The position numbers were made by a program, and so were the translations under genes. This document shows positions 1 to 64,000 of a stretch of 64,000 nt of DNA, piece by piece. Source of the stretch: an uncultured Methylococcaceae bacterium. Lineage in GTDB: Bacteria > Pseudomonadota > Gammaproteobacteria > Methylococcales > Methylomonadaceae. The notes below the pieces were generated by a model that was not told the origin of the DNA, did no database searches, and saw only the letters and a list, made by a program, of their open reading frames with translations. The first letter of the stretch is position 1, and every line of letters starts with the position of its first letter. The stretch lies in assembly GCA_903928685.1 (NCBI GenBank), contig CAIYRS010000050.1, forward strand, positions 1 through 64,000. The letters are read 5' to 3'.

Positions 1-343
1 TGCAGATATATTGCTGTTTGCCGCTGCCGGAATGGCCATTTTATCAAATCAGTGCTTTCACAAGCCTGACATCGGTAGGTGATTTTTTCTTCTATCATGT
101 GGTGAATTATCCATCATCACTATAAATTTAACCACTACCAAAAATCTTTTATACGTTCCCATTGGTCATCCCTTAAAACAGTTCGATCCATGATTTTCCA
201 AGGCAAATGGCTATTAAAACACGCCAATGGGCTTATTTGTTTAGAATTGGTTGAGAACGCCCCCTAGTTTAATGGGGAACTAAAAACCTATCCGATTACC
301 CCAACTGCACAACACGCCTTTAACCTCACGTCCCATTTTATTG
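1..343. other. Left-edge stretch without a recognisable gene
   Basis: No reading frame here looks like a real gene. One frame stays open to about position 140 but resembles no family I know, and a 25-codon frame starting near 190 is too short and featureless. It could hold the 3' remnant of a gene or mobile element cut by the window edge. I see no strong ribosome-binding site before relA, so the relA promoter, if it lies here, is not obvious. Confidence 0.4.
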
Positions 344-2455
344 ATGAAAACACCAATCGCCGCCAATGAATCTTTGCTTACTGGTTTTTCTGAACCAGAC
401 CGTCTGCAAATAGAACAAGCCTTGGCAATCGTCGCGAGCATCCCTGACGACCCCAACTACTACCGCCCCAAAGGCGTAGAAGTGGCAAACATTTTGATGT
501 CATTTCAGGTGGATTTAAAAACCATTCTTGCCGCCATCTTAAGCGATCGTCGCATTGAGCAATTACAGCCAGCAATCAACATCAAACAGCAGTTTGGCAC
601 GACCATAGCCGCCTTGGTAAGCGATGTCACTTGGCTGAATACTTATGCAGTCTATTCTTTAGATATGTCCGACCAGCCCAACCAGACGGAAATCTTGCGG
701 CGCATGTTGCTCTCCATGACCCAAGATGTCCGCTCAGTGCTCATCAAACTCGCCTACCGGATTCGGCGCTTGCAGGTTTTGCCGCATGAATCTTACGAGA
801 TGCGTAAATTTGTTGCCCAAGAAACCTTGGACATTTACGCGCCCATCGCCAACCGCATGGGCATACACCAATTAAAATGGGAACTGGAAGATTTGGCTTT
901 CCGGTACTTAAAGCCGCAATCGTACAAACGCATCGCCACGTCTTTGGCAGAAAAACGCACCGAACGCGAAACCAGCATCAGCCGCTTTATCGCCCTACTC
1001 ACAGAAAAACTTCATGAACAAGGCCTTAGCGCCGAGATTTACGGTCGCCCCAAACACATCTACAGCATTTGGAAAAAAATGCAGCACAAGCAGTTGGCTA
1101 TTGACGAACTGTACGACCTGTTAGCAGTGCGGGTTATTGTTGATAATTTAGCCAATTGCTACGGCATATTGGGGTTGGTACATGCTACTTGGCAGTATCT
1201 CCCTAAAGAATTCGACGACTACATCGCCAACCCAAAAGAAAACGGCTACCAATCATTGCACACCGTTATTCTTGATCCAGACGGCAAACGCATAGAAGTG
1301 CAAATCCGAACCAAAGCCATGCACGAATTCGCCGAGCTGGGTGTAGCCGCGCATTGGTCTTACAAAGAAGGCGGCAAACACGATGCGGCTGTCGAAAAAA
1401 GCATTGCCTCATTACGCAAACTTTTGGCAGAAAAACACAGCGATGACATCTTGCAAGAAAGTTTCCACAACCAACTTTTTGCTGATCGCGTTTATGTGCT
1501 CACCCCAAAAGGGCAACTCATCGACTTGATAAAAGGCTCGACCGTCTTAGATTTTGCCTACGCCATCCACACCGAAATAGGCCATCGTTGCCGGGGCGCA
1601 AAAGTAAACGGGCGCATAGTGCCGCTCACCCATGAATTAAAATCCGGTGAACGGGTGGAAATCCTTACCGTAAAAGAAGGTGCGCCTAACCGTAACTGGA
1701 TAGATGCCAATCTTGGCTATTTAAAATCGCCAGCCGCCATCGGCAAAGTGAAAAGTTGGTTAAAAAACCAGCAACAAAACCACAACATAGAAGCTGGCAA
1801 AAATATTCTGGATAAAGAACTGCATCGGCTGGGCATCAAATCCCCCAACCTGCAAAACCTTGCCAAACATTTTAAATTTGCGGATGAAGATAAATTATTG
1901 GAAGCCATCGGCCGCAGCGACATCAGCCCCCGGCAACTGTCTGGCTACTTTAAAATCCCCGAATTGGAAAGCCCGGTCAGCATCCACAATCCACCGAAGA
2001 AAACCACCAACAAATCCGCCATTTTGGTAAACGGTGTTGATAACATCCTCACTACCTTTGCCAGCTGCTGCGCACCCGTGCAAGGCGACGACATTATTGG
2101 CTATATTTCCCATAAAAAGGGCGTGATTGTGCATCGCAAAAATTGCGACAACCTCCAACAAATCAGCCATGAAAAACAAGTCCGTTTAGTGCAAGTCAAC
2201 TGGGGTAATAACAAAGCCAGCCATGCGGTATCGGTAATTATCCATGCGTACAGCACCCATACTTTATTGACGGATGTCACCCAGATTCTGGCGCAGGCAA
2301 AAATCCATATCACCAGTGCCAATATGGATACGCATCCTGATTTTTCGGCGACATTGAATTTAATTATTCAAATAGAAAACACCGATCAACTCAGCCAAAT
2401 TCTTAATAAAATTAGCTGCTTGCCGAATATATTTGAGGTGAAGCGTAAAATTTAA
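344..2455 (+). CDS. relA: RelA-type (p)ppGpp synthetase
   Basis: Ribosome-associated GTP pyrophosphokinase that makes (p)ppGpp from ATP and GTP/GDP in the stringent response. The domain order is that of long RelA/SpoT enzymes: a degenerate HD domain (about residues 25-180), a synthetase domain, a TGS domain (about 380-445), a zinc-finger region with an SCCAPVQGDD motif (about 573) and a C-terminal ACT domain. The synthetase carries EFDD at about residue 289, the EXDD signature of monofunctional RelA rather than the RXKD of SpoT. The hydrolase site is broken: the usual His-Asp pair reads SDRR and the later LADR reads LAYR. The protein should therefore make, not degrade, the alarmone. ATG at 344 directly follows an in-frame TTG at 341; I see no good Shine-Dalgarno for either. 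The length (703 aa) is normal for RelA. Confidence 0.95.
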   Translation: MKTPIAANESLLTGFSEPDRLQIEQALAIVASIPDDPNYYRPKGVEVANILMSFQVDLKTILAAILSDRRIEQLQPAINIKQQFGTTIAALVSDVTWLNTYAVYSLDMSDQPNQTEILRRMLLSMTQDVRSVLIKLAYRIRRLQVLPHESYEMRKFVAQETLDIYAPIANRMGIHQLKWELEDLAFRYLKPQSYKRIATSLAEKRTERETSISRFIALLTEKLHEQGLSAEIYGRPKHIYSIWKKMQHKQLAIDELYDLLAVRVIVDNLANCYGILGLVHATWQYLPKEFDDYIANPKENGYQSLHTVILDPDGKRIEVQIRTKAMHEFAELGVAAHWSYKEGGKHDAAVEKSIASLRKLLAEKHSDDILQESFHNQLFADRVYVLTPKGQLIDLIKGSTVLDFAYAIHTEIGHRCRGAKVNGRIVPLTHELKSGERVEILTVKEGAPNRNWIDANLGYLKSPAAIGKVKSWLKNQQQNHNIEAGKNILDKELHRLGIKSPNLQNLAKHFKFADEDKLLEAIGRSDISPRQLSGYFKIPELESPVSIHNPPKKTTNKSAILVNGVDNILTTFASCCAPVQGDDIIGYISHKKGVIVHRKNCDNLQQISHEKQVRLVQVNWGNNKASHAVSVIIHAYSTHTLLTDVTQILAQAKIHITSANMDTHPDFSATLNLIIQIENTDQLSQILNKISCLPNIFEVKRKI

Positions 2456-2792
2456 AATTATTGCTTATTAGTGTGAGCATTTGGTAAGCACATGATAAGT
2501 AATACTATTTAAAATCAACGTACCCAATTGACTGGATTGAATAGCGCATGTCTTTCCCGCTGTTTACTATCGCCCTACCGAACGGTTTAACCGAAATTGT
2601 TAGTCATTGAGATTCGAAGCAATTCATCATAACTATTTTATACCCAACAAACAGCGATATTACACGTTCAAGCCAGGTTCAGTTATAATGCCTGCCATTT
2701 CCAAAACCGTTTTCAGCTTTTATTAAAGTGGTAATTGGTCGTTTAGACCCAACGCTTTTGGATCACTTTTTGTAGGATTTTAGCCAGTATAT
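2456..2792. other. relA-miaB intergenic region
   Basis: A 337-bp gap with no credible gene on either strand. It contains a sigma-70-like promoter candidate about 100 bp before miaB (listed separately). No convincing rho-independent terminator follows relA. Confidence 0.5.
2660..2689 (+). promoter_or_regulatory. Candidate sigma-70 promoter for the miaB operon
   Basis: A perfect -10 hexamer TATAAT lies at 2684-2689. An imperfect -35 (TTACAC, 2660-2665) stands 18 bp upstream. The predicted transcript would have a leader of about 95 nt before miaB. This is a motif match only. Confidence 0.45.
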
Positions 2793-4148
2793 ATGACCCC
2801 AAAACTTTATATTCAAACCAACGGTTGCCAGATGAACGAGTATGACTCTGACAAAATGCGCGACGTACTCCAGGCTTCCCACGGCTTTGAATTGATTGAC
2901 GACCCTAAAAAAGCCGATGTGTTGTTGCTCAACACCTGCTCCATCCGCGAAAAAGCCCAAGAGAAAGTGTTTTCTGCTCTGGGAAAATGGCGGATCATTA
3001 AAGAAAAACGCCCCGATGTCATCATTGGTGTTGGTGGCTGTGTAGCCAGCCAAGAAGGCGCGGACCTGCAAAAACGCGCACCGTTTGTGGATATGGTTTT
3101 CGGCCCGCAAACCCTGCACCGCCTGCCGCAGCTGTTAGACCAAGTACGTAACAAACACCAACCAGTCGTGGATATTTCCTTCCCTGAAATTGAAAAGTTT
3201 GATGCCCTGCCCGCACCGCGTGCCGAAGGCGTTAAGGCTTTTGTGTCGGTGATGGAAGGTTGTAGTAAATACTGCACGTTCTGCGTTGTACCATATACCC
3301 GTGGTGAAGAAATCAGCCGTCCGTTGGATGATGTCATTGCCGAAATCACCACCTTGGCAAACCAAGGGGTGCGTGAAGTTAATTTGTTGGGGCAAAACGT
3401 TAACGCCTATCGCGGTTTGATGGATGATGGCGATATTGCCGATTTTTCTTTGTTGCTGCATTACGTTGCCGCTATCGATGGTATTGACCGCATCCGCTTC
3501 ACCACCTCACATCCGCTAGAATTCACTGATAGTTTGATTGAAGCCTTCGCCGAAATCCCCAAATTAGTCAATCACCTGCATTTGCCCGTACAAAGCGGTA
3601 GCAACTTGATTTTAAAAATGATGAAACGCGGCCATACCCGCGCGGATTATATAGAAACCATCCGCAAACTACGTTTAGTCAGGCCAGATATTTGCCTGTC
3701 TTCCGACTTTATCATTGGTTTTCCAGGTGAAACCGATGTGGAGTTTGAAGAGACTATGGCGTTTATTGAAGAGATTGGTTTCGACTTGTCATTCAGCTTC
3801 GTTTATAGCGCCCGTCCTGGTACGCCAGCGGCAGATTTGCCGGATAACGTGCCTGCTGAAGTCAAAAAACAACGCTTAGAACGCTTCCAAAAACGTATTA
3901 ATGAGATGACTACTGCCATTTCCAACAGCATGATTGGCACAACCCAACGGGTTTTAGTAGAAGGACCATCGAAAAAAAATCCCCTGCAAATGCAAGGCCG
4001 TACCGAAAACAACCGGGTCGTCAATTTCATCGGGCATCCGCGCTTAGCAGGACAATTTGTTGATGTCCATATCGCCGAAGCCTTGCCAAATTCCTTGCGG
4101 GGGCGCTTAGTCGAATCGTCTCTCGAAGCTATCAAGGCAGTAGGTTAA
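2793..4148 (+). CDS. miaB: tRNA-2-methylthio-N6-dimethylallyladenosine synthase
   Basis: Radical-SAM methylthiotransferase that adds the 2-methylthio group to i6A37 of tRNAs reading UNN codons. The N-terminal UPF0004 domain carries the three cluster cysteines C12, C49 and C83. The radical-SAM motif C157-x3-C161-x2-C164 is intact, as in E. coli MiaB. A C-terminal TRAM domain follows (about 380-445). Length 451 aa is typical. It heads a compact run: phoH starts one base after its stop, then ybeY, corC and galE follow with overlaps or gaps of a few bases. The miaB-ybeZ-ybeY-corC order is the classic gammaproteobacterial one. Confidence 0.97.
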
Positions 4149-4149
4149 T

Positions 4150-5121
4150 ATGGTTTCTAAGGAAATTGCCTTAATTCCTGACGACAGCAGCCGATTATCC
4201 AATTTTTGCGGTCAGCTGGATGCCCATTTGCGGCAAATTGAAAGTCGCCTGCAAGTGGAAATTGCCAATCGTGGCAACCAATTTAAAATCACTGGCGCTG
4301 AAGATGATACCGTCACTGCGGTTTGTGCGTTACTTCAAAAACTGTTTGAAAGCACTGAAAATGAAGAACTTACCGCAGAAGCCATTCATCTTGCCATGCA
4401 AGAATCCTCAATCGAACAAATCGTCGCCCCTCAAGAAACGCCCGCACCAGCCTTAATCAGTATTAAAACCAAGTTCGGCTTAATCAAAGGCCGTGGTGCT
4501 AACCAACAAGAATATTTAAGAAAAATAATGTCGCATGACATTAATTTTGGCGTCGGCCCAGCAGGTACAGGTAAAACCTATTTGGCAGTGGCTTGCGCGA
4601 TTGAAGCCTTGCAAACCGAACGCGTACGGAAAATCATTTTAGTGCGCCCTGCGGTGGAAGCAGGCGAAAAACTGGGGTTTTTGCCAGGCGATATGGCACA
4701 AAAAGTCGATCCTTACCTACGGCCTTTATACGATGCCCTCTATGAAATGCTGGGTTTTGAGCGTGTCGAAAAAATGATGGATAAAGGCATTATTGAAGTT
4801 GCCCCACTGGCTTTCATGCGCGGGCGCACTTTAAATGACGCTTTTATTATTCTCGACGAAGCCCAAAATACCACCACGGAACAAATCAAAATGTTTTTAA
4901 CACGGGTGGGGTTTGGCTCTACTGCTGTGGTCACTGGCGATGTCACCCAAATTGATTTGCCATCAGAAAAAATGTCCGGCTTGCGCCATGTGTTGGAAGT
5001 GTTAAAAGATGTAGAAGGCATTAGCTATACTTTCTTCAATGTACGTGATGTTGTCAGGCATCCATTGGTACAACGTATCGTCTCCGCTTATGAAGCTTAC
5101 GAGAAAAACAAATCCGCATGA
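4150..5121 (+). CDS. ybeZ: PhoH-family ATPase (YbeZ/PhoL)
   Basis: Cytosolic nucleotide-binding protein of the PhoH/PhoL family, linked to RNA metabolism and working alongside YbeY. Walker A GPAGTGKT is at about residues 136-143, and a Walker B IILDEAQN stretch lies at about 236-243. The N-terminal third is the short KH-like region typical of PhoL. The start is one base after the miaB stop, and its last bases overlap the ybeY start (ATGA), which suggests translational coupling. The length of 323 aa is normal. Its exact substrate is not established in the family. Confidence 0.95.
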   Translation: MVSKEIALIPDDSSRLSNFCGQLDAHLRQIESRLQVEIANRGNQFKITGAEDDTVTAVCALLQKLFESTENEELTAEAIHLAMQESSIEQIVAPQETPAPALISIKTKFGLIKGRGANQQEYLRKIMSHDINFGVGPAGTGKTYLAVACAIEALQTERVRKIILVRPAVEAGEKLGFLPGDMAQKVDPYLRPLYDALYEMLGFERVEKMMDKGIIEVAPLAFMRGRTLNDAFIILDEAQNTTTEQIKMFLTRVGFGSTAVVTGDVTQIDLPSEKMSGLRHVLEVLKDVEGISYTFFNVRDVVRHPLVQRIVSAYEAYEKNKSA

Positions 5122-5576
5122 ACTATCTTGAACTTCAAGTTGTTTTTGCCAGCGAAGGGCAACCGGAGCAAACCCAACTGCAACATTGGCTTGATACCGC
5201 CTTGTATGGTATCGGCAGGGATACCGAGATTGTCGTCCGCATTGTTGATGAAGCCGAAAGCGCTGAGTTGAACCATGATTACCGTGGTAAACAAGGGCCA
5301 ACTAATATCTTAAGCTTCCCTTTTGAAGCCCCAGACATCCCAGGTTTTGAATCCGAACTGTTAGGCGACTTAGTGGTTTGTGCGCCAGTTTTGGCAAAAG
5401 AAGCTATCGAACAAGGTAAACCCTTAAGCAACCACTGGGCGCACATCATTATTCACGGTGTTTTACATCTGCTCGGTTACGACCATATCGACGAAGCCGA
5501 AGCCGAAGCTATGGAAAGCCAAGAAATCGCCATTTTAGCTAAACTCGAAATACCCAATCCTTACATCACAGGTTAA
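5118..5576 (+). CDS. ybeY: Endoribonuclease YbeY, rRNA maturation
   Basis: Zinc-dependent single-strand endoribonuclease involved in 16S rRNA 3'-end maturation and late ribosome quality control. The diagnostic H-x3-H-x5-H metal motif is present as HGVLHLLGYDH (H113, H117, H123), close to the E. coli numbering. Its ATG overlaps the phoH stop by four bases. 152 aa is the normal length. Confidence 0.96.
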   Translation: MNYLELQVVFASEGQPEQTQLQHWLDTALYGIGRDTEIVVRIVDEAESAELNHDYRGKQGPTNILSFPFEAPDIPGFESELLGDLVVCAPVLAKEAIEQGKPLSNHWAHIIIHGVLHLLGYDHIDEAEAEAMESQEIAILAKLEIPNPYITG

Positions 5577-5580
5577 ACCC

Positions 5581-6423
5581 ATGAGCGAAGACCAACCTCC
5601 AAGTAGACACTCCCCACAGAAATCTTGGCTAGAAAAAATCAGCCAACTACTGACTGGGGAGCCTCAAGATATTGATGATCTTAAGGAAATTTTGCACGAA
5701 GCCCAAGAAAACCATTTATTGGAAACTGACGCTTTGGCAATGATTGAAGGCGTACTGCAAGTATCGCAAATGCGCGTTCGGGATATTATGATCCCGCGTG
5801 TGCAAATGGTGGTGGTGCCGCAGGAAGCGGAATTGGAAAGTATTTTGCCGTTGGTGGTTGAATTCGGCCATTCCCGCTATCCGGTGATTGAAGATGACCG
5901 CAGCCAAGTGGTCGGAGTTTTGTTAGCAAAAGATTTATTGGCGCGGGTATTACAAAACAAGTCGCTGACCGTGCATGAAATGATGCGCCCGGCTTGTGTC
6001 GTGCCCGAAAGCAAACGCTTAAATGTGTTGCTGAAAGAATTACGCACCAAAGGCAACCACATGGCAATCGTGGTTGATGAATACGGTCAAACCGCTGGTT
6101 TAGTGACCATTGAAGACATCTTGGAACAAATCGTCGGTGATATTGAAGATGAACACGACGAACACGAAGATGAAAATTATATTTTTAAACGCAGTGAAAC
6201 AGAGTTCATCATCAAAGCCTTAACGCCGATTGAAGAATTCGACGCTTACTTTTCCACGCATTTGACCACCGATGAATACGACACCATCGGCGGCTTTATC
6301 GTCAGCCAATTGGAACATATGCCGAATAAAGGCGAACGGCTTATCGTTGATAATTTACGTTTTGAAGTTTTAAAAGCAGACAACCGACGCATCCATTTAA
6401 TTAAACTCAAACTAACTAAATAA
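5581..6423 (+). CDS. corC: CorC/HlyC-family CBS-domain protein
   Basis: Soluble CBS-pair protein of the magnesium/cobalt efflux CorC family. Two CBS domains span roughly residues 60-190, beginning after MRVRDIMIPR, and a C-terminal transporter-associated (CorC_HlyC) domain covers about 205-280. It lacks the membrane DUF21 domain of longer homologues, as in E. coli CorC (YbeX). It sits 4 bp after ybeY in the conserved block. The apolipoprotein N-acyltransferase gene lnt, which usually follows corC, is absent here and galE takes its place. Confidence 0.92.
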   Translation: MSEDQPPSRHSPQKSWLEKISQLLTGEPQDIDDLKEILHEAQENHLLETDALAMIEGVLQVSQMRVRDIMIPRVQMVVVPQEAELESILPLVVEFGHSRYPVIEDDRSQVVGVLLAKDLLARVLQNKSLTVHEMMRPACVVPESKRLNVLLKELRTKGNHMAIVVDEYGQTAGLVTIEDILEQIVGDIEDEHDEHEDENYIFKRSETEFIIKALTPIEEFDAYFSTHLTTDEYDTIGGFIVSQLEHMPNKGERLIVDNLRFEVLKADNRRIHLIKLKLTK

Positions 6424-6424
6424 T

Positions 6425-7477
6425 ATGGCAAACAAAACAATTTTAGTAACAGGTGGTGCAGGCTATATTGGTAGCCATGCGTGTGTGGAATTACTGGAAG
6501 CGGGTTTCCAAGTGGTGGTGGTTGATAACCTCGTTAATAGCAAAGCGGAATCCTTGGCGCGGGTCGAAAAAATTACTGGCAAATCTTTGGTTTTTAAACA
6601 CTTAGATATTCGTGACAAAGCCGCGTTACAACAAGTGTTTGCAGATTACCCTATCAGTGCCGTCATCCACTTTGCTGGCTTGAAAGCGGTTGGTGAATCC
6701 TGCCAGCAACCACTGAATTATTATCATAATAATGTTTACGGCACGCTGGTATTAACAGAAGTGATGCAAGCAGCCAATGTAAAACAGTTGATATTCAGTT
6801 CCTCCGCCACGGTTTACGGCGCAGATGCCTGCAATCCTTACACTGAAGACATGCCATTGGGCGCGATAAATCCATATGGACGCTCCAAAGCGATGGTTGA
6901 AGATATTTTGCGGGATTTATCTGAAGCTGATCGCCTTAATCAGTCTACAAATCCTTGGAAAATCGCCTTATTACGCTATTTCAACCCGATTGGCGCTCAT
7001 AGCAGCGGGCTGATTGGTGAAGACCCTAATGGCATCCCCAATAATCTGTTGCCTTATGTTTCCCAAGTAGCCATTGGCAAACTGGCGCAATTATCCGTAT
7101 TTGGCGATGACTACCCTACCCCCGATGGCACCGGTATCCGCGATTACATTCATGTGGTGGATTTGGTTAAAGGCCATATTAAAGCTATCGATACCTTGGC
7201 AGGGGAGGTTTTTGCACAAGGTGGCTGCAAGGCTTACAACTTAGGGACGGGGCAAGGCTATAGCGTGTTAGATATAGTCAATGCCTTTGAGCGGGTAACA
7301 GGACGGACTATTAATTATAAAATTGCCCCGCGTCGGGCTGGTGATTTAGCGGAATGTTTCGCAAATCCTGCGCTGGCTTTAGAAGAGCTAGGATGGCAAG
7401 TAGAAAAAGGACTGGATGATATGGTTGCCGATACTTGGCATTGGCAGAGTAACAACCCGAATGGTTACGAAGCGTAA
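6425..7477 (+). CDS. galE: UDP-glucose 4-epimerase
   Basis: Extended short-chain dehydrogenase interconverting UDP-glucose and UDP-galactose with bound NAD. The N-terminal Rossmann motif GGAGYIG is at residues 10-16, the SSSATVYG segment at about 125, and the catalytic Y151-x3-K155. 350 aa is a usual GalE length. The gene begins one base after the corC stop, so it is probably cotranscribed with the miaB group, though the functional link is loose: UDP-galactose serves surface polysaccharides. A bidirectional terminator follows. Confidence 0.94.
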   Translation: MANKTILVTGGAGYIGSHACVELLEAGFQVVVVDNLVNSKAESLARVEKITGKSLVFKHLDIRDKAALQQVFADYPISAVIHFAGLKAVGESCQQPLNYYHNNVYGTLVLTEVMQAANVKQLIFSSSATVYGADACNPYTEDMPLGAINPYGRSKAMVEDILRDLSEADRLNQSTNPWKIALLRYFNPIGAHSSGLIGEDPNGIPNNLLPYVSQVAIGKLAQLSVFGDDYPTPDGTGIRDYIHVVDLVKGHIKAIDTLAGEVFAQGGCKAYNLGTGQGYSVLDIVNAFERVTGRTINYKIAPRRAGDLAECFANPALALEELGWQVEKGLDDMVADTWHWQSNNPNGYEA

Positions 7478-7490
7478 TTAGATCAAGCTT

Positions 7491-7520
7491 TTAGAGTCCA
7501 AAACAAGTTTTGGACTCTAA
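7491..7520. terminator. Bidirectional terminator between galE and cmoA
   Basis: A perfect inverted repeat with 14-bp arms (TTAGAGTCCAAAAC and its complement) around a 2-nt loop lies between the convergent ends of galE and cmoA. It has no long T tract, so its strength is uncertain. The palindrome at 43658-43681 has a related core. Confidence 0.6.
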
Positions 7521-7528
7521 TTTCAACC

Positions 7529-8269
7529 TCAGGCTTTAACAGCCATCATGCAAGCAAAATTAAACCATTGGAAATAAGTATCCATTTGTTTAAACCCCAC
7601 TTTTGCCAACAAAGTATAGTTTTCATCCAAACGGTACGGCACTAAGACATTTTCCAAAGCTTCTCGTTTGCGCTGGTTTTCAGCATCGGTATAACCGCTT
7701 TGGGATTTTTTGAATTGCAGATAATGGTCGATATATAGGCGATTGAAAAACGTGTCTTTAGCAAGCACTTTTTCTGATAGCAGTAAAATGCCGCCAGGAT
7801 TTAAGGCCGAATACACGTTGGCTAACAAAGCTTCACGGTCAATAGGCCGGACAAATTGCAATGCCCAATTTAGGATAACCACATCGGTAGGCGGTAAAGC
7901 CTGCAATCCGGTTAAATCGGCTAGATTTAAATCCACCAACCCTGCCGCGATCTGCGTAGCCAATTTTTGCTCGGCTTTGGCAAGCATCGGTTCAGAATTG
8001 TCATATCCCAACAAGCGGGTATCAGCAGGACAGCGCGGATGCCCGCTCAGATAAGCCAAAGTTGTTCCTGTAGAGCAACCTAAATCACAAATTACCCCGC
8101 CTGTTGCTGGCAAGAAATCCATAATAAGATCGGCTTGAATGCGTTGGATTTCATGATAAAACGGCACACTTCGGGAAACCATATCATCAAAAACCTCAGC
8201 AACCCGTTCGTCAAAAGCAAAATCTTGGCTTTTGTTAATGGTTTGAAATAAGGTGTCTTGCTGACCCAT
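7529..8269 (-). CDS. cmoA: Carboxy-S-adenosyl-L-methionine synthase
   Basis: SAM-dependent enzyme converting SAM and prephenate to carboxy-SAM, which CmoB uses to build 5-oxyacetyluridine at tRNA position 34. The N-terminus (DTLFQ, FDERVAEVFDDMV) and the SAM motif CDLGCSTG are characteristic of CmoA, and 246 aa matches the family. The usual partner cmoB is not adjacent. The gene starts 3 bp after the malQ stop on the minus strand, which could place it at the tail of the glycogen unit by position only. Confidence 0.93.
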   Translation of the reverse strand: MGQQDTLFQTINKSQDFAFDERVAEVFDDMVSRSVPFYHEIQRIQADLIMDFLPATGGVICDLGCSTGTTLAYLSGHPRCPADTRLLGYDNSEPMLAKAEQKLATQIAAGLVDLNLADLTGLQALPPTDVVILNWALQFVRPIDREALLANVYSALNPGGILLLSEKVLAKDTFFNRLYIDHYLQFKKSQSGYTDAENQRKREALENVLVPYRLDENYTLLAKVGFKQMDTYFQWFNFACMMAVKA

Positions 8270-8271
8270 AA

Positions 8272-9750
8272 CTACGGCTTACGGTTGAACATATTTATCA
8301 AATGTGCCAAGCGCCCTACCCGATCAGACGACAACTGCTCCCATTGAAAACGCCAATGCCAATTGCCAGAAGTTGTACCCGGCGTGTTCATGCGGTGTTC
8401 CGAACCTAATTCCAAAATATCTTGCATGGGAATTATCGCCAAGTTAGCAACTGACGCCAACGCTGCTTGCACCAAAGCGCAATGTAAACTGGTCGCCGGA
8501 TTACCTAAATAATCATAGACGTAGCGTCTTTCATCGTCATTCAAATGGGCTGCCCAACCTGCGGTGGTATCGTTATCGTGGGTGCCGGTATAAACCACGC
8601 AATTATGCACATGGTTGATTGGTAAATACGGATTGTCGTGACCACCGCCAAAAGCGAACTGCAGAATTTTCATTCCCGGCAAATCAAATTCATCCCGTAA
8701 GGCTTCGACTTCATCGGTAATAATCCCCAAATCTTCGGCGACTAAAGGAATGGCGCTGATTTCATTTTGTATGGCACTTAATAAGGCCCGGCCTGGTGCT
8801 TTTACCCATTCACCGATTTGCGCGGTGGGTTCGCTAGCAGGAATTTCCCATGCGGCTTCCAAGCCACGGAAGTGGTCGATGCGTAAAATATCAAACTGCT
8901 CTAATTGGGTGTGCATACGCTCCAACCACCAATTAAAGCCCGTTTTTTTCAAGAACAGCCAGTTATAGTGTGGATTTCCCCAACGTTGTCCGGTTGCAGA
9001 AAAATAATCGGGCGGCACGCCAGCAACCACCGACATTTCACCATTATCATCCAGCTTAAATACTTCGCGGTTTGCCCAAACATCGGCGCTATCGTAGGAG
9101 ACAAAAATGGGGATGTCGCCAAACAACAAAATACCGCGTTGATTGGCATAGCTTTTTAACGCCATCCATTGCTGGAAGAATACAAATTGCTCAAATTTAA
9201 TGGTCGCTATTGCTTGCTCTAAACGCTTGATAAAAACTTTAAGAGTTTTGGTGTCGCGTTCTTTGTAAGCATCAGGCCATTGATTCCAGCATTGCTGCCC
9301 GAATTCATTCCTCAAGGTCATAAATAAGGCGAAATCATCTAACCAAAAGGCTTTCTGCTCGCAAAAACTAGCAAATAATTCTTTATCATGCTTATCTGCA
9401 CGTTCCAAAAAACCTGCAAAGGCTTTTGATATTAAACAGCTTTTATTAAATTTAGCTGTGCCTTCGCATTCAAGGCATTTTTCTTCAACAAGTAACCAAT
9501 TTTTATCGACTAACCAATCAATGTTTATTAATTCCGGATTTCCGGCATGGGCGGATAGACATTGGTACGGAGAACCATCTGCATGGGTAACACCAAGCGG
9601 CAAGGTTTGCCAGACCGTCACCCCTGTGTGATGCAAAAAATCGACAAACCGATAGGCATCCGAGCCTAAATCGCCAGTTATGCCTTCGCCAGGTAATGAG
9701 GTGATATGCAGCAACACGCCTGCACGACGTTTATTTAGAAGTTCATTCAC
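8272..9750 (-). CDS. malQ: 4-alpha-glucanotransferase (amylomaltase, GH77)
   Basis: Disproportionating enzyme that transfers maltooligosaccharide units between alpha-1,4-glucans. GH77 signatures are visible: an N-terminal ITSLPG segment, the nucleophile Asp in RIDHFRG, and the acid/base Glu in VAEDLG. 492 aa is typical of the short bacterial form without an extra N-terminal domain. It is the third gene of the minus unit glgC-GH57-malQ, 9 bp after the GH57 gene, which suggests it reshapes glucans during glycogen synthesis or breakdown. Confidence 0.95.
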   Translation of the reverse strand: MNELLNKRRAGVLLHITSLPGEGITGDLGSDAYRFVDFLHHTGVTVWQTLPLGVTHADGSPYQCLSAHAGNPELINIDWLVDKNWLLVEEKCLECEGTAKFNKSCLISKAFAGFLERADKHDKELFASFCEQKAFWLDDFALFMTLRNEFGQQCWNQWPDAYKERDTKTLKVFIKRLEQAIATIKFEQFVFFQQWMALKSYANQRGILLFGDIPIFVSYDSADVWANREVFKLDDNGEMSVVAGVPPDYFSATGQRWGNPHYNWLFLKKTGFNWWLERMHTQLEQFDILRIDHFRGLEAAWEIPASEPTAQIGEWVKAPGRALLSAIQNEISAIPLVAEDLGIITDEVEALRDEFDLPGMKILQFAFGGGHDNPYLPINHVHNCVVYTGTHDNDTTAGWAAHLNDDERRYVYDYLGNPATSLHCALVQAALASVANLAIIPMQDILELGSEHRMNTPGTTSGNWHWRFQWEQLSSDRVGRLAHLINMFNRKP

Positions 9751-9759
9751 AAAATAATC

Positions 9760-11451
9760 TCAATTGATTTGTTCAATCCCTGGTCGCATCGCCCCACCCA
9801 TTGCCGGATCACCTGTGCCTTGGGTAAATGACAGTGCTAGATATGCGGGCGGCTGTTCGCCCAACAACAAGTATAGGTTAGCTAGATTTAAACGGAATTG
9901 TTTTTCAAAACTACTAACGGCTTCACCTGGATTGTAATCGCCAAACCACCAAAACCAATCCGAACCTTCGCAAACCGCTAATTGCAATTGCGCCGCCTGA
10001 AGCTGCTTGTCATCCAGCCGCCTATCGGCAACGGCTTTATCGTACGCTTTTTTGACATCGCCTAACATATCCCAACCCCGATTTTTATCGGCATCACCAA
10101 TCCAGGTTGAGAATGTGCCATAAACCCAACTACCTGCGACAAGCTTAACCAGCGGCTTTACGGAAACTTGTTTTAAGCATTCGGAAAAGGTGGTTAATTC
10201 AATGGCAGGATGTGCAGCAAGTTGCTGGTATAAGGCTTGGAGAAAATGGTAGCCATTTTCAGAAAAATGTTCCCAGGCATTTTCGCCATCCATGATTATG
10301 GAAACCACGCTATCGTCGGTGTTGACGGCAATAATGTTTTCCAGATGACGAATAAAATCCGCCACAGCATCATCGGCATGCCATTTTGAATAGGAAAAGC
10401 CGATTAAATCCGACAAGCCATCATCCCGAAAAAAACAGGCAATATTGCTGTCTTCGAGTGTAAATGGGTGATAAATACTGGCAGGCGCGGCGTTTTCAGC
10501 CCGGCGTAAGCTGTTATGCAATACCGAACCGCCGCTGGCTGTCCACGCAAAACCGCATTCACCGAGAATTTTTAAGGTTTGTTCACTAATGCTGCCTTCA
10601 GAAGGCCAACAGCCTTGGGGTTCAAAACCAAAAAATCGTTTGAATACCGCAAGCCCCTTAGCCAACTGCCAATGCACCCGTTCGAGACCGCCGGGATAGG
10701 CAGGCAATTCTGGCAACTTCGCTTCCGGCATGGCCTGATGAGTCGTGTTCAGATCCAGTAATAGCGGCATGATGGGATGGGCATACGGCGTCACCGACAA
10801 TTCTACTTGACCACGACGCGCCAAATGCTGATAGCGGCAGATGACGTTTTCTAATAGTTCGCCGATGATGACAAGCAATTCCAAGCGGTCGTGCAGCGTG
10901 TAATCGCTAGCTTTATAGATTAGATGCTGAATACGGACATCACTTAACTTGACGGTTTCCCCCATCCACGCCAAGTGGTACCAAACCACCATGTCACAGA
11001 GATATTGGTGTTTGATATATTTTAAAGCCTGAAAATTTTGCTCCAACCAAGCCGCCATCTCCGCCAGTTTTTGGAAGGCTGGATAGCGGTTGATTTGCCG
11101 ATCGCGGTTTGCACGCAGGCAGTCTTTTATCAGCTTAAGGGTTTCTTCCGGATTTTCTGGCAAGGTTTCACTGACTAAAGCCATCAACAACGGGTCCTTA
11201 AGCACGTTACGGTGCTGTAAATAACCGCCAACTTGTTGGGCATAATCTTCAATTTGTTCCAACAAAATTGGCGCAAAATTAACGACCGCCTTAGCCTCTG
11301 GCACTGCCTCCAAATGTGCCGCCATATCCACATAGTCTTTAATAACATGTAGGTAAGTCCAAGGTAATTGGAACTCACCCGTCTGTAAATCACGGTATTC
11401 TGGCTGGTGCATATGCCAGCACAATACCAACTTAAGTTTCGGCAACGACAC
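9760..11451 (-). CDS. Glycoside hydrolase family 57 protein
   Basis: Alpha-glucan-active GH57 enzyme, either an alpha-amylase or a 4-alpha-glucanotransferase/branching type; specificity cannot be read from sequence. Conserved family motifs are present: HMHQP (residues 13-17), GCWPSEG with the nucleophile Glu (about 278), and DGENAWEHF with the general-acid Asp. The 563-aa length fits single-domain members. It lies between glgC (4 bp away) and malQ on the same strand. Since a GH13 branching enzyme (glgB) is encoded nearby, a branching role would be redundant and a depolymerising or transglycosylating role seems more likely. That is inference. Confidence 0.9.
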   Translation of the reverse strand: MSLPKLKLVLCWHMHQPEYRDLQTGEFQLPWTYLHVIKDYVDMAAHLEAVPEAKAVVNFAPILLEQIEDYAQQVGGYLQHRNVLKDPLLMALVSETLPENPEETLKLIKDCLRANRDRQINRYPAFQKLAEMAAWLEQNFQALKYIKHQYLCDMVVWYHLAWMGETVKLSDVRIQHLIYKASDYTLHDRLELLVIIGELLENVICRYQHLARRGQVELSVTPYAHPIMPLLLDLNTTHQAMPEAKLPELPAYPGGLERVHWQLAKGLAVFKRFFGFEPQGCWPSEGSISEQTLKILGECGFAWTASGGSVLHNSLRRAENAAPASIYHPFTLEDSNIACFFRDDGLSDLIGFSYSKWHADDAVADFIRHLENIIAVNTDDSVVSIIMDGENAWEHFSENGYHFLQALYQQLAAHPAIELTTFSECLKQVSVKPLVKLVAGSWVYGTFSTWIGDADKNRGWDMLGDVKKAYDKAVADRRLDDKQLQAAQLQLAVCEGSDWFWWFGDYNPGEAVSSFEKQFRLNLANLYLLLGEQPPAYLALSFTQGTGDPAMGGAMRPGIEQIN

Positions 11452-11455
11452 TTGC

Positions 11456-12724
11456 TTACCTGACGTAGTGTAAGCGTTGACCTAACATATCTGGGGTAAC
11501 CAAAACCACACCGCCAGCACTGACATGAAAACGTTTTGCATCTTCCTCAAGATTTTCCCCGATCACCATGCCTTCTGGTATTTGGCAACCGCGTTCGACG
11601 ATGGCTTTGGTAATGCGGCAATGGCGACCCACATTGACATCCGGCAATAAAATAGAATCTTGGACGATGCTGTAGGAGTTAACCCGAACATTGGAAAACA
11701 GTAATGAGTGGCGGATTTTTGAGCCAGAAACAATACAGCCGCCAGAAACCATAGAATCCACCGCTTGACCACGACGCTCATCATCATCAAAGACGAATTT
11801 AGCGGGTGGGGTTTGCGCTTGGTACGTCCAAATAGGCCAAGTTTTATCGTACAGATTCAAATCTGGTTTAACACCGATCAATTCCATATTGGCTGACCAA
11901 TAGGCATCAATAGTACCCACATCGCGCCAGTAACTTTGCTGACCGCTTTGCATATCCAAGAATGGATAGGCATTGACGATATATTTATCGATTACCGAAG
12001 GAATAATATCTTTACCAAAATCATGGCTGGAGCCTTTGGTGTCGGCATCTTTAATAAGCTGTTCAAACAAGAAACCCGCATTGAAAATATAAATACCCAT
12101 AGAGGCTAAAGCGCTATCGGTACGGCCTGGCATAACTGGGGGATTTTCCGGTTTTTCTACGAAAGCACGGACACGACGGTTGTCATCCACATCCATCACC
12201 CCAAACGCGGTGGCATCTTGCAATGACACTTCAATACAGCCAATGGTCAGATCGGCTTTTTGCGCGACGTGGTCGGCAAGCATGGCGGAGTAATCCATCT
12301 TATAGATATGGTCGCCAGCTAATACCAAAATAAATTCTGGACTGCGGGTACGCAAAATATCAATGTTTTGGAAAATGGCATCGGCAGTGCCTTGATACCA
12401 AGAGTTTTCATCATGGCGTTGTTGTGCTGGCATCAAATCCACGTATTCGCCAAACTCACCGCGTAAAAATCCCCAACCTTGCTGAATATGGCGGATTAAC
12501 GAGTCGGCCTTGTATTGCGTCAACACACCGATTTTACGGATGCCGGAATTGATACAGTTGGATAACGGGAAATCAATAATACGGAACTTGCCACCAAACG
12601 GCACAGCAGGCTTAGCCCGCCAATCAGTCATATTCATTAATCGTGAACCGCGCCCACCAGCTAAGATAAGTGCAATAGTGTTTCGAGTTAAGTGATTCAG
12701 GTTTTGGTTGGTTGAATCAGACAT
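11456..12724 (-). CDS. glgC: Glucose-1-phosphate adenylyltransferase
   Basis: ADP-glucose pyrophosphorylase, the committing step of glycogen synthesis. The N-terminal catalytic fold shows GGRGSRL followed by [15 protein letters not shown] (nucleotide and regulatory contacts) and [11 protein letters not shown]. The C-terminal third has the left-handed beta-helix hexapeptide pattern. 422 aa is normal for the bacterial homotetramer. It is the first gene of the minus unit and is divergent from glgB across about 90 bp, so the two glycogen units probably share a promoter region. Confidence 0.97.
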
Positions 12725-12815
12725 TTTTCTTCTCCCCGTGGAATAGATTCACAATTATTGTTCTGTTTGGTAACATTCTTCTGACTGTCATTTTACTACA
12801 TTGAGGCGAAACAAA

Positions 12816-14993
12816 GTGAAAAAGCAATTTAGCCATACCTTGGACGCTGATGCGATAAAGATTATTGGCGCTACACATCATGATCCTTTTTCAGTATTGG
12901 GTCGCCATAAAGACAAAAACCACACCCTAATCCGCGTATACCTGCCGTTCGCTGAAAGCGTCAGCTTGGCAGATACTGGCGCCGCATTTGAGCGCATCAT
13001 TGGCACTGACTTTTTTGACTATATCGCTAAGCCAGACGATTTACCAGCGCATTACCAATTATCTTGGCTAGACAAAGACGGTAACAGCCATCTTAGCTAT
13101 GACCCTTACGATTTTCTCCCGCAATTACCGGAATTTGACCAATACCTGTTTGGTGAAGGTAAGCATTGGCATATTTACCAAAAATTAGGCGCACATCTGC
13201 ACACTGTTGATGGCATTGATGGCGTATTGTTTGCCGTTTGGGCACCCAACGCCCAGCGCGTCAGCGTCGTAGGCGACTTCAACCGCTGGGACGGGCGTTG
13301 CAACCCCATGCGTAGCCTCGGCGGCAACGGCATTTGGGAATTGTTCATCCCTGGTATTACCGTCGGCGATTTGTACAAATATGAAATCTTAAGCCGCATC
13401 AACAACCAACTATTATTAAAAACTGACCCATACGGACAACAGTTTGAATTTCGCCCAAATACCTCATCCATTGTCGTCAACAAAAACAGTTTTGACTGGG
13501 ATGATACCGAATGGTTAGCCAACCGTGCCGACCGCGATTGGCTACATGAACCTATGTCAATTTATGAAGTGCATTTAGGCTCATGGCAACGCGACAACCA
13601 AGGCAACTTCCTCAGTTACCGCGAACTTGCCGAGCAATTGGTAGAGTATGTATCGCGTTTAGGCTTCACTCATATCGAATTATTGCCCGTCACCGAACAT
13701 CCTTTAGATGCTTCTTGGGGCTACCAGACCACTGGCTATTTTGCCCCGTCCAGCCGTCACGGCACGCCAGATGATTTCCGCTATTTTGTTAACCTGTTCC
13801 ACCAAAACGGCATCGGCGTCATCCTTGATTGGGTACCCGCACATTTCCCCAAAGATGCCTTTGCCTTAGCCCGATTTGATGGCAGCGCCTTATACGAACA
13901 CGAAGACCCACGCAAAGGCGAACACCGCGATTGGGGAACGTTGATTTACAACTACGGACGCAACGAAGTTAAAAACTTCCTGTTGGCAAGCGCCATGTTC
14001 TGGCTGGAAGAATTCCATCTGGATGGCTTACGCGTTGATGCAGTAGCCTCCATGCTGTACTTAGATTATTCCCGCAAAGCCAATGACTGGGTACCTAACC
14101 AATACGGCGGCAACGAAAACCTAGAAGCCATCGACTTTTTAAGAGAACTGAACAGCGTTACCCATAGCCAACATCCCGGCACAGTAATGATGGCGGAAGA
14201 ATCAACCGCATGGCCACAAGTCACCCGCCCCACATGGACTGGCGGCTTAGGCTTTTCTATGAAGTGGAATATGGGCTGGATGCACGACACCTTGTCGTAC
14301 ATCAGCCAAGAACCGATACACCGCAAATACCATCACGACAAACTCACTTTCGGCTTGCTCTACGCCTTCACCGAAAACTTTGCCCTACCCTTCTCGCACG
14401 ATGAAGTCGTGCATGGCAAAGGCTCACTACTCAACAAAATGCCCGGCGACCAATGGCAACGTTTCGCCAACCTGCGTTTACTGTACACCTTCATGTACAC
14501 CTATCCAGGCAAAAAACTGCTATTTATGGGCTGTGAATTTGGTCAAGGCACGGAATGGAATTTCAACAAACCCTTAGATTGGTATGTGCTGGATTATCCA
14601 CATCATCAGGGCATACAAACCTTGGTGAAAGACCTAAACCATTTGTACAAATCCGAACCGAGCTTGTACAAACATGATTTTGAACACCAAGGTTTTGATT
14701 GGATTGACTGCCACGATGTCGAGCAATCCATCGTCAGTTACCGCCGTAAGCATGAAGACAGCGAAGTTATCGTCATCCTCAACTTCACCCCGGTAGCCCG
14801 TGAAAATTACCGTATCGGCGTACCGCAAGCAGGCACCTATTCCGAAATTTTCAACTCCGACTCCACCTACTACGACGGCTCCAATGTCGGCAACAGCGTC
14901 GCCCACACAGAAGCGAGAGCATGGATGAACCAACCGTATTCCATCAACCTGACCTTGCCGCCATTAGCCGCCATTATCTTAAAAATCAACTAG
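12816..14993 (+). CDS. glgB: 1,4-alpha-glucan branching enzyme (GH13)
   Basis: Introduces alpha-1,6 branches into glycogen. It has an N-terminal CBM48-type module (about 100-200), then the GH13 barrel with DGLRVDAV (nucleophile Asp), MAEESTAWP (acid Glu) and [14 protein letters not shown] chose GTG at 12816 because GAGGCG lies seven bases upstream. A TTG at 12801 would add five residues but would put the ribosome-binding site inside the gene. The protein is then 725 aa, the usual bacterial size. glgA follows on the same strand. Confidence 0.95.
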
Positions 14994-15126
14994 CCTATCT
15001 CGGCCTGTCAGCAGATAACCCTGTTTGCAGGCCGAAAAATACTACACATCCGGGCATGAGTGCGTCAGTAAAAGCGTACTTAAAACGCCAGCCATAAATA
15101 CAACCGGATGTGGCAAAGGAAGCGAC

Positions 15127-16590
15127 ATGAAAAAAATCCTATTTGTTACCAGCGAAGCCCATCCGTTAATAAAAACGGGCGGCCTTGCAGACGTCTCCGG
15201 CAGCTTACCCAAAGCCTTGGCAGAATTATCCCAAGACGTGCGGATATTACTCCCCAACTACCAAGCCTTAAAAATCCAAGGACAACCCAAATTAATCAGC
15301 ACCTTAAAAGTTGATAATTGCCAAGTTGAAATTTTGGAAACCCTGTTGCCAGACAGCAGCATTCCCGTCTGGTTAGTTGATTACCCAGAATTCTTTGACC
15401 TACCTGGAAACCCTTACAACGATGCCCAAGGCCAAGCTTGGCCTAACAATGCCCAACGCTTTGCACTGTTTTGCCGGATAGCCGTGGAAATTGCCATGAA
15501 CCGGGCGCAACTGGATTGGCAACCTGATATTGTCCATTGCAACGACTGGCAAACCGGATTAGTACCGGCGCTGTTATCGCTAGAAAAAAACCGCCCCGCA
15601 AGCGTGTTCACCATCCACAACATGGCCTACCAAGGTATATTTCCTGCCGCTGATGTCATCTCCCTCAACTTGCCAGGGCAATTATGGAATCCGGATGGCT
15701 TGGAATTTTACGACATGCTGTCCTTTATCAAAGGTGGCATTGTTTATGCCGACCACATCAGCACCGTCAGCCCAACCTATGCTTTAGAAATCCAAACCCC
15801 CGAATTTGGCTGCGGCTTAGAAGGCCTGTTGTCGCATAGAAAAGCCGCACTTAGCGGCATCATCAACGGTATTGACTTGGAACAATGGAATCCCGCCAGC
15901 GACCCGTACCTAGACCACCACTACCAAAGCAAAACCCTCGCCGACAAACAAGCCAACAAAACCGCTTTACAACAGCAACTGGGTTTGCCTGTCGACAGCA
16001 ACGTGCCGTTACTAGGGCTCATCAGCCGTTTGGTAGCGCAAAAAGGCATCGATTTGATTTTAGAATGCCTGCCAGAATTACTAGAAATGCCCATACAACT
16101 GGTATTTTTAGGCGCAGGCGACAGCGCTTTCGAGCAACAATTGCAAACCCAAGCGGATTTACATCCCGAAAAAATTGCCCTCAGCCTTGGTTATGACGAA
16201 CGCCTCGCGCATTTGATTGAAGCTGGCGCAGACATCTTCCTGATGCCCTCCCGTTTTGAACCATGCGGACTTAACCAAATGTACAGCCAACGTTACGGCA
16301 CCATCCCCATCGTCCGTAAAACTGGCGGCCTCGCCGACACCGTCACCGACAGCCTGCCCCACAGCATCGCCGACAAAACCGCCAGTGGCATCAGCTTTAA
16401 CGAAGCCGGCGCTGGATCATTACTAGAAGCCATCAAACGCTGCTTATTGCTGTACAACCAACCCAGCACCTGGAAAAAAATACAAACCAACGCCATGCGG
16501 AAAGATTTTTCTTGGCGGCAAAGTGCGGAAAAGTACTTGCAGCTGTATACAAGCATTCAGTCTGAAAATAAGCCACATGAAAGCGCTTAA
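15127..16590 (+). CDS. glgA: Glycogen synthase (ADP-glucose)
   Basis: GT5 glycosyltransferase extending alpha-1,4-glucan from ADP-glucose. The substrate motif KTGGL is at K16 when translation starts at 15127, and the C-terminal half carries the PSRFEPCGLNQMYSQRYG segment diagnostic of GT5 synthases. ATG 15127 is preceded by AAAGGA with a 6-bp spacer and gives the standard MKKILFVTSEA start. The open frame runs upstream to 15025, but those 34 residues match nothing. 487 aa is normal. A strong terminator follows. Confidence 0.96.
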   Translation: MKKILFVTSEAHPLIKTGGLADVSGSLPKALAELSQDVRILLPNYQALKIQGQPKLISTLKVDNCQVEILETLLPDSSIPVWLVDYPEFFDLPGNPYNDAQGQAWPNNAQRFALFCRIAVEIAMNRAQLDWQPDIVHCNDWQTGLVPALLSLEKNRPASVFTIHNMAYQGIFPAADVISLNLPGQLWNPDGLEFYDMLSFIKGGIVYADHISTVSPTYALEIQTPEFGCGLEGLLSHRKAALSGIINGIDLEQWNPASDPYLDHHYQSKTLADKQANKTALQQQLGLPVDSNVPLLGLISRLVAQKGIDLILECLPELLEMPIQLVFLGAGDSAFEQQLQTQADLHPEKIALSLGYDERLAHLIEAGADIFLMPSRFEPCGLNQMYSQRYGTIPIVRKTGGLADTVTDSLPHSIADKTASGISFNEAGAGSLLEAIKRCLLLYNQPSTWKKIQTNAMRKDFSWRQSAEKYLQLYTSIQSENKPHESA

Positions 16591-16634
16591 ATTTGAGAAG
16601 ATTACGGAATAGGCTATTTGCCTTTTAACAGCTG

Positions 16635-16673
16635 AAAAAAAGAAAGGGAGCTTAAGCTCCCTTTCTTTTTTTT
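16635..16673 (+). terminator. Rho-independent terminator after glgA
   Basis: A hairpin with arms GAAAGGGAGC and GCTCCCTTTC around TTAA is followed by a run of T and flanked by A residues on the 5' side. It could also work on the other strand. It closes the glgBA unit. Confidence 0.92.
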
Positions 16674-16727
16674 GCAGTGGGTTGAATCTGAAATTCCGGT
16701 TGGTAAAGTTGGCTGCAAACCTAGCGT

Positions 16728-16797
16728 TCAGTCAATTTCGTTGTGACGAATGCAAATAGACCTGTCAGGTTTTAAAAACCTGACAGGTCTTGTTATT
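16728..16797 (+). repeat. 70-bp dispersed palindromic element, copy 1
   Basis: A palindrome with arms AGACCTGTCAGGTTTT and complement, plus a conserved left flank (TCAGTCAATTTCGTT, then TGCAAATA) and right flank (TTGTTAT). The same asymmetric unit occurs inverted at 55438-55506, so the conserved block is longer than the hairpin itself. Function is unknown; it may be a REP/MITE-like element. Confidence 0.75.
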
Positions 16798-16807
16798 CGA
16801 TCAACTG

Positions 16808-16849
16808 TCGTAGGGTAGGCAAACAGCTTTATCGTTTGCCCACCTTACT
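16808..16849. repeat. GTAGGGTAGGC-type imperfect palindrome
   Basis: GTAGGGTAGGCAAAC is followed after a short loop by GTTTGCCCACCTTA, an imperfect inverted repeat. It resembles the GTAGGGTGGGC palindromes at 46222-46252 and 48556-48582. It lies just downstream of the RTX gene, where it could also serve as a weak terminator. Confidence 0.5.
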
Positions 16850-16869
16850 TATCGGAAAATAGCTAAAGA

Positions 16870-19338
16870 TTAGGCAAAACTAAAATCAGCCAACGCAGTT
16901 TGCGCCACACCTTGCAGTGACCCGAGTAAAGTTAGTTCAACAGTACTAACCACTGCGTCGTTACCCGCCGATTTGAACTGATAAAACACCGTGTCCGCGC
17001 CGTTATCGACCACAAACAGACGGCTGTCGCCTACAGCATAAGCACTAGCGGCAGAACCAATATTAGCAGCTGCTTTGGCAGTGGTAATTGTGCCGACAAT
17101 ATTCGGCGTTACCACTACCAGCTCCGCCAACTTAGAAAAACCGCCCTTGGTATTTATAAGTGCAGCATTGTCGATAATGTGATCGCTATTTCCGATCTTG
17201 ATCCCTGCCAAGCCATCCAAGAACTGCAACTTGTCCGTACCGGAAACAAAATCCGTTACCCTGTCCACACCGCCAACAGTCGTGCTAAAAATAAAGGTAT
17301 CGCTACCCAAACCACCTTTAAGCACATCCGCACCAGCACCGCCGTTTAAGACGTTATTAGCCGCATTGCCAATCAACGTGTTGCCTAAAGCATTGCCCGT
17401 ACCGTTGATATTGTCTGCATCCGTCAGGGTAAGCCTTTCAATATTCGCCGCCAAAGTATAAGTGACAGAACTTATTACCGTGTCAGTACCTTCGCCGACA
17501 TTTTCAATAACGCTGTCGGCGACATTGTCGACAATATAAAGGTCATTGGCCAAACCGCCTGTCAGTGTATCTGCGTCAGCACCGCCGTTAAGTGTGTCGT
17601 TGCCGTCACCGCCCACCAACGCATTGGCGGCACTGTTGCCTGTCAGCTCATTTGCAAGCTCATTGCCTGTGCCGTTGATGGCAGTCGTCCCGGTCAAGGT
17701 CAGGTTTTCGACATTTGCCGCCAAGGCATAAGTGACCGAACTTTTCACAGTGTCTGTACCTTCGTTACTATTTTCAACAACGCGGTCACCGACGTTGTCG
17801 ACAGTATAAAGATCATTGCCCAAGCCGCCTGTCATTGTATCTAAACCAGCACCGCCGTTGAGCGTGTCGTTGCCAGCAAAGCCGTTGAGTGTGTCATCGC
17901 CAGCGCGGCCAATTAGGGTGTCATCGCCGGATGTGCCGTTCAGGGTAAGGCTTGGGAAAAAAGCGACAACGTCGTTGGTGCTGATGTCGGCACCGCTAAC
18001 CACACCGGAGCTTATTAGGCTGGCTACTACACCGCTATCGCCGCCAGTTAAATAATGCCCCCAAGTGACCACTGAGCCGTCCGCACGCAACGCGGCAAAG
18101 GCATAATCGGTGGAATAAATTTGCGTCACATCAATTGTCCCGTCGAGCAATGCCGCCACAGCACTGCTATCACCGCCTTGGGATTCATATCCCCAAGTCA
18201 CTACCGAGCCGTCCGCGCGCAATGCGGCGAAAGCGCCTAATGTGGAATAAACTTGCGTTACATCAGTTGTGCCGTCGAGCAGTGCCGCCACCGCACTGCT
18301 ATCACCACCGACAAAATCACTTCCCCAAGTGACCACCGAACCGTCTACACGCAAGGCGGCGAAAGAAGCATCTGTGGAATAAATTTGCTTGACATCGGTT
18401 GTGCCGTCGAGCATTGCCGCCACCGTACTGCTATAGCTACCAAACTCCCCCCAAGTGACCACCGAGCCGTCGGCACGCAATGCGGCGAAGTCATACGATG
18501 TAGAATAAATTTGCGTGACATCGGTTGCGCCGTCGATATCTGCCGCCACCGCACTGCTATCACCACCGAAGCCGCCATACCCCCCCCAAGTGACTACCGA
18601 TCCGTCGATACGCAAGGCGGCAAAGGCATAAATTGTAGAATAAATTTGTGTCACAGCGGTTGTGCCGTCGAGTAGTGCCGCTACTGCGCTGCTGTTACCG
18701 CCACTACCCCCATTCCCCCAAGTGACCACCGAGCCGTCGGCGCGCAAAGCGGCGAAAGCGCCTGTTGTGGAATAAATTTGTGTTACATTGGTTGTCCCGT
18801 TGAGCAGTCCCGCCGCCACACTGCCCCAAGTAACCACCGAGCCGTCCGCACGCAAGGCGACAAAGTCATACTGCGTGGAAAAAATTTGCGTCACATCGAT
18901 TGTGCCGTTTAGTAGTGCAGCTACTGCACTACTATCACCGCCAGTACCCCCATCCCCCCAAGTGACCACCGAGCCGTCCGCACGCAACGCGGCAAAGGCA
19001 TACAGTGTGGAATAAATTTGCCTCACATCAGTTGTACCGTCGAGCAGTGCCGCCACCGCACTGCTGTCACCGCCTAAAAAACCATCCCCCCAAGTCACCA
19101 CTGAGCCGTCCGCACGCAACGCGGCAAAAGCATGGGTGGCTGAATAAATTTGCGTCACATCGGTTGTGCCGTCGAGCTTTGCCGCCACCGCGCTGTTGTT
19201 ACCACCGTTTGAGTCACGCCCCCAAGTGACCACCGAGCCATCAGCTTTGATGACGGCGAAGGCCTGTGAGTTTTTGTATTCCCCCAAGCTGTGTCCTGGA
19301 AATAATTGCGTGTTATTGGTTTTTGTTACTGAAGCCAT
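16870..19338 (-). CDS. Large RTX protein with RCC1-like repeats
   Basis: Predicted secreted calcium-binding protein of 822 aa. The N-terminal 470 residues hold ten repeats of about 36-45 aa built around [12 protein letters not shown] and VTQIYST, resembling RCC1-type beta-propeller repeats. Then come RTX nonapeptides (GDDTLNG, GNDTLNG and variants) in three blocks, interleaved with [13 protein letters not shown]-type spacers. A C-terminal region ending ADFSFA fits a type I secretion signal. There is no N-terminal signal peptide, consistent with type I export, but no transporter genes are nearby. The function is unknown: adhesin, surface layer or enzyme-less scaffold are all possible. Repeat number may vary between strains. 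Confidence 0.85.
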
Positions 19339-20032
19339 ATTATTCGACCTTTAGATATTGTTTATTTGAAAGTTTTTGTTGTTTAACGCAAATGAAGCTG
19401 AACCTTTCGAATTTTGAATTAAAATTAGCAACCCTTGGGTTTATAACCTATTTTTGATAAAAACCTAACAAAATAAAAATAATTGGCATTTATGATGAAA
19501 CTAGCGCGTATACAGAGATAGCGTAATATGCAGTTTTACTTTGGTTACCAAGCTCCGGCTTGGTAACCAAGATATTGGAAGCTCTAGCTTCGAGAAGGAA
19601 GGGGGCTAGAGCCTCCGAAACTGCATTCTCAAGGGGCAACTTGAATGAAACTGTTTTATTGCTTTCCAGCACACCTTCAAGCTATGGTAGTAGAGTAAAC
19701 GGCAGGATAATGCGCTCGTATTGGCTGTGCTTGAAATTACCGCATAGCAAATCGGATAAAGAACAGATGAAGGCAGCGAGGTTATTGGTGTTTTGGGTAA
19801 TGACGTGAAGCGGCTATTGGGATTTACACCAATGTATCTTCCATTACTTTCTTACATGGGATTTAGGCTGTTTAAGCAATGTAATAAAGGAAGCAGCAAA
19901 GCGGTGTTATCCGGTCAATGCTGCTAAAACAGTTGATGTATAACGAGGGACGATTATAGCCGAAGTCGTTTGTTGTAGCGGTATTGAATTGTCCTTGATG
20001 GTTGAGGCAAGGACATTTCCAGATTGGGGTAG
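19339..20032. other. 694-bp gap holding a palindromic repeat
   Basis: Between the divergently placed RTX gene and the gene ending at 20033. The central part is a family-B dispersed repeat (listed separately). Short open frames here (19490-19672 minus, 19560-19808 plus) run through the repeat and have no recognisable product. The stretch 19650-20030 shows nothing I can name. Confidence 0.5.
19542..19648. repeat. Family-B structured repeat (TTACCAAGC type)
   Basis: A first hairpin TTGGTTACCAAGC/GCTTGGTAACCAA is followed by GAAGCTCTAGCTTC, GGGGCTAGAGCC, the block AACTGCATTC and a decayed final arm. The same order of elements occurs at 38568-38672 and, with different stem sequences, at 46101-46218, 48363-48455 and 51510-51628. 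Confidence 0.7.
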
Positions 20033-20581
20033 TTAAACGCCAGGCTGTGCGTCAATGGTAGCCTGCATTATTTCGCGTTTTAATTTGGTAGCGGAAGTTT
20101 GATATTTTTCAATATACAGATTCCGCAAAGCTACCGATTTTGATATTGCCAACTGCAAACGTTCTTCTGTGAAGTTATTGTCTGAGGCAATATAGACTTG
20201 AGTATTTTTAGATTTTCCACCATGTACAGGTAAGGTCACCTGCAAATAATGGCTTGCGGTTGAACGGCCTTTACGTAACCGCTGAAATGGTCCTGAAATA
20301 CCTGAAGGCAAGGTTGAAGATTTCCTTGTCGATATTTTCTGTCTAATCCCTGTAGGCGCGGGTAATGTCGCTATACGATGGTTTAGCTCATTAACAGCTT
20401 TTGACAGGGCTAGCTCTGCACCAGTACCGTTTGCGGTATGGTCAGAGAAAAACTTCCAAGGTTTACCATACCGGACTTGCCACCCGTGGGTGGTTTTAGC
20501 ACCAAGTATATCTATCCTAACTATGTGCTTTGGCACATCAAACGCCATTCCATTGAAAATTTTAATCTTCCTAAATTCCAT
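20033..20581 (-). CDS. Hypothetical protein, basic, 182 aa
   Basis: I do not recognise this protein. It is lysine/arginine-rich (KISTRKSS, LRKGRSTAS) and has a tyrosine/tryptophan-containing N-terminal half (GWQVRYGKPWKFF). Its helical C-terminus (EERLQLAISKSVALRNLYIEKYQ-like) ends without membrane segments, so it is probably cytosolic and possibly nucleic-acid binding. I chose ATG 20581 because GAGAGG lies 12 bases upstream; an ATG 19 codons earlier has no site. It stands alone, with a 270-bp AT-rich gap upstream. That base composition and the isolation hint at acquisition by transfer. Confidence 0.6.
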   Translation of the reverse strand: MEFRKIKIFNGMAFDVPKHIVRIDILGAKTTHGWQVRYGKPWKFFSDHTANGTGAELALSKAVNELNHRIATLPAPTGIRQKISTRKSSTLPSGISGPFQRLRKGRSTASHYLQVTLPVHGGKSKNTQVYIASDNNFTEERLQLAISKSVALRNLYIEKYQTSATKLKREIMQATIDAQPGV

Positions 20582-20852
20582 AGAATTAATAACACCTCTC
20601 AAAAGTAAATTTAATATTGTAACAAAATTTAGTATCACTAAAGATGAATAAACATGAACAGTCCATTTATATATTCATTCTTTACATATATCGCATATTA
20701 TAAATTTTTCAAGAAAAACTTGAATTACCACTGATTATTCATTAACAAACTTTGACTGCACCAACATTTTGGCGGATTATTAACAACGACGACAAACCAT
20801 CACGTATTTGCAACATCTTGTTGCAAGGCATCACTTACTAATTGGAAATCCT

Positions 20853-22103
20853 ATGAATATTACCCCTAAAATTTTATCCGCAAGCGTACTGGTTTTGCTT
20901 AGCTCCACACAGCTTTGCAAAGCTGAAAACTTTGTTGCCACTGTTACATTAGAAGGTATCACCAAATCATTAACGTTTGATACCTTCGGCGCTGCAATTG
21001 ATGCGGCAAGCCACCCAGAACAATACAAGGATTTGTTCCCTGGTGTCAACAGCACTGTCGGTGCAGTTGGAACACTGGATTTTAAAGGCGTACCGATTGA
21101 ATTCAACAAAATTTCCGCCGATACCGTCACCATTAAAATCCCTAATATTGACGTTAATGAAACCATAACCATCGACAATGCCGCTAACTTGTCCGACAAA
21201 GCGATTAATAAACAAATTAGTACCAAAGTTTCCGATTTAATCCGCAGTAACAACGCATCCATCAATAAAGAATTGGCGTTAGTGGATTCCGCAGACCCGT
21301 TAGGCGGCAACCCTTCCAGTATTATGGGCATCATGGTTGAGAACGCCTATTTATTAGGCACAAACGATGATTGGGACACTGGCGCTAGTAAAAAATCATC
21401 CACTGAAAACCGATTTGACGGTGGCGCCCGCTATGGACATTATTCTTTACAAGGGAAAGCGGTTGATTCCCTTACCTTTCCGTTCAGTTATACATTTAAG
21501 ATGAATGATAGGCAACAATTGATTGTTTCAGTTCCATTCACTTATTTAAATACCCAAAATGCCGCTTCTTACGATGGTGGTGCGGGTTTTGCTTATAAAC
21601 ACCGCATAACCGACCATTGGGTACTAACACCAGCAGTTGCCTATGGTTTTAGGGGGTCGTTTGACCTTGCCGACGTAGGTCATATTGCATCCGGCACGAT
21701 CACCAGCAAATACACCTTTGACTTGGATTCATTAGACCCCAACTCGTATAAATTGTCTATCGGCAATATGGCTGGCTACTATACAACCCTGCCTTATGCA
21801 GTCGACGGCTACTCCGTAGATCCCAACTTAGAAAGCTATATCTTCAAAAATGGCCTTATCTTAAGCAAAAACGTAAGCAATAACTTTTTAGGGAAAACCC
21901 TGAATGTTGCCGCTAATTTCACCGACACCGAATATTTCGGCTCACCATTTTTCGTCGATCAGTACAATGAACTAGGTGTCTCTGTAAAGACCTTTAATGA
22001 TAACCATTGGTTCAGCGCATTTGGGTTTAATGCCAATTATTTATTTAGCGCCACAGGTAAAAATGTCGAAGGCTACCGTATTGGCTTAACATACCAATTC
22101 TAA
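20853..22103 (+). CDS. Predicted outer-membrane beta-barrel protein
   Basis: 416-aa exported protein of unknown function. A signal peptide (KILSASVLVLLSSTQLCKA) is followed by a soluble N-terminal region of about 160 residues with many Asn/Asp/Thr. The second half has alternating aromatic/hydrophobic beta strands (for example LTFPFSYTFKMN, QLIVSVPFTYL, WVLTPAVAYGF) and a terminal Phe (GLTYQF), the typical BAM recognition end of barrels. ATG 20853 is preceded by GGAAAT and starts the signal peptide cleanly; the frame extends 15 codons upstream without value. No operon partners. Confidence 0.75.
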   Translation: MNITPKILSASVLVLLSSTQLCKAENFVATVTLEGITKSLTFDTFGAAIDAASHPEQYKDLFPGVNSTVGAVGTLDFKGVPIEFNKISADTVTIKIPNIDVNETITIDNAANLSDKAINKQISTKVSDLIRSNNASINKELALVDSADPLGGNPSSIMGIMVENAYLLGTNDDWDTGASKKSSTENRFDGGARYGHYSLQGKAVDSLTFPFSYTFKMNDRQQLIVSVPFTYLNTQNAASYDGGAGFAYKHRITDHWVLTPAVAYGFRGSFDLADVGHIASGTITSKYTFDLDSLDPNSYKLSIGNMAGYYTTLPYAVDGYSVDPNLESYIFKNGLILSKNVSNNFLGKTLNVAANFTDTEYFGSPFFVDQYNELGVSVKTFNDNHWFSAFGFNANYLFSATGKNVEGYRIGLTYQF

Positions 22104-22252
22104 TCCCAAGTATTTGCGCCACGCCCTCCCCTCAATTTAATCGGCGTGGCGCAACAAATCAATACCGAGCTCATCTTGTTAAATTTACAGATACCATCGT
22201 ATTAACAGTCAAATGCTTTATCATTAGCAGTTTTGAATTGACCGCTAATGCC

Positions 22253-24490
22253 ATGAACAGCTCGCCAAAAACCACAAACGACCGCCAACTCGCACTGATT
22301 CTATTATTTGCCGGCACTTTATTCACCAGCGCGTCACTGATGTTTATTGTGCAGCCATTATTTGGCAAATTGCTATTGCCATTGCTAGGCGGCTCACCAG
22401 CGGTTTGGAATACCTGCATGGTGTTTTATCAAAGCATTTTATTTTTGGGCTATCTGTACGCCCATGCTTTATCGACACGCTTACCCATAAAACGACAAAT
22501 CCCGTTACACACAGGACTGCTGCTACTAAGCTTTTTAGCCTTACCTGTCGCCTTACCAGAAAACGCCATCCCACCAACAGAAAGCGACCCCACATTTTGG
22601 TTAATTAGCACCCTATTCTTGGCGATAGCACTACCATTTTTTGTGGTCTCCAGCACCTCGCCACTGATTCAAAAATGGTTTGCCCAAATCGGCCATAAAA
22701 GCAGCGAAGACCCTTATTTTCTCTATGCAGCAAGCAATATAGGTAGCCTTATTGCCCTGCTCAGCTACCCTTTCCTACTTGAACCAAACATGGGCTTGGC
22801 AAACCAAAAACTGGCTTGGAGTGGTGGCTACATCTTACTTTGCCTATTGATTAGCGCATGCGCCCTTCAGCTTTGGCGACATCGGCAAGCCGTCCCACAG
22901 ATGGAAACAACGAATACCGATGACAGCAGCGAATTGACTTGGCAACAACAATTACGATGGCTGCTGTTGGCGTTTGTGCCATCAAGCTTATTGATTGGCT
23001 TAACCAATTTCATCAGTACCGATATTGCCTCAGTACCGTTACTATGGATTATTCCATTAACCCTCTATTTGTTGTCTTTCGTACTGGTTTTCTCTAAATG
23101 GCAAAACGCCATTCATCCGCTAATTCTCAAACTACAACCGATTTTTTTAGTGCCATTCTTAGCACTCGCCTTTGTTAATCCAGGTGATTTGAAATACTGG
23201 GCATATCTGTTTTTACATTTAGTCGCCTTCTTTTTCGCCATCATGGTTTGTCATGGCGAATTGGCAAACAGCAGGCCGTCAACACGTTACCTTACCCGCT
23301 ATTATTTAATAATGTCGTTTGCGGGCATGTTAGGCGGCATGTTCAACACCTTCGTTGCGCCGTTTATATTCAATGGCATCTACGAATACCCAATCATGAT
23401 TGTCGCCGCCTTGCTATTACGTCCAGGGCTTCGTTTTATTGCCAATACCGCGTTCTGGTTACAAATCGCATTACCACTAGCCATTTTAATTACTGGCATA
23501 GGACTGTATTTCAGTACCGAAAATTTACTGGCACATTTTGATGCCTTGGCCATTTGCTTAATGTTGCTATCACTCGCGACATTTTTCTTACGCCTACGCC
23601 CGCTAGGTTTTGCTTTTTTAACCGGGGTGATTATTTTTCTCGCCATGAATTTACATGGCTTATCCGCGCATACTTTATACCAAGCGCGCAGTTTTTTTGG
23701 CGTATTAGCGGTACGAGAAAGCGTGTTGACCAACGAGCAACAACAGCCCGAAAACTATCACGAATTATTCCACGGTACTACCAAACACGGCGCTGAACGT
23801 TTAGCGGATAACTTACAACGCATCCCATTAACCTATTACAGCCAACCGGGGCCAATGGGGCAATTGTTTAAGGTATACGATAGCGGCAATAGCAACTGGC
23901 AAATCGGTATAGTCGGGCTAGGTGCGGGTGCGCTCACCTGTTACAGCAAACCCCAACAGCAGTGGACTTTGTATGAGATAGACCCGTTGGTGGTAAACAT
24001 TGCTAGCGATACCCGCTATTTCCATTATCTGGATCTATGTGCCAAAACTGCCAAAATGCGTATCGGCGATGCACGTTTATCCTTAGCGGCTGAACCAGAA
24101 CAGCAATTTGATCTATTAGTGATGGATGCCTTCAGTTCGGATTCCGTACCGACTCACTTACTCACAAAAGAAGCCATCCAACTGTATTTCCGCAAATTAA
24201 AACCCGATGGCATTTTGGCTTTCCACATCACCAATCGGCATTTATTGCTGAAAAAAGTGCTTTCCATGCACGCTGAACAATTGCATTTAGCCGCCTTGAT
24301 AGAAGAATTCAAGCCTAGCCAAGAATTGCCTTTAGTAGTCGCCACCGATTGGGTAGTGATGAGCAATAGAGCGGAACGATTACAGCCACTAATCGCCAGT
24401 AACCTAGGGGATTGGCAAAAAATGCCGTTGTATTTTGATATGAAACCATGGACAGACGATTTCACTAATATTGTTGATATTTGGAAATAA
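22253..24490 (+). CDS. Fused membrane transporter / spermidine-synthase-like protein
   Basis: 745-aa inner-membrane protein. Residues ~15-480 contain about a dozen hydrophobic segments of the membrane half found in fused MFS/spermidine synthase proteins. A soluble C-terminal domain (~520-720) has the SAM-type Rossmann motif GLGAGALTCY at about 555 and an acidic LLVMDAFSSDSVP segment, resembling aminopropyltransferases. The true substrate of this class is not established. A second, conventional speE lies at 56438-57286, so this one is probably not the housekeeping enzyme. I chose ATG 22253; a TTG 15 bases upstream is possible. Confidence 0.82.
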   Translation: MNSSPKTTNDRQLALILLFAGTLFTSASLMFIVQPLFGKLLLPLLGGSPAVWNTCMVFYQSILFLGYLYAHALSTRLPIKRQIPLHTGLLLLSFLALPVALPENAIPPTESDPTFWLISTLFLAIALPFFVVSSTSPLIQKWFAQIGHKSSEDPYFLYAASNIGSLIALLSYPFLLEPNMGLANQKLAWSGGYILLCLLISACALQLWRHRQAVPQMETTNTDDSSELTWQQQLRWLLLAFVPSSLLIGLTNFISTDIASVPLLWIIPLTLYLLSFVLVFSKWQNAIHPLILKLQPIFLVPFLALAFVNPGDLKYWAYLFLHLVAFFFAIMVCHGELANSRPSTRYLTRYYLIMSFAGMLGGMFNTFVAPFIFNGIYEYPIMIVAALLLRPGLRFIANTAFWLQIALPLAILITGIGLYFSTENLLAHFDALAICLMLLSLATFFLRLRPLGFAFLTGVIIFLAMNLHGLSAHTLYQARSFFGVLAVRESVLTNEQQQPENYHELFHGTTKHGAERLADNLQRIPLTYYSQPGPMGQLFKVYDSGNSNWQIGIVGLGAGALTCYSKPQQQWTLYEIDPLVVNIASDTRYFHYLDLCAKTAKMRIGDARLSLAAEPEQQFDLLVMDAFSSDSVPTHLLTKEAIQLYFRKLKPDGILAFHITNRHLLLKKVLSMHAEQLHLAALIEEFKPSQELPLVVATDWVVMSNRAERLQPLIASNLGDWQKMPLYFDMKPWTDDFTNIVDIWK

Positions 24491-24495
24491 GGCAT

Positions 24496-24533
24496 AAACA
24501 TGCCGACGGGTAAGTATCCGCGTCGGCATGTTT
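24496..24533. terminator. Terminator between convergent genes
   Basis: An inverted repeat AAACATGCCGACG ... CGTCGGCATGTTT with a 12-nt loop lies between the ends of the 22253 gene and the TM2 gene. It could act on both strands; T tracts are short. Confidence 0.65.
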
Positions 24534-24543
24534 ACCAAGATGT

Positions 24544-24960
24544 TTACTTTAACGGCCTGCCTTTGGCATCTTTGTTGATTTGTCCGCCGACAATCAACAC
24601 CGTTTCAATAAAGCCCCAAAGCACCCCATAACCCTGGGTCAACGCCGTCAATGCCAACTGCGCCAAAGCGATTTTGTAATAACCTAAATACAAGCGATGT
24701 AAGCCAGCAAAACCAAATACCAAACCAAGTGCCGCCGCCACATATTTGTATTTCACCGCTTTTGGTGGTTCAAAATATGCCGCCACTAAATTCACATCAA
24801 CCGCAAAATTGTCTTCATTCACAGTAAAACTAACATCATCACCCGCTTCTGGCGGCACTTCTGGCAACCAGCTATCGCTGTTGAAGTTAAGCAATTGCTT
24901 ATCACTTATGATGACACCCGTTTGTTGCTCCACATCGTAACTTTCAATTTTTCCTAGCAT
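24544..24960 (-). CDS. TM2-domain membrane protein with N-terminal soluble domain
   Basis: 138 aa. The first ~70 residues are soluble and acidic, starting MLGKIESYDVEQQTGVI, which resembles a cold-shock-like OB fold opening. The C-terminal half has two membrane spans with the TM2 signature GLHRLYLGYYK between them. TM2 proteins are widespread and of uncertain function. The combination of a CspA-like N-terminus with a membrane tail is seen in other bacterial proteins, but I cannot assign a role. uspA is immediately upstream on the same strand (33 bp). Confidence 0.8.
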   Translation of the reverse strand: MLGKIESYDVEQQTGVIISDKQLLNFNSDSWLPEVPPEAGDDVSFTVNEDNFAVDVNLVAAYFEPPKAVKYKYVAAALGLVFGFAGLHRLYLGYYKIALAQLALTALTQGYGVLWGFIETVLIVGGQINKDAKGRPLK

Positions 24961-24993
24961 CGTTTTTACCTTTTTTATTATTAATAACGGCTA

Positions 24994-25437
24994 TTATTCA
25001 TCTTGTAAACGTACAGCCAATACGTCACATTTTGCATGATGCAAGACGCCATTTGCGGTAGAACCTAGCAATAAAGCCAAACCATGTCTGCCATGTGAAC
25101 CTAATACAATCAAATCCACCTGATTTTCTTCGGCAAAACGGACGATTTCCGTCTTAGGATTACCAATTTCTATCCAAATGTCGCCATCATTGACAGCCAA
25201 TCTTGCACCCAGAGCCAATAAACGATTTTTTGCAGCAGCGGTTAAATCGGTCATTAAATCCAAATCAAAAGGAATATCACCGCCATAACCCGCATCCGTT
25301 ATCGGCACGCTTTCCACTACATGAATCAAACTTAATTTAGCTTCAAAGGTTTCCGCCAATTGTTTCGCTTTATCAATAAGAACCTGATTTTTGCCAAAAA
25401 AATCTACCGCTAATAGTATGTGTTTATAGTTTTCCAC
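24994..25437 (-). CDS. uspA: Universal stress protein, UspA family
   Basis: 147-aa cytosolic Usp-fold protein. It has N-terminal HILLAVDFF, the central IVLGSHGRHGLALLLGSTANGVLHHAKCDVLAV segment, and the G-2x-G-9x-G(S/T) ATP-type signature in GSHGRHG...GSTANG. ATP-binding Usps respond to starvation, redox and oxygen stress; the specific trigger is not visible here. It is probably cotranscribed with the TM2 gene downstream. Confidence 0.92.
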   Translation of the reverse strand: MENYKHILLAVDFFGKNQVLIDKAKQLAETFEAKLSLIHVVESVPITDAGYGGDIPFDLDLMTDLTAAAKNRLLALGARLAVNDGDIWIEIGNPKTEIVRFAEENQVDLIVLGSHGRHGLALLLGSTANGVLHHAKCDVLAVRLQDE

Positions 25438-25556
25438 CTTCCCCTCCCCCGTTGATTACATCACAGCAATTATAACCCTTTAAAATAAGGAACAAAGCCA
25501 GTTAAAACAATAAATCCAAGTAAGCAGCAAAGAAATGGCGGAAAAACAAGGCAAAA

Positions 25557-25590
25557 AAAAAGCCGGGCAGATTACTCTGCCCGGCTTTTT
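25557..25590. terminator. Terminator downstream of the EF-G gene
   Basis: A perfect hairpin AAAAAGCCGGGCAG / CTGCCCGGCTTTTT with a 6-nt loop, flanked by an A run on one side and T on the other. It is well formed for transcription from either side and ends the minus-strand EF-G transcript. Confidence 0.93.
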
Positions 25591-25599
25591 CATTACAGC

Positions 25600-27684
25600 T
25601 TATTTATTTTTGTTACGCTCAGTGACTTCTTTAATTACTTCATCTGCCACGTTTTTAGGGCATGGTAAGTAATGTGAGAATTCCATAGAGAACTGACCGC
25701 GACCGGAAGTCATGGTACGCAAATCACCAATGTAACCGAACATGTCACTTAGTGGCACATCCGCTTTAATACGCACGCCAGTGATACCAGCGTCTTGTGA
25801 TTTAATCATGCCACGACGACGGTTGATGTCACCGATAACGTCACCGACGTGTGATTCTGGTGTGAATACGTCAACTTTCATAATCGGTTCCAACAATTGT
25901 GGACCCGCTTTTGGTAAAGATTGGCGATACGCTGCACGGGCTGCGATTTCGAACGCGATAGATGACGAGTCAACTGCGTGGAAACCACCGTCAGTCAGGA
26001 TAACTTTGAAATCCAAGCAAGGGAAACCAGCCAATACACCTTTATCGATACAGGCTTTAAAGCCTTTATCTACGGCAGGCCAGAATTCGCGTGGCACGTT
26101 ACCACCCGTTACTGATGATTCAAACACAAAACCTGTACCTGGCTCGCCTGGCTCAACAATGTAGTTGATTTTCGCGTACTGACCAGAACCACCAGATTGT
26201 TTTTTGTGGACGTATTCATCTTCAATACGTTTAGTAATAGTTTCGCGGTAAGCAACTTGTGGTTTACCAACGTTAACTTCGATACCGTGGGTACGTCTTA
26301 AGATGTCCACTTTAATATCTAAGTGCAACTCGCCCATACCTTTAATGATGGTTTCGCCGCTATCTTCGTCAGTTTCAACGCGGAAAGATGGATCTTCTTG
26401 GATCATTTTGCCCAAAGCGATACCCATTTTTTCTGAACCAGCTTTGTCTTTAGGCGAAATCGCAATAGAGATAACGGGATCAGGGAAAACCATTGGCTCT
26501 AAAGTTGCTGGTTTATCAGGATCACACAAAGTATGTCCAGTTTGTACGTTTTTCAGACCAATCAAAGCGATAATGTCGCCCGCTTGTGCCGATTCAATTT
26601 CTGAACGGTCATCAGCGTGCATTTCCACCATACGGCCTACACGCTCAGTTTTACCAGTAAAGGTATTCAACAAGGTGTCGCCTTTTTTCAAGGTGCCTGA
26701 GTAGATACGGATAAAGTTCAATGCGCCAAAACGGTCGTCCATGATTTTGAAAACCAAGGCACGAACTGGTTTAGTTGCGTCAACCAATGCAAATTGACCG
26801 TTCGGGTTGCCTTCCAAATCAACTTCTGGTTGTGGGCTAACTTCGGTTGGGCATGGCAAATAATCAACAACACCATCCAGAACCAATTGCACACCTTTGT
26901 TTTTAAAGGATGAACCACAAAAAGTAGGGAAGAAATCCATTTTAATTGTGCCTTTGCGTAAGCAAAGCTTCAATTCTTCTAAGGTAGGCTCTTCACCTTC
27001 CAAGTATTTTTCCATGATGTCGTCGTCTTGATCGGCAACTTGGTCGATCAAACGGGCGCGCCATTTTTCAACGTCGGCTTCCATGTCAGCTGGCACGTCT
27101 TTAATTTCGTATTTCAATGGGTCTCCAGAATCATCCCATATCCACGCTTTGCGGGTCAGCAAATCCACTACGCCAGAGAATTGGTCTTCACGACCGATAG
27201 GCAAAGTCATAACCACAGGCACAGCGCCTAATACTTCTTCAACCTGTTTTACCACGCGATAGAAATCCGCGCCCATACGATCCAATTTGTTAACGTAAAT
27301 AATACGTGAAACTTTGGAATCGTTAGCATAACGCCAGTTGGTTTCAGATTGTGGCTCAACACCGCCAGAACCGCAGAATACGCCAACACCGCCATCTAAT
27401 ACTTTTAAAGAACGATAAACTTCGATTGTGAAGTCAACGTGACCAGGGGTATCGATAATATTGAAACGATGGTCTTTCCAAAAACAAGTGGTTGCTGCCG
27501 ATTGGATAGTAATACCGCGCTCTTGCTCTTGCACCATGAAATCGGTGGTTGCTGCGCCATCGTGTACTTCACCGATTTTATGGATTTTACCGGTAAGCTT
27601 CAAAATACGCTCAGTGGTGGTGGTCTTACCGGCATCGACGTGTGCGAAAATGCCGATATTTCTATAAAGCGATATATCTGTCAT
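25600..27684 (-). CDS. fusA2: Elongation factor G, stand-alone second copy type
   Basis: 694-aa translational GTPase with all five EF-G domains. G1 is AHVDAGKTT (residues 14-22), followed by DTPGH and NKLD; the RGITIQSAA switch I segment is present, and domain IV contains [14 protein letters not shown]. The gene is outside any str operon (no rpsL, rpsG or tufA nearby). The sequence ([34 protein letters not shown]) resembles the second EF-G copies of Vibrio and Pseudoalteromonas more than canonical FusA, from memory of those proteins. Canonical fusA is expected elsewhere in the genome. A strong terminator follows. Confidence 0.88.
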
Positions 27685-27994
27685 GTTGTTACTCTAAAAG
27701 TTGTATGAAATCTTTTTGGCGTCCACCGTTCAGGTATCGGCCTAGGGTGGTTTGGAACTGGGCTTCAGGCGATGGCAACAAAGCCGGAATAAGGTAGTTT
27801 TGAACGCAAGACCGCTAATTAATCCTTTGGCGTGTCCGGCATCAAAATTCCCCTATTCTACCCTAAAACGACGATAAAAATATAGAAATCCCTGAAACAG
27901 AAATGGTCTTAATACGATGTGATTGATTGAGGTGAATCATTCATACGCAAAGACGCAAAAAAACCAAGTTCAGTACATTTCTGAGCGAACCAGC
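27685..27994. other. fusA2 upstream region
   Basis: A 310-bp gap without a credible gene. It must hold the fusA2 promoter (minus strand), but I could not settle on a convincing -35/-10 pair. No RNA gene or repeat is recognisable. Confidence 0.4.
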
Positions 27995-29008
27995 TTAAGC
28001 AATCGCCACTTGCCGACCTTCCGCCGCCGATGCCAAGGCAGCCACAATAATCCGGCAATTGCTTTTGGCATCGTCTAAAGACAATAACGGCGCTTCGCCA
28101 TGCAAGGCACAATGGCTGAAATGCTCGATTTCTAACTTGAAATGATTGGCAGCAGGCAGACGTTCTTCAGCTTGCTTGCCATCTTCTGTCCACCATGAAA
28201 TCACCGGAACATCACCAGGCAATTGCCAGACCACATGGCACTTAATACCACCTTTAGTACCAATGATTTCATACTCGCAACGCCTAGCCCGCGAAAAACT
28301 AAAATCAAATTGGGCAAAGCGGCCATCGCCAAAATCCAACACACCACTGCTGGCAATATCCGCACCGCTGTCGATAAATTTTGACATTGCCATCACTGAC
28401 AGTGGCTCTTGGTCAAAAAACCGCCGTAACGAATGGATGGCGTAACAACCAATATCCCACATTGCCCCGCCACCATTAGCGACGTTTTCCGCTAAACGGT
28501 ACATTCTAGCTGGACGCATCATGAATGAATAACTGGCACGCACCGAGCGCACTTCGCCAATCAAACCAGAAGCCAACAACTCCATAACCCGTTGATGCTG
28601 AGGATGGAAGCGATACATAAAGCCTTCCATCACCGTCACCTTATGTTGACGGGCAGCAGCGGCAATCGCGTCAATTTCTGCCACTTGCAAAGCCATCGGT
28701 TTTTCGCACAGCACATGTTTGCCGTGTTCGATAGCGCGTAACGTCCACGCCGCATGTTCATGATTGGCTAAAGGCAAATACACCGCTTGCACCTTGTCAT
28801 CCTGCAATAACGCATCCAAGCTATCGTAACTTGCCACGTTTTCCGCAAACGGTGCGTATTGCGCTAAAGTTTGTGCCGCCGCCCCTGCCCTACGGCTAGC
28901 AATTGCCACCAACTCCGCGTTGCTTGCTTCAACAATCGCAGGCATTAGCCGCTCATTAATTCGTGCCGCGCCTAAAATGCCCCAGTGTAATTTGATTTGA
29001 TCGCCCAT
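27995..29008 (-). CDS. Gfo/Idh/MocA-family NAD(P)-dependent oxidoreductase
   Basis: 337-aa dehydrogenase of the sugar/inositol oxidoreductase family. The N-terminal Rossmann fold begins WGILGAARIN (a GxxGxA variant). The family motif EKPMAL carries the conserved Lys (HVLCEKPMA), and the C-terminal alpha/beta domain has GGGAMWDIGCY with the conserved Asp-His region. The substrate is not predictable. It is divergent from gloB across a 100-bp gap, and no sugar genes are adjacent. Confidence 0.88.
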   Translation of the reverse strand: MGDQIKLHWGILGAARINERLMPAIVEASNAELVAIASRRAGAAAQTLAQYAPFAENVASYDSLDALLQDDKVQAVYLPLANHEHAAWTLRAIEHGKHVLCEKPMALQVAEIDAIAAAARQHKVTVMEGFMYRFHPQHQRVMELLASGLIGEVRSVRASYSFMMRPARMYRLAENVANGGGAMWDIGCYAIHSLRRFFDQEPLSVMAMSKFIDSGADIASSGVLDFGDGRFAQFDFSFSRARRCEYEIIGTKGGIKCHVVWQLPGDVPVISWWTEDGKQAEERLPAANHFKLEIEHFSHCALHGEAPLLSLDDAKSNCRIIVAALASAAEGRQVAIA

Positions 29009-29107
29009 ATTTCCCCCTAAATTTTTATATTTATATGTTTATGGATACTGTAAAAAAACAATCGGTAAAATCATCCTCTGACACCATCATTTACCGACAA
29101 AACCACT

Positions 29108-29878
29108 ATGCTCACCGTTAAGATTATCCCTGTATTGAATGACAACTATATCTATTTATTACACGACCAGCACAGCAACCAAACTGCCGTAGTTGATCCC
29201 GCACTCGCTGAGCCCGTTTTAGACATCTTGAACGAACAAGCTTGGTCACTAGATTATATTTTCAACACCCACCATCACGGCGACCATATTGGCGGCAATC
29301 GTGAGCTAAAAAAACAAACCAGCTGCAAAATTGTTGCCGCTGCCGCCGACAGTTATCGTATTCCCGCTATCGATATAGCCGTTAACCACGGTGATGTTCT
29401 CCACTTAGGCGAACATAAAATCGACATTATTGCCATGCCCGGACATACCAGCCACCATATCGGTTACCACTTTGCCGATAAACCTTGGTTATTTTGCGGC
29501 GACACCTTATTTTCCATGGGCTGCGGTCGCTTGTTTGACGGCACCGCCGAGCAGCTTTGGCATTCCTTACAATGGATAAAATCCTTGCCTGCCAACACCC
29601 TGATTTATTGCAGCCACGAATACACCCTCGCCAACGGCAAATTTGCCCTAAGCCTTGAACCTAACAACCAAGCGACTCAACAGCGGATAGCAAAAGTCAC
29701 AGCTTTACGGCAACAATCACAACCATCGTTACCGACCAACTTAGCGGATGAACTAGCCACCAACCCATTTTTACGCGAACACAGCAGCGAATTGCAGGCA
29801 AACATCGCCCTGCAAGATGCACAAGCCATGGCGATTTTTATTAAGCTGCGGCAATTAAAAGACCACTTCATCAGCTGA
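29108..29878 (+). CDS. gloB: Hydroxyacylglutathione hydrolase (glyoxalase II)
   Basis: Metallo-beta-lactamase-fold enzyme that hydrolyses S-lactoylglutathione in methylglyoxal detoxification. The metal motif THHHGDH (about residues 53-59), the second His in GHTSHH, and Asp in FCGDTLFSMGCGR are intact. The C-terminal substrate domain contains the NPFLR motif. 256 aa is the standard length. The single gene is convergent with recC. Confidence 0.96.
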   Translation: MLTVKIIPVLNDNYIYLLHDQHSNQTAVVDPALAEPVLDILNEQAWSLDYIFNTHHHGDHIGGNRELKKQTSCKIVAAAADSYRIPAIDIAVNHGDVLHLGEHKIDIIAMPGHTSHHIGYHFADKPWLFCGDTLFSMGCGRLFDGTAEQLWHSLQWIKSLPANTLIYCSHEYTLANGKFALSLEPNNQATQQRIAKVTALRQQSQPSLPTNLADELATNPFLREHSSELQANIALQDAQAMAIFIKLRQLKDHFIS

Positions 29879-29985
29879 TTTTTGCCCAGCAACCGCCGAT
29901 TGCCAATGCAAACGCACACAACCATCAAGGCTTTCTTGGTAAAAATCTGCGCTAAGCCAACGATCCGCCACCGCCGCCAAACCAC

Positions 29986-32900
29986 TCAATGACACAACCG
30001 CCAAACAGGCAACAACAATTGTTGGCATTGCCGCTCAAAACCCTCGCCTAATACCTCTTGCAAAGCTAATAAATCATGCTGGCCTTTATGCCAAAACAAT
30101 TGCCTAAGTTCTGGCTCATAACCTTGATATAAAGAAAATTCCAGTTGAGCTATGGCTGCCATTAACGGCGGGGTACTGGCTCGGCTTGATGCTTTTGCCG
30201 CTTGTTTTAGATAAGCCATCGCCGCTTCTACAAAAAACGCATCGGGCTGTTGTTGGCCCTGCTGATAAATATCTAGCCATTGTGGTAAATCATCGCCTTG
30301 ATCGTAATCGGGCAAAAACAACAAATCTTCATCACTACTGACCAGGTAAGTGGGCTGTTGCTGGATTTGATTACCGATAAGATGCTGTAACCACGCGACC
30401 ATAAAATCTTTGCCTTTTAAGTTGGCAAAGCGGAAATGTAAGTTGGCGTGCTGGTAACGGTTGCCTAATTTACCGACCAAGCGATAGTCGCCGACGGCAA
30501 TATCCACCAATAAATCCGGCAATGGCTCGCCCAAGTGTTTGCTGTTTAGCTGCACTACAAAAGCATCGATAAGTTGCTGTTGTTTACTAAATTCGATTTC
30601 ACCTGCTGCGCCCGGCAACCAACTGCCTTGGGCTTGGAGTTTTTTTGTCGAGGGCGTGATGCCATGTAACTGCTGTTGCAGCCATTGCTGTTGGATTAAA
30701 TAATTATCTAAGCTATCGATGACAAAGGGCTCCCGCTCTTCCGGGGCCGCGCTAAGTCCGTTAAAACGCAGACCTAATTGCCGCGCCAAAAAAAATTTTT
30801 GCGGATGGCGGAAGAATGCCAATAAATCATGGATTTCAATACACGTTTGCGGTTGCGCGGGAATGCTTTTCGTCCACCAAATGCTCGGCTCAGGTTTGGC
30901 TGCTTGCAAGGCTTTGGCGGTTACCAAGGCGCTGTCGGAGAAACTGAAAAGCCGATTGGTTTCGGTAAAGTATTTGCGGCTGAAAGCATGTAACGGGTGT
31001 TTTATCAATAAATCCGTCAATTGGTATTGGCTTGCCAACACGTCCAACAATTCACTAATCACCACCGACGGCGGGATGATTTTGTTGGAGGTAATGGATT
31101 GGCCTAGATAGGTAATTATCAGTTGCTGTCTTGCCGATAGCAGGATTTCTAAGAATTGGTAGCGGTCATCGGCGCGGCGCGAGCGGTCGCCTTTACGAAA
31201 ATGTTTATCTAGTAAATCAAACGTGGGCTTGCGGTCAAGCTTGGGGAATTCACCTTCATTAATGCCCAATAAGGCGATGACTTTGAAGGGAATTGAGCGC
31301 ATCGGCAGCATCGAGCAAAAAGTCAATTGCCCGCGTAAAAAACCGTTGGAAGATTTGCGCTCTTCCACCATACCTTGCAACCAACTAATGATGACTTGCA
31401 GCTCGATGGCCTCGGCTTGTGGGTTGGCTTTGGTATTAGCGGGGTTGTCTTGTAAATCCGCAGACAGCTCTGCCAGTAGCTCATTTAATTGCTGGCGTTC
31501 TAAGGAGTCTGCTTGCGCCAATAATTGGTCGGCGTAATAGTAAAGTTTATTGCTCCACGCCAAGCGGGTTAGCGGTTGTTGTAAGTCTTTGCTGGCTTTA
31601 AATAACAGATTTAAAAAATCATACAAACCACCTAAAGCCTGTGCCGATGCGCCTTCGATGTCGGCAAACGGCAACACGCCGTCGATAAATTCGGCATCGC
31701 TACCGACCGCATAGCCCATGAACAACCTATCCAACATCGCTTGCCAGGTGTTATCGCTGATAGCTGGCAAATCCAAAGCCGCTTTATGTTGCGCCGATTG
31801 CCCCCAACGCACCCGCGTGGCTTGCAACCAATAAACCAGCAATTCCAAATCGGTTTCCGACAAACCAAAACTGGGATAAACGGTGTTTTGTTCCAATAAA
31901 TCCAAAACACTTTGCCAGCCAAAGCGGCTTTGGCTGAGGCTTAAAAACTGGATAAAACTATCTAAGGCTTTATTACTTAAGCGCAAACTGCGGTCAGCGA
32001 TGGCATGTTGAATATCAACAAACACCGCCGCGATAAATGGCTCATAAGCCTGAATATCCGGCGCCATCACCACCATATCGCGCAATTGCAGTTGCGGGTC
32101 TTGCACCAAGGCTTGCAGCAGCTGGTCTTTCAACACTTCCACTTCGCGCAAACGGGAATGGCAGGCGTGGATGCTGATGGAGGTATCGGGCGTTAGCGGT
32201 TGCTGCGCCTGAATATTGTCGAGAATATCGTTTTGCAATTGCTGCAAATTATTTAAGGATTGGGCGGCATGGCTATCAAAACTGTCCAGCTCCAATTCAA
32301 ATTGCACCTGCTCCAGCAACATGTCTTGAAACTCGCGGCCTTGCTGCCCTAAAGCCACCAAAAGCGGATGATTGTCGGTGCTGTTTTCTAATAGTTGCTG
32401 GCGTTTGCTAGGCAAATCTGCCCAAAACACTTGCGCGGGATTCAGTAAAAAATAATGCACCTGACAATGCCGCGCCACGGCTTGTAAATACGCCAAAAAC
32501 ATCGGCGGCATAGCGTTAACGCCAAACACAAAAATTCGCTCCGGCAATTGCCCGGCATAAGTCTGTTCGGGGGCTTGGCTTAATTTATCAATCACCGCTT
32601 GCCATAATTGCCCACGATGCGGCTGTTTAGTATCTGCCAGCAACGCCAACCACAAGGCTTTTTGCCATTGCTCACTGGCATCACCATACTGCAACCGCCC
32701 TTGCTGCCAAGTCGCCAGTAAATCGGGGCGCATGATTTGGTATTGGTCAAACAATTGCGACAATTGCTGCGCCAGTTGAAATCGCCTTAAGGCCTGATTG
32801 CTGCCGCTAAGATAAAACCGCAATGGCTGAAAATGGCTGTGCTCACCCAAATGGCGTAACAAACCGTCTAGCCGCCACAAAATCCGCTGCCGATCAAATG

Positions 32901-33150
32901 CCGCATCGCTGAGCGTTAAATCGACTTGTTGCGCTAAAAAACTAAAAAATTTGCTGGGAAATAAATATTCATAATTGCCCCAAACCCCAAACTTACCCGC
33001 CAATTGTTGCGACAACCAACGTTCCATCCCCTGGCTTTGGATAAGAAACACCTCTTTAGCCAAAGGCGATGCCAGCGGTGTGTTGCCGATAACCGCCGCC
33101 AAATGCTCGAAAAGATGTTCAGTTTTATTGGAGCTATGTAGGATAAACAT
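29986..33150 (-). CDS. recC: Exodeoxyribonuclease V gamma subunit
   Basis: 1054-aa RecC, the Chi-recognition and scaffold subunit of RecBCD helicase-nuclease. The N-terminus (FILHSSNKTEHL), the SQGMERWLSQQLA segment (about 35-48), the GVNAMPPMFLAYL region and the inactivated helicase-like core are characteristic. recB and recD, usually in a recCBD row, are not adjacent on either side, so the other subunits must lie elsewhere. Downstream it is convergent with gloB, and upstream a terminator separates it from the 33274 gene. Confidence 0.92.
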   Translation of the reverse strand: MFILHSSNKTEHLFEHLAAVIGNTPLASPLAKEVFLIQSQGMERWLSQQLAGKFGVWGNYEYLFPSKFFSFLAQQVDLTLSDAAFDRQRILWRLDGLLRHLGEHSHFQPLRFYLSGSNQALRRFQLAQQLSQLFDQYQIMRPDLLATWQQGRLQYGDASEQWQKALWLALLADTKQPHRGQLWQAVIDKLSQAPEQTYAGQLPERIFVFGVNAMPPMFLAYLQAVARHCQVHYFLLNPAQVFWADLPSKRQQLLENSTDNHPLLVALGQQGREFQDMLLEQVQFELELDSFDSHAAQSLNNLQQLQNDILDNIQAQQPLTPDTSISIHACHSRLREVEVLKDQLLQALVQDPQLQLRDMVVMAPDIQAYEPFIAAVFVDIQHAIADRSLRLSNKALDSFIQFLSLSQSRFGWQSVLDLLEQNTVYPSFGLSETDLELLVYWLQATRVRWGQSAQHKAALDLPAISDNTWQAMLDRLFMGYAVGSDAEFIDGVLPFADIEGASAQALGGLYDFLNLLFKASKDLQQPLTRLAWSNKLYYYADQLLAQADSLERQQLNELLAELSADLQDNPANTKANPQAEAIELQVIISWLQGMVEERKSSNGFLRGQLTFCSMLPMRSIPFKVIALLGINEGEFPKLDRKPTFDLLDKHFRKGDRSRRADDRYQFLEILLSARQQLIITYLGQSITSNKIIPPSVVISELLDVLASQYQLTDLLIKHPLHAFSRKYFTETNRLFSFSDSALVTAKALQAAKPEPSIWWTKSIPAQPQTCIEIHDLLAFFRHPQKFFLARQLGLRFNGLSAAPEEREPFVIDSLDNYLIQQQWLQQQLHGITPSTKKLQAQGSWLPGAAGEIEFSKQQQLIDAFVVQLNSKHLGEPLPDLLVDIAVGDYRLVGKLGNRYQHANLHFRFANLKGKDFMVAWLQHLIGNQIQQQPTYLVSSDEDLLFLPDYDQGDDLPQWLDIYQQGQQQPDAFFVEAAMAYLKQAAKASSRASTPPLMAAIAQLEFSLYQGYEPELRQLFWHKGQHDLLALQEVLGEGFERQCQQLLLPVWRLCH

Positions 33151-33217
33151 GGGCTTTATTGCATTCGGTAAGTGATTGGGGTGTAAAAAATCTAATGCTA
33201 ATTTTTAGGATAAAAAC

Positions 33218-33247
33218 AAAAAAGGCCAGAAAAATCCGGCCTTTTTT
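33218..33247 (-). terminator. Terminator after the 33274 membrane-protein gene
   Basis: A hairpin AAAAAAGGCC ... GGCCTTTTTT with a small loop and flanking A/T runs. It lies 26 bp past the stop of the minus-strand gene that ends at 33274 and just upstream of recC. Confidence 0.88.
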
Positions 33248-33273
33248 GTTATTTCTGATGAGTTTATCACCAG

Positions 33274-34008
33274 TTAAGCACTGCGCTCCCGATTATCATC
33301 AATCTGGAAATCATAGGTTTGCGCGCTAAAAAACTTTTTAAACATCGGCATAAAACTGATGGTTATGGGGATGGAATAAAAACAATAAATCGCTGCCGCT
33401 TCCCCAGTATTCACACCAAAAAACCATTGTGGCAAGTACAGCGTCAATATCGCCATAACAAAATGGTAACTGGCGATTTTTTTGTTGTCCTTCCAAACAA
33501 AGCCGCTAAGGGCGAGCGCAAATAATGAACCATACATTACCGCTGAACCAAACGCCGTGGCTATGGAATAGGCAATATGGTATTTGCCAGTTAATAGGCA
33601 AGCCACTAAGTTTCCGAGAAAATTCGGTTTGCCATCATAAAGTTGCCAATCAATCGGCAGAAAATTAAAGATCAAAAAGGAAATGCTTAAGCTGGCGCCT
33701 AGCAAAGTCGCTTGTTTTAAGGCGGTTTTATCGGACGAGTAAGTTGCTAAAGCAGGCATTATCGCCAAGGCTTGCAAACTGATGTGATAGGTGGAAATCT
33801 GGCTTAAAAACAGGTTGGTACCGTAACCGCATTGGTCGGCAACGGGATAGGCAAAAAACTGGATAAATTCCATTAATGAGAAATGAAAAATGGCGTAAGC
33901 CCTTGCAAAACGCACCCAAAACGCTTCGTCTTTATCCAAAAACGTAATCCCTGAGGCGACTAATCCAACTACTCCAAATCCCAACGACATATCTGCACTA
34001 AAACACAT
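33274..34008 (-). CDS. Multi-pass membrane protein, MCFSA-type
   Basis: 244-aa integral membrane protein with about seven hydrophobic helices and a conserved-looking start MCFSADMS. Proteins beginning MCFSA/MCWS with this layout form a family of unknown function (I recall DUF5765, not verified). Helix 2 contains AIFHFSLMEFIQFFAYPV, with His, Glu and Gln in the membrane. No catalytic motif can be named. It stands alone, with a terminator downstream and a 600-bp repeat-bearing gap upstream. Confidence 0.7.
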   Translation of the reverse strand: MCFSADMSLGFGVVGLVASGITFLDKDEAFWVRFARAYAIFHFSLMEFIQFFAYPVADQCGYGTNLFLSQISTYHISLQALAIMPALATYSSDKTALKQATLLGASLSISFLIFNFLPIDWQLYDGKPNFLGNLVACLLTGKYHIAYSIATAFGSAVMYGSLFALALSGFVWKDNKKIASYHFVMAILTLYLPQWFFGVNTGEAAAIYCFYSIPITISFMPMFKKFFSAQTYDFQIDDNRERSA

Positions 34009-34259
34009 AAATAACCTATGGCTTTGTAAATTATAATTATTCTTTTGAAAAACATTCCAAAAGCACCCTTTGAAACTATAGCATAAACCAAGATGTAAAA
34101 AAGCAATAGGCTGGTTATCTGTAAGGTTTATGGTTTATTAAACTTTTAACGGTGTCATTTAGGCTTGTGTCATTTTACCAATCACATCAATTCCAACTAT
34201 CAACCCGATTAATTTCTCGAATCTCGTATTGAAAATAAATCGCGGAATATCGTTTCTTT
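34009..34259. other. AT-rich spacer before the 300-bp repeat
   Basis: No gene seen. The stretch is AT-rich compared with the repeat that follows and must contain the promoter of the minus-strand membrane protein. Confidence 0.4.
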
Positions 34260-34559
34260 CGCTGACGGCACATGGAACTTCGAACCGGAGTCGGGAGAAG
34301 TTAGTGCCGTTAGTCCCGCGAAGCCCTCATCGCAACCGGCGTTTTTTCGAGCATGCTTTTCGCGAAGAATAAAATGCAACCGGGCGATGTTGAGAGCGTA
34401 GAGTCAGTGGCACGATGGCACGATCCCCTTGTTGGGTCGGGACGATATGGTGACAGGACGGCGCGGGCTTGCGGAGCAATCTAACCGTCGCGTAGTTTTT
34501 GCGGATTTTCGGGCAGGACGCCCGGAAAATCTTTACGCAAAAATAGCGACTCGCTTAGC
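34260..34559 (+). repeat. 300-bp structured direct repeat, copy 1
   Basis: About 300 bp shared, in the same orientation and at high identity by eye, with 35822-36118. It has a modular structure. The first hairpin is CTGACGGCAC/GTGCCGTTAG enclosing AACTTC/GAAGTT (34261-34311). A middle region has paired CTCATCGC and GCGATG. A long terminal hairpin (about 34488-34550) has outer arms GTCGC/GCGAC and inner arms GATTTTCGGGC/GCCCGGAAAATC. A further stem around 34411-34452 is degenerate here but perfect in copy 2. There is no open frame conserved between the copies and no clear terminal inverted repeat or target duplication. It may be a MITE-like element or a structured RNA. Confidence 0.8.
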
Positions 34560-34622
34560 AGCTTTTTATACATGAATATAATTTGGAACATTCCAGTTAA
34601 AATATAACCAATACCGATTTTT

Positions 34623-35669
34623 TTAACAAATCCTCGGCAATTGCTCGCCACTGAGCAAATCTAACACCCGATTTACGCCCATCGCCGTCTGCAAAGTCAA
34701 CAAGCCTTTGTCATGCGTGGCCTTTACCTTGCCGATAACTGCCGCTTGTTTTCCCAAAGTATGCCCACGCAAAACGTTTAACGCTTGTGCTGTTGCCTGT
34801 TCCGGAACAAACAAGGCAAAACAGCCTTCGTTGGCGATATACAGCGGATCAAAACCCAAAACCTCGCAGGCACTTTGCACATCGGCGTGAACTGGTAACG
34901 CAGTTTCGTTGATTTCAATGGCATGGCGCGACGTGGTTGCCAATTCAATCAACGCGCTTGCCAAACCGCCGCGGGTCAAATCGCGCAGGCAATGGATTGG
35001 CACACCTGCTTCGATTAAATCTTGCACCAAGCCCGACACATCCGAGCAATCGCTTTCGATAGTGCTGTCAAAAGCCATGCCTTCGCGTGCCAGCATAATC
35101 GCCATGCCATGCCGCGCCAGATCGCTGTTGATGATGATGTGGTCGCCCACTTGGATCTGTATAGGCGAAATGTCGGTTTGACCCGCCAACACGCCAATCC
35201 CCGCAGTGTTGATGAATACGCCATCGCCATTGCCGTGATCGACGACTTTGGTGTCACCCGTGACAATCTGCACACCCGCTTGTTCGGCGGTGTGCTGCAT
35301 GGAGGCGACAATGCGTTGCAAGTCGGCAATCGGGAAACCTTCTTCGATGATGAACGCGCAACTCAAATACAACGGCTTCGCCCCGCTCATCGCCAAATCG
35401 TTCAGCGTACCGCACACCGCTAGTTTGCCGATATCACCACCGGGGAAAAACAGCGGTTTGATGACATATGAATCAGTGGTGAATGCCAGCTTGGCGCCGT
35501 TGATATTTAGAATTGCACTATCGTGTTGTTGGTTAAGAATGGGATTGTTAAAAACAGGTTGGATGATATTGCCCTGCAATTGCTTCATCAAGCGCCCGCC
35601 ACCACCGTGGGCTAAGGTAATTTGTTGATATTGTAGGGGGGGGGGACAAGTAAGATTTACGTAGGTCAT
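34623..35669 (-). CDS. hypE: Hydrogenase maturation protein HypE
   Basis: Carbamoyl-phosphate-pathway enzyme that dehydrates its C-terminal thiocarbamate to the thiocyanate donated as CN ligand to the NiFe-hydrogenase centre. The N-terminal LAHGGGG, STDSYVIKPLFFPGGDIGKLAVCGT-like core and GDTKVV are typical. The protein ends in the required PRIC with Cys as last residue. No other hyp or hydrogenase gene is in the window. It has 348 aa, with a short N-terminal extension containing three prolines coded by a C10 run. The ATG lacks a clear Shine-Dalgarno. The gene is enclosed by the two copies of the 300-bp repeat. Confidence 0.94.
   Translation of the reverse strand: MTYVNLTCPPPLQYQQITLAHGGGGRLMKQLQGNIIQPVFNNPILNQQHDSAILNINGAKLAFTTDSYVIKPLFFPGGDIGKLAVCGTLNDLAMSGAKPLYLSCAFIIEEGFPIADLQRIVASMQHTAEQAGVQIVTGDTKVVDHGNGDGVFINTAGIGVLAGQTDISPIQIQVGDHIIINSDLARHGMAIMLAREGMAFDSTIESDCSDVSGLVQDLIEAGVPIHCLRDLTRGGLASALIELATTSRHAIEINETALPVHADVQSACEVLGFDPLYIANEGCFALFVPEQATAQALNVLRGHTLGKQAAVIGKVKATHDKGLLTLQTAMGVNRVLDLLSGEQLPRIC
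35636..35645 (-). repeat. C10 homopolymer inside the hypE 5' end
   Basis: Ten consecutive G on the plus strand are C10 in hypE codons 9-12 (Pro-Pro-Pro-Leu). Gain or loss of one base would shift the frame before the conserved HypE domain. No in-frame Met lies between the tract and the LAHGGGG motif. It is a candidate slipped-strand site, or a sequencing-error hot spot. Confidence 0.8.
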
Positions 35670-35821
35670 ACTTTAAAATTAGTTGATTAAGAGTTTTGTA
35701 AGGTAACGTGGTAAACCAAGCTTTACAAGCGTATTTAAAAAGTCTCTTGCGAATTGTAATGGCAAGTAAATTTTGACAATTCGTTAAGCCGGTTTTAGAA
35801 AAACGTTAGTGGTTGAGCGAT

Positions 35822-36118
35822 CGCTGACGGCACATGGAACTTCGAACTGAAGTCGGGAGAAGTTAGTGCCGTTAGTCCCGCGTAGCGCTTATCGCAACCG
35901 GCGTTTTTTCGAGCATGCTTTTGGAGAAGAATAAAATGCAACCGGGCGATGTTGAGGGCGTAGAGTCAGTGGCACAATGTCCCGCCCCCCTTGTTGGATC
36001 GGGACATTGTGCCAGAACGCCTCGGGCTTGCGAAGCAATCTAACCGTCGCGTAGTTTTTGCAGATTTTCGGGCAGGACGCCCGGAAAATCTTTACGCAAA
36101 AATAGCGACTCGCTTAGC
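35822..36118 (+). repeat. 300-bp structured direct repeat, copy 2
   Basis: Second copy of the unit at 34260-34559, 1.56 kb away and in the same orientation. Its 3' end is 24 bp before the NifA-type site of nifV. The variable central stem is a perfect 14-bp hairpin here (GGCACAATGTCCCG / CGGGACATTGTGCC, about 35970-36013), whereas copy 1 has a decayed version. Both copies keep the long terminal hairpin. The nifV frame reads back through part of this repeat, but that translation is not meaningful. Confidence 0.8.
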
Positions 36119-36142
36119 CGTATTCATCGCCAACCCTCATTT

Positions 36143-36158
36143 TGTCAGCTTCCTGACA
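36143..36158 (+). promoter_or_regulatory. NifA-type upstream activator site for nifV
   Basis: TGT-N10-ACA (TGTCAGCTTCCTGACA), a perfect match to the NifA upstream activating sequence, 85 bp before the -24 element of the nifV promoter, within the usual range. Confidence 0.82.
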
Positions 36159-36242
36159 ATCACCAACCTTACCACTGCTATTGTCTGCTTTGGTTTCAAG
36201 CAAAACCCGCTACAAGCCTCTATTTTTCTAGCTTTGTCCATT

Positions 36243-36257
36243 TGGCAAGCGTTTTGC
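36243..36257 (+). promoter_or_regulatory. Sigma-54 promoter of the nifV operon
   Basis: TGGCAAGCGTTTTGC matches the -24/-12 consensus TGGCAC-N5-TTGC with GG and GC ten bases apart. The expected start of transcription is near 36269, about 28 bases before the nifV ATG. Together with the NifA site it makes the plus-strand nif unit NifA/RpoN dependent. Confidence 0.85.
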
Positions 36258-36296
36258 ATTATCACTAGCAAACCTTGTTTTACTATCGCAAAGCCC

Positions 36297-37412
36297 ATGA
36301 ACCCCCCAAACCGCCAGATCATCATCGACGACACTACCTTACGCGACGGCGAGCAATCGGCGGGTGTGGTGTTTTCGTTGGAAGAAAAGTTGGCGATAGC
36401 AACACAGCTTTCGGCTTTGGGCGTACCGGAATTGGAAATTGGCATTCCGGCGATGGGTGTGGTGGAGCGGGAAGAGATTCAAGCGATTGCTAGCTTAGGT
36501 TTGCCCAGCCAATTACTGGTTTGGTCACGAATGCGCCATGACGATTTACAGGCGTGTGTCGGCTTGGATGTGCAAAAGGTTGATTTATCCATTTCCGCTT
36601 CCGACCAGCACATCCAACACAAACTCAAACAAAGCCGCGCTTGGGTGCTGCAAACCATCAACACGCTAGTCAGCAAAGCTACCGATTTGGGTTTTGAAGT
36701 CTGCGTGGGCATGGAAGACGCTTCCCGCGCCGATGCAGATTTTCTGGTGCAAATGGCGGAAGCCGCGCAATGGGCAGGGGCAACACGGATTCGCTTTGCC
36801 GACACGGTAGGCATTATGGAACCCTTCGGTGTCTTCGCCGCCATCAAACAGTTACGCGCCGCCACCGATTTGGACATTGAAATGCACGCCCATGATGATT
36901 TGGGTTTAGCAACGGCGAACACCTTGGCGGCAGCGTTGGCAGGTGCGACGCACGTTAATACAACAGTGAACGGTTTGGGTGAACGGGCAGGCAATGCGGC
37001 GTTGGAAGAGGTTGTGGTCGGTTTGCAGCAATTGTACGGTTTTGACACCGGGGTATTGCTAGGCGATTTTCCGGCCTTATCCGCTTTGGTGGCGAATGCG
37101 TCGGGTGATGCGATTGGTTCGCGTAAAAGCTTAGTCGGTGCCAACGTGTTTAGCCACGAGGCAGGCATCCATGTCGATGGCTTGTTGAAAGACCCGAATA
37201 ATTACCAAGGCGTTGATCCAGCGATAGTAGGCCGTCATCACCAATTGGTATTGGGCAAGCATTCCGGTACGCAGGGTGTAATCCATGCCTACCAGCAATT
37301 AGGCATACACGTTAATCGGCAACAGGCACAAGGTTTGTTGGCAAAAGTTTGGCGATTTGTTTGCGAACATAAACATACGCCGGATGCGTTGAGTCTTAAG
37401 GGTTTTTTGTAA
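36297..37412 (+). CDS. nifV: Homocitrate synthase NifV
   Basis: Condenses acetyl-CoA and 2-oxoglutarate to homocitrate, the organic ligand of FeMo-co. The HMGL-like barrel begins DDTTLRDGEQ, with the catalytic Arg-Asp pair; the metal ligand region HAHDDLGLA and the C-terminal FSHEAGIHVDG are intact. 371 aa from ATG 36297. The open frame continues 102 codons upstream into the 300-bp repeat and past the sigma-54 promoter, so those codons cannot be part of the protein. It is the first gene of the plus nif unit. Confidence 0.95.
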   Translation: MNPPNRQIIIDDTTLRDGEQSAGVVFSLEEKLAIATQLSALGVPELEIGIPAMGVVEREEIQAIASLGLPSQLLVWSRMRHDDLQACVGLDVQKVDLSISASDQHIQHKLKQSRAWVLQTINTLVSKATDLGFEVCVGMEDASRADADFLVQMAEAAQWAGATRIRFADTVGIMEPFGVFAAIKQLRAATDLDIEMHAHDDLGLATANTLAAALAGATHVNTTVNGLGERAGNAALEEVVVGLQQLYGFDTGVLLGDFPALSALVANASGDAIGSRKSLVGANVFSHEAGIHVDGLLKDPNNYQGVDPAIVGRHHQLVLGKHSGTQGVIHAYQQLGIHVNRQQAQGLLAKVWRFVCEHKHTPDALSLKGFL

Positions 37413-37442
37413 CGCAATCAAACGACAGGGATTGGCGTGGTT

Positions 37443-37538
37443 GTAGGATATACCCAAAGGGCATAAAGGCTGAACGAAGGGAAGCCCATTATTTATCACA
37501 CACGTATTGATGGGCTTCCTTACGTCAGCCCATCCTAC
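37443..37538. repeat. Family-A palindrome (GTAGGATG...CATCCTAC), copy 1
   Basis: Imperfect inverted repeat with end arms GTAGGAT / ATCCTAC and inner arms GAAGCCCAT / ATGGGCTTCC. One arm carries the insert ACCCAAAGGGCATAAAGGC seen in several copies. It lies between nifV and the 52-aa gene. Confidence 0.8.
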
Positions 37539-37619
37539 GAATATTCGATGATTTTACTGATTCACAAAAGCCAGTTTGGAAACGAGCAAACATTTCATCA
37601 AACAAAAAAGGTGATCGCC

Positions 37620-37778
37620 ATGAACGAAGATTTAGAAATGCTGGTTGACTGTAAAACCATCGAATCCGAAAACCAAGAAGCCAAAGCCTTGCCCGTCGAC
37701 GATGACCGCTACCCTGGCTCATTCTTTCGCATTCCGCGCCCGCCGATTGCCGGACAAACAGGCTGGAGTTTGCGCTAG
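37620..37778 (+). CDS. Small nif-cluster protein, 52 aa
   Basis: I do not recognise a named family. The N-terminal half is acidic, and the C-terminal half is [18 protein letters not shown] followed by SLR, which has the look of a conserved proline/arginine motif. No membrane segment. ATG 37620 has AAGGTGAT just upstream; the frame opens earlier at 37548, but that part comes from the palindrome region. Its stop codon shares a base with the GTG start of cysE, so the two are probably coupled. The position after nifV suggests a role in nitrogen fixation. Confidence 0.65.
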
Positions 37779-38557
37779 TGCTTAGGGTGATGCCTGCCGC
37801 TACAGCGGATAAGCCGCTGAGTTTTTTCGCGCAATGGGCAGAAGATGTTAACTGCGTGTTTGCGCGAGATCCGGCGGCGCGGAGTGTGGCGGAGATTTTG
37901 CTGACTTACTCCGGTGTCCACGCGGTGTTATTCCATCGTATTAGCCATCGTTTATGGTTGGCAGATTGGAAATTGACGGCGCGGATATTGGCAGCTTTTT
38001 CCAAATGGATGACCAGCGTGGAAATCCATCCCGGCGCGACTATTGGACGGCGTTTGTTTATCGACCATGCGCTCGGCGTGGTGATCGGCGAAACGGCGGT
38101 GATTGGTGATGATGTCACTTTGTATCACGGTGTCACGCTAGGCGGCACAACGTGGAATAAGGAAAAACGCCACCCGACTTTAGGCAATAACGTGCTGATT
38201 GGTTCGGGCGCGAAAATCCTCGGTGCGATTACTTTAGGCAATAACGTCCGTGTCGGTGCCAATTCGGTGGTGGTTAAGGATGTGCCGCATTGCTGCACCG
38301 TGGTCGGTATTCCAGGCCGGGTTATCCAAAGTAAAGGCACGAAGATACAAAACAAGCACGGCATTGATTTAGATCATCATTTGGTTCCTGATCCGGTCGG
38401 CAAAGCCATTGCTTGTTTAATGGAACGTATCGACGAGTTGGAGGCCAAGCAAGCCGAATGGCAGAAAGCCAATAGCCACGACGATTGCGATACTTGTGAG
38501 GCGGAAAGTATCTGCGTTTCGCATCAAGAACCTGTCAAATTAACAGTAGTGCAATAA
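37778..38557 (+). CDS. cysE1: Serine O-acetyltransferase, nif-associated
   Basis: Makes O-acetylserine for cysteine synthesis; the nif-linked copy (nifP/cysE1) is thought to boost sulfur supply for Fe-S cluster assembly. It has an N-terminal helical domain, then the left-handed beta-helix hexapeptides with the [11 protein letters not shown] and [16 protein letters not shown] segments. The C-terminal tail has an unusual cysteine pair (DTCEAESIC). GTG 37778 overlaps the preceding TAG and has GGAG nine bases upstream; ATG 37790 is the alternative. 259 aa. The order nifV-cysE1-nifW-nifZ-nifM-clpX matches Azotobacter vinelandii. Confidence 0.92.
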
Positions 38558-38567
38558 GGATTCGCTA

Positions 38568-38672
38568 GTTCCCAAGCGCCTGCTTGGGAACTCAAATCTA
38601 AGAAGCTCTAGCTTCGAGAATACAAGAAGCTAGAGCTTCTGGAACTGCATTCCCAAGCGGGAGCTTGGGAAT
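38568..38672. repeat. Family-B structured repeat (TTCCCAAGC type)
   Basis: Hairpins GTTCCCAAGC/GCTTGGGAAC and AAGAAGCTCTAGCTTC/GAAGCTAGAGCTTCT are followed by GGAACTGCATTCCCAAGC and GCTTGGGAAT. It is the best-preserved copy in the window and fills the cysE1-38699 gap. Confidence 0.8.
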
Positions 38673-38698
38673 GGGCAAACACATAAAACGGAGTCATC

Positions 38699-39202
38699 GT
38701 GGATTTGTTAGATTTTGAAGCACAAGGTTTGTATTTTGAAGAAGCCGATGTCGCTGGCGTGAAGGAATTGATCGCCGACGCTGCGGAAAAATACGCCAGT
38801 GGCGCTGCTGAATTGCCTTTATTGCAAGCGTTTTTTAAAGCCCCGAATTCTTTAAACGTTTTGGTGGCGTTAAATCGGTTTTATTACTACCAACACCGTT
38901 TGGAAGACGCGTTGGCAGCCACCCAAAAAGCATTGGCGGTGATTAGGCCCTTGGTGGATTTTCCTGACGATTGGCGGCAATTGCAGCTAAGCCATCTGCA
39001 AGCCGCACCAACTAGCTTATTGACGCAAGTGCGTTTGTATTTATTTACCTTAAAAGCCATTGGTTTTTTGAATATGCGTTTGGAAAGATTGGACGAAAGC
39101 CAAGCCATCTTTGAAAAACTGGTGGCCTTGGATAGCAAGGACAGGATAGGCGCACAAGCGTTGTTGGATTTGTTGTTGCAATGCCGGAAGGAAGCGGCTT
39201 GA
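38699..39202 (+). CDS. TPR-like nif-cluster protein
   Basis: 167-aa all-helical cytosolic protein. The helical pairs LNVLVALNRFYYYQHRLEDALAATQKAL and LFTLKAIGFLNMRLERLDESQAIFEKLVALD follow the TPR pattern. The start is GTG 38699 with GGAG six bases upstream. It sits between cysE1 and nifW, and similar TPR proteins occur in other nif clusters from what I recall. A chaperone or adaptor role in nitrogenase maturation is plausible but unproven. Confidence 0.75.
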   Translation: MDLLDFEAQGLYFEEADVAGVKELIADAAEKYASGAAELPLLQAFFKAPNSLNVLVALNRFYYYQHRLEDALAATQKALAVIRPLVDFPDDWRQLQLSHLQAAPTSLLTQVRLYLFTLKAIGFLNMRLERLDESQAIFEKLVALDSKDRIGAQALLDLLLQCRKEAA

Positions 39203-39217
39203 GCAAACCAACAAAAT

Positions 39218-39312
39218 GTAGGATGTACCCAAAGGGCATAAAGGCTGACGATAGGAAGCCCATCAATAATTCTTGGTAAACGATGGGCTTCCCTTCGTTC
39301 AGCCCATCCTAC
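39218..39312. repeat. Family-A palindrome, copy 2
   Basis: GTAGGATGTACCCAAAGGGC arm, inner GGAAGCCCATC / GATGGGCTTCC stem and closing CAGCCCATCCTAC. It lies between the TPR-like gene and the 36-aa peptide. Confidence 0.8.
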
Positions 39313-39351
39313 GAGAATACGGTGATTCGATTTTAAAACCGGAGTTTTACC

Positions 39352-39462
39352 ATGTTAAAAACCAAACCCAATTCCCTTATTGCCATTATCAGCGGTGCAT
39401 TGTTCCTGCTTTTAGCGATTTATTTATTCGCGCAAGACACGTCATTAATCGGGCCGTTGTAA
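39352..39462 (+). CDS. 36-aa single-span membrane peptide
   Basis: A short frame MLKTKPNSLIAIISG... with one hydrophobic helix (LIAIISGALFLLLAIYLF) and a short polar tail QDTSLIGPL. GGAG lies 8 bases before the ATG. It is isolated between two family-A palindromes inside the nifV operon, so it is cotranscribed. The positive N-terminus suggests N-in topology. I do not recognise it; resemblance to small subunits such as CydX is only in size. The clean ribosome-binding site and membrane helix make it credible. Confidence 0.55.
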   Translation: MLKTKPNSLIAIISGALFLLLAIYLFAQDTSLIGPL

Positions 39463-39464
39463 AT

Positions 39465-39560
39465 GTAGGATGGGCTGACGTAAGGAAGCCCATCATTGGA
39501 GTTCGAAAACAAGATGGACTTCCCTTCATTTAGCCTTTATGCCCTTTGGGTACATCCTAC
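39465..39560. repeat. Family-A palindrome, copy 3
   Basis: GTAGGATGGGCTGACGTAAG and GGAAGCCCATC pair with GATGGACTTCC; the element ends TATGCCCTTTGGGTACATCC. It begins 3 bp after the stop of the 36-aa gene and ends 25 bp before nifW. Confidence 0.8.
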
Positions 39561-39585
39561 AATCCAAAAACCAGCGGAGAACACC

Positions 39586-39897
39586 ATGAGTTTTTTAGAA
39601 GAAATGGAAGAGTTGGAATCCGCAGAAGACTTTTTGCAGTATTTCCAATTGGATTACGATCAAACCGTCGTTCACGTGAACCGCTTGCACATCCTGCAAC
39701 GGTTTCATAATTACTTGCAACAAGGTGCGGACAGTATGCCGGAAGACGAAGCGGCATTACGGGCGATTTACAAACGTTTGTTGCTGCAAGCTTATCAAGA
39801 CTTTGTCGAGTCTGACGCGCAAACCGAAAAAGTCTTTAAAGTTTTCCACATGGGCGAACAAAATTCGTTCGTCGCGTTGACTGACATTAAAACATGA
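39586..39897 (+). CDS. nifW: Nitrogenase stabilizing/protective protein NifW
   Basis: 103-aa helical protein needed for full MoFe-protein activity and proposed to protect it from oxygen or help P-cluster maturation. The typical pattern is present: EELESAEDFLQYFQ, YDQTVVHVNRLHILQRF, then LQ(A)YQDFV. ATG 39586 has a GGAG site; the longer frame from 39496 runs through the palindrome. Its end overlaps nifZ by four bases (ATGA), so translation is coupled. Confidence 0.94.
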   Translation: MSFLEEMEELESAEDFLQYFQLDYDQTVVHVNRLHILQRFHNYLQQGADSMPEDEAALRAIYKRLLLQAYQDFVESDAQTEKVFKVFHMGEQNSFVALTDIKT

Positions 39898-40373
39898 AGC
39901 CCGATCGCTTTGATGAAGGCCGTTTTGATTATGGCGAAGCGGTACGCGTGACCCGCAACGTCCGCAACGACGGCACTTATCCTGGCATAGACACCGGCGT
40001 GCTGTTGGTGCGGCGCGGTAGCGTCGGGCATGTCATCAATGTCGGCACGTTTTTGCAAGACCAAGTAATTTTCACCGTGCATTTTTTGACCCAAGACATC
40101 ATGGTCGGCTGCCGTTTGGAAGAATTGATTAGTGCCGATGACCCGTGGAATCCCAGCCGTTTTGAATTCCGCGACAAGGTCGTTCCTACCATCGACTTGG
40201 GTGTACAGGGCAATGTACTGGTCAGCAAAGGTACGGAAGGCGAGGTTTACAAGGTAATCCGTGATGATGAAAACATCAAATACCACGTCGCTTTTTATGA
40301 CCGTACCCTGCTGGTGCCAGAAACCGTGCTGGCTCCCGCACATCCAGAGAGTTTTAATGAGCCGGAGCTGTAA
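39894..40373 (+). CDS. nifZ: Nitrogen fixation protein NifZ
   Basis: 159-aa protein required for complete P-cluster formation in MoFe protein. Two copies of the NifZ beta motif are visible, around FDYGEAVRVTRNVRNDGTYPG and VVPTIDLGVQGNVLVSKGTEGEVYKV; the usual Cys-free core is preserved. The start overlaps nifW. It is followed by a palindrome, then nifM. Confidence 0.94.
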   Translation: MKPDRFDEGRFDYGEAVRVTRNVRNDGTYPGIDTGVLLVRRGSVGHVINVGTFLQDQVIFTVHFLTQDIMVGCRLEELISADDPWNPSRFEFRDKVVPTIDLGVQGNVLVSKGTEGEVYKVIRDDENIKYHVAFYDRTLLVPETVLAPAHPESFNEPEL

Positions 40374-40381
40374 CGATACGT

Positions 40382-40485
40382 CGTCATTCCGGCAGGGATT
40401 GCCGGAATCCAGAAGCCAGGGATGGCAAACACAACAGATTTACATCCATGTAATCTGGATGTCGGCAATCCCTGCCGACATGACG
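40382..40485. repeat. CGTCATTCCGGC-type palindrome
   Basis: Inverted repeat with ends CGTCATTCCGGCAGGGATTG and CAATCCCTGCCGACATGACG around an inner GATTTACATCC/GGATGT stem. It resembles the widely dispersed CGTCATTCC repeats of proteobacteria. It fills the nifZ-nifM gap. Confidence 0.8.
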
Positions 40486-40529
40486 GTTCTATTTGTTAAT
40501 CATGCAGAAAAATGATGGACACTTAATTT

Positions 40530-41384
40530 ATGAGCCAATCACAAACCGAAGCCTACAATTTATTACGCGCCGCTTTGGCATTGTTCAAAAAATCCCCCGC
40601 GCAATTGGCGGCAGAGGAATATCAGCAAGTGGTCGTGCAAGCCAGCAATGAGCTGAAATTAGAAAACCGCGTGTTGAATTCGCCCGAAGCGGCAACCGTG
40701 GTGATTACCGAACAAGAAGTGCAAGCGGCGTTTTTAGAAATCCGCAACCGCTACGAAAGTGAAGATGATTTTTTTGCCGACTTGGCACAAAACCAATTGG
40801 ACGAAGACAGTTTACGCGCCGCGCTGCATCGCCAGTGCAAAGTCAACACCGTGCTGGATGTGGTCGGTAGCCGTACGCCAAAAATCAGTGAAGTCGAAGT
40901 GGGGATTTATTACCACCTGCACCCTGAACAATTTCAAAAACCGGAAATCCGCGAAGCGGCGCATATTTTTGTCAGCATCAATCCTGATTATCCGGAAAAC
41001 ACTCGCGAAAATGCCCTGCAACGCATTCAAGAGCTAAGCGTCAGGTTACAAAAAAAGCCGTATAAATTTGCCGATTTAGCCATGCGCCATTCCGAATGCC
41101 CAACATCTTTGCAAGGCGGATTATTGGGCAAAGTGCCACAAGGTAAGCTCTATCCTGAGATTGATGCAGTGCTGTTTTCACTAAAAGAAGGCGAAATCAG
41201 CGGCGTGGTGGAATCGGAAATTGGTTTTCATTTGGTGCTGTGCAAGCGGATTGATAAGCCAGAAACGATGTCACTTGCCAAAGCCACGCCGAAGATACGC
41301 CAGATGATGAACGACCGCACCAAACGTACCTGCCAACGCGCTTGGCTGGCGAGTTTGGGTAAGGAAACCGTTGAGCGGCATTGA
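40530..41384 (+). CDS. nifM: Peptidyl-prolyl isomerase NifM
   Basis: PpiC-type parvulin that folds the NifH Fe protein into its active form. The N-terminal half is the NifM helical domain. The C-terminal rotamase domain (about 135-265) has EAAHIFVSIN and GGLLGKVPQGKLYPEID and ends IGFHLVLCKRID, as in parvulins. 284 aa is the normal length. Order nifW-nifZ-nifM-clpX2 matches Azotobacter. Confidence 0.95.
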   Translation: MSQSQTEAYNLLRAALALFKKSPAQLAAEEYQQVVVQASNELKLENRVLNSPEAATVVITEQEVQAAFLEIRNRYESEDDFFADLAQNQLDEDSLRAALHRQCKVNTVLDVVGSRTPKISEVEVGIYYHLHPEQFQKPEIREAAHIFVSINPDYPENTRENALQRIQELSVRLQKKPYKFADLAMRHSECPTSLQGGLLGKVPQGKLYPEIDAVLFSLKEGEISGVVESEIGFHLVLCKRIDKPETMSLAKATPKIRQMMNDRTKRTCQRAWLASLGKETVERH

Positions 41385-41390
41385 TATTTA

Positions 41391-41483
41391 TAGGATGTGC
41401 CGACGTAAGGAGGCGCATCGATTGAGTGACTCGAATGATGCGCTTCGTGACCTTTTATGCCCTGTGGGTACAGCACATCCTAT
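41391..41483. repeat. Family-A palindrome, divergent GGATGTGC variant
   Basis: TATAGGATGTGCCGACGTAAGG with inner GGCGCATC / GATGCGC and closing GCACATCCTATA. It is a stem variant of family A with compensating changes in both arms (GATGTGC/GCACATC instead of GATGGGC/GCCCATC), placed next to another copy. Confidence 0.75.
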
Positions 41484-41494
41484 ATATCTGAATT

Positions 41495-41571
41495 GTAGGA
41501 TGGGCTGACGTAAGGAAGCCCATCGTTTGTTGAAATTATTGATGGGCTTCCCTTCGTTCAGCCCATCCTAC
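41495..41571. repeat. Family-A palindrome, copy 5
   Basis: GTAGGATGGGCTGACG / CGTTCAGCCCATCCTAC with inner GGAAGCCCATC / GATGGGCTTCC. It is a compact form without the GGGCATAAAGGC insert, 30 bp before clpX2. Confidence 0.82.
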
Positions 41572-41600
41572 GGCAACGCCATACACAGAGGAAAGCCATC

Positions 41601-42875
41601 ATGACCATCAAAGAACTTAAACATTGCTCGTTCTGCGGCATTGAACAATCGGCTTCCATACCGTTGATTGCCGGCGCGGAAGGCTATATCTGCGGAGCTT
41701 GTGTGGCTTTGGCGCACCAAGTGGTCAGCAATTGGAGTCGCAAAAAAGAACTCTCGAAAATGCAGGGCACGTTACCCATCCCTGCCAAAATCAAAGAACA
41801 CTTAGACCAATATGTCATCGGTCAACAACTCGCCAAAGAAATCTTGGCGGTGGCGGTTTACAACCATTACAAACGCCTGAAACACGAAGGCGGCGATGCG
41901 GGTTTAGGGCAGTTTGATAAAGATGTCGAAATCGGCAAATCCAATTTATTGCTGATTGGGCCATCGGGAACTGGCAAAACTTTGCTTGCTAGCACGTTGG
42001 CAAAAATCGTCGGCGTACCCTTTGTAGTCGCTGATGCCACCACGCTGACACAAGCAGGTTATGTCGGCGACGACGTCGAAAATATCCTCGTGCGTTTGTT
42101 AGATGTCGCTGAAGGCAACATGGCAAATGCCGAATGGGGCATAGTCTATCTGGACGAAATCGACAAAATCGCCCGCAGCCCAGAACAACCGACTGGAACG
42201 CGTGATGTCTCCGGCGAAGGTGTGCAGCAAGCTTTGTTGCGTTTGGTAGAAGGTTCACATGTCAAACTGCCCAGCAAAGGCCGCCACAGTAAAGACGGCG
42301 TGGATTTGATGATGGACACCCGCAATATTTTATTCATCGCAGGCGGATCCTTCCCTGGCTTAGAAAAACATGTCGAAAAACGCTTAGTACCGACCAACTC
42401 GGCGATCGGTTTCCATGCCGAAATGAACAAAACCACCGAAAAACCCAGCTTAGAAGCTATGCTCAACGCCACCCAACCCAGCGATTTACGCAAATTTGGT
42501 TTAATCCCTGAGTTTATCGGTCGCTTCCCCGTGTTAGCCCCGCTGGAACCGCTGGATGTCGATGCCTTAATCCGCGTCCTCACCGAGCCGAAAAACGCCT
42601 TGGTCAAACAATACCAACAATTGTTTGCTTTTGAAGGCGTGGAATTGGCGTTCGATCACGACGCGCTGGTAGCGATTGCCGAAAAAGCCATCGAACGGGA
42701 AACTGGCGCAAGAGGTTTACGCAGCATTATGGAACAGATTTTACGCAAAACCATGTTTGATGTGCCCTCACGCGATGATGTCGAGCGTTGTATTGTTGAT
42801 GCCGAGGTGGTGAATGGCGTGGGTGAAATCAAGCTGGAACTGAAAGACGAACCGCGTCGGGAACAGGCGGGGTAA
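41601..42875 (+). CDS. clpX2: ClpX-type ATPase, nif-associated (ClpX2)
   Basis: AAA+ unfoldase of 424 aa. An N-terminal C4 zinc finger (CSFCG ... CGACV) is followed by Walker A GPSGTGKT (about 118), pore loop GYVGDD and Walker [10 protein letters not shown]. The ClpP-docking IGF is present (AIGFHAE). The usual RKH pore-entrance loop is altered: [14 protein letters not shown] replaces the GRKHP-type stretch. In Azotobacter the nif-linked ClpX2 acts in turnover of cofactor-assembly proteins such as NifB and NifEN. No clpP or lon is adjacent, so it would use ClpP encoded elsewhere. Confidence 0.93.
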
Positions 42876-42877
42876 TC

Positions 42878-42971
42878 GTAGGATGGGCTGAGGTAACGAA
42901 GCCCATCATTTGTTGAGCATTGTTGATGGGCTTCCCTTCGTAAGCCTTTATGCCCTTTGGGTACACCCTAC
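42878..42971. repeat. Family-A palindrome, copy 6
   Basis: GTAGGATGGGCTGAGGTAAC, inner GAAGCCCATC / GATGGGCTTCC, closing arm carrying TATGCCCTTTGGGTACACCC. It lies between clpX2 and the glutaredoxin-BolA gene. Confidence 0.8.
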
Positions 42972-42985
42972 ATCATAGGAAAACC

Positions 42986-43603
42986 ATGAAAACCACCGAA
43001 GAAAAAATCCGCGAACAACTGGCAGGCAATCCCATCATCCTGTACATGAAAGGCGTACCGGATAAACCCGAATGCGGTTTTTCCGCCAAAACCGTCGGCA
43101 TCCTAAAACAAACGGGGATTCCATACACCTATGTGAATGTCTTGGCTGCCCCGTTCATCCGCGAAAAACTACCGAGCATTTCGCACTGGCCGACTTATCC
43201 GCAATTGTTCGTCAACGGTGAATTGGTTGGCGGCTGCGATATTGTCGATGCCATGAATAACGATGGTAGCTTGTTGCCTTTGTTGCAAACTGCCGAGAGT
43301 AAACCGGAAGCAGCGGCTGGCGAACATTTAAGCGTCGCCGAAGTAACCGCATTGGTCAAACAAGACCTTGCCGATGCTGAAGTGATTGTTGATGGCGCGG
43401 GGTGTGATTTGACCTTAACCGTCATCAGCGCCAGCTTTGCCGATTTGCCGTTAGTGAAAAAGCAGCAAGCGGTGTTGGCAACGCTAAAAGCGCCCTTGGC
43501 TTCCGGCAAACTCCACGCCGTCAGTGTGTTAGCGTATACGCCGGATGAATGGCAAGCGAAACAATCGGCTAGTACAAGTGGTTTATTACAAATTCAACTT
43601 TAA
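42986..43603 (+). CDS. Monothiol glutaredoxin fused to a BolA domain
   Basis: 205 aa. Residues 1-100 form a Grx4-type monothiol glutaredoxin with active site CGFS (KPECGFSAKTVGIL) and GGCDI. After a short linker (~100-115) a BolA/IbaG-like domain follows, with VTALVKQDLADAEVIVDGAG and the SASFADLPLVKKQQAV helix. Grx-BolA pairs bind a shared [2Fe-2S] cluster and traffic Fe-S clusters; here both are one chain. ATG 42986 has AGGA upstream. The position between clpX2 and nifF points to Fe-S delivery to nitrogenase or its electron carriers. Confidence 0.88.
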   Translation: MKTTEEKIREQLAGNPIILYMKGVPDKPECGFSAKTVGILKQTGIPYTYVNVLAAPFIREKLPSISHWPTYPQLFVNGELVGGCDIVDAMNNDGSLLPLLQTAESKPEAAAGEHLSVAEVTALVKQDLADAEVIVDGAGCDLTLTVISASFADLPLVKKQQAVLATLKAPLASGKLHAVSVLAYTPDEWQAKQSASTSGLLQIQL

Positions 43604-43610
43604 GACATTG

Positions 43611-43642
43611 GTAGGATGTGCCGACGCAAGGAGGCGCATCGT
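43611..43642. repeat. Half family-A element
   Basis: GGTAGGATGTGCCGACGCAA and GGAGGCGCATCG are a single arm of the GGATGTGC variant of family A with no matching closing arm nearby. It looks like a truncated copy. Confidence 0.6.
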
Positions 43643-43657
43643 TCGCGTTCTAATTTG

Positions 43658-43681
43658 GAGTACAAAACATGTTTTGTACTC
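43658..43681. repeat. 24-bp perfect palindrome upstream of nifF
   Basis: GAGTACAAAACA with its exact complement, no loop. It resembles the palindrome at 7491-7520 (GAGTCCAAAAC) and may be the same small repeat or a terminator/processing site before nifF. Confidence 0.6.
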
Positions 43682-43756
43682 ATAAACCTAAGCTTTCAAT
43701 TGTCATCATTGTTAAAAGTTTTTGAACTGTCACTGAGCTGCTTAAAGGAAATCATC

Positions 43757-44290
43757 ATGGCAAAAATCGGCATTTTTTTCGGTACAGACACTGGCAACAC
43801 GAGGCGTATCGCCAAGGACATCCAGACCTTATTAGGTACAGAACTCGCCGCTAAGCAAGTCAATATCCGCACTGCCAGCGTAGACGATTTACTGAAATAC
43901 GACACGCTGATCTTAGGCACACCGACCTACGGCGAGGGCGAATTGCCCGGTTTAAGCAATGGCACCAGCACGGAAAGTTGGGCGGAATTTTTGCCGAAAC
44001 TGGCGGGCTATGATTTTTCCGGCAAAACCGTCGCTATCTATGGCTTGGGCAACCAAAAAGGTTACGCTAAAGATTTCGTCAGCGCGATGATTTTCCTGCA
44101 CGACAGCTTTACGCTATGCGGTGCGACTTTACTAGGTGCGTCCAGTACTGACGGCTATACCTTCAAGCAATCAAAAGCCGTTGTCGATGGGCAATTTGTG
44201 GGATTGGCTTTGGATCAGGAAAACCAAAAAGACCTTACGCCCAGCCGCTTGTCAGAGTGGTTGGAAAGTTTGCAAACTGCTTGGGCGTAG
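43757..44290 (+). CDS. nifF: Flavodoxin NifF
   Basis: 177-aa FMN protein that gives low-potential electrons to the Fe protein NifH. The phosphate loop GTDTGNT (residues 9-15), the aromatic loop around GTPTYGEGELPG, and the long-chain insert in the second half are typical. ATG 43757 has AAAGGA upstream; the earlier in-frame codons are non-coding. The Rieske gene starts two bases after its stop. Confidence 0.95.
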   Translation: MAKIGIFFGTDTGNTRRIAKDIQTLLGTELAAKQVNIRTASVDDLLKYDTLILGTPTYGEGELPGLSNGTSTESWAEFLPKLAGYDFSGKTVAIYGLGNQKGYAKDFVSAMIFLHDSFTLCGATLLGASSTDGYTFKQSKAVVDGQFVGLALDQENQKDLTPSRLSEWLESLQTAWA

Positions 44291-44292
44291 CC

Positions 44293-44664
44293 ATGCAAAC
44301 CAGCAAACTCGCTGCCATTTGTTCGCTGGAAGATTTGCAAAAGGTCAGCTATTTGACCCGCGCTATTCTGTTCAAAAAACAGCCCACCTCAGCTTTGGTG
44401 TTTTGGCTTGACGGTCAAGCCTACAGCTACGTCAATCACTGTATGCACATGCACCGCCCGCTTAACGGCGAGCAAGATGCCATTTTCGATGAAACCGGAC
44501 GTTATCTGCGCTGCTCCATGCACGGTTTTATTTTTGAGCCGACCACGGGCGAATGCCAAAGCCCCGTGTGTTTGGGGCAGCGTTTGCAAAGCTTACGATT
44601 GCAAGTGCTTGATGGTGTAGTTTATTTTTCGGAAAAGCATTTGCAATTACGGGATGAATTGTAG
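44293..44664 (+). CDS. Rieske-type [2Fe-2S] protein, nif-associated
   Basis: 123-aa soluble ferredoxin-like Rieske protein. Cluster ligands read CMH (Cys-x-His) and CSMHG (Cys-x2-His), with a further GEC after the second box. No membrane anchor or oxygenase partner is present. Its place directly after nifF suggests an electron carrier or redox sensor for nitrogenase. Its stop codon TAG lies inside the following palindrome (GTAGG), so the repeat insertion supplied the stop. Confidence 0.85.
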   Translation: MQTSKLAAICSLEDLQKVSYLTRAILFKKQPTSALVFWLDGQAYSYVNHCMHMHRPLNGEQDAIFDETGRYLRCSMHGFIFEPTTGECQSPVCLGQRLQSLRLQVLDGVVYFSEKHLQLRDEL

Positions 44665-44754
44665 GATGGGCTGACGTTAGGAAGCCCATCAAAACGCGGC
44701 TCAATCGATGGGCTTCCTGTCGTCAGCCTTTATGCCCTTAGGGTACATCATACC
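44661..44754. repeat. Family-A palindrome overlapping a stop codon
   Basis: GTAGGATGGGCTGACGTTAG, inner GGAAGCCCATC / GATGGGCTTCC and arm TATGCCCTTAGGGTACATCA. Its first bases provide the TAG stop of the Rieske gene, so the C-terminus may have changed when the repeat arrived. Confidence 0.8.
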
Positions 44755-44770
44755 CAATAGAGAAAAATCA

Positions 44771-45223
44771 ATGCTAGAAGAACTCGCCATCGTGGTAAAA
44801 ACCGACTTGCAACAAACGTGGGTCACCAGCACCAAGCAATCCGCTTGCGGCGGCTGTCTGCAAAAAGCCGCTTGCACCACCCACGTTTTAGGCAATGTGC
44901 TAAAACGTAAACCTGTACTTGTCGATAACCATCTACCCTTGGCAATTGGCGATCATGTGCTAGTCAGCATCGAAGAAAGCCACTTGCTCGGCGCCGCGTT
45001 AACTTTGTATTTATTACCGCTACTTGTCGTTTTTCTTGGTGTTGGCCTTGCCGATAGCATCTTGGCAGGAAGCATCAATGCCGATAGTTGGCTAGCCGTC
45101 AGTGCATTAATCAGTTTGTTGCTGGCTTTGCTGTTTATCAAACGCATTCATAGCAACTGGCTACCCCGCCCTACCGTCAGCAAAAAAATCACTCCTGCCA
45201 CGTATGAATGTTTGGGCGATTGA
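44771..45223 (+). CDS. rseC: RseC/MucC-family inner-membrane protein
   Basis: 150 aa. An N-terminal cytoplasmic part has CGGCLQKAAC (Cys-x2-Cys-x5-Cys, a probable Fe-S site), then two transmembrane helices (AALTLYLLPLLVVFLGVGLA and the ALISLLLALLFI region). RseC belongs to the SoxR-reducing system together with Rnf-type complexes. Found at the end of a nif unit it may be tied to Rnf-driven electron supply, but no rnf genes are in the window. It overlaps the next gene by 20 bp. Confidence 0.85.
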   Translation: MLEELAIVVKTDLQQTWVTSTKQSACGGCLQKAACTTHVLGNVLKRKPVLVDNHLPLAIGDHVLVSIEESHLLGAALTLYLLPLLVVFLGVGLADSILAGSINADSWLAVSALISLLLALLFIKRIHSNWLPRPTVSKKITPATYECLGD

Positions 45224-45503
45224 TAAAGACACCTCACTCAAGCTACTGTTACTGGAGCTGGTACACCGCTTCGGCGAAAACGCCTTGGCGATCAACACCC
45301 AAGATACGCATTTCCAAGCCATCGAACTGTGCGCGCTCGCAGACCCCAAACTCGCCGCTTACATTTACACCTTCGCACAAGCGCCCAGCCGCTACGGCAT
45401 TGATCTGAAATACCCCATCGCCCAGCACAATATCATCGGCGAACATGAAAACTTGCCGCTAGAAAACATCATCGACATCATCAGCACCCATCTATTCTCA
45501 TGA
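45204..45503 (+). CDS. Nif-associated protein of unknown function, 99 aa
   Basis: MNVWAIDKDTSLKLLLLELV opens a soluble alpha/beta protein with RFGENALAINTQ and the APSRYGIDLKYP segment, which looks conserved. I cannot name the family. It overlaps rseC by 20 bp and the next gene by four (ATGA), so all three are translated together. Confidence 0.75.
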   Translation: MNVWAIDKDTSLKLLLLELVHRFGENALAINTQDTHFQAIELCALADPKLAAYIYTFAQAPSRYGIDLKYPIAQHNIIGEHENLPLENIIDIISTHLFS

Positions 45504-45760
45504 CCCACACCCGCTATTTCCTCAGCTACAGCAGCGTAAAACTACCGTTAAAACTGGTCAACGAAATCACCGAAGCCGACCTCAATCATCGCAATTTTTA
45601 TTACCGAGGTGAATATGACGACAATGGCCTGTTACTGCATTGCCAAAAAATCGTCTACAACGAAGTGGAATCGGAACACCATTACCGTTACGACGACAAC
45701 GGCGCTTTGGTGTGGGTACAAATTAGCGAGGAGGATGAAGTGCGGGAAATTGATTTCTAG
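45500..45760 (+). CDS. Nif-associated small protein, 86 aa
   Basis: RYFLSYSSVKLPLKLVNEI and FYYRGEYDDNGLLLHCQKIVY describe a compact beta-rich protein with many acidic residues. I associate this sequence type with a small family found in nif clusters (possibly DUF6156, from memory). Last gene of the plus nif unit, convergent with nif11 at a 52-bp distance. Confidence 0.75.
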   Translation: MTHTRYFLSYSSVKLPLKLVNEITEADLNHRNFYYRGEYDDNGLLLHCQKIVYNEVESEHHYRYDDNGALVWVQISEEDEVREIDF

Positions 45761-45812
45761 TGGAGGATAAATAGTGCTGGTTAAGTAAAAACCAGCACCT
45801 GATAAAGAAACT

Positions 45813-46031
45813 CTAAACCCGCAGCAACGCCTTCGCCATGCGCTCAGACAATTGCTCTTCAACAAATTGCGGTTCGTTGGGTGGATACAATTCCACTTCA
45901 TCCAATTCGAAACCGTAATCTTTGCCTAGGGCGATTAATTCCCTGATTTTCTGCACAGCCAGCAGTTTTTCTTTCAATTCTGGGTCGGTTTTTGCCTGTT
46001 CGGAAAAGGCTTTGATTTGGGCGATAGCCAT
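45813..46031 (-). CDS. Nif11-domain protein
   Basis: 72-aa protein with the Nif11 pattern: AIAQIKAFSEQAKTDPELKE, then LAVQKIRELIALGKDYGFELDEVEL. Nif11 proteins occur in nif clusters and as leader domains of natural-product precursors. With no cyclase or Gly-Gly core peptide here, the nif role is likelier. AAGGAG precedes the ATG by nine bases. It stands downstream of the minus nif unit, separated by repeats. Confidence 0.85.
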   Translation of the reverse strand: MAIAQIKAFSEQAKTDPELKEKLLAVQKIRELIALGKDYGFELDEVELYPPNEPQFVEEQLSERMAKALLRV

Positions 46032-46100
46032 AATGTTGCTCCTTTATAGATTGTTGCTTTGGGTTAACCAAAAGCGGTTGGTGAAAAATTTATGTGGTTT

Positions 46101-46218
46101 TATCGTTCCAATGCTCTGCGTTGGAACTCATCCATCAACGCTCCGCGTTGCGAAAGTTTCTGCGTAGGTGACGCAGAGCGTCACGAACTGCATTCCCACG
46201 CGGAGCATGGGAACGATA
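46101..46218. repeat. Family-B structured repeat (TTCCAATGCTCTGC type)
   Basis: ATCGTTCC ... GGAACGAT-like outer arms, inner CAACGCTCCGCGTTG and GACGCAGAGCGTC stems, and CACGAACTGCATTCCCACGC. Same order of elements as the 38568 copy with different stem bases. Confidence 0.75.
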
Positions 46219-46221
46219 AAT

Positions 46222-46252
46222 GGTGGGCAAAACAGCCTGCCCACCCTACTTC
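46222..46252. repeat. GTGGGC...GCCCAC short palindrome
   Basis: GGTGGGCAAAACAGCCTGCCCACC followed by CTAC, a short hairpin repeat that recurs at 48556-48582. It lies just downstream of the 328-aa gene's stop and could terminate or trim the minus transcript. Confidence 0.7.
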
Positions 46253-46307
46253 TAAATACTAGCGAATGACCGGAAACCAAACATTGTCGATGCGAATTAA
46301 TTCGCAC

Positions 46308-47294
46308 CTACACGCTATACGGCGAGGCGATCCATTCCTTCAATACGGTGGCATCGCGCTCTGGCAAATACGAAAACTCGCCGCTTAAATCTTTGTAAAC
46401 GGCAACACCACAATTCGCTGTCACGCCTTTACCTTTGAGCATGTAAAAAAACCATGCCATCGGATAACCGGCTTGACGGTCAAAACGCGTCAGTAAGTTA
46501 TGTAGCGGTAAACCTTTTTTGCCTTGCACATCATCCAATTGCGGTAGGTTTTTGGCTTGGGTATTAATCAGTTCGACGTTGATTTGCTGTTCGCCAAAAC
46601 GTCCGGTGTGGCGGAACGGGCGGACAATCCAATCTTCGCTTAACGCGGTTTGTTGGCCTGCGCTGCTGCGGTTCCAATCATCCATAAAACGTTGTACAGG
46701 ATGGCGTTCGGGGTGGTGACTATTCAGTTCCGCCATAAACACCGCCACGTCCGTTTTGCGCCGATAGGCATAACGCGCCGAGCCAATGGCAAATGCGTCA
46801 ACGTATTCGGGACTTAGCGGGTCAATAAACTCTTCCAAATCGTCGGGCGGCTGACTGGGGCTGACCAGCAAACGGTCTGAGACTTCACGAATTTTGTCGA
46901 TGTCCACTTGGATGAAGTCTTCGGCATGACAACCGATTTGGATGACAAAATACAAGGTGTTGCCCGTTTGTCGCGTGGCGATCAGTTGTTGCTCGCGGGT
47001 ATGGTCGATTAAGGTTTGTAAATCTTTGCCGCATTCGATGTAAGTGCGTTCAGCCCATTCCACCAAATCGCTGGCGATACGGTTGCCGTGCATATCGACG
47101 ATGCCACCTAAGCGATACCATTCGCTGCCAGTTCGCGCCAAGCGCACGGGGCAATCGGGAATTAGGGCTTGGATTTTTGCTAGCAAGGCTTCATCGCCAG
47201 CCGCTGGCAAGGTGGTTTTACACAATTTCGCCAGTTGCGGGCCATCCAACGGTGACACACAGGCATTGTGTTGAATAGTGGGAGCCGCCGTCAT
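46308..47294 (-). CDS. Nif-cluster protein of unknown function, 328 aa
   Basis: Soluble protein with GSEWYRLGGIVDMHGNRI, FVIQIGCHAEDFIQVDIDKI and YPMAWFFYMLKGKG segments. No known catalytic motif and no membrane helix. It overlaps lrv by four bases and is the last gene of the nifH-led unit, so expression with nitrogenase is likely. I cannot assign a function. Confidence 0.75.
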   Translation of the reverse strand: MTAAPTIQHNACVSPLDGPQLAKLCKTTLPAAGDEALLAKIQALIPDCPVRLARTGSEWYRLGGIVDMHGNRIASDLVEWAERTYIECGKDLQTLIDHTREQQLIATRQTGNTLYFVIQIGCHAEDFIQVDIDKIREVSDRLLVSPSQPPDDLEEFIDPLSPEYVDAFAIGSARYAYRRKTDVAVFMAELNSHHPERHPVQRFMDDWNRSSAGQQTALSEDWIVRPFRHTGRFGEQQINVELINTQAKNLPQLDDVQGKKGLPLHNLLTRFDRQAGYPMAWFFYMLKGKGVTANCGVAVYKDLSGEFSYLPERDATVLKEWIASPYSV

Positions 47295-48052
47295 TTCAGT
47301 TCCGATGTTGGGGGTTGGCTGGCAAGACGTGCCTGCACTGCCGCTTGCACGTCGGGTTCAGGGTCATCAGGCAAATCACGCAAGGCATCGGCGGGGACAC
47401 GTTGCACGGCGGTGTAGCGCACCACCCAATCTGGATCGTTTAACAAAGCTACAGCATCTTCCGAATCGATACGCTCAGCGATAATGCGCCGCACTTCGGG
47501 GGCTTCATCATGCGCCATCAAGGCCAAGCTGACTTCCGGCAAACGTTCGGCAACCACTTTCCGCACTTCCACGTCGCGGTCGCGGATCAACCGAAACAAA
47601 CGACCTTGCGGTAAGCGACGGGCGACGGTGAGCCGCACAATGTAGTCACCGTCGTCCGCCAGTTGTTCCAATTGTTCGGTCGGGATACGGTCGGCAACGG
47701 TCATCCGCACTTCGCGGTCAGAGTCGTTGATAAGTGAGTTGAGTTGTGTCGGCGGTAAACGGTAGGCCACCGCGCGGCGCACCACTTCATCGTCATCATT
47801 GACCATTTCCAGCAAGGCTTTTTGCGGCGCGTAACGCACGGCAATTGCCCTCCGTTCCCAAAAAGCATCATGTAAATAGTGTTCGGCATAAGCGGGATTG
47901 ATCCGCAAGAAACGGTCAATTTGCCGCCCGCTTTCGGCGGTGATACAGGTGTCACCGGGCATACAACGTCCCATCAGCAAGGTTTTCCCTCGAAATGGGC
48001 ATAGGCTGCAATCGGCAACAGGCAGGGTAACTGGGCTTTCTTGACCGGACAT
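47291..48052 (-). CDS. lrv: 4Fe-4S leucine-rich-variant repeat protein (LRV)
   Basis: 253 aa. The N-terminal cluster site has the spacing Cys-x2-Cys-x11-Cys-x5-Cys (CSLCPF ... GRCMPGDTC). It is followed by about eight 24-residue LRV repeats of the form DxDxxVRxxVAxRLP. This architecture was described for the LRV protein of the Azotobacter vinelandii nif region. Its role is not firmly known; an Fe-S or redox-responsive scaffold is plausible. It overlaps the 328-aa gene (ATGA) and follows the 88-aa gene by 12 bp. Confidence 0.93.
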   Translation of the reverse strand: MSGQESPVTLPVADCSLCPFRGKTLLMGRCMPGDTCITAESGRQIDRFLRINPAYAEHYLHDAFWERRAIAVRYAPQKALLEMVNDDDEVVRRAVAYRLPPTQLNSLINDSDREVRMTVADRIPTEQLEQLADDGDYIVRLTVARRLPQGRLFRLIRDRDVEVRKVVAERLPEVSLALMAHDEAPEVRRIIAERIDSEDAVALLNDPDWVVRYTAVQRVPADALRDLPDDPEPDVQAAVQARLASQPPTSELK

Positions 48053-48064
48053 GGGCAGTTCCGT

Positions 48065-48331
48065 TTACTCAGGGATAATTTCGGCAACGACTACACCCGT
48101 TGCGGTTTCTAAATCAGAAGTCAGGCACAGGCAATGCTCACGTCCGTCGATCAGATACAGGTTAAATTCTTCCTGTGCCAGCACGGGCGTGTGGTTGGGC
48201 AAATCATCATCCATGCAATAAGTGAAATGAATGGGTTGATGAGTTTGCCTGAGGGTGGAGACCGTGTCGTCACCAACACCTAGGGTTTGTAGGGTTTGGG
48301 CGATGGTTTGAAGTTGTTCGTTGGTTATCAT
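48065..48331 (-). CDS. Nif-cluster small protein, 88 aa
   Basis: MITNEQLQTIAQTLQTLG begins a helix; the rest is beta-rich, with HFTYCMDDD and HCLCLTSDLETATG. I recall a small family (DUF6129) at this place in nif clusters but cannot verify it. It lies between nafY and lrv, preceded by three stacked palindromes. Confidence 0.7.
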   Translation of the reverse strand: MITNEQLQTIAQTLQTLGVGDDTVSTLRQTHQPIHFTYCMDDDLPNHTPVLAQEEFNLYLIDGREHCLCLTSDLETATGVVVAEIIPE

Positions 48332-48362
48332 CTTATTCCCCTGAAAATTCCCTGGTTACGCT

Positions 48363-48455
48363 CGTTCCCAAGCTCTGGCTTGGGAATGCAGGCTTGGAAG
48401 CTCTAGCTTCCTGTCATTTCCGAAACCAGAGTTTCTAAAGCATGGATTACCAAGT
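48363..48455. repeat. Family-B repeat, partly decayed
   Basis: CGTTCCCAAGCTCTGGCTTG hairpin, GGAAGCTCTAGCTTCC, and a decayed right half CGAAACCAGAGTTTC. It lies between nafY and the 88-aa gene. Confidence 0.7.
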
Positions 48456-48457
48456 TG

Positions 48458-48529
48458 TAGGGTACGCTGTGCGTACCTTCGTAACATCATTGAACGTCAA
48501 TTAATGAAGGTACGCACAGCGTACCCTAC
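48458..48529. repeat. GTAGGGTACGC palindrome
   Basis: Near-perfect 24-bp arms (GTAGGGTACGCTGTGCGTAC and complement) around a loop. It shares the GTAGG...CCTAC ends of family A with a different stem and sits beside the family-B copy. Confidence 0.8.
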
Positions 48530-48555
48530 CTCTTATTCATTTTTTGCGGCGTTGA

Positions 48556-48582
48556 GGTGGGCAGAACAGCTTGCCCACCCTA
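48556..48582. repeat. GTGGGC...GCCCAC short palindrome, copy 2
   Basis: AGGTGGGCAGAACAGCTTGC followed by CCACCCT, as at 46222-46252. It lies 6 bp after the nafY stop. Confidence 0.7.
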
Positions 48583-48587
48583 CGGCA

Positions 48588-49292
48588 TTACCCAACCGCT
48601 TCCTGCTCAAACTTAAACCGTTCGCTCGCCTCAATTCCCATCGCTTTTGCCAGCCACGGCGGCGGTGAACCTGCCATGACGGTTTGCAATTGCACGATGA
48701 CATCCGCCAAGCTAGCGACAGCTTCCAAACGCATCGGATGGATGCCGAGGCGGACGATTTTCGCCGCCGCAGGGCCACCCACTGACGCGACATACACCAC
48801 TTTGCAATCTTGTAACTGTTCGGCGCGGAAGACATTTTTGTCATCCACCACCAAACCTTCAGGAATTTCAGCGGTGCGGATGTCGATCAGAAGGGCTGCA
48901 TCGGCATTGACTTGGTAAACCATAAACCAAGCGCAGTTGCCGAAATGACCGTTGACGTGGATAGCATCATCGCTAGCACAAGCAATGCGTACCGAATTGG
49001 GCAAGTCGCCGTTTTGGTACGCTTGTGTGCTGGGCAGGATTTTGTCGGGCGCGGTGTTGCTGAGGATGTTTAAAGCCTGTTGCAACAGGTGGCTGTCAAC
49101 TTGGGCAAAAACACCGCCATCAGCCACTTGAAAGTCAGTCAGGCTGATGGTGGCGATTTTGCTTTCGGTCATCGGCGCGTCTACACAATCCGACAATACG
49201 GCAAGCAATTGCTTAGTGTCGGTGTTGGGCAGGGCGCGGGCGGCTAAGGCGATGCGTAAGGCCAGTTCCCGTGAGAGCGCGTTCTGGCTCAT
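48588..49292 (-). CDS. nafY: FeMo-cofactor-binding protein, NafY/NifY type
   Basis: 234 aa in two domains: an N-terminal NafY-like helical domain (about 5-55, RELALRIALAARALP) and a C-terminal NifX/NifY/VnfX ribonuclease-H-like domain. The cofactor His region GHFGNCAW is present, corresponding to the His/Cys motif of NafY core domains. These proteins carry or park FeMo-co before insertion into apo-NifDK. It starts four bases after the ferredoxin stop in the nifH unit. Confidence 0.9.
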   Translation of the reverse strand: MSQNALSRELALRIALAARALPNTDTKQLLAVLSDCVDAPMTESKIATISLTDFQVADGGVFAQVDSHLLQQALNILSNTAPDKILPSTQAYQNGDLPNSVRIACASDDAIHVNGHFGNCAWFMVYQVNADAALLIDIRTAEIPEGLVVDDKNVFRAEQLQDCKVVYVASVGGPAAAKIVRLGIHPMRLEAVASLADVIVQLQTVMAGSPPPWLAKAMGIEASERFKFEQEAVG

Positions 49293-49296
49293 GGCC

Positions 49297-49497
49297 TTAT
49301 GCCTCTAGCGGTAAGATGCAGTTGTCAATCGGGCAAACCTTGACGCATTGCGGCACGTCAAAATCGCCTTCGCATTCGGTACAAGTGCGTTTGTCGATTT
49401 TAAAGACGATTGCACCTTCGGTAATGGATTGGGTGGGGCAAACAGGTTCGCAGTCGCCACAAGAAATGCAGTCTGCTTCAACAATATAAAGAGCCAT
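49297..49497 (-). CDS. 2[4Fe-4S] ferredoxin, FdxN-like
   Basis: 66-aa ferredoxin with CISCGDCEPVCP and a second box CTECEGDFDVPQCVKVCP, where the extra residues between Cys match the Alvin/FdxN type. A candidate electron donor to NifH or cofactor biosynthesis. Its ATG touches the nifT stop. Confidence 0.92.
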   Translation of the reverse strand: MALYIVEADCISCGDCEPVCPTQSITEGAIVFKIDKRTCTECEGDFDVPQCVKVCPIDNCILPLEA

Positions 49498-49721
49498 TAG
49501 TCTTCTCCTGAATCTAAACGTTTTGCGCGTAAGGTGATGGGGAAGTCGGGCATGGGAATCGGTTCAAAGTAATATTTTGAGCCATCCGCCAACAGGACTT
49601 CACCACCCCATTTGTCAGCGGCATCAAATTCGACGGATTCCGCGACTTCTTCCAAGTCTTTTTTCGGAACGTAGAAGACCAACTTGCCTTCCGGGTTTTT
49701 TTTCAACATGACGCTAGGCAT
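49497..49721 (-). CDS. nifT: NifT/FixU protein
   Basis: 74-aa protein of unknown biochemical role, conserved after nifK. PSVMLKKNPEGKLVFYVPKKDLEE and KWGGEVLLADGSKYYFEP match the family pattern. It starts 154 bp after nifK, the gap being filled by a palindromic repeat. Confidence 0.95.
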   Translation of the reverse strand: MPSVMLKKNPEGKLVFYVPKKDLEEVAESVEFDAADKWGGEVLLADGSKYYFEPIPMPDFPITLRAKRLDSGED

Positions 49722-49747
49722 TTGGGTTCTCCGTTGTGGTTATTGAT

Positions 49748-49877
49748 AAATCCCCCCTAACCCCCCTTTTTCAAAGGGGGGAATTGGTTCGATAAAATCG
49801 AAAATACCTACCTACTTAAAAAAGGAGGATGGGGATAATCTCACACCCCCCTTGAAAAAGGGGAGCAGGGGGGATTT
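49748..49877. repeat. AATCCCCCCTAACCCCCC-type inverted repeat
   Basis: Outer arms AAATCCCCCCTAACCCCCCT and AGCAGGGGGGATTT, inner stem CCCCCTTTTTCAAAGGGGG and CCCCCCTTGAAAAAGGGG. It resembles repeats known from cyanobacteria and other bacteria. It fills the nifK-nifT gap and touches the nifK stop. Confidence 0.8.
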
Positions 49878-51447
49878 AACGGATCAAATCGTAGTTGTAA
49901 TCCGTTGTACCCATACCTTTGGTTTCTTTATCCAACTGCTCCAATACTGCGTTGACTAAAGTAGTCAGCATGTAAATCGCGCCTTCGTAACCTAAAGTAG
50001 TCATGCGGTGCAAATGGTGGCGGTCGAAAATGGGGAAACCAATGCGGATCAGTGGCACTTCATCCTTTTCGCCTTTGTAAAAGGTGTCGCGTTGGATGAA
50101 TTTGCCGTAGGAGTTGCCGATCATGAAGTCCGGTTTGTTGGTGAACATCAAGGAGCGGAAATGCCACAAATCACGTCCAATGTGGATTTGGGTGTTTTTG
50201 CCATAAGGCGAATCCGCACAGATTTTTTCCATCGCTTTCAACCAACGTTTGTTGGCGTGGTTGCACAAGACGTCAGAAGGTTCTGCACCCAATTCCAGCA
50301 AGAATTTGGTCATACCCATGACGAAATCAGCATCACCGTATAACGCAAACTTTTTGCCATGTAGCCAAGCATGCGAGTCGGTAATCATGTCCACCAAACG
50401 TCCGCGTTCCAATTCCAAGGAGGCAGGAATTTCTTTGCCAGTCAGTTTGGAGATAGTCATCAAGAACTCATCAGTCCATTCCAAACCCATCGGAATGTTG
50501 ACGGCTGTTGCTGGTTGATGCCAAATGTTTTGTACGAACTTTTTGGTTTTTTCCAACTGCCAAGGTTGCAACAAGATGGTATCAATCGCATTGGGCGCGT
50601 CTTTGATTTCCGCTTGGGTCGTGCCGCCTGCGTACATGCGGAATGTACCATCAGCTGGCGTATCCAACACTTCAGAAGGATCGCTTAACAAGGAATAATC
50701 CACGCCCATTTCTTTCATCATGCGGTGCATGACGCGGAAATTGCCCAAGTAAGTTTCAAAGCCTGGCACCAGGTTGATTTTGCCGTTGGAGCCGACTTCT
50801 TTGCCTTCCATATGGTTGAGCGTGAAATATTTCGCCATGCCTTCGAACATATTGTCCCAGCCTGTGGTATGGCTACCGACGAAGCTTGGGGTATGGGCGA
50901 ACGGAGTTGGGAATTCTTGCTCGATATGGCCTGCTTTTTTGGCGTTGTTGATGAACGCGTTCAAGTCGTCACCGATAACTTCCGCCATACAGGTGGTGGA
51001 AACCGCGATGATGTCGGGTTGATATAAAGCTTTGGCATTTTCCAAACCCGCGAACATGTTCTTTTGTCCACCGAAAACCGCCGCGTCTTCTGTCATAGAG
51101 TCTGATACGCAAGCGATAGGCTCTTTGAAATGACGGTTGAAGTAAGTACGGAAGTAAGCGACACAACCTTGTGAACCGTGGACGTAAGGCATGGTTTTTT
51201 CAAAACCCAATGCACATAAAACCGCACCAAGTGGTTGGCAAGCTTTAGCAGGATTGACAGTCAAAGCTTCACGGTTGAAGTTCAGCTCTTGGTATTCTTT
51301 AGTCGTGGTCCATTGGAACACTTCATCAATTTTTTCTTGCTCATGACGTTCTTCATAAGCGTTGCGTTTGTTAGCCAGGTTTTCTTTGTATTCATCGGTT
51401 CTGAATAAAGGATAGCTGGGTTGGATGTTATCGACTTGTTGGCTCAT
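49876..51447 (-). CDS. nifK: Nitrogenase MoFe protein beta chain
   Basis: 523-aa subunit carrying half of the P cluster. Ligand Cys are in KACQPLGAVLCALGF (two Cys) and VSTTCMAE; the conserved GSQGCVAYFRTYFNRHFKEP is intact. Its length equals that of Azotobacter NifK with the N-terminal extension. The nifD-nifK gap of 188 bp is mainly a family-B repeat, longer than the usual short spacer. Confidence 0.98.
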   Translation of the reverse strand: MSQQVDNIQPSYPLFRTDEYKENLANKRNAYEERHEQEKIDEVFQWTTTKEYQELNFNREALTVNPAKACQPLGAVLCALGFEKTMPYVHGSQGCVAYFRTYFNRHFKEPIACVSDSMTEDAAVFGGQKNMFAGLENAKALYQPDIIAVSTTCMAEVIGDDLNAFINNAKKAGHIEQEFPTPFAHTPSFVGSHTTGWDNMFEGMAKYFTLNHMEGKEVGSNGKINLVPGFETYLGNFRVMHRMMKEMGVDYSLLSDPSEVLDTPADGTFRMYAGGTTQAEIKDAPNAIDTILLQPWQLEKTKKFVQNIWHQPATAVNIPMGLEWTDEFLMTISKLTGKEIPASLELERGRLVDMITDSHAWLHGKKFALYGDADFVMGMTKFLLELGAEPSDVLCNHANKRWLKAMEKICADSPYGKNTQIHIGRDLWHFRSLMFTNKPDFMIGNSYGKFIQRDTFYKGEKDEVPLIRIGFPIFDRHHLHRMTTLGYEGAIYMLTTLVNAVLEQLDKETKGMGTTDYNYDLIR

Positions 51448-51509
51448 GGTAATCTCCTACGCGCCACTAATCTGTGGACGACGATATGGGGGGAAGAATT
51501 TGTCGTTAA

Positions 51510-51628
51510 TCGTTCCCACGCTCTGCGCACCCTAAGGGGCATAAATGGAAACGCAGCCCCAACCGCTCTAGCGGTACGGAACGCAGAGCGTTCCCTGAGG
51601 CATTCCCACGCCGGAGCGTGGGAACGAT
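51510..51628. repeat. Family-B structured repeat between nifD and nifK
   Basis: ATCGTTCCCACGCTCTGCG left arm; inner CAACCGCTCTAGCGG stem and GAACGCAGAGCGTTC; closing CATTCCCACGCCGGAGCGTG and GGAACGAT. A complete copy 7 bp after the nifD stop (51636), able to form hairpins at the nifD 3' end. Confidence 0.8.
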
Positions 51629-51635
51629 GATTGCT

Positions 51636-53114
51636 TTACGCTGCGACTTTCACCGCTTCGCTACTCGCATCTTTTTTCCAAGGTGCTTTCACTTGTTTCC
51701 AGCAAGGGTTATTGATCGTCATGTCCATATCGCGGGCGAAGATGGCGAAGCCGTCATAGCCGTGATAAGGGCCTGAATAATCCCAAGAGTGCATTTGCCG
51801 GAATGGAACGCCCATTTTTTGGAAAATGTATTTCTCTTTGATACCAGAACCGATCAAGTCAGGTTGGACGCGTTTGACGAACTCTTCAAACTCGTAGCCA
51901 GTGACATCGTCATATAACAACGTGGCATTGCCCATTTCTTTGATAGTACGGTCGTAATCGTCGTTGTGACCGAATTCGTAACCTGTGCCGACGACTTCCA
52001 TGCCTAAATCTTCATACGCACCGATCACATGGCGAGGACGCAGGCCACCGATGTACAACATCACGCGTTTGCCTTCCAGGCGAGGTTTGTATTTAGCGAT
52101 AACGGCTTCGTATTCCGCTTCATATTTCTTGATAACGCGTTCTGCGCCTTCTTTGATGACATCATCAAAGTGGGAAGCAATACGGCGTAAGCTTTCGGCG
52201 ATTTTGGTTGGGCCGAAGAAGTTGTACTCAATCCAGGGGATTTTGTACTTTTCTTCCATGTGTCGGGCGATGTAGTTCATCGAACGGTAGCAATGGATCA
52301 GGTTCAGTTTCACTTTTGGTGTGTTTTCAATTTCAGCCAAGGTGCCGTCGCCAGACCATTGGGCAACAACGCGCAAGCCCATTTCTTCCAATAAGGTACG
52401 TGAAGCCCACGCATCACCGCCGATGTTGTAGTCGCCGATAACGGCAACGTCATAAGGTGTGGTTGGGAAGCTGTCGTCACCGTCACGGTTGCCTAACACC
52501 CAATCACGGATGGCATCGTTAGCGATGTGATGGCCTAAGGATTGCGATACGCCACGGAAGCCTTCGCAACGGACAGGCACAACCGGTTTACCGATTTCTT
52601 TGTTCCCTTTTTTAGCAACCGCTTCAATGTCGTCACCAATCAAACCAATCGGACACTCGGATTGGATACTGATGCCTTTGTGCAGCGGGAACAAACCTTC
52701 GATTTCGGTAATGATTTTCGCCAGCTTTTTATCGCCGCCGAATACGATGTCCTTTTCGGTGAAATCAGAAGTGAAGTTCATGGTACCGAAGGTGTTGACA
52801 CCTGTCGTACCGACGTAATAGTTACGGCGACCAGCGCGGGAATATTGACCGCAGCCGACTGGGCCGTGGGAAATATGGATCATGTCCTTGATCGGGCCCC
52901 AGACCACACCTTTTGAACCGGCGTAAGCGCAACCACGGATGGTCATGACGCCAGGCAAAGATTTGCGGTTAGAGGTGATACATTTATTGGATTTTTCGAG
53001 CGATTGGTCGTTGACTGCCAAATGTTTGGCGCGGTCTTTCTTGGCTTGTTCGGGATAAATTTCCAGAACTTCTTGAATCAACGCTTCGGTCTCTTCTCTG
53101 GTTAAAGCTGCCAT
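51636..53114 (-). CDS. nifD: Nitrogenase MoFe protein alpha chain
   Basis: 492-aa subunit binding FeMo-co. The cofactor Cys lies in [11 protein letters not shown] and the cofactor His in [18 protein letters not shown]-cluster Cys occur in [17 protein letters not shown] and QSECPIG. ATG 53114 follows AGGAG; the frame opens 22 codons earlier, but that part is non-coding. The 209-bp gap to nifH holds a palindromic repeat. Confidence 0.98.
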
Positions 53115-53192
53115 GTGTGTTCTCCTACGGATGTCATGGATAATCTTCCATCGACATGGTTTGAGGAAAGGAGGCCGCAAAGATATTTAGCG

Positions 53193-53310
53193 GTAGAGAC
53201 GTTGCATTGCAACGTCTGTACAGCGCAACGTCTGTACATTGCCTAAATCCTTGCGGTTATTCTTGGTAGAGACGTTGCACTGCAACGTCTGTACATTGCA
53301 ACGTCTCTAC
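53193..53310. repeat. GTAGAGACGTTGC palindrome cluster between nifH and nifD
   Basis: Two tandem imperfect palindromes with units GTAGAGACGTTGCA and TGCAACGTCT(G/C)TAC, repeated six times in alternating directions. It resembles repeats common in cyanobacteria. Located at the nifH 3' end, it could form strong hairpins that stabilise nifH mRNA or limit read-through. Confidence 0.82.
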
Positions 53311-53323
53311 AGCGCATCGATTA

Positions 53324-54217
<894 letters not shown>

Positions 54218-54254
54218 CTAGTAGGATGTTGTGGTTGATGACGTTATGCTTAAA

Positions 54255-54269
54255 GCAACCAGCGTGCCA
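54255..54269 (-). promoter_or_regulatory. Sigma-54 promoter of nifH
   Basis: On the minus strand TGGCACGCTGGTTGC, a perfect match to TGGCAC-N5-TTGC. The expected transcription start is near 54243, about 35 bases before the nifH ATG. Confidence 0.93.
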
Positions 54270-54367
54270 ATTCAAAAAATCAACCTAATATATTGATTTT
54301 TAATGGATATTTTTGAATATTTTGCACGGAATGCTGGTTGGATTTCAGACATTCGGGGTTGGGGGCT

Positions 54368-54383
54368 TGTAGGCTTACTTACA
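54368..54383 (-). promoter_or_regulatory. NifA upstream activator site for nifH
   Basis: TGT-N10-ACA (TGTAGGCTTACTTACA as read on the plus strand; the motif is symmetric) about 99 bp upstream of the -24 box. The AT-rich stretch between them could bind IHF, but I cannot define a site. Confidence 0.85.
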
Positions 54384-54454
54384 GTGGGATAATTGTTTTG
54401 ATTAATCTAATACCGTTGTTAACAGCAACACATCACTAATAAATTGAGGAAAAC

Positions 54455-55330
54455 ATGAAAGGCCCGAAATTTTTAAGTTACGCAAAGCCTCTTATTGAAG
54501 TGTTAAGAAATATAGGCGGTTCTGGCTCTGCAGCAGATGTAATTGACCAAGTAATTGCCTACATGAATATTCCTGACTATGTTGTTGAAGAAACTATTTC
54601 TTCGGGGGTATCACGCGTCAGAAATCAAATCCAGTGGGCAAGGACGTACCTTGTCAAAGCTGACCTAATCGACTCACCGCAACGTGGTGTCTGGAAATTG
54701 ACTGAAAAAGGTTATGAAACTGAACTTACTGAGGAATCCGTATATGCCCTTTTCAAGAAGGTTCAAGGTAGTTTCGTACAAGGAAGGAAGCTAAAAGAGT
54801 CAATGACAGCCGAAGCAGCAGCGGAGGCCGAAACAGCCGCTGAAGCGGAAACAGAATTGGTGGTAGCTGACGAAGCACACGGTGACGCGCTGTTAAATAT
54901 CCTAAAAAATCTTTCGCCACAGGGCTTTGAGCGAATTTGCAAACGATTATTGTCTGAAGTGGGCATTCACGATGTTCAGATTATTGGTGGCGCTGGAGAT
55001 CAAGGTATTGATGGCACGGGCGTTATCAAAGTAAATGAAGTTGTTGGCTTTACGGTTATTTTTCAATGCAAACGCTATAAAGATTCGGTTGTTCCTCATC
55101 ATGTCCGGGATTTTAGAGGCACTATGCAAGGCCGCGCCGATAAAGGAATTTTTATTACCACGGGGCGGTTTACTTCCGAAGCCAAGAAAGAAGCCGTTCG
55201 GGATGGTGTACCGCCAATTGAACTGATAGATGGTGAACGCTTAGTGTCGCTGTTTGAAAAATACCAACTTGGGCTAAAGCCAAAAGTGGTTTATGACTTA
55301 ATGCCTGATTTCTTTGATAACTTCAAATAA
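54455..55330 (+). CDS. Mrr-type restriction endonuclease
   Basis: 291 aa. An N-terminal winged-helix domain (about 5-110) is joined by an Ala/Glu-rich linker (AEAAAEAETAAEAETE) to a C-terminal Mrr catalytic domain. The PD-(D/E)xK-like core reads GGAGDQGIDG ... FQCKRY, followed by RDFRGTMQGRADKGIFITTG. Mrr enzymes cut methylated DNA (type IV). No methyltransferase is adjacent. It is divergent from nifH and probably a defence gene inserted at the edge of the nif region. Confidence 0.9.
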   Translation: MKGPKFLSYAKPLIEVLRNIGGSGSAADVIDQVIAYMNIPDYVVEETISSGVSRVRNQIQWARTYLVKADLIDSPQRGVWKLTEKGYETELTEESVYALFKKVQGSFVQGRKLKESMTAEAAAEAETAAEAETELVVADEAHGDALLNILKNLSPQGFERICKRLLSEVGIHDVQIIGGAGDQGIDGTGVIKVNEVVGFTVIFQCKRYKDSVVPHHVRDFRGTMQGRADKGIFITTGRFTSEAKKEAVRDGVPPIELIDGERLVSLFEKYQLGLKPKVVYDLMPDFFDNFK

Positions 55331-55437
55331 GCAAATCATGTAATAAATTTTTCGATGCGTTAGTAGAGACTTTATTCAGTGATATCTTAACCCGACCAAC
55401 TACTTAGTCATTTTTTGTCGAGTTAGATATTGGGCAG

Positions 55438-55506
55438 ATAACAAGGCCTGTCAGGTTTTAAAAACCTCACAGGCCTATTTGCACTTGTCAAAACGAAATT
55501 GACTGA
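55438..55506 (-). repeat. 70-bp dispersed palindromic element, copy 2
   Basis: Inverted copy of the 16728-16797 element: AGGCCTGTCAGGTTTT / AAAACCTCACAGGCCT with the flank AAACGAAATTGACTGA. It lies between the mrr and ubiK genes, which converge here. Confidence 0.75.
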
Positions 55507-55526
55507 GTACTACATTTTAATGAGGA

Positions 55527-55787
55527 TTACTGGTCTTCTTTGCTGACTAACTGTTGTTCCATTTCGGCAACGCGTTTTTCCAAGTCTTCGAGTTTGGAGC
55601 GGGTTTTTGCCAGCACCAATTTTTGCACTTCAAATTCTTCGCGGCTGACTAAATCCAGTTTGCTAAAACCACTTTGTAAGATGGCATGGACGTTTTTTTC
55701 CATGTCGTCTTTAATGTGGCTAAAGCCCGGCGGGATAACACCAGCGAGGCGATTGGCTATATCGTCAATAGTTTTTGTATCAAACAT
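55527..55787 (-). CDS. ubiK: Ubiquinone biosynthesis accessory factor UbiK
   Basis: 86-aa BMFP/YqiC-type protein that assists the Ubi complex. FDTKTIDDIANRLAGVIPPG, a membrane-fusion-like helix, and the C-terminal coiled coil (FEVQKLVLAKTRSKLEDLEKRV) are diagnostic. ATG 55787 is the natural start by homology; a TTG seven codons upstream is possible. Confidence 0.92.
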   Translation of the reverse strand: MFDTKTIDDIANRLAGVIPPGFSHIKDDMEKNVHAILQSGFSKLDLVSREEFEVQKLVLAKTRSKLEDLEKRVAEMEQQLVSKEDQ

Positions 55788-55852
55788 AAGGGTATCTCGC
55801 AGTTGCAAACTTACCGCAAGCTAGCGGTAAGTTTTGGTTAGGGGAGTTGCGG

Positions 55853-56437
55853 TTATTCTTCAACAAAATCATGTCCGTCAGCGAGTACATGTTCGCGGCA
55901 GATTCGTTTTGCATCCTGCTGGCTTAGCGGCTGTTGGGTTAAATTGCAGTGGTAATGGTTGTCAATTTCCATGAAGTTAACACAGGAGTGGCAGACCCCA
56001 AAGCTTTTGGCATTATTGCCTTTTTGCAGTTCAATCAATAAGCCGTTTAAGGCCGCTTCTACCGTGGTGAAAGCGCTTTTGGCGACGGCTTCTTGCGCTT
56101 GTTCAAACACATCGATGGGCTTGATTTCGGTTAGCAAATTGCTACCGTCGGTTGTTAATGCCAAATGCACAACCCGCCCGTCTTCTTGATCTTGGGTTTT
56201 TTCGACCAGGTTTTTACGCTCAAGCACTTGGATGGACTGGGAAATAGTGCCTTTAGTCAGGCCCAAGTATTCGGCGACGGCAGCGGGCGTGTCGCTAAAA
56301 CGGTTACAGCTGGCGATATATTCCAGCACTTGGATATGTACGGGCTGTAAACCGATAGCGGCGTATTTTTTCCGCTCCTCAGAGCGGAGCAGGTTAGTGA
56401 TGCGTTCTATCAGTTTAAAAAGGGTCGCGTTTGGCAT
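55853..56437 (-). CDS. MarR-family regulator with C-terminal cysteine cluster
   Basis: 194 aa. A winged-helix MarR domain (about 25-125, with AEYLGLTKGTISQSIQVLERKNLV as recognition region and the DGR wing) is followed by a tail with Cys-x2-Cys-x11-Cys-x15-Cys (CHSC ... HC ... ICREH). The tail may bind zinc or an Fe-S cluster and so sense metal or redox state. The start codon touches the stop codon of speE (TAA-ATG), so the two are coupled. Confidence 0.85.
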   Translation of the reverse strand: MPNATLFKLIERITNLLRSEERKKYAAIGLQPVHIQVLEYIASCNRFSDTPAAVAEYLGLTKGTISQSIQVLERKNLVEKTQDQEDGRVVHLALTTDGSNLLTEIKPIDVFEQAQEAVAKSAFTTVEAALNGLLIELQKGNNAKSFGVCHSCVNFMEIDNHYHCNLTQQPLSQQDAKRICREHVLADGHDFVEE

Positions 56438-57286
56438 TTAGATTGAAAAGGCTTTTTTTACAAACTCAGGTTGGGCTAATGCAGCTTTGTGGATGTCAAC
56501 ATTGTAAAACACCGTGTCAAAGGCTTTATTGGCGGAATCCAATTCGCGGAATTGGCTTAATTCAGTTTTACTGGCGATAGTAGCGCTCCACCAGCCTGAT
56601 GGGTATAGGCATTGTGGGAAAAACAGTGTTTGCAAATGGCTAAAGCCAGCAGAACCCATGGCATCGCGCATTTCACCGATCAGTTTTAAATGCAATAACG
56701 CTGATTCGCTTTGTTGCACGACCATGCCGTTTTCAGACAAACAGTTAAAACAGTCTTGGTAAAACGCTTTGCTGAACAAACCTTGCGCTGGGCCGATCGG
56801 GTCGGTGCTGTCGACAATAATAATATCCACCGAATTAGGCGCGGCATCTTTTACCCATTTAATACCGTCGATAAATTTTAGTTGTGCGCGTGGATCATTA
56901 TTGGATTCGCATAATTCAGGAAAATAAATTTCAGCAAGACGGGTGACGCGCTCGTCAATATCGATCTGTACCGCTTCTTCAACAGTGCTGTGTTTTAAAA
57001 CTTCTTTCAACGTGCCGCAATCGCCGCCGCCGATAATCCATACCCGTTTTGGGTTTGGGTGGGTAAACAACGCTGGGTGGCTCATCATTTCATGGTAGAA
57101 AAAATTGTCGCGGGTTGACACCATAGTGCAACCGTCAATCACCATCAGATTGCCGAAAGATTCGGTTTCATAAATTTCCAAAAATTGGAATTCGGACTGC
57201 TCTTCATGTAATTTTTGTTTTATTTTTAAAGAAAAAGCCGTGCCAGTGTCGGCGGCTTGTTCGGTAAACCACTCTGAAGGATTCAT
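56438..57286 (-). CDS. speE: Polyamine aminopropyltransferase (spermidine synthase)
   Basis: 282-aa enzyme making spermidine from putrescine and decarboxylated SAM. GGGDCGTLKEVLKH, the DSTDPIGPA acidic motif and the N-terminal WFTEQ are typical. ATG 57286 has AGGAAC upstream; the longer frame (to 57349) adds a non-conserved 21 residues. marR follows without a gap. speD is not adjacent. Confidence 0.94.
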   Translation of the reverse strand: MNPSEWFTEQAADTGTAFSLKIKQKLHEEQSEFQFLEIYETESFGNLMVIDGCTMVSTRDNFFYHEMMSHPALFTHPNPKRVWIIGGGDCGTLKEVLKHSTVEEAVQIDIDERVTRLAEIYFPELCESNNDPRAQLKFIDGIKWVKDAAPNSVDIIIVDSTDPIGPAQGLFSKAFYQDCFNCLSENGMVVQQSESALLHLKLIGEMRDAMGSAGFSHLQTLFFPQCLYPSGWWSATIASKTELSQFRELDSANKAFDTVFYNVDIHKAALAQPEFVKKAFSI

Positions 57287-57416
57287 TGTTGTTCCTGATA
57301 AAATAAACGAGACCGACATTATAAAGTAATTCCTAGCACACGGGGACAATGGCGTTTATCCGATACTTTATATAACAGGCTTAAATCCCGCGCTTTTTAT
57401 ACCAACTGAGATGTAA

Positions 57417-58019
57417 ATGAAGATTTTGTTACTGCTGCTTGCCATTATCGCCCCTAACTTATGTACTGCGGCGCTTTATAAATGTGAGCTTGATGGTAAA
57501 ACCACTTACCAAACCCAAGTTTGTCCTGACCAGCAACAAGCCACTGAAGTAGACTTGCCCGCCGCTGTTGTAATCACCCCGCCCGCCCCATCCTTACCTG
57601 CACCGAAAGCCGCGCCGATTGTTATCGAGCGCGATGCCCACGGGCATATCAAACGTAGCGAAGCGGCAAAAAACCAATTTAAAGCCCAACATCCTTGTCC
57701 CGCCAATGGCAAACGCTTTGGCTCTTGTCGCGGCTATGTGATTGACCATATCAAAGCGCTGGCTTGTGGCGGTGCAGATGACCCTAGCAATATGCAGTGG
57801 CAATCGCTAGCTGAAGGAAAGGCGAAAGATAAATGGGAGCAGGATGGTTGCCAGATGAGCGCCAGCAAAACCGTGGTTACAGAAAAATCCAGCAAATCGG
57901 CTAGCCAGCAGCGGCGTTATAACAGTCATCGTGGTTCATCAAGAATTTACATCGGCCCGCGTGGTGGTCGATATGTGATTACCGCCAACGGACAGAAACG
58001 TTATTTGCCCAAAAATTAA
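57417..58019 (+). CDS. Secreted HNH-type nuclease with PBCV-like basic tail
   Basis: 200 aa. Signal peptide MKILLLLLAIIAPNLCTA, then a DUF4124-like segment (LYKCELDGKTTYQTQVC), a Pro-rich linker, and an HNH core with VIDHIKALACGGADDPSNMQW. The C-terminal IYIGPRGGRYVITANGQKRY resembles the PBCV basic adaptor motif (GPRGGRY). Probably a periplasmic or extracellular DNase, but the DNA substrate and purpose (nutrition, defence or competition) are unknown. Monocistronic. Confidence 0.82.
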   Translation: MKILLLLLAIIAPNLCTAALYKCELDGKTTYQTQVCPDQQQATEVDLPAAVVITPPAPSLPAPKAAPIVIERDAHGHIKRSEAAKNQFKAQHPCPANGKRFGSCRGYVIDHIKALACGGADDPSNMQWQSLAEGKAKDKWEQDGCQMSASKTVVTEKSSKSASQQRRYNSHRGSSRIYIGPRGGRYVITANGQKRYLPKN

Positions 58020-58068
58020 TGGCTTAGAGTGCGGCGATGGCTGCCACACCCTAATTTGATTAAGGCAG

Positions 58069-58158
58069 TTATAAAACCAACATCACCAAAAAGCTAAACA
58101 CAATAAAGCTAATCATGATGTAAAACACTTTGTATGAGTCTTCAAATTTATAGAACAT
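58069..58158 (-). CDS. 29-aa single-span membrane peptide
   Basis: MFYKFEDSYKVFYIMISFIV followed by FSFLVMLVL: a short amphipathic start and one hydrophobic helix. GGGGGA lies six bases before the ATG, and the reading frame ends cleanly. Isolated, on the minus strand. Too short for most gene finders; function unknown. Confidence 0.5.
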   Translation of the reverse strand: MFYKFEDSYKVFYIMISFIVFSFLVMLVL

Positions 58159-58512
58159 GGCGAATCCCCCAGCAGTTTTTATAAGATATTTTTTACTTGA
58201 CCTTCTAATATATCCGCCGATTTTTGAATGACAAATCGGCATTTAAAGCCAAATTACCGCAATCCAAAATTATTAGGCCATTACAAAGGAATACAGATAG
58301 TAAAGAAGCAACTAACTGTCCATGCAACCGAAAAGCAAGTAACTAGAGAAAAGACTGACAGATTTTTGCCGATATAGCTTCCCGCTACTAAAGCAATTCA
58401 AAAACTCTTAGTTTTTTGGCTATACTAACTACAAGTTTTAATCGACATTCACCGCAACCACCGTGATTCGATAAACACCTTCCTTTTTAGCCAACCTGCC
58501 TAGGCAAAACCT
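58159..58512. other. Gap between the 29-aa gene and yifB
   Basis: No other gene seen. A sigma-70-like pair TTCAAA (58397-58402) and TATACT (58421-58426) with 18-bp spacing is a candidate yifB promoter. Confidence 0.35.
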
Positions 58513-60024
58513 ATGTCCTTAGCCATCATCTATAGCCGAGGGCGATCCGGCATCACCGCCCCGTTAGTCACTGTTGAAGTCCACGTCAGCAACGGCTTGC
58601 CGTCTTTATCCATCGTCGGCTTACCGGAAACCGCCGTTAAAGAAAGCAAAGACCGCGTACGCGGCGCCTTACTCAACTCTAATTTTGAATTCCCCGCCCA
58701 ACGCATCACCGTCAACCTCGCCCCCGCCGACCTGCCGAAAGAAGGCGGGCGATTTGATCTCGCCATTGCCCTCGGCATACTCGCCGCGTCCGGGCAAATC
58801 CCCACCGCCAAGCTCAGCGAATACGAATGCGTTGGCGAACTGTCATTAGGTGGCGAATTACGCGCCATCAACGGCGTGTTGCCCGTCGCCCTACAAGCCC
58901 GCGACCACGGGCGCAAACTCATCCTGCCCAAACAAAACACCGCCGAAGCCGCGTTAATTAACGATATAGAAATTATCCCCGCCGAGCATTTGCTGGCGGT
59001 TTGCGCCCATCTCAGCGGACAAACCACCATCCCCAGCAGCCATCAAGACCTCAGCCCAATACGCAGCAACACCGACATCGATTTTGCCGATGTCCACGGG
59101 CAATACCAAATCAAACGCGCTTTTGAAATTGCCGCCGCAGGTGCACACAACTTGCTGATGTTGGGCCCGCCCGGCACAGGCAAATCCATGCTTGCTGCAC
59201 GGATGCCGACCATATTGCCACCACTATCCGAACAACAAGCGCAAGAAAGCGCCGCCATCGCCTCGGTCAGCGAACAGGGCTTGGATATTAACAACTGGCT
59301 ACAGCCGCCATTTCGCGCCCCGCACCATACCGCTTCCGCAGCAGCCTTGGTTGGCGGTGGCAGTAATCCCAAACCGGGGGAAATATCTCTCGCCCACAAC
59401 GGAACGTTATTTTTAGATGAATTGCCGGAATTTGACCGCAAAGTGTTGGAAGTGCTGCGCGAACCGCTGGAAACAGGCCACATCACCATCTCCCGCGCCA
59501 ACCGCCAAGCCGACTTCCCTGCCCGCTTCCAACTGATCGCCGCCATGAACCCCTGCCCTTGCGGCTATCTCGGCGATGCATCTGGTCGCTGCCATTGCAC
59601 CTCAGAACAAGTAGCACGCTATCGAGCAAAAATCTCCGGACCATTGTTAGACAGAATCGACATGCACTTGGATGTCCCCAGAGTTGCCATCGAAATTTTG
59701 CGCAAAGGCACACCGCAAGGCGAAGAATCCAGCGCCACCATCCGCCAGCGCGTTATCACCGCCCGCAACCTCGCCTTAGCCCGCAGCAACAAAGCCAACG
59801 CCGCGCTATCCGCCAAAGAAGTTAAACAGTTTTGTGGTTTGTCAGAATCAGGACATCAACTCTTAGAGCAAGCCATGGAAAAACTCGGCCTATCACACCG
59901 CGCCTACCATCGCATCTTAAAACTAGCCCGCACCATCGCCGACCTTGCAGGCTCAACAGAAATTGAAATTAATCATTTGAGCGAAGCCATCAGTTACCGA
60001 AAATTGGATAGGCATAGTCATTAA
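58513..60024 (+). CDS. comM: YifB/ComM-family Mg-chelatase-like ATPase
   Basis: 503 aa. An N-terminal Lon-like/ChlI domain (SRGRSGITAPLVTVEVHVS), then the AAA+ module with Walker A GPPGTGKS (about 220) and Walker B LFLDELPEF. The C-terminal zinc-finger-like CPCGYLGD is followed by the RYRAKISGPLLDRIDMH arginine-finger region. ComM is a hexameric helicase aiding branch migration in natural transformation. Single gene. Confidence 0.94.
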   Translation: MSLAIIYSRGRSGITAPLVTVEVHVSNGLPSLSIVGLPETAVKESKDRVRGALLNSNFEFPAQRITVNLAPADLPKEGGRFDLAIALGILAASGQIPTAKLSEYECVGELSLGGELRAINGVLPVALQARDHGRKLILPKQNTAEAALINDIEIIPAEHLLAVCAHLSGQTTIPSSHQDLSPIRSNTDIDFADVHGQYQIKRAFEIAAAGAHNLLMLGPPGTGKSMLAARMPTILPPLSEQQAQESAAIASVSEQGLDINNWLQPPFRAPHHTASAAALVGGGSNPKPGEISLAHNGTLFLDELPEFDRKVLEVLREPLETGHITISRANRQADFPARFQLIAAMNPCPCGYLGDASGRCHCTSEQVARYRAKISGPLLDRIDMHLDVPRVAIEILRKGTPQGEESSATIRQRVITARNLALARSNKANAALSAKEVKQFCGLSESGHQLLEQAMEKLGLSHRAYHRILKLARTIADLAGSTEIEINHLSEAISYRKLDRHSH

Positions 60025-60246
60025 AAAATTGCTGAACCTATCTATCCCGCTCATGCTTCTACAAGATCAGCATGAACGGCTTGTGTTACTTAAATTAACG
60101 ATATTAGCTTCAATTCACCATCCCGCATTTATTCATACAACATCAACACATACGTTATTGATGTTTCATATACGATTACTCAAGCCTTCACTGGTTTTAA
60201 TGGCAAAAAGCTACCAAAAAAAACAGTTACTTTTGCCTTGATTGGA

Positions 60247-61032
60247 TTAATCCAAATTGCCTACTTCAGTAGCCGTCAACGCGCGGCTCCAAATTCTTAC
60301 TTCATCAATATCACCTTCAAAATGGCCATTGGTATAAGTGCCTGCAATTTCTGGATCATCAGCATAGCAAACTGAGCCATCGTCATAGGTGCCGATATAT
60401 AAATCTTTAAAGGTGTAATCGTTATAAGCAATTGCCCGTGTTTCTGCCGTGCCTGTACCAGATTGCACACCATCCACATAGAGCCTTACAGTTTTTCTAT
60501 CATAGGTGCCAACCAAATGATGCCAGCTACCATCCCACACAGTGGCTGCCAGTGCCACGGGCGATTCTACATACTCACCTTTTGCAGGGGAGACATAAAA
60601 AGCTACGTCGCCACCTCGGCTATACAGTGCGTAGGCCGCAGTGCTGCAGCTATAACCACTTTTGGTGACGATATATTGAATGAGATCAGCATTTGCCGCC
60701 GCTGTACCTTTTACCCAAGCTTCAACGGTTATTCTTGCAGGCTGATGAACCGGGCTGTAAGGCACTCGCACAAAGCTGTTATTACCATCAAAACGTAAAG
60801 CAGGATTATCAAAACGGCGGGCAATCCATGTCGGGTCAGTCAACTCAGCAACGGTGGATGCTGTTGCACCCAATTGCGCGGTTTTATTGTTTCCTGAAAC
60901 ATCTAAGGTTTTTTGGCCTTTGCCTTCATCAAAATGCCAGTTGCCGACAATTGCGGTAACAGGTGCTACAGCAAACGCTTGGGCGCTGCCAAAAACAGTG
61001 AGGGCTATTGCAAATTTAGTTAATGCTTTCAT
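60247..61032 (-). CDS. Secreted LamG/concanavalin-like protein
   Basis: 261 aa. Signal peptide MKALTKFAIALTVFGSAQAFA, then a single LamG-like jellyroll: GNWHFDEG, ALRFDGNNSFVRVPYS, ITVEAWVKG, SWHHLVGTYDRKTVRLYVDG and the closing GDIDEVRIWSRALTATEV. These domains bind carbohydrate or surface ligands. No catalytic domain is attached. Divergent from the PQQ dehydrogenase across 540 bp. Confidence 0.88.
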   Translation of the reverse strand: MKALTKFAIALTVFGSAQAFAVAPVTAIVGNWHFDEGKGQKTLDVSGNNKTAQLGATASTVAELTDPTWIARRFDNPALRFDGNNSFVRVPYSPVHQPARITVEAWVKGTAAANADLIQYIVTKSGYSCSTAAYALYSRGGDVAFYVSPAKGEYVESPVALAATVWDGSWHHLVGTYDRKTVRLYVDGVQSGTGTAETRAIAYNDYTFKDLYIGTYDDGSVCYADDPEIAGTYTNGHFEGDIDEVRIWSRALTATEVGNLD

Positions 61033-61571
61033 GTCGTTATCCTTTTAAATGGTTTAATTACTTTGAGATTAATGCCGTCAGATGCTTGATTGCTTTGGCT
61101 TTTTGCTGATGCCATGTCGGTGTAACTAAAAATCAAAATCTGAAAACACGCCAATAAAATACCATAAAGAATCCAAATAAAATATTTCTCTCTGGCATTT
61201 TGTCGAGACAATCACAGTTATTTGGCAAGTAACAACCCCGCAATTATTAGCAAATAAGCCTTTTTATCCCGCAAAAAATGTAGACAACAATTGCGGTGAA
61301 AATAGTTTTTTTAGCATCTTTATTTTCAAATAAAACATAAGTAATTGTTATTTAATAACAATTACTTATGGCATAAGCATTGCTCTAGTATTACCAGCCC
61401 TGTGGCAATGGTTAAATCAGATTTTCCCTAAATAAACATTGCAACAGAAAAAAGCACTTTCTTAAGTTAACCTTTAAATAGATGGCGTTAACAAACCCGT
61501 GAGACAACCTCACAAATACCGAATTAAATCATTGTTTTAATGATATTTTCTCTTTTTTAGGAGCCAATTAG
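61033..61571. other. Divergent intergenic region LamG / PQQ dehydrogenase
   Basis: An AT-rich 539-bp gap with promoters expected in both directions. It holds the 35-bp perfect palindrome (61336-61370). The AGGAG ribosome-binding site of the dehydrogenase is at 61559-61563. No small gene is convincing. Confidence 0.5.
61336..61370. promoter_or_regulatory. 35-bp perfect palindrome
   Basis: Arms CATAAGTAATTGTTATT and exact complement around a single T. It lies 200 bp upstream of the PQQ dehydrogenase and about 300 bp upstream of the divergent LamG gene. It has no T tract, so a terminator is unlikely; a dimeric regulator site is possible. Confidence 0.6.
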
Positions 61572-63398
61572 ATGATAGACAGAAAATCACCTTGTGATAC
61601 CAAAGAACCGCGTCATCGCCCAAATATAAAGTCGGCACTAAACCAAGGCAGCGTGATGCTGGCACTGTTGTTAACCGCAAGCGGGTTTGCAGAAGCAGCA
61701 AGCACTGGGGCAGCGGCAGGCGGACAGTGGCAAACCGCTGGCGGCACAGCGCAAGGCACTCGTTTTAGTGCACTTAAAGACATTAACACCACCAACGTAA
61801 AACAGTTAAAAGAAGAATTCGCCTTAAAAACCCCTGTTAAAGGCCGCTTTATGGGCGAGCCCTTGGTGGTTGGCAATATGCTTTACGTGGTTACGCCTTT
61901 CCCCAATAGACTGATTGCCTATGACCTTAGCAATAAAGGCAAAATCAAATGGACATATTCCTCTGGCATCGACCGTTATGCCAAAGGCGCAAATTGCTGC
62001 GGCGGCATCAATCGTGGCGCGGCTTATGCCGATGGCAAAGTTGTCTTTAACTTGCTAGACAATACTGTGGTGGCTGTCGATGCTGTCACGGGCAAGCAAG
62101 TCTGGCGCAGAAATCTTGCCGATCCGCATACAGGTGTCACCATGACGGTTGCGCCGATTATTGTGAAAGGCAAAGTGATTACCGCATCGTCCAGTGGCGA
62201 GATGGGCGTACGCGGTTGGATTCAAGCACTTGACCTGAAAACCGGCACTCCACTCTGGCGCGCCTACAATACTGGCCCGGATGCGGATGTGTTGATCGAC
62301 CAAAAATTCCGCGATAACTCTATTTACTACAAAGGCCAAAAAGATCTTGGCGCGACTACTTGGCCCAACAAACGCGGCTGGTTGCTGGGTGGCAGTGCCG
62401 CTTGGGCGTACCTCACTTACGATCCTGAACTGGATTTACTGTTCTACGGCACTAGCCAACCAGGCGTGTGGAATGCCGATATGCGTAAAGGTGACAACAA
62501 ATGGGGAGCATCCATTTTTGCCAGAAAACCGGATACCGGGACAGCGGTCTGGGCTTATCAATTTACCCCGCACGATAGCTGGGATTACGATGCCGCCACT
62601 GAAAACATCGCCGTTAACCAAACGGTAACCGTCAACGGCATCAGCCATAACAAGCTACTGGTACATTTCAATAAAAACGGTTTTGCCTATGTGTTTGACC
62701 GCATGACAGGTGAAGTTTTAAAAGCCCCGCAATTTGGTGCCGAAGTTAATTGGGCGGCAAAAATTGATTTCAGCGTCGATGCCAAAACCGGACTGCCTTC
62801 GGTATTGCCAGCGATTGATGAAAATATGCGCGTACATGAAGGCAAAGTGACTGAAAACATCTGCCCTTCTGTGCTTGGTGCAAAAGGTTGGGAGCCAGGG
62901 GCGTTCTCGCCTGATACCAATTTGTTTTATATGCCAACCTTTAACTTGTGCAGTAATTTGGAAGCGTTGCGGGCGGAATTCATTTCCGGCGCACCGTATA
63001 TGGGTACGGATTACAGCATTAAACCCGGCAAAGATATGACTTACGTCAGCGAGTTGATTGCTTGGGATGCCACAGCCACTGATCCAAAGCTGCATAAAAA
63101 ATGGGGCGTTAAAGAACCCGCAATGATTTACGGGGGCGTGTTAAGTACACGTGGCGGCTTGGTTTTTTACACCACACAAGCGCAAGATTTTCTTAAATTG
63201 CCACCCGCTTTGAAGGCTTTGGATGCCCAAAACGGCACACCATTATGGAATGTCACCTTGCAATGTAACACCGTCGGCAACCCGATTAGTTTCCAAGGGC
63301 CTGATAAAAAACAACGTATCGCGGTGTTTAGTGATGATGCTTGTACGGGCAAAAAAGTCACCACGGGCGGCACAGTCCATGTCTACAAACTGCCTTAA
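61572..63398 (+). CDS. PQQ-dependent methanol/ethanol-type dehydrogenase
   Basis: 608-aa periplasmic quinoprotein alcohol dehydrogenase. A long n-region is followed by a hydrophobic signal (VMLALLLTASGFAEA), then an eight-bladed propeller. Vicinal C142-C143 (GANCCGG) form the usual disulfide ring, GEMGVRGW supplies the metal Glu, and the active-site triplet is W337-DYD (D338, D340). The second Asp is the lanthanide-type signature of XoxF. However, the Asn of the usual YGSGNP motif is Gln here (YGTSQP). It is XoxF-like, but the exact subgroup and substrate are unclear. An XoxJ-like gene follows. Confidence 0.9.
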   Translation: MIDRKSPCDTKEPRHRPNIKSALNQGSVMLALLLTASGFAEAASTGAAAGGQWQTAGGTAQGTRFSALKDINTTNVKQLKEEFALKTPVKGRFMGEPLVVGNMLYVVTPFPNRLIAYDLSNKGKIKWTYSSGIDRYAKGANCCGGINRGAAYADGKVVFNLLDNTVVAVDAVTGKQVWRRNLADPHTGVTMTVAPIIVKGKVITASSSGEMGVRGWIQALDLKTGTPLWRAYNTGPDADVLIDQKFRDNSIYYKGQKDLGATTWPNKRGWLLGGSAAWAYLTYDPELDLLFYGTSQPGVWNADMRKGDNKWGASIFARKPDTGTAVWAYQFTPHDSWDYDAATENIAVNQTVTVNGISHNKLLVHFNKNGFAYVFDRMTGEVLKAPQFGAEVNWAAKIDFSVDAKTGLPSVLPAIDENMRVHEGKVTENICPSVLGAKGWEPGAFSPDTNLFYMPTFNLCSNLEALRAEFISGAPYMGTDYSIKPGKDMTYVSELIAWDATATDPKLHKKWGVKEPAMIYGGVLSTRGGLVFYTTQAQDFLKLPPALKALDAQNGTPLWNVTLQCNTVGNPISFQGPDKKQRIAVFSDDACTGKKVTTGGTVHVYKLP

Positions 63399-63424
63399 CC
63401 GCCAGTTTGCAAGGTAACTTCGGC

Positions 63425-64000
63425 ATGAAGCGACATTCCCAGCGCATAAAATCCGCCACTGCTGCGTTGCTGCTTATGGCAACCATGACAGCGGAAAGCA
63501 GTGAATTCCGCGTTTGTGCAGAACCGGACAACCTGCCCTATTCCAATCGCTTACGGGAAGGTTTTGAAAACAAAATTGCGGCGCTGCTTGCCAAAGATTT
63601 ACACGCCAAGCTGCGTTTCACTTGGCAAAAACAACGGCAAGGCTATATTCGGGAAACCCTCAATGCCGGGCTTTGCGATGTGGTTATGGGTGTGCCTTTC
63701 GGTTATCAACGGGTGCTATCAACGCAACCGTATTACCGCTCCGGCTATGTCTACATTAGCAAAAGTCAGCGTCATCTGAATTTGCAATCGTTTGATGATC
63801 CGGTACTGAAAACCCTAAAGATTGGCTTGCACGCCATCGGCAATGACGGCGCAAACTCACCACCTGCCCATGCGCTTGCTGGTCGCGGCATTGTCGATAA
63901 CGTCGTTGGCTATTCTATGTGGGGAGAGGCCAGCGTTAAAAACCCGCAAGGCCAACTGATTGCTGCCGTCGCCAAAGGTGAAATCGACATCGCGATGGTT
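63425..64000 (+). CDS. XoxJ/MoxJ-like periplasmic binding protein (truncated by window)
   Basis: 192 residues to the window edge, frame open to the last base. A signal-like start (SATAALLLMATMTAESSE) is followed by FRVCAEPDNLPYSN and FTWQKQRQGYIRETL, which match the quinoprotein-dehydrogenase-associated substrate-binding family (MxaJ/XoxJ). XoxJ is thought to assist activation of the partner MDH. It begins 26 bp after the PQQ dehydrogenase. A cytochrome cL (xoxG) might follow outside the window. Confidence 0.88.
   Translation, partial: MKRHSQRIKSATAALLLMATMTAESSEFRVCAEPDNLPYSNRLREGFENKIAALLAKDLHAKLRFTWQKQRQGYIRETLNAGLCDVVMGVPFGYQRVLSTQPYYRSGYVYISKSQRHLNLQSFDDPVLKTLKIGLHAIGNDGANSPPAHALAGRGIVDNVVGYSMWGEASVKNPQGQLIAAVAKGEIDIAMV

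What the first reader, a model, noticed from the sequence alone, without database searches (positions are those of the whole stretch)
34260..36118. Two 300-bp structured direct repeats bracket hypE
The same unit (34260-34559 and 35822-36118) flanks hypE in direct orientation. Each copy has nested hairpins at its start and a long terminal stem of about 30 bp. The central stem is a perfect 14-bp hairpin in copy 2 but decayed in copy 1. No shared reading frame exists. It may be an undescribed MITE or structured RNA, and homologous recombination between the copies could delete or amplify hypE. The copies end right beside the nifV NifA site and the hypE 3' end.
Basis: partly seen in the sequence, partly recalled or inferred. 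Interest (0 to 1): 0.8.

Follow-up and report, generated by a model that had tools for sequence, protein, structure and literature searches.

The report
Hairpin-ended mobile repeats of methanotrophs
The repeat on both sides of hypE is one of many copies of a small protein-free mobile element found across methane-eating bacteria; it slips cleanly into DNA four bases after a C, keeps a conserved folded core, and the enzyme that moves it is not known.

Summary
In detail: direct copies at 34260-34557 (298 nt) and 35822-36116 (295 nt) flank hypE. They belong to a mobile family. The genome gives 36 matches, 7 full-length. A covariance model of the core matches 163 of 301 genomes sampled from the order, 41 of 50 genera. 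One relative has at least 12 identical copies. Copies begin with a hairpin and end with a hairpin plus a short tail. They insert without detectable target duplication, and joined flanks restore some interrupted genes. The base four before the element is C in 187 of 191 distinct insertions with both ends seen. C also lies four bases from the element's own 3' end in the four lineages with a sharp end. This works like single-strand (HUH, IS200/IS605-type) cutting at CNNN^. Membership is not shown: no transposase gene between such ends was found. An internal two-helix domain covaries. Nothing reached an Rfam gathering score in the window. Best label: a new variant of hairpin-ended non-autonomous element. 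A special role at hypE or nifV is not supported.

The parts
34260..34557 (+). Copy 1 of the element, 298 nt
   Evidence: ends set by alignment of many copies
35822..36116 (+). Copy 2 of the element, 295 nt
34256..34259 (+). Left flank CTTT of copy 1 (C at -4, CNNN target)
   Evidence: rule
35818..35821 (+). Left flank CGAT of copy 2 (C at -4, CNNN target)
   Evidence: rule
34261..34314 (+). 5' (left-end) hairpin of copy 1
   Evidence: Fold; stem pairing across members
35823..35876 (+). 5' (left-end) hairpin of copy 2
   Evidence: Fold; stem pairing across members
34312..34407 (+). Internal covarying two-helix domain, copy 1
   Evidence: Model R1 55.2 bits; covariation
35874..35969 (+). Internal covarying two-helix domain, copy 2
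   Evidence: Model R1 56.5 bits; covariation
35971..36013 (+). Central hairpin, intact in copy 2 (decayed in copy 1, about 34409-34454)
   Evidence: stem pairing across members
34487..34550 (+). 3' (right-end) hairpin of copy 1
   Evidence: a hairpin of this kind is in the predicted fold of 22 of 27 aligned members
36046..36109 (+). 3' (right-end) hairpin of copy 2
34551..34557 (+). 3' tail TCGCTTA of copy 1, ending CTTA
36110..36116 (+). 3' tail TCGCTTA of copy 2, ending CTTA
34623..35669 (-). hypE, the gene between the copies; not part of the element

Best explanation
The repeat is a non-autonomous mobile element of about 250-310 nt that spread through Methylococcales. Shown: many copies with fixed ends; no detectable target duplication; frames restored when flanks are joined, in some genes; C at -4 of the left flank; hairpins at both ends; an internal fold kept by compensatory changes. 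Inferred: it moves as single-stranded DNA. An HUH-type enzyme binds the two end hairpins, nicks after CNNN at the left flank and after the element's own terminal CNNN, joins the ends into a circle, and inserts the circle 3' of another CNNN. Also inferred: the enzyme comes in trans from another gene, and the internal fold serves either that ssDNA complex or a transcript. I hold mobility at about 0.95; the figure below is for the HUH route.
For: Fixed ends in many copies. At least 12 identical copies at different sites in G007. C at -4: 55 of 57, 216 of 220, 187 of 191 with both ends (background C 0.196; binomial p 1.4e-125 if sites are independent); the next three bases take 51 forms. The element's own last four bases are CTTA, CCTT, CCTG or CTTG in four lineages. 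Left and right flanks do not match above shuffles in 56 sharp-ended copies. Joined flanks give a frame of 500 nt or more through the join in 6 of 36, against 3 and 3 when shifted by 1 or 2 nt; Pfam domains run across the join in 2 of 4 proteins tested (VWA, SMI1_KNR4). An element sits directly after another's CTCCCC tail (L316, L319). IS200/IS605 enzymes recognise a tetranucleotide beside the left end and the final tetranucleotide of the right end, near end hairpins (passages of PMC6006769).
Against: No transposase gene lies between such ends among 268 neighbouring left-right end pairs in the loci held. Three of 19 genomes checked (G002, G003, G016), all carrying the element, have no Y1_Tnp match (G016 is 76% complete). 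G000's one Y1 match is beside a different REP. Only one base of the target is fixed, whereas IS200/IS605 targets are fixed tetranucleotides (recalled). Strand bias is weak: 86 to 62, 13 of 20, 21 to 13 in G029, and 7 to 7 for the 14 listed copies of G107. Terminal hairpins alone do not explain a covarying interior.
Confidence: 0.5

Rival explanations
1. RNA-mediated mobility: the element is a structured RNA that is copied or reverse-spliced into DNA by an RT supplied in trans, a bacterial SINE-like element.
For: The internal domain covaries although only the ends matter for DNA transposition as recalled. Insertion is precise and full-length copies are common. Two different group II introns with RTs lie inside copies, both in sense, at different positions.
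Against: The introns sit at different sites, so they look like guests. No group II or other Rfam match to the element itself. The left-flank C and the terminal CNNN fit DNA nicking better. No transcript data.
Confidence: 0.17
2. Single-strand recombination by a tyrosine recombinase that reads folded sites, as integron integrases do with attC.
For: Folded ends, no duplication, very loose target.
Against: The crossover point lies in the linker between two hairpins, not inside a stem; no attC-type boxes were recognised by eye (motifs recalled). Integrase genes were not searched.
Confidence: 0.1
3. An IS110-type (bridge RNA) or RNA-guided (TnpB, IscB) system moves or uses it.
For: An IS110-family gene lies between the first 59 nt of one copy and a full copy in G000. 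TnpB lies 69 bp from one copy on a Methylobacter plasmid and a TnpB piece lies near one copy in G022.
Against: Identical copies sit at unrelated targets, so no guide varies. TnpB was found in 2 of 9 genomes, not in G000, G007 or the symbionts. IscB rang in 0 of 9, but no control rang either, so that search shows nothing.
Confidence: 0.06
4. Classical MITE moved by a DDE transposase.
For: Short, many copies, no coding capacity.
Against: No ungapped inverted repeat of 20 nt or more in the window stretch; no duplication in sharp-ended copies; frames restored exactly in some joins.
Confidence: 0.03
5. A host regulatory or structural RNA specific to hypE and nifV.
For: Strong folds beside the two genes and a TGT-N10-ACA site 26 nt past copy 2.
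Against: Copies lie at unrelated places in many genomes and inside genes. Copy 1 has lost the central hairpin. No expression data.
Confidence: 0.04

Closest known systems
PATEs and other non-autonomous IS200/IS605 derivatives
   Same: Hairpin ends, no inverted repeats or duplication, a short motif beside the left end and at the right end.
   Different: No parent IS with these ends was found; only one target base is fixed; a conserved interior. What PATEs are is recalled; the term was seen only in a search listing.
REP/BIME repeats with RAYT enzymes
   Same: Many palindromic copies and single hairpin copies.
   Different: REPs are 20-40 bp and most are tagged GTAG or CGTC (PMC3733652, passages); here the full unit is 250-310 nt. 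CGTC REPs also lack a known dedicated transposase, according to the same passages.
Mobile structured RNAs such as HEARO or TnpB guide RNAs
   Same: Structured unit of a few hundred nt in mobile, multicopy form (HEARO recalled).
   Different: No Rfam match; no TnpB in G000 or G007.
Classical bacterial MITEs (RUP, NEMIS, ERIC)
   Same: Size range and lack of genes; 70-300 bp per PMC3733652 (passages).
   Different: Those have 15-30 bp terminal inverted repeats; here none of 20 nt or more in the window stretch and no duplication.

Membership tests
IS200/IS605-derived non-autonomous element | Subterminal hairpins at both ends | tested here: met
   Left-end stems pair better than all 2000 shuffles; a long 3' hairpin is in the predicted fold of 22 of 27 members. 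Note that part of the set was picked with a left-hairpin score.
IS200/IS605-derived non-autonomous element | Insertion without target duplication | tested here: met
   (56 copies), frames
IS200/IS605-derived non-autonomous element | Fixed tetranucleotide target at the left end | tested here: not met
   Only the -4 base is fixed, 187 of 191; 51 trinucleotides follow
IS200/IS605-derived non-autonomous element | Shares ends with an autonomous element carrying TnpA | tested here: not met
   31 Y1 places (L141, L145-L174) show no such ends apart from one weak 53-nt match; copies lie near several symbiont Y1 places, but no Y1 gene lies between ends. Y1 places beyond those fetched were not read.
REP with RAYT | GTAG or CGTC tag | tested here: not met
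   The flank is CNNN; the GTAG-type repeat of G000 is a different sequence beside its RAYT
Classical MITE | Terminal inverted repeats and target duplication | tested here: not met
Rfam families (release 15) | Score above the gathering threshold | tested here: not met
   0 in the whole window; E-value scans of the element gave no plausible family. In one search the low-E matches lie outside the element.
IS110 or TnpB guide RNA | Guide that varies with the target, and a linked nuclease | tested here: not met
   Identical copies at different targets; TnpB in 2 of 9 genomes
Group II intron | Catalytic domain V | tested here: not met
   No Intron_gpII match to the element, though the same library finds the introns inside two copies
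Functional non-coding RNA | Discrete transcript | not testable with these tools
   No expression data on hand
Functional non-coding RNA | Covarying structure | tested here: met
   score 0.478 against 0.167 in shuffles and at most 0.074 when slid; the count of further pair types is not above shuffles (19 against 17.1, 84 of 500). The structure came from the same alignment.

The most novel reading that the evidence does not exclude
An order-wide family of protein-free mobile elements with a functional, covarying RNA-like core, moved by an enzyme of a kind not yet recognised that reads a single C four bases from the cut.
Probability: 0.25. Interest if true: 0.82.

Novelty: new variant of a known kind. 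Interest (0 to 1): 0.6.

Why it matters
The family is found in more than half of the genomes sampled from the order (163 of 301). It breaks assemblies, interrupts genes and serves as a landing site for introns and insertion sequences. Its simple target rule and fixed ends make the unknown enzyme findable by a direct assay. The covarying interior asks why a passenger without genes would keep an RNA-like core.

Tried and rejected
RAYT as driver: G000's one Y1 match carries another REP, and the RAYT flanks printed showed none of these ends. IS200 TnpA of the symbionts: L322's copy has its own ends and sits inside one of these elements. IS110: beside a copy once, not between both ends. TnpB. IscB: uninformative because no control rang. 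Y2 transposase: 2 of 14 genomes, no control rang. Longer copies with a gene inside: of 268 neighbouring left-right end pairs (overlapping loci count more than once) 257 were under 420 nt; 9 distinct unmasked longer ones remained, of which two hold RT genes and two entries show one 403-aa gene that I did not identify. Lagging-strand bias: weak. Stem count of the inner 3' hairpin: not above shuffles (33 of 55 cells against 31); I judge the register wrong and rest nothing on it. Prior description: listings of searches showed none (open-access PMC only). Read: passages of PMC3733652 and PMC6006769; listing and start of abstract for PMC1525189.

Limits of the counts. The 57, 220 and 191 sets overlap. 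One search's total (279 of 320 with C) includes left-end pattern hits without a right end, some of them chance. Sites were made distinct by a 15-nt left flank, so shared insertions in close relatives may count twice. The right-end patterns fix CCTG and CTTG, so they do not measure how often those endings occur; one copy ends CCT (L245). The tail end is not sharp in members with CTCCCC. One G029 copy has T at -4 (L402). One search scored at most 14 places per genome.

Full report
Observation. The two direct repeats are real. Comparison with other copies sets the ends at 34260-34557 and 35822-36116. Both fold better than the mean of dinucleotide shuffles. Rfam gives nothing at gathering scores in the window, and an E-value scan of 34240-36140 gives one chance microRNA match outside the copies.

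Copy number and spread. The genome of the window (G000, 117 contigs) gives 36 matches, 7 of them full-length; many others stop at contig ends, so the repeat breaks the assembly. By BLAST 24 of 61 genomes match the window unit and 30 of 61 the G007 form. A covariance model of the core (R1) matches 163 of 301 genomes drawn from the order, 131 of 228 of good quality, 41 of 50 genera. With the symbiont form as query, 4 plasmid records (all methanotroph) and no phage record match.

Anatomy. The left end is CGCT(G/A) and a hairpin closing at AGTC. Then come an internal two-helix domain, a central hairpin with a CCC...GGG tip, a small hairpin in many members, and a 3' hairpin with a short tail. At least three right-end types go with related left ends. 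In 27 aligned members the internal helices are 96.3% paired (shuffles 78.7%), with 66 double-changed cells against 22.6 and a covariation score of 0.478 against 0.167 in shuffles and at most 0.074 when slid; the number of further pair types is not above shuffles. The structure was derived from the same alignment. Left-end stems (12 distinct arm pairs) and central stems (18; 6 of 27 members had no match) pair better than all 2000 shuffles. The inner 3' stem as counted there does not. A long 3' hairpin is in the predicted fold of 22 of 27 members.

Insertion. In 56 sharp-ended copies the left and right flanks do not match above shuffles. Joined flanks carry a frame of 500 nt or more through the join in 6 of 36 cases, against 3 and 3 when shifted; Pfam domains cross the join in 2 of 4 proteins tested. 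C is at -4 in 187 of 191 distinct insertions with both ends. The element's last four bases begin with C in the four lineages with a sharp end; tails are C-rich, so this second point is weaker.

Mechanism. End hairpins, no duplication, and matching short motifs beside the left end and at the right end are what IS200/IS605 chemistry gives (passages of PMC6006769). It works like that. It is not shown to belong there: no transposase gene between such ends was found, and three genomes with the element lack a Y1 match. Orientation against GC skew leans the expected way only weakly.

hypE. The gene lies between two copies that differ from each other more than four other full-length copies differ from copy 1, each with its own flank. 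This fits two separate insertions. Nothing found here ties the element to hypE or nifV.

Guests. Other mobile elements land in copies: IS110 beside a copy's first 59 nt, an IS200 inside a copy, and two different group II introns at different positions, both in sense. PMC1525189 (listing and start of abstract) treats REPs as targets of insertion sequences.

Noticed in passing
window 35636-35645: A run of ten G (C10 on the coding strand) lies inside the 5' part of hypE, a possible slippage site.
   Followed up: no
L394:1533-3839 and L351:8609-10805: Two group II introns with RT genes sit inside copies of the element, one in the internal hairpin, one in the left-end hairpin, both in sense.
   Followed up: partly
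L142 (G000:C7:20500-25500): An IS110-family gene lies between the first 59 nt of one copy and a full copy; the 59-nt piece interrupts what looks like an IS1-type gene, of which L081 holds a similar uninterrupted stretch (the IS1 reading is by eye).
   Followed up: partly
L080 and L081 (G000:C114, C77): Single left-end hairpins of about 57 nt with C at -4, one almost palindromic, so the hairpin alone may move or persist.
   Followed up: no
L397:6825-8280: A TnpB gene lies 69 bp from the left end of a copy on a Methylobacter plasmid.
   Followed up: partly
L141: The one Y1 gene match of G000 is flanked by a different repeat with a GTAGGATGGGCTGACG start.
   Followed up: partly
L004 and L005 3'/5' flanks: A shared stretch around ATTAGACGAGAAATTAA occurs beside two copies, perhaps another dispersed repeat (by eye).
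   Followed up: no
L278:4230-6207: A 403-aa gene lies between two copies in a symbiont contig, next to short tandem repeats; not identified.
   Followed up: no
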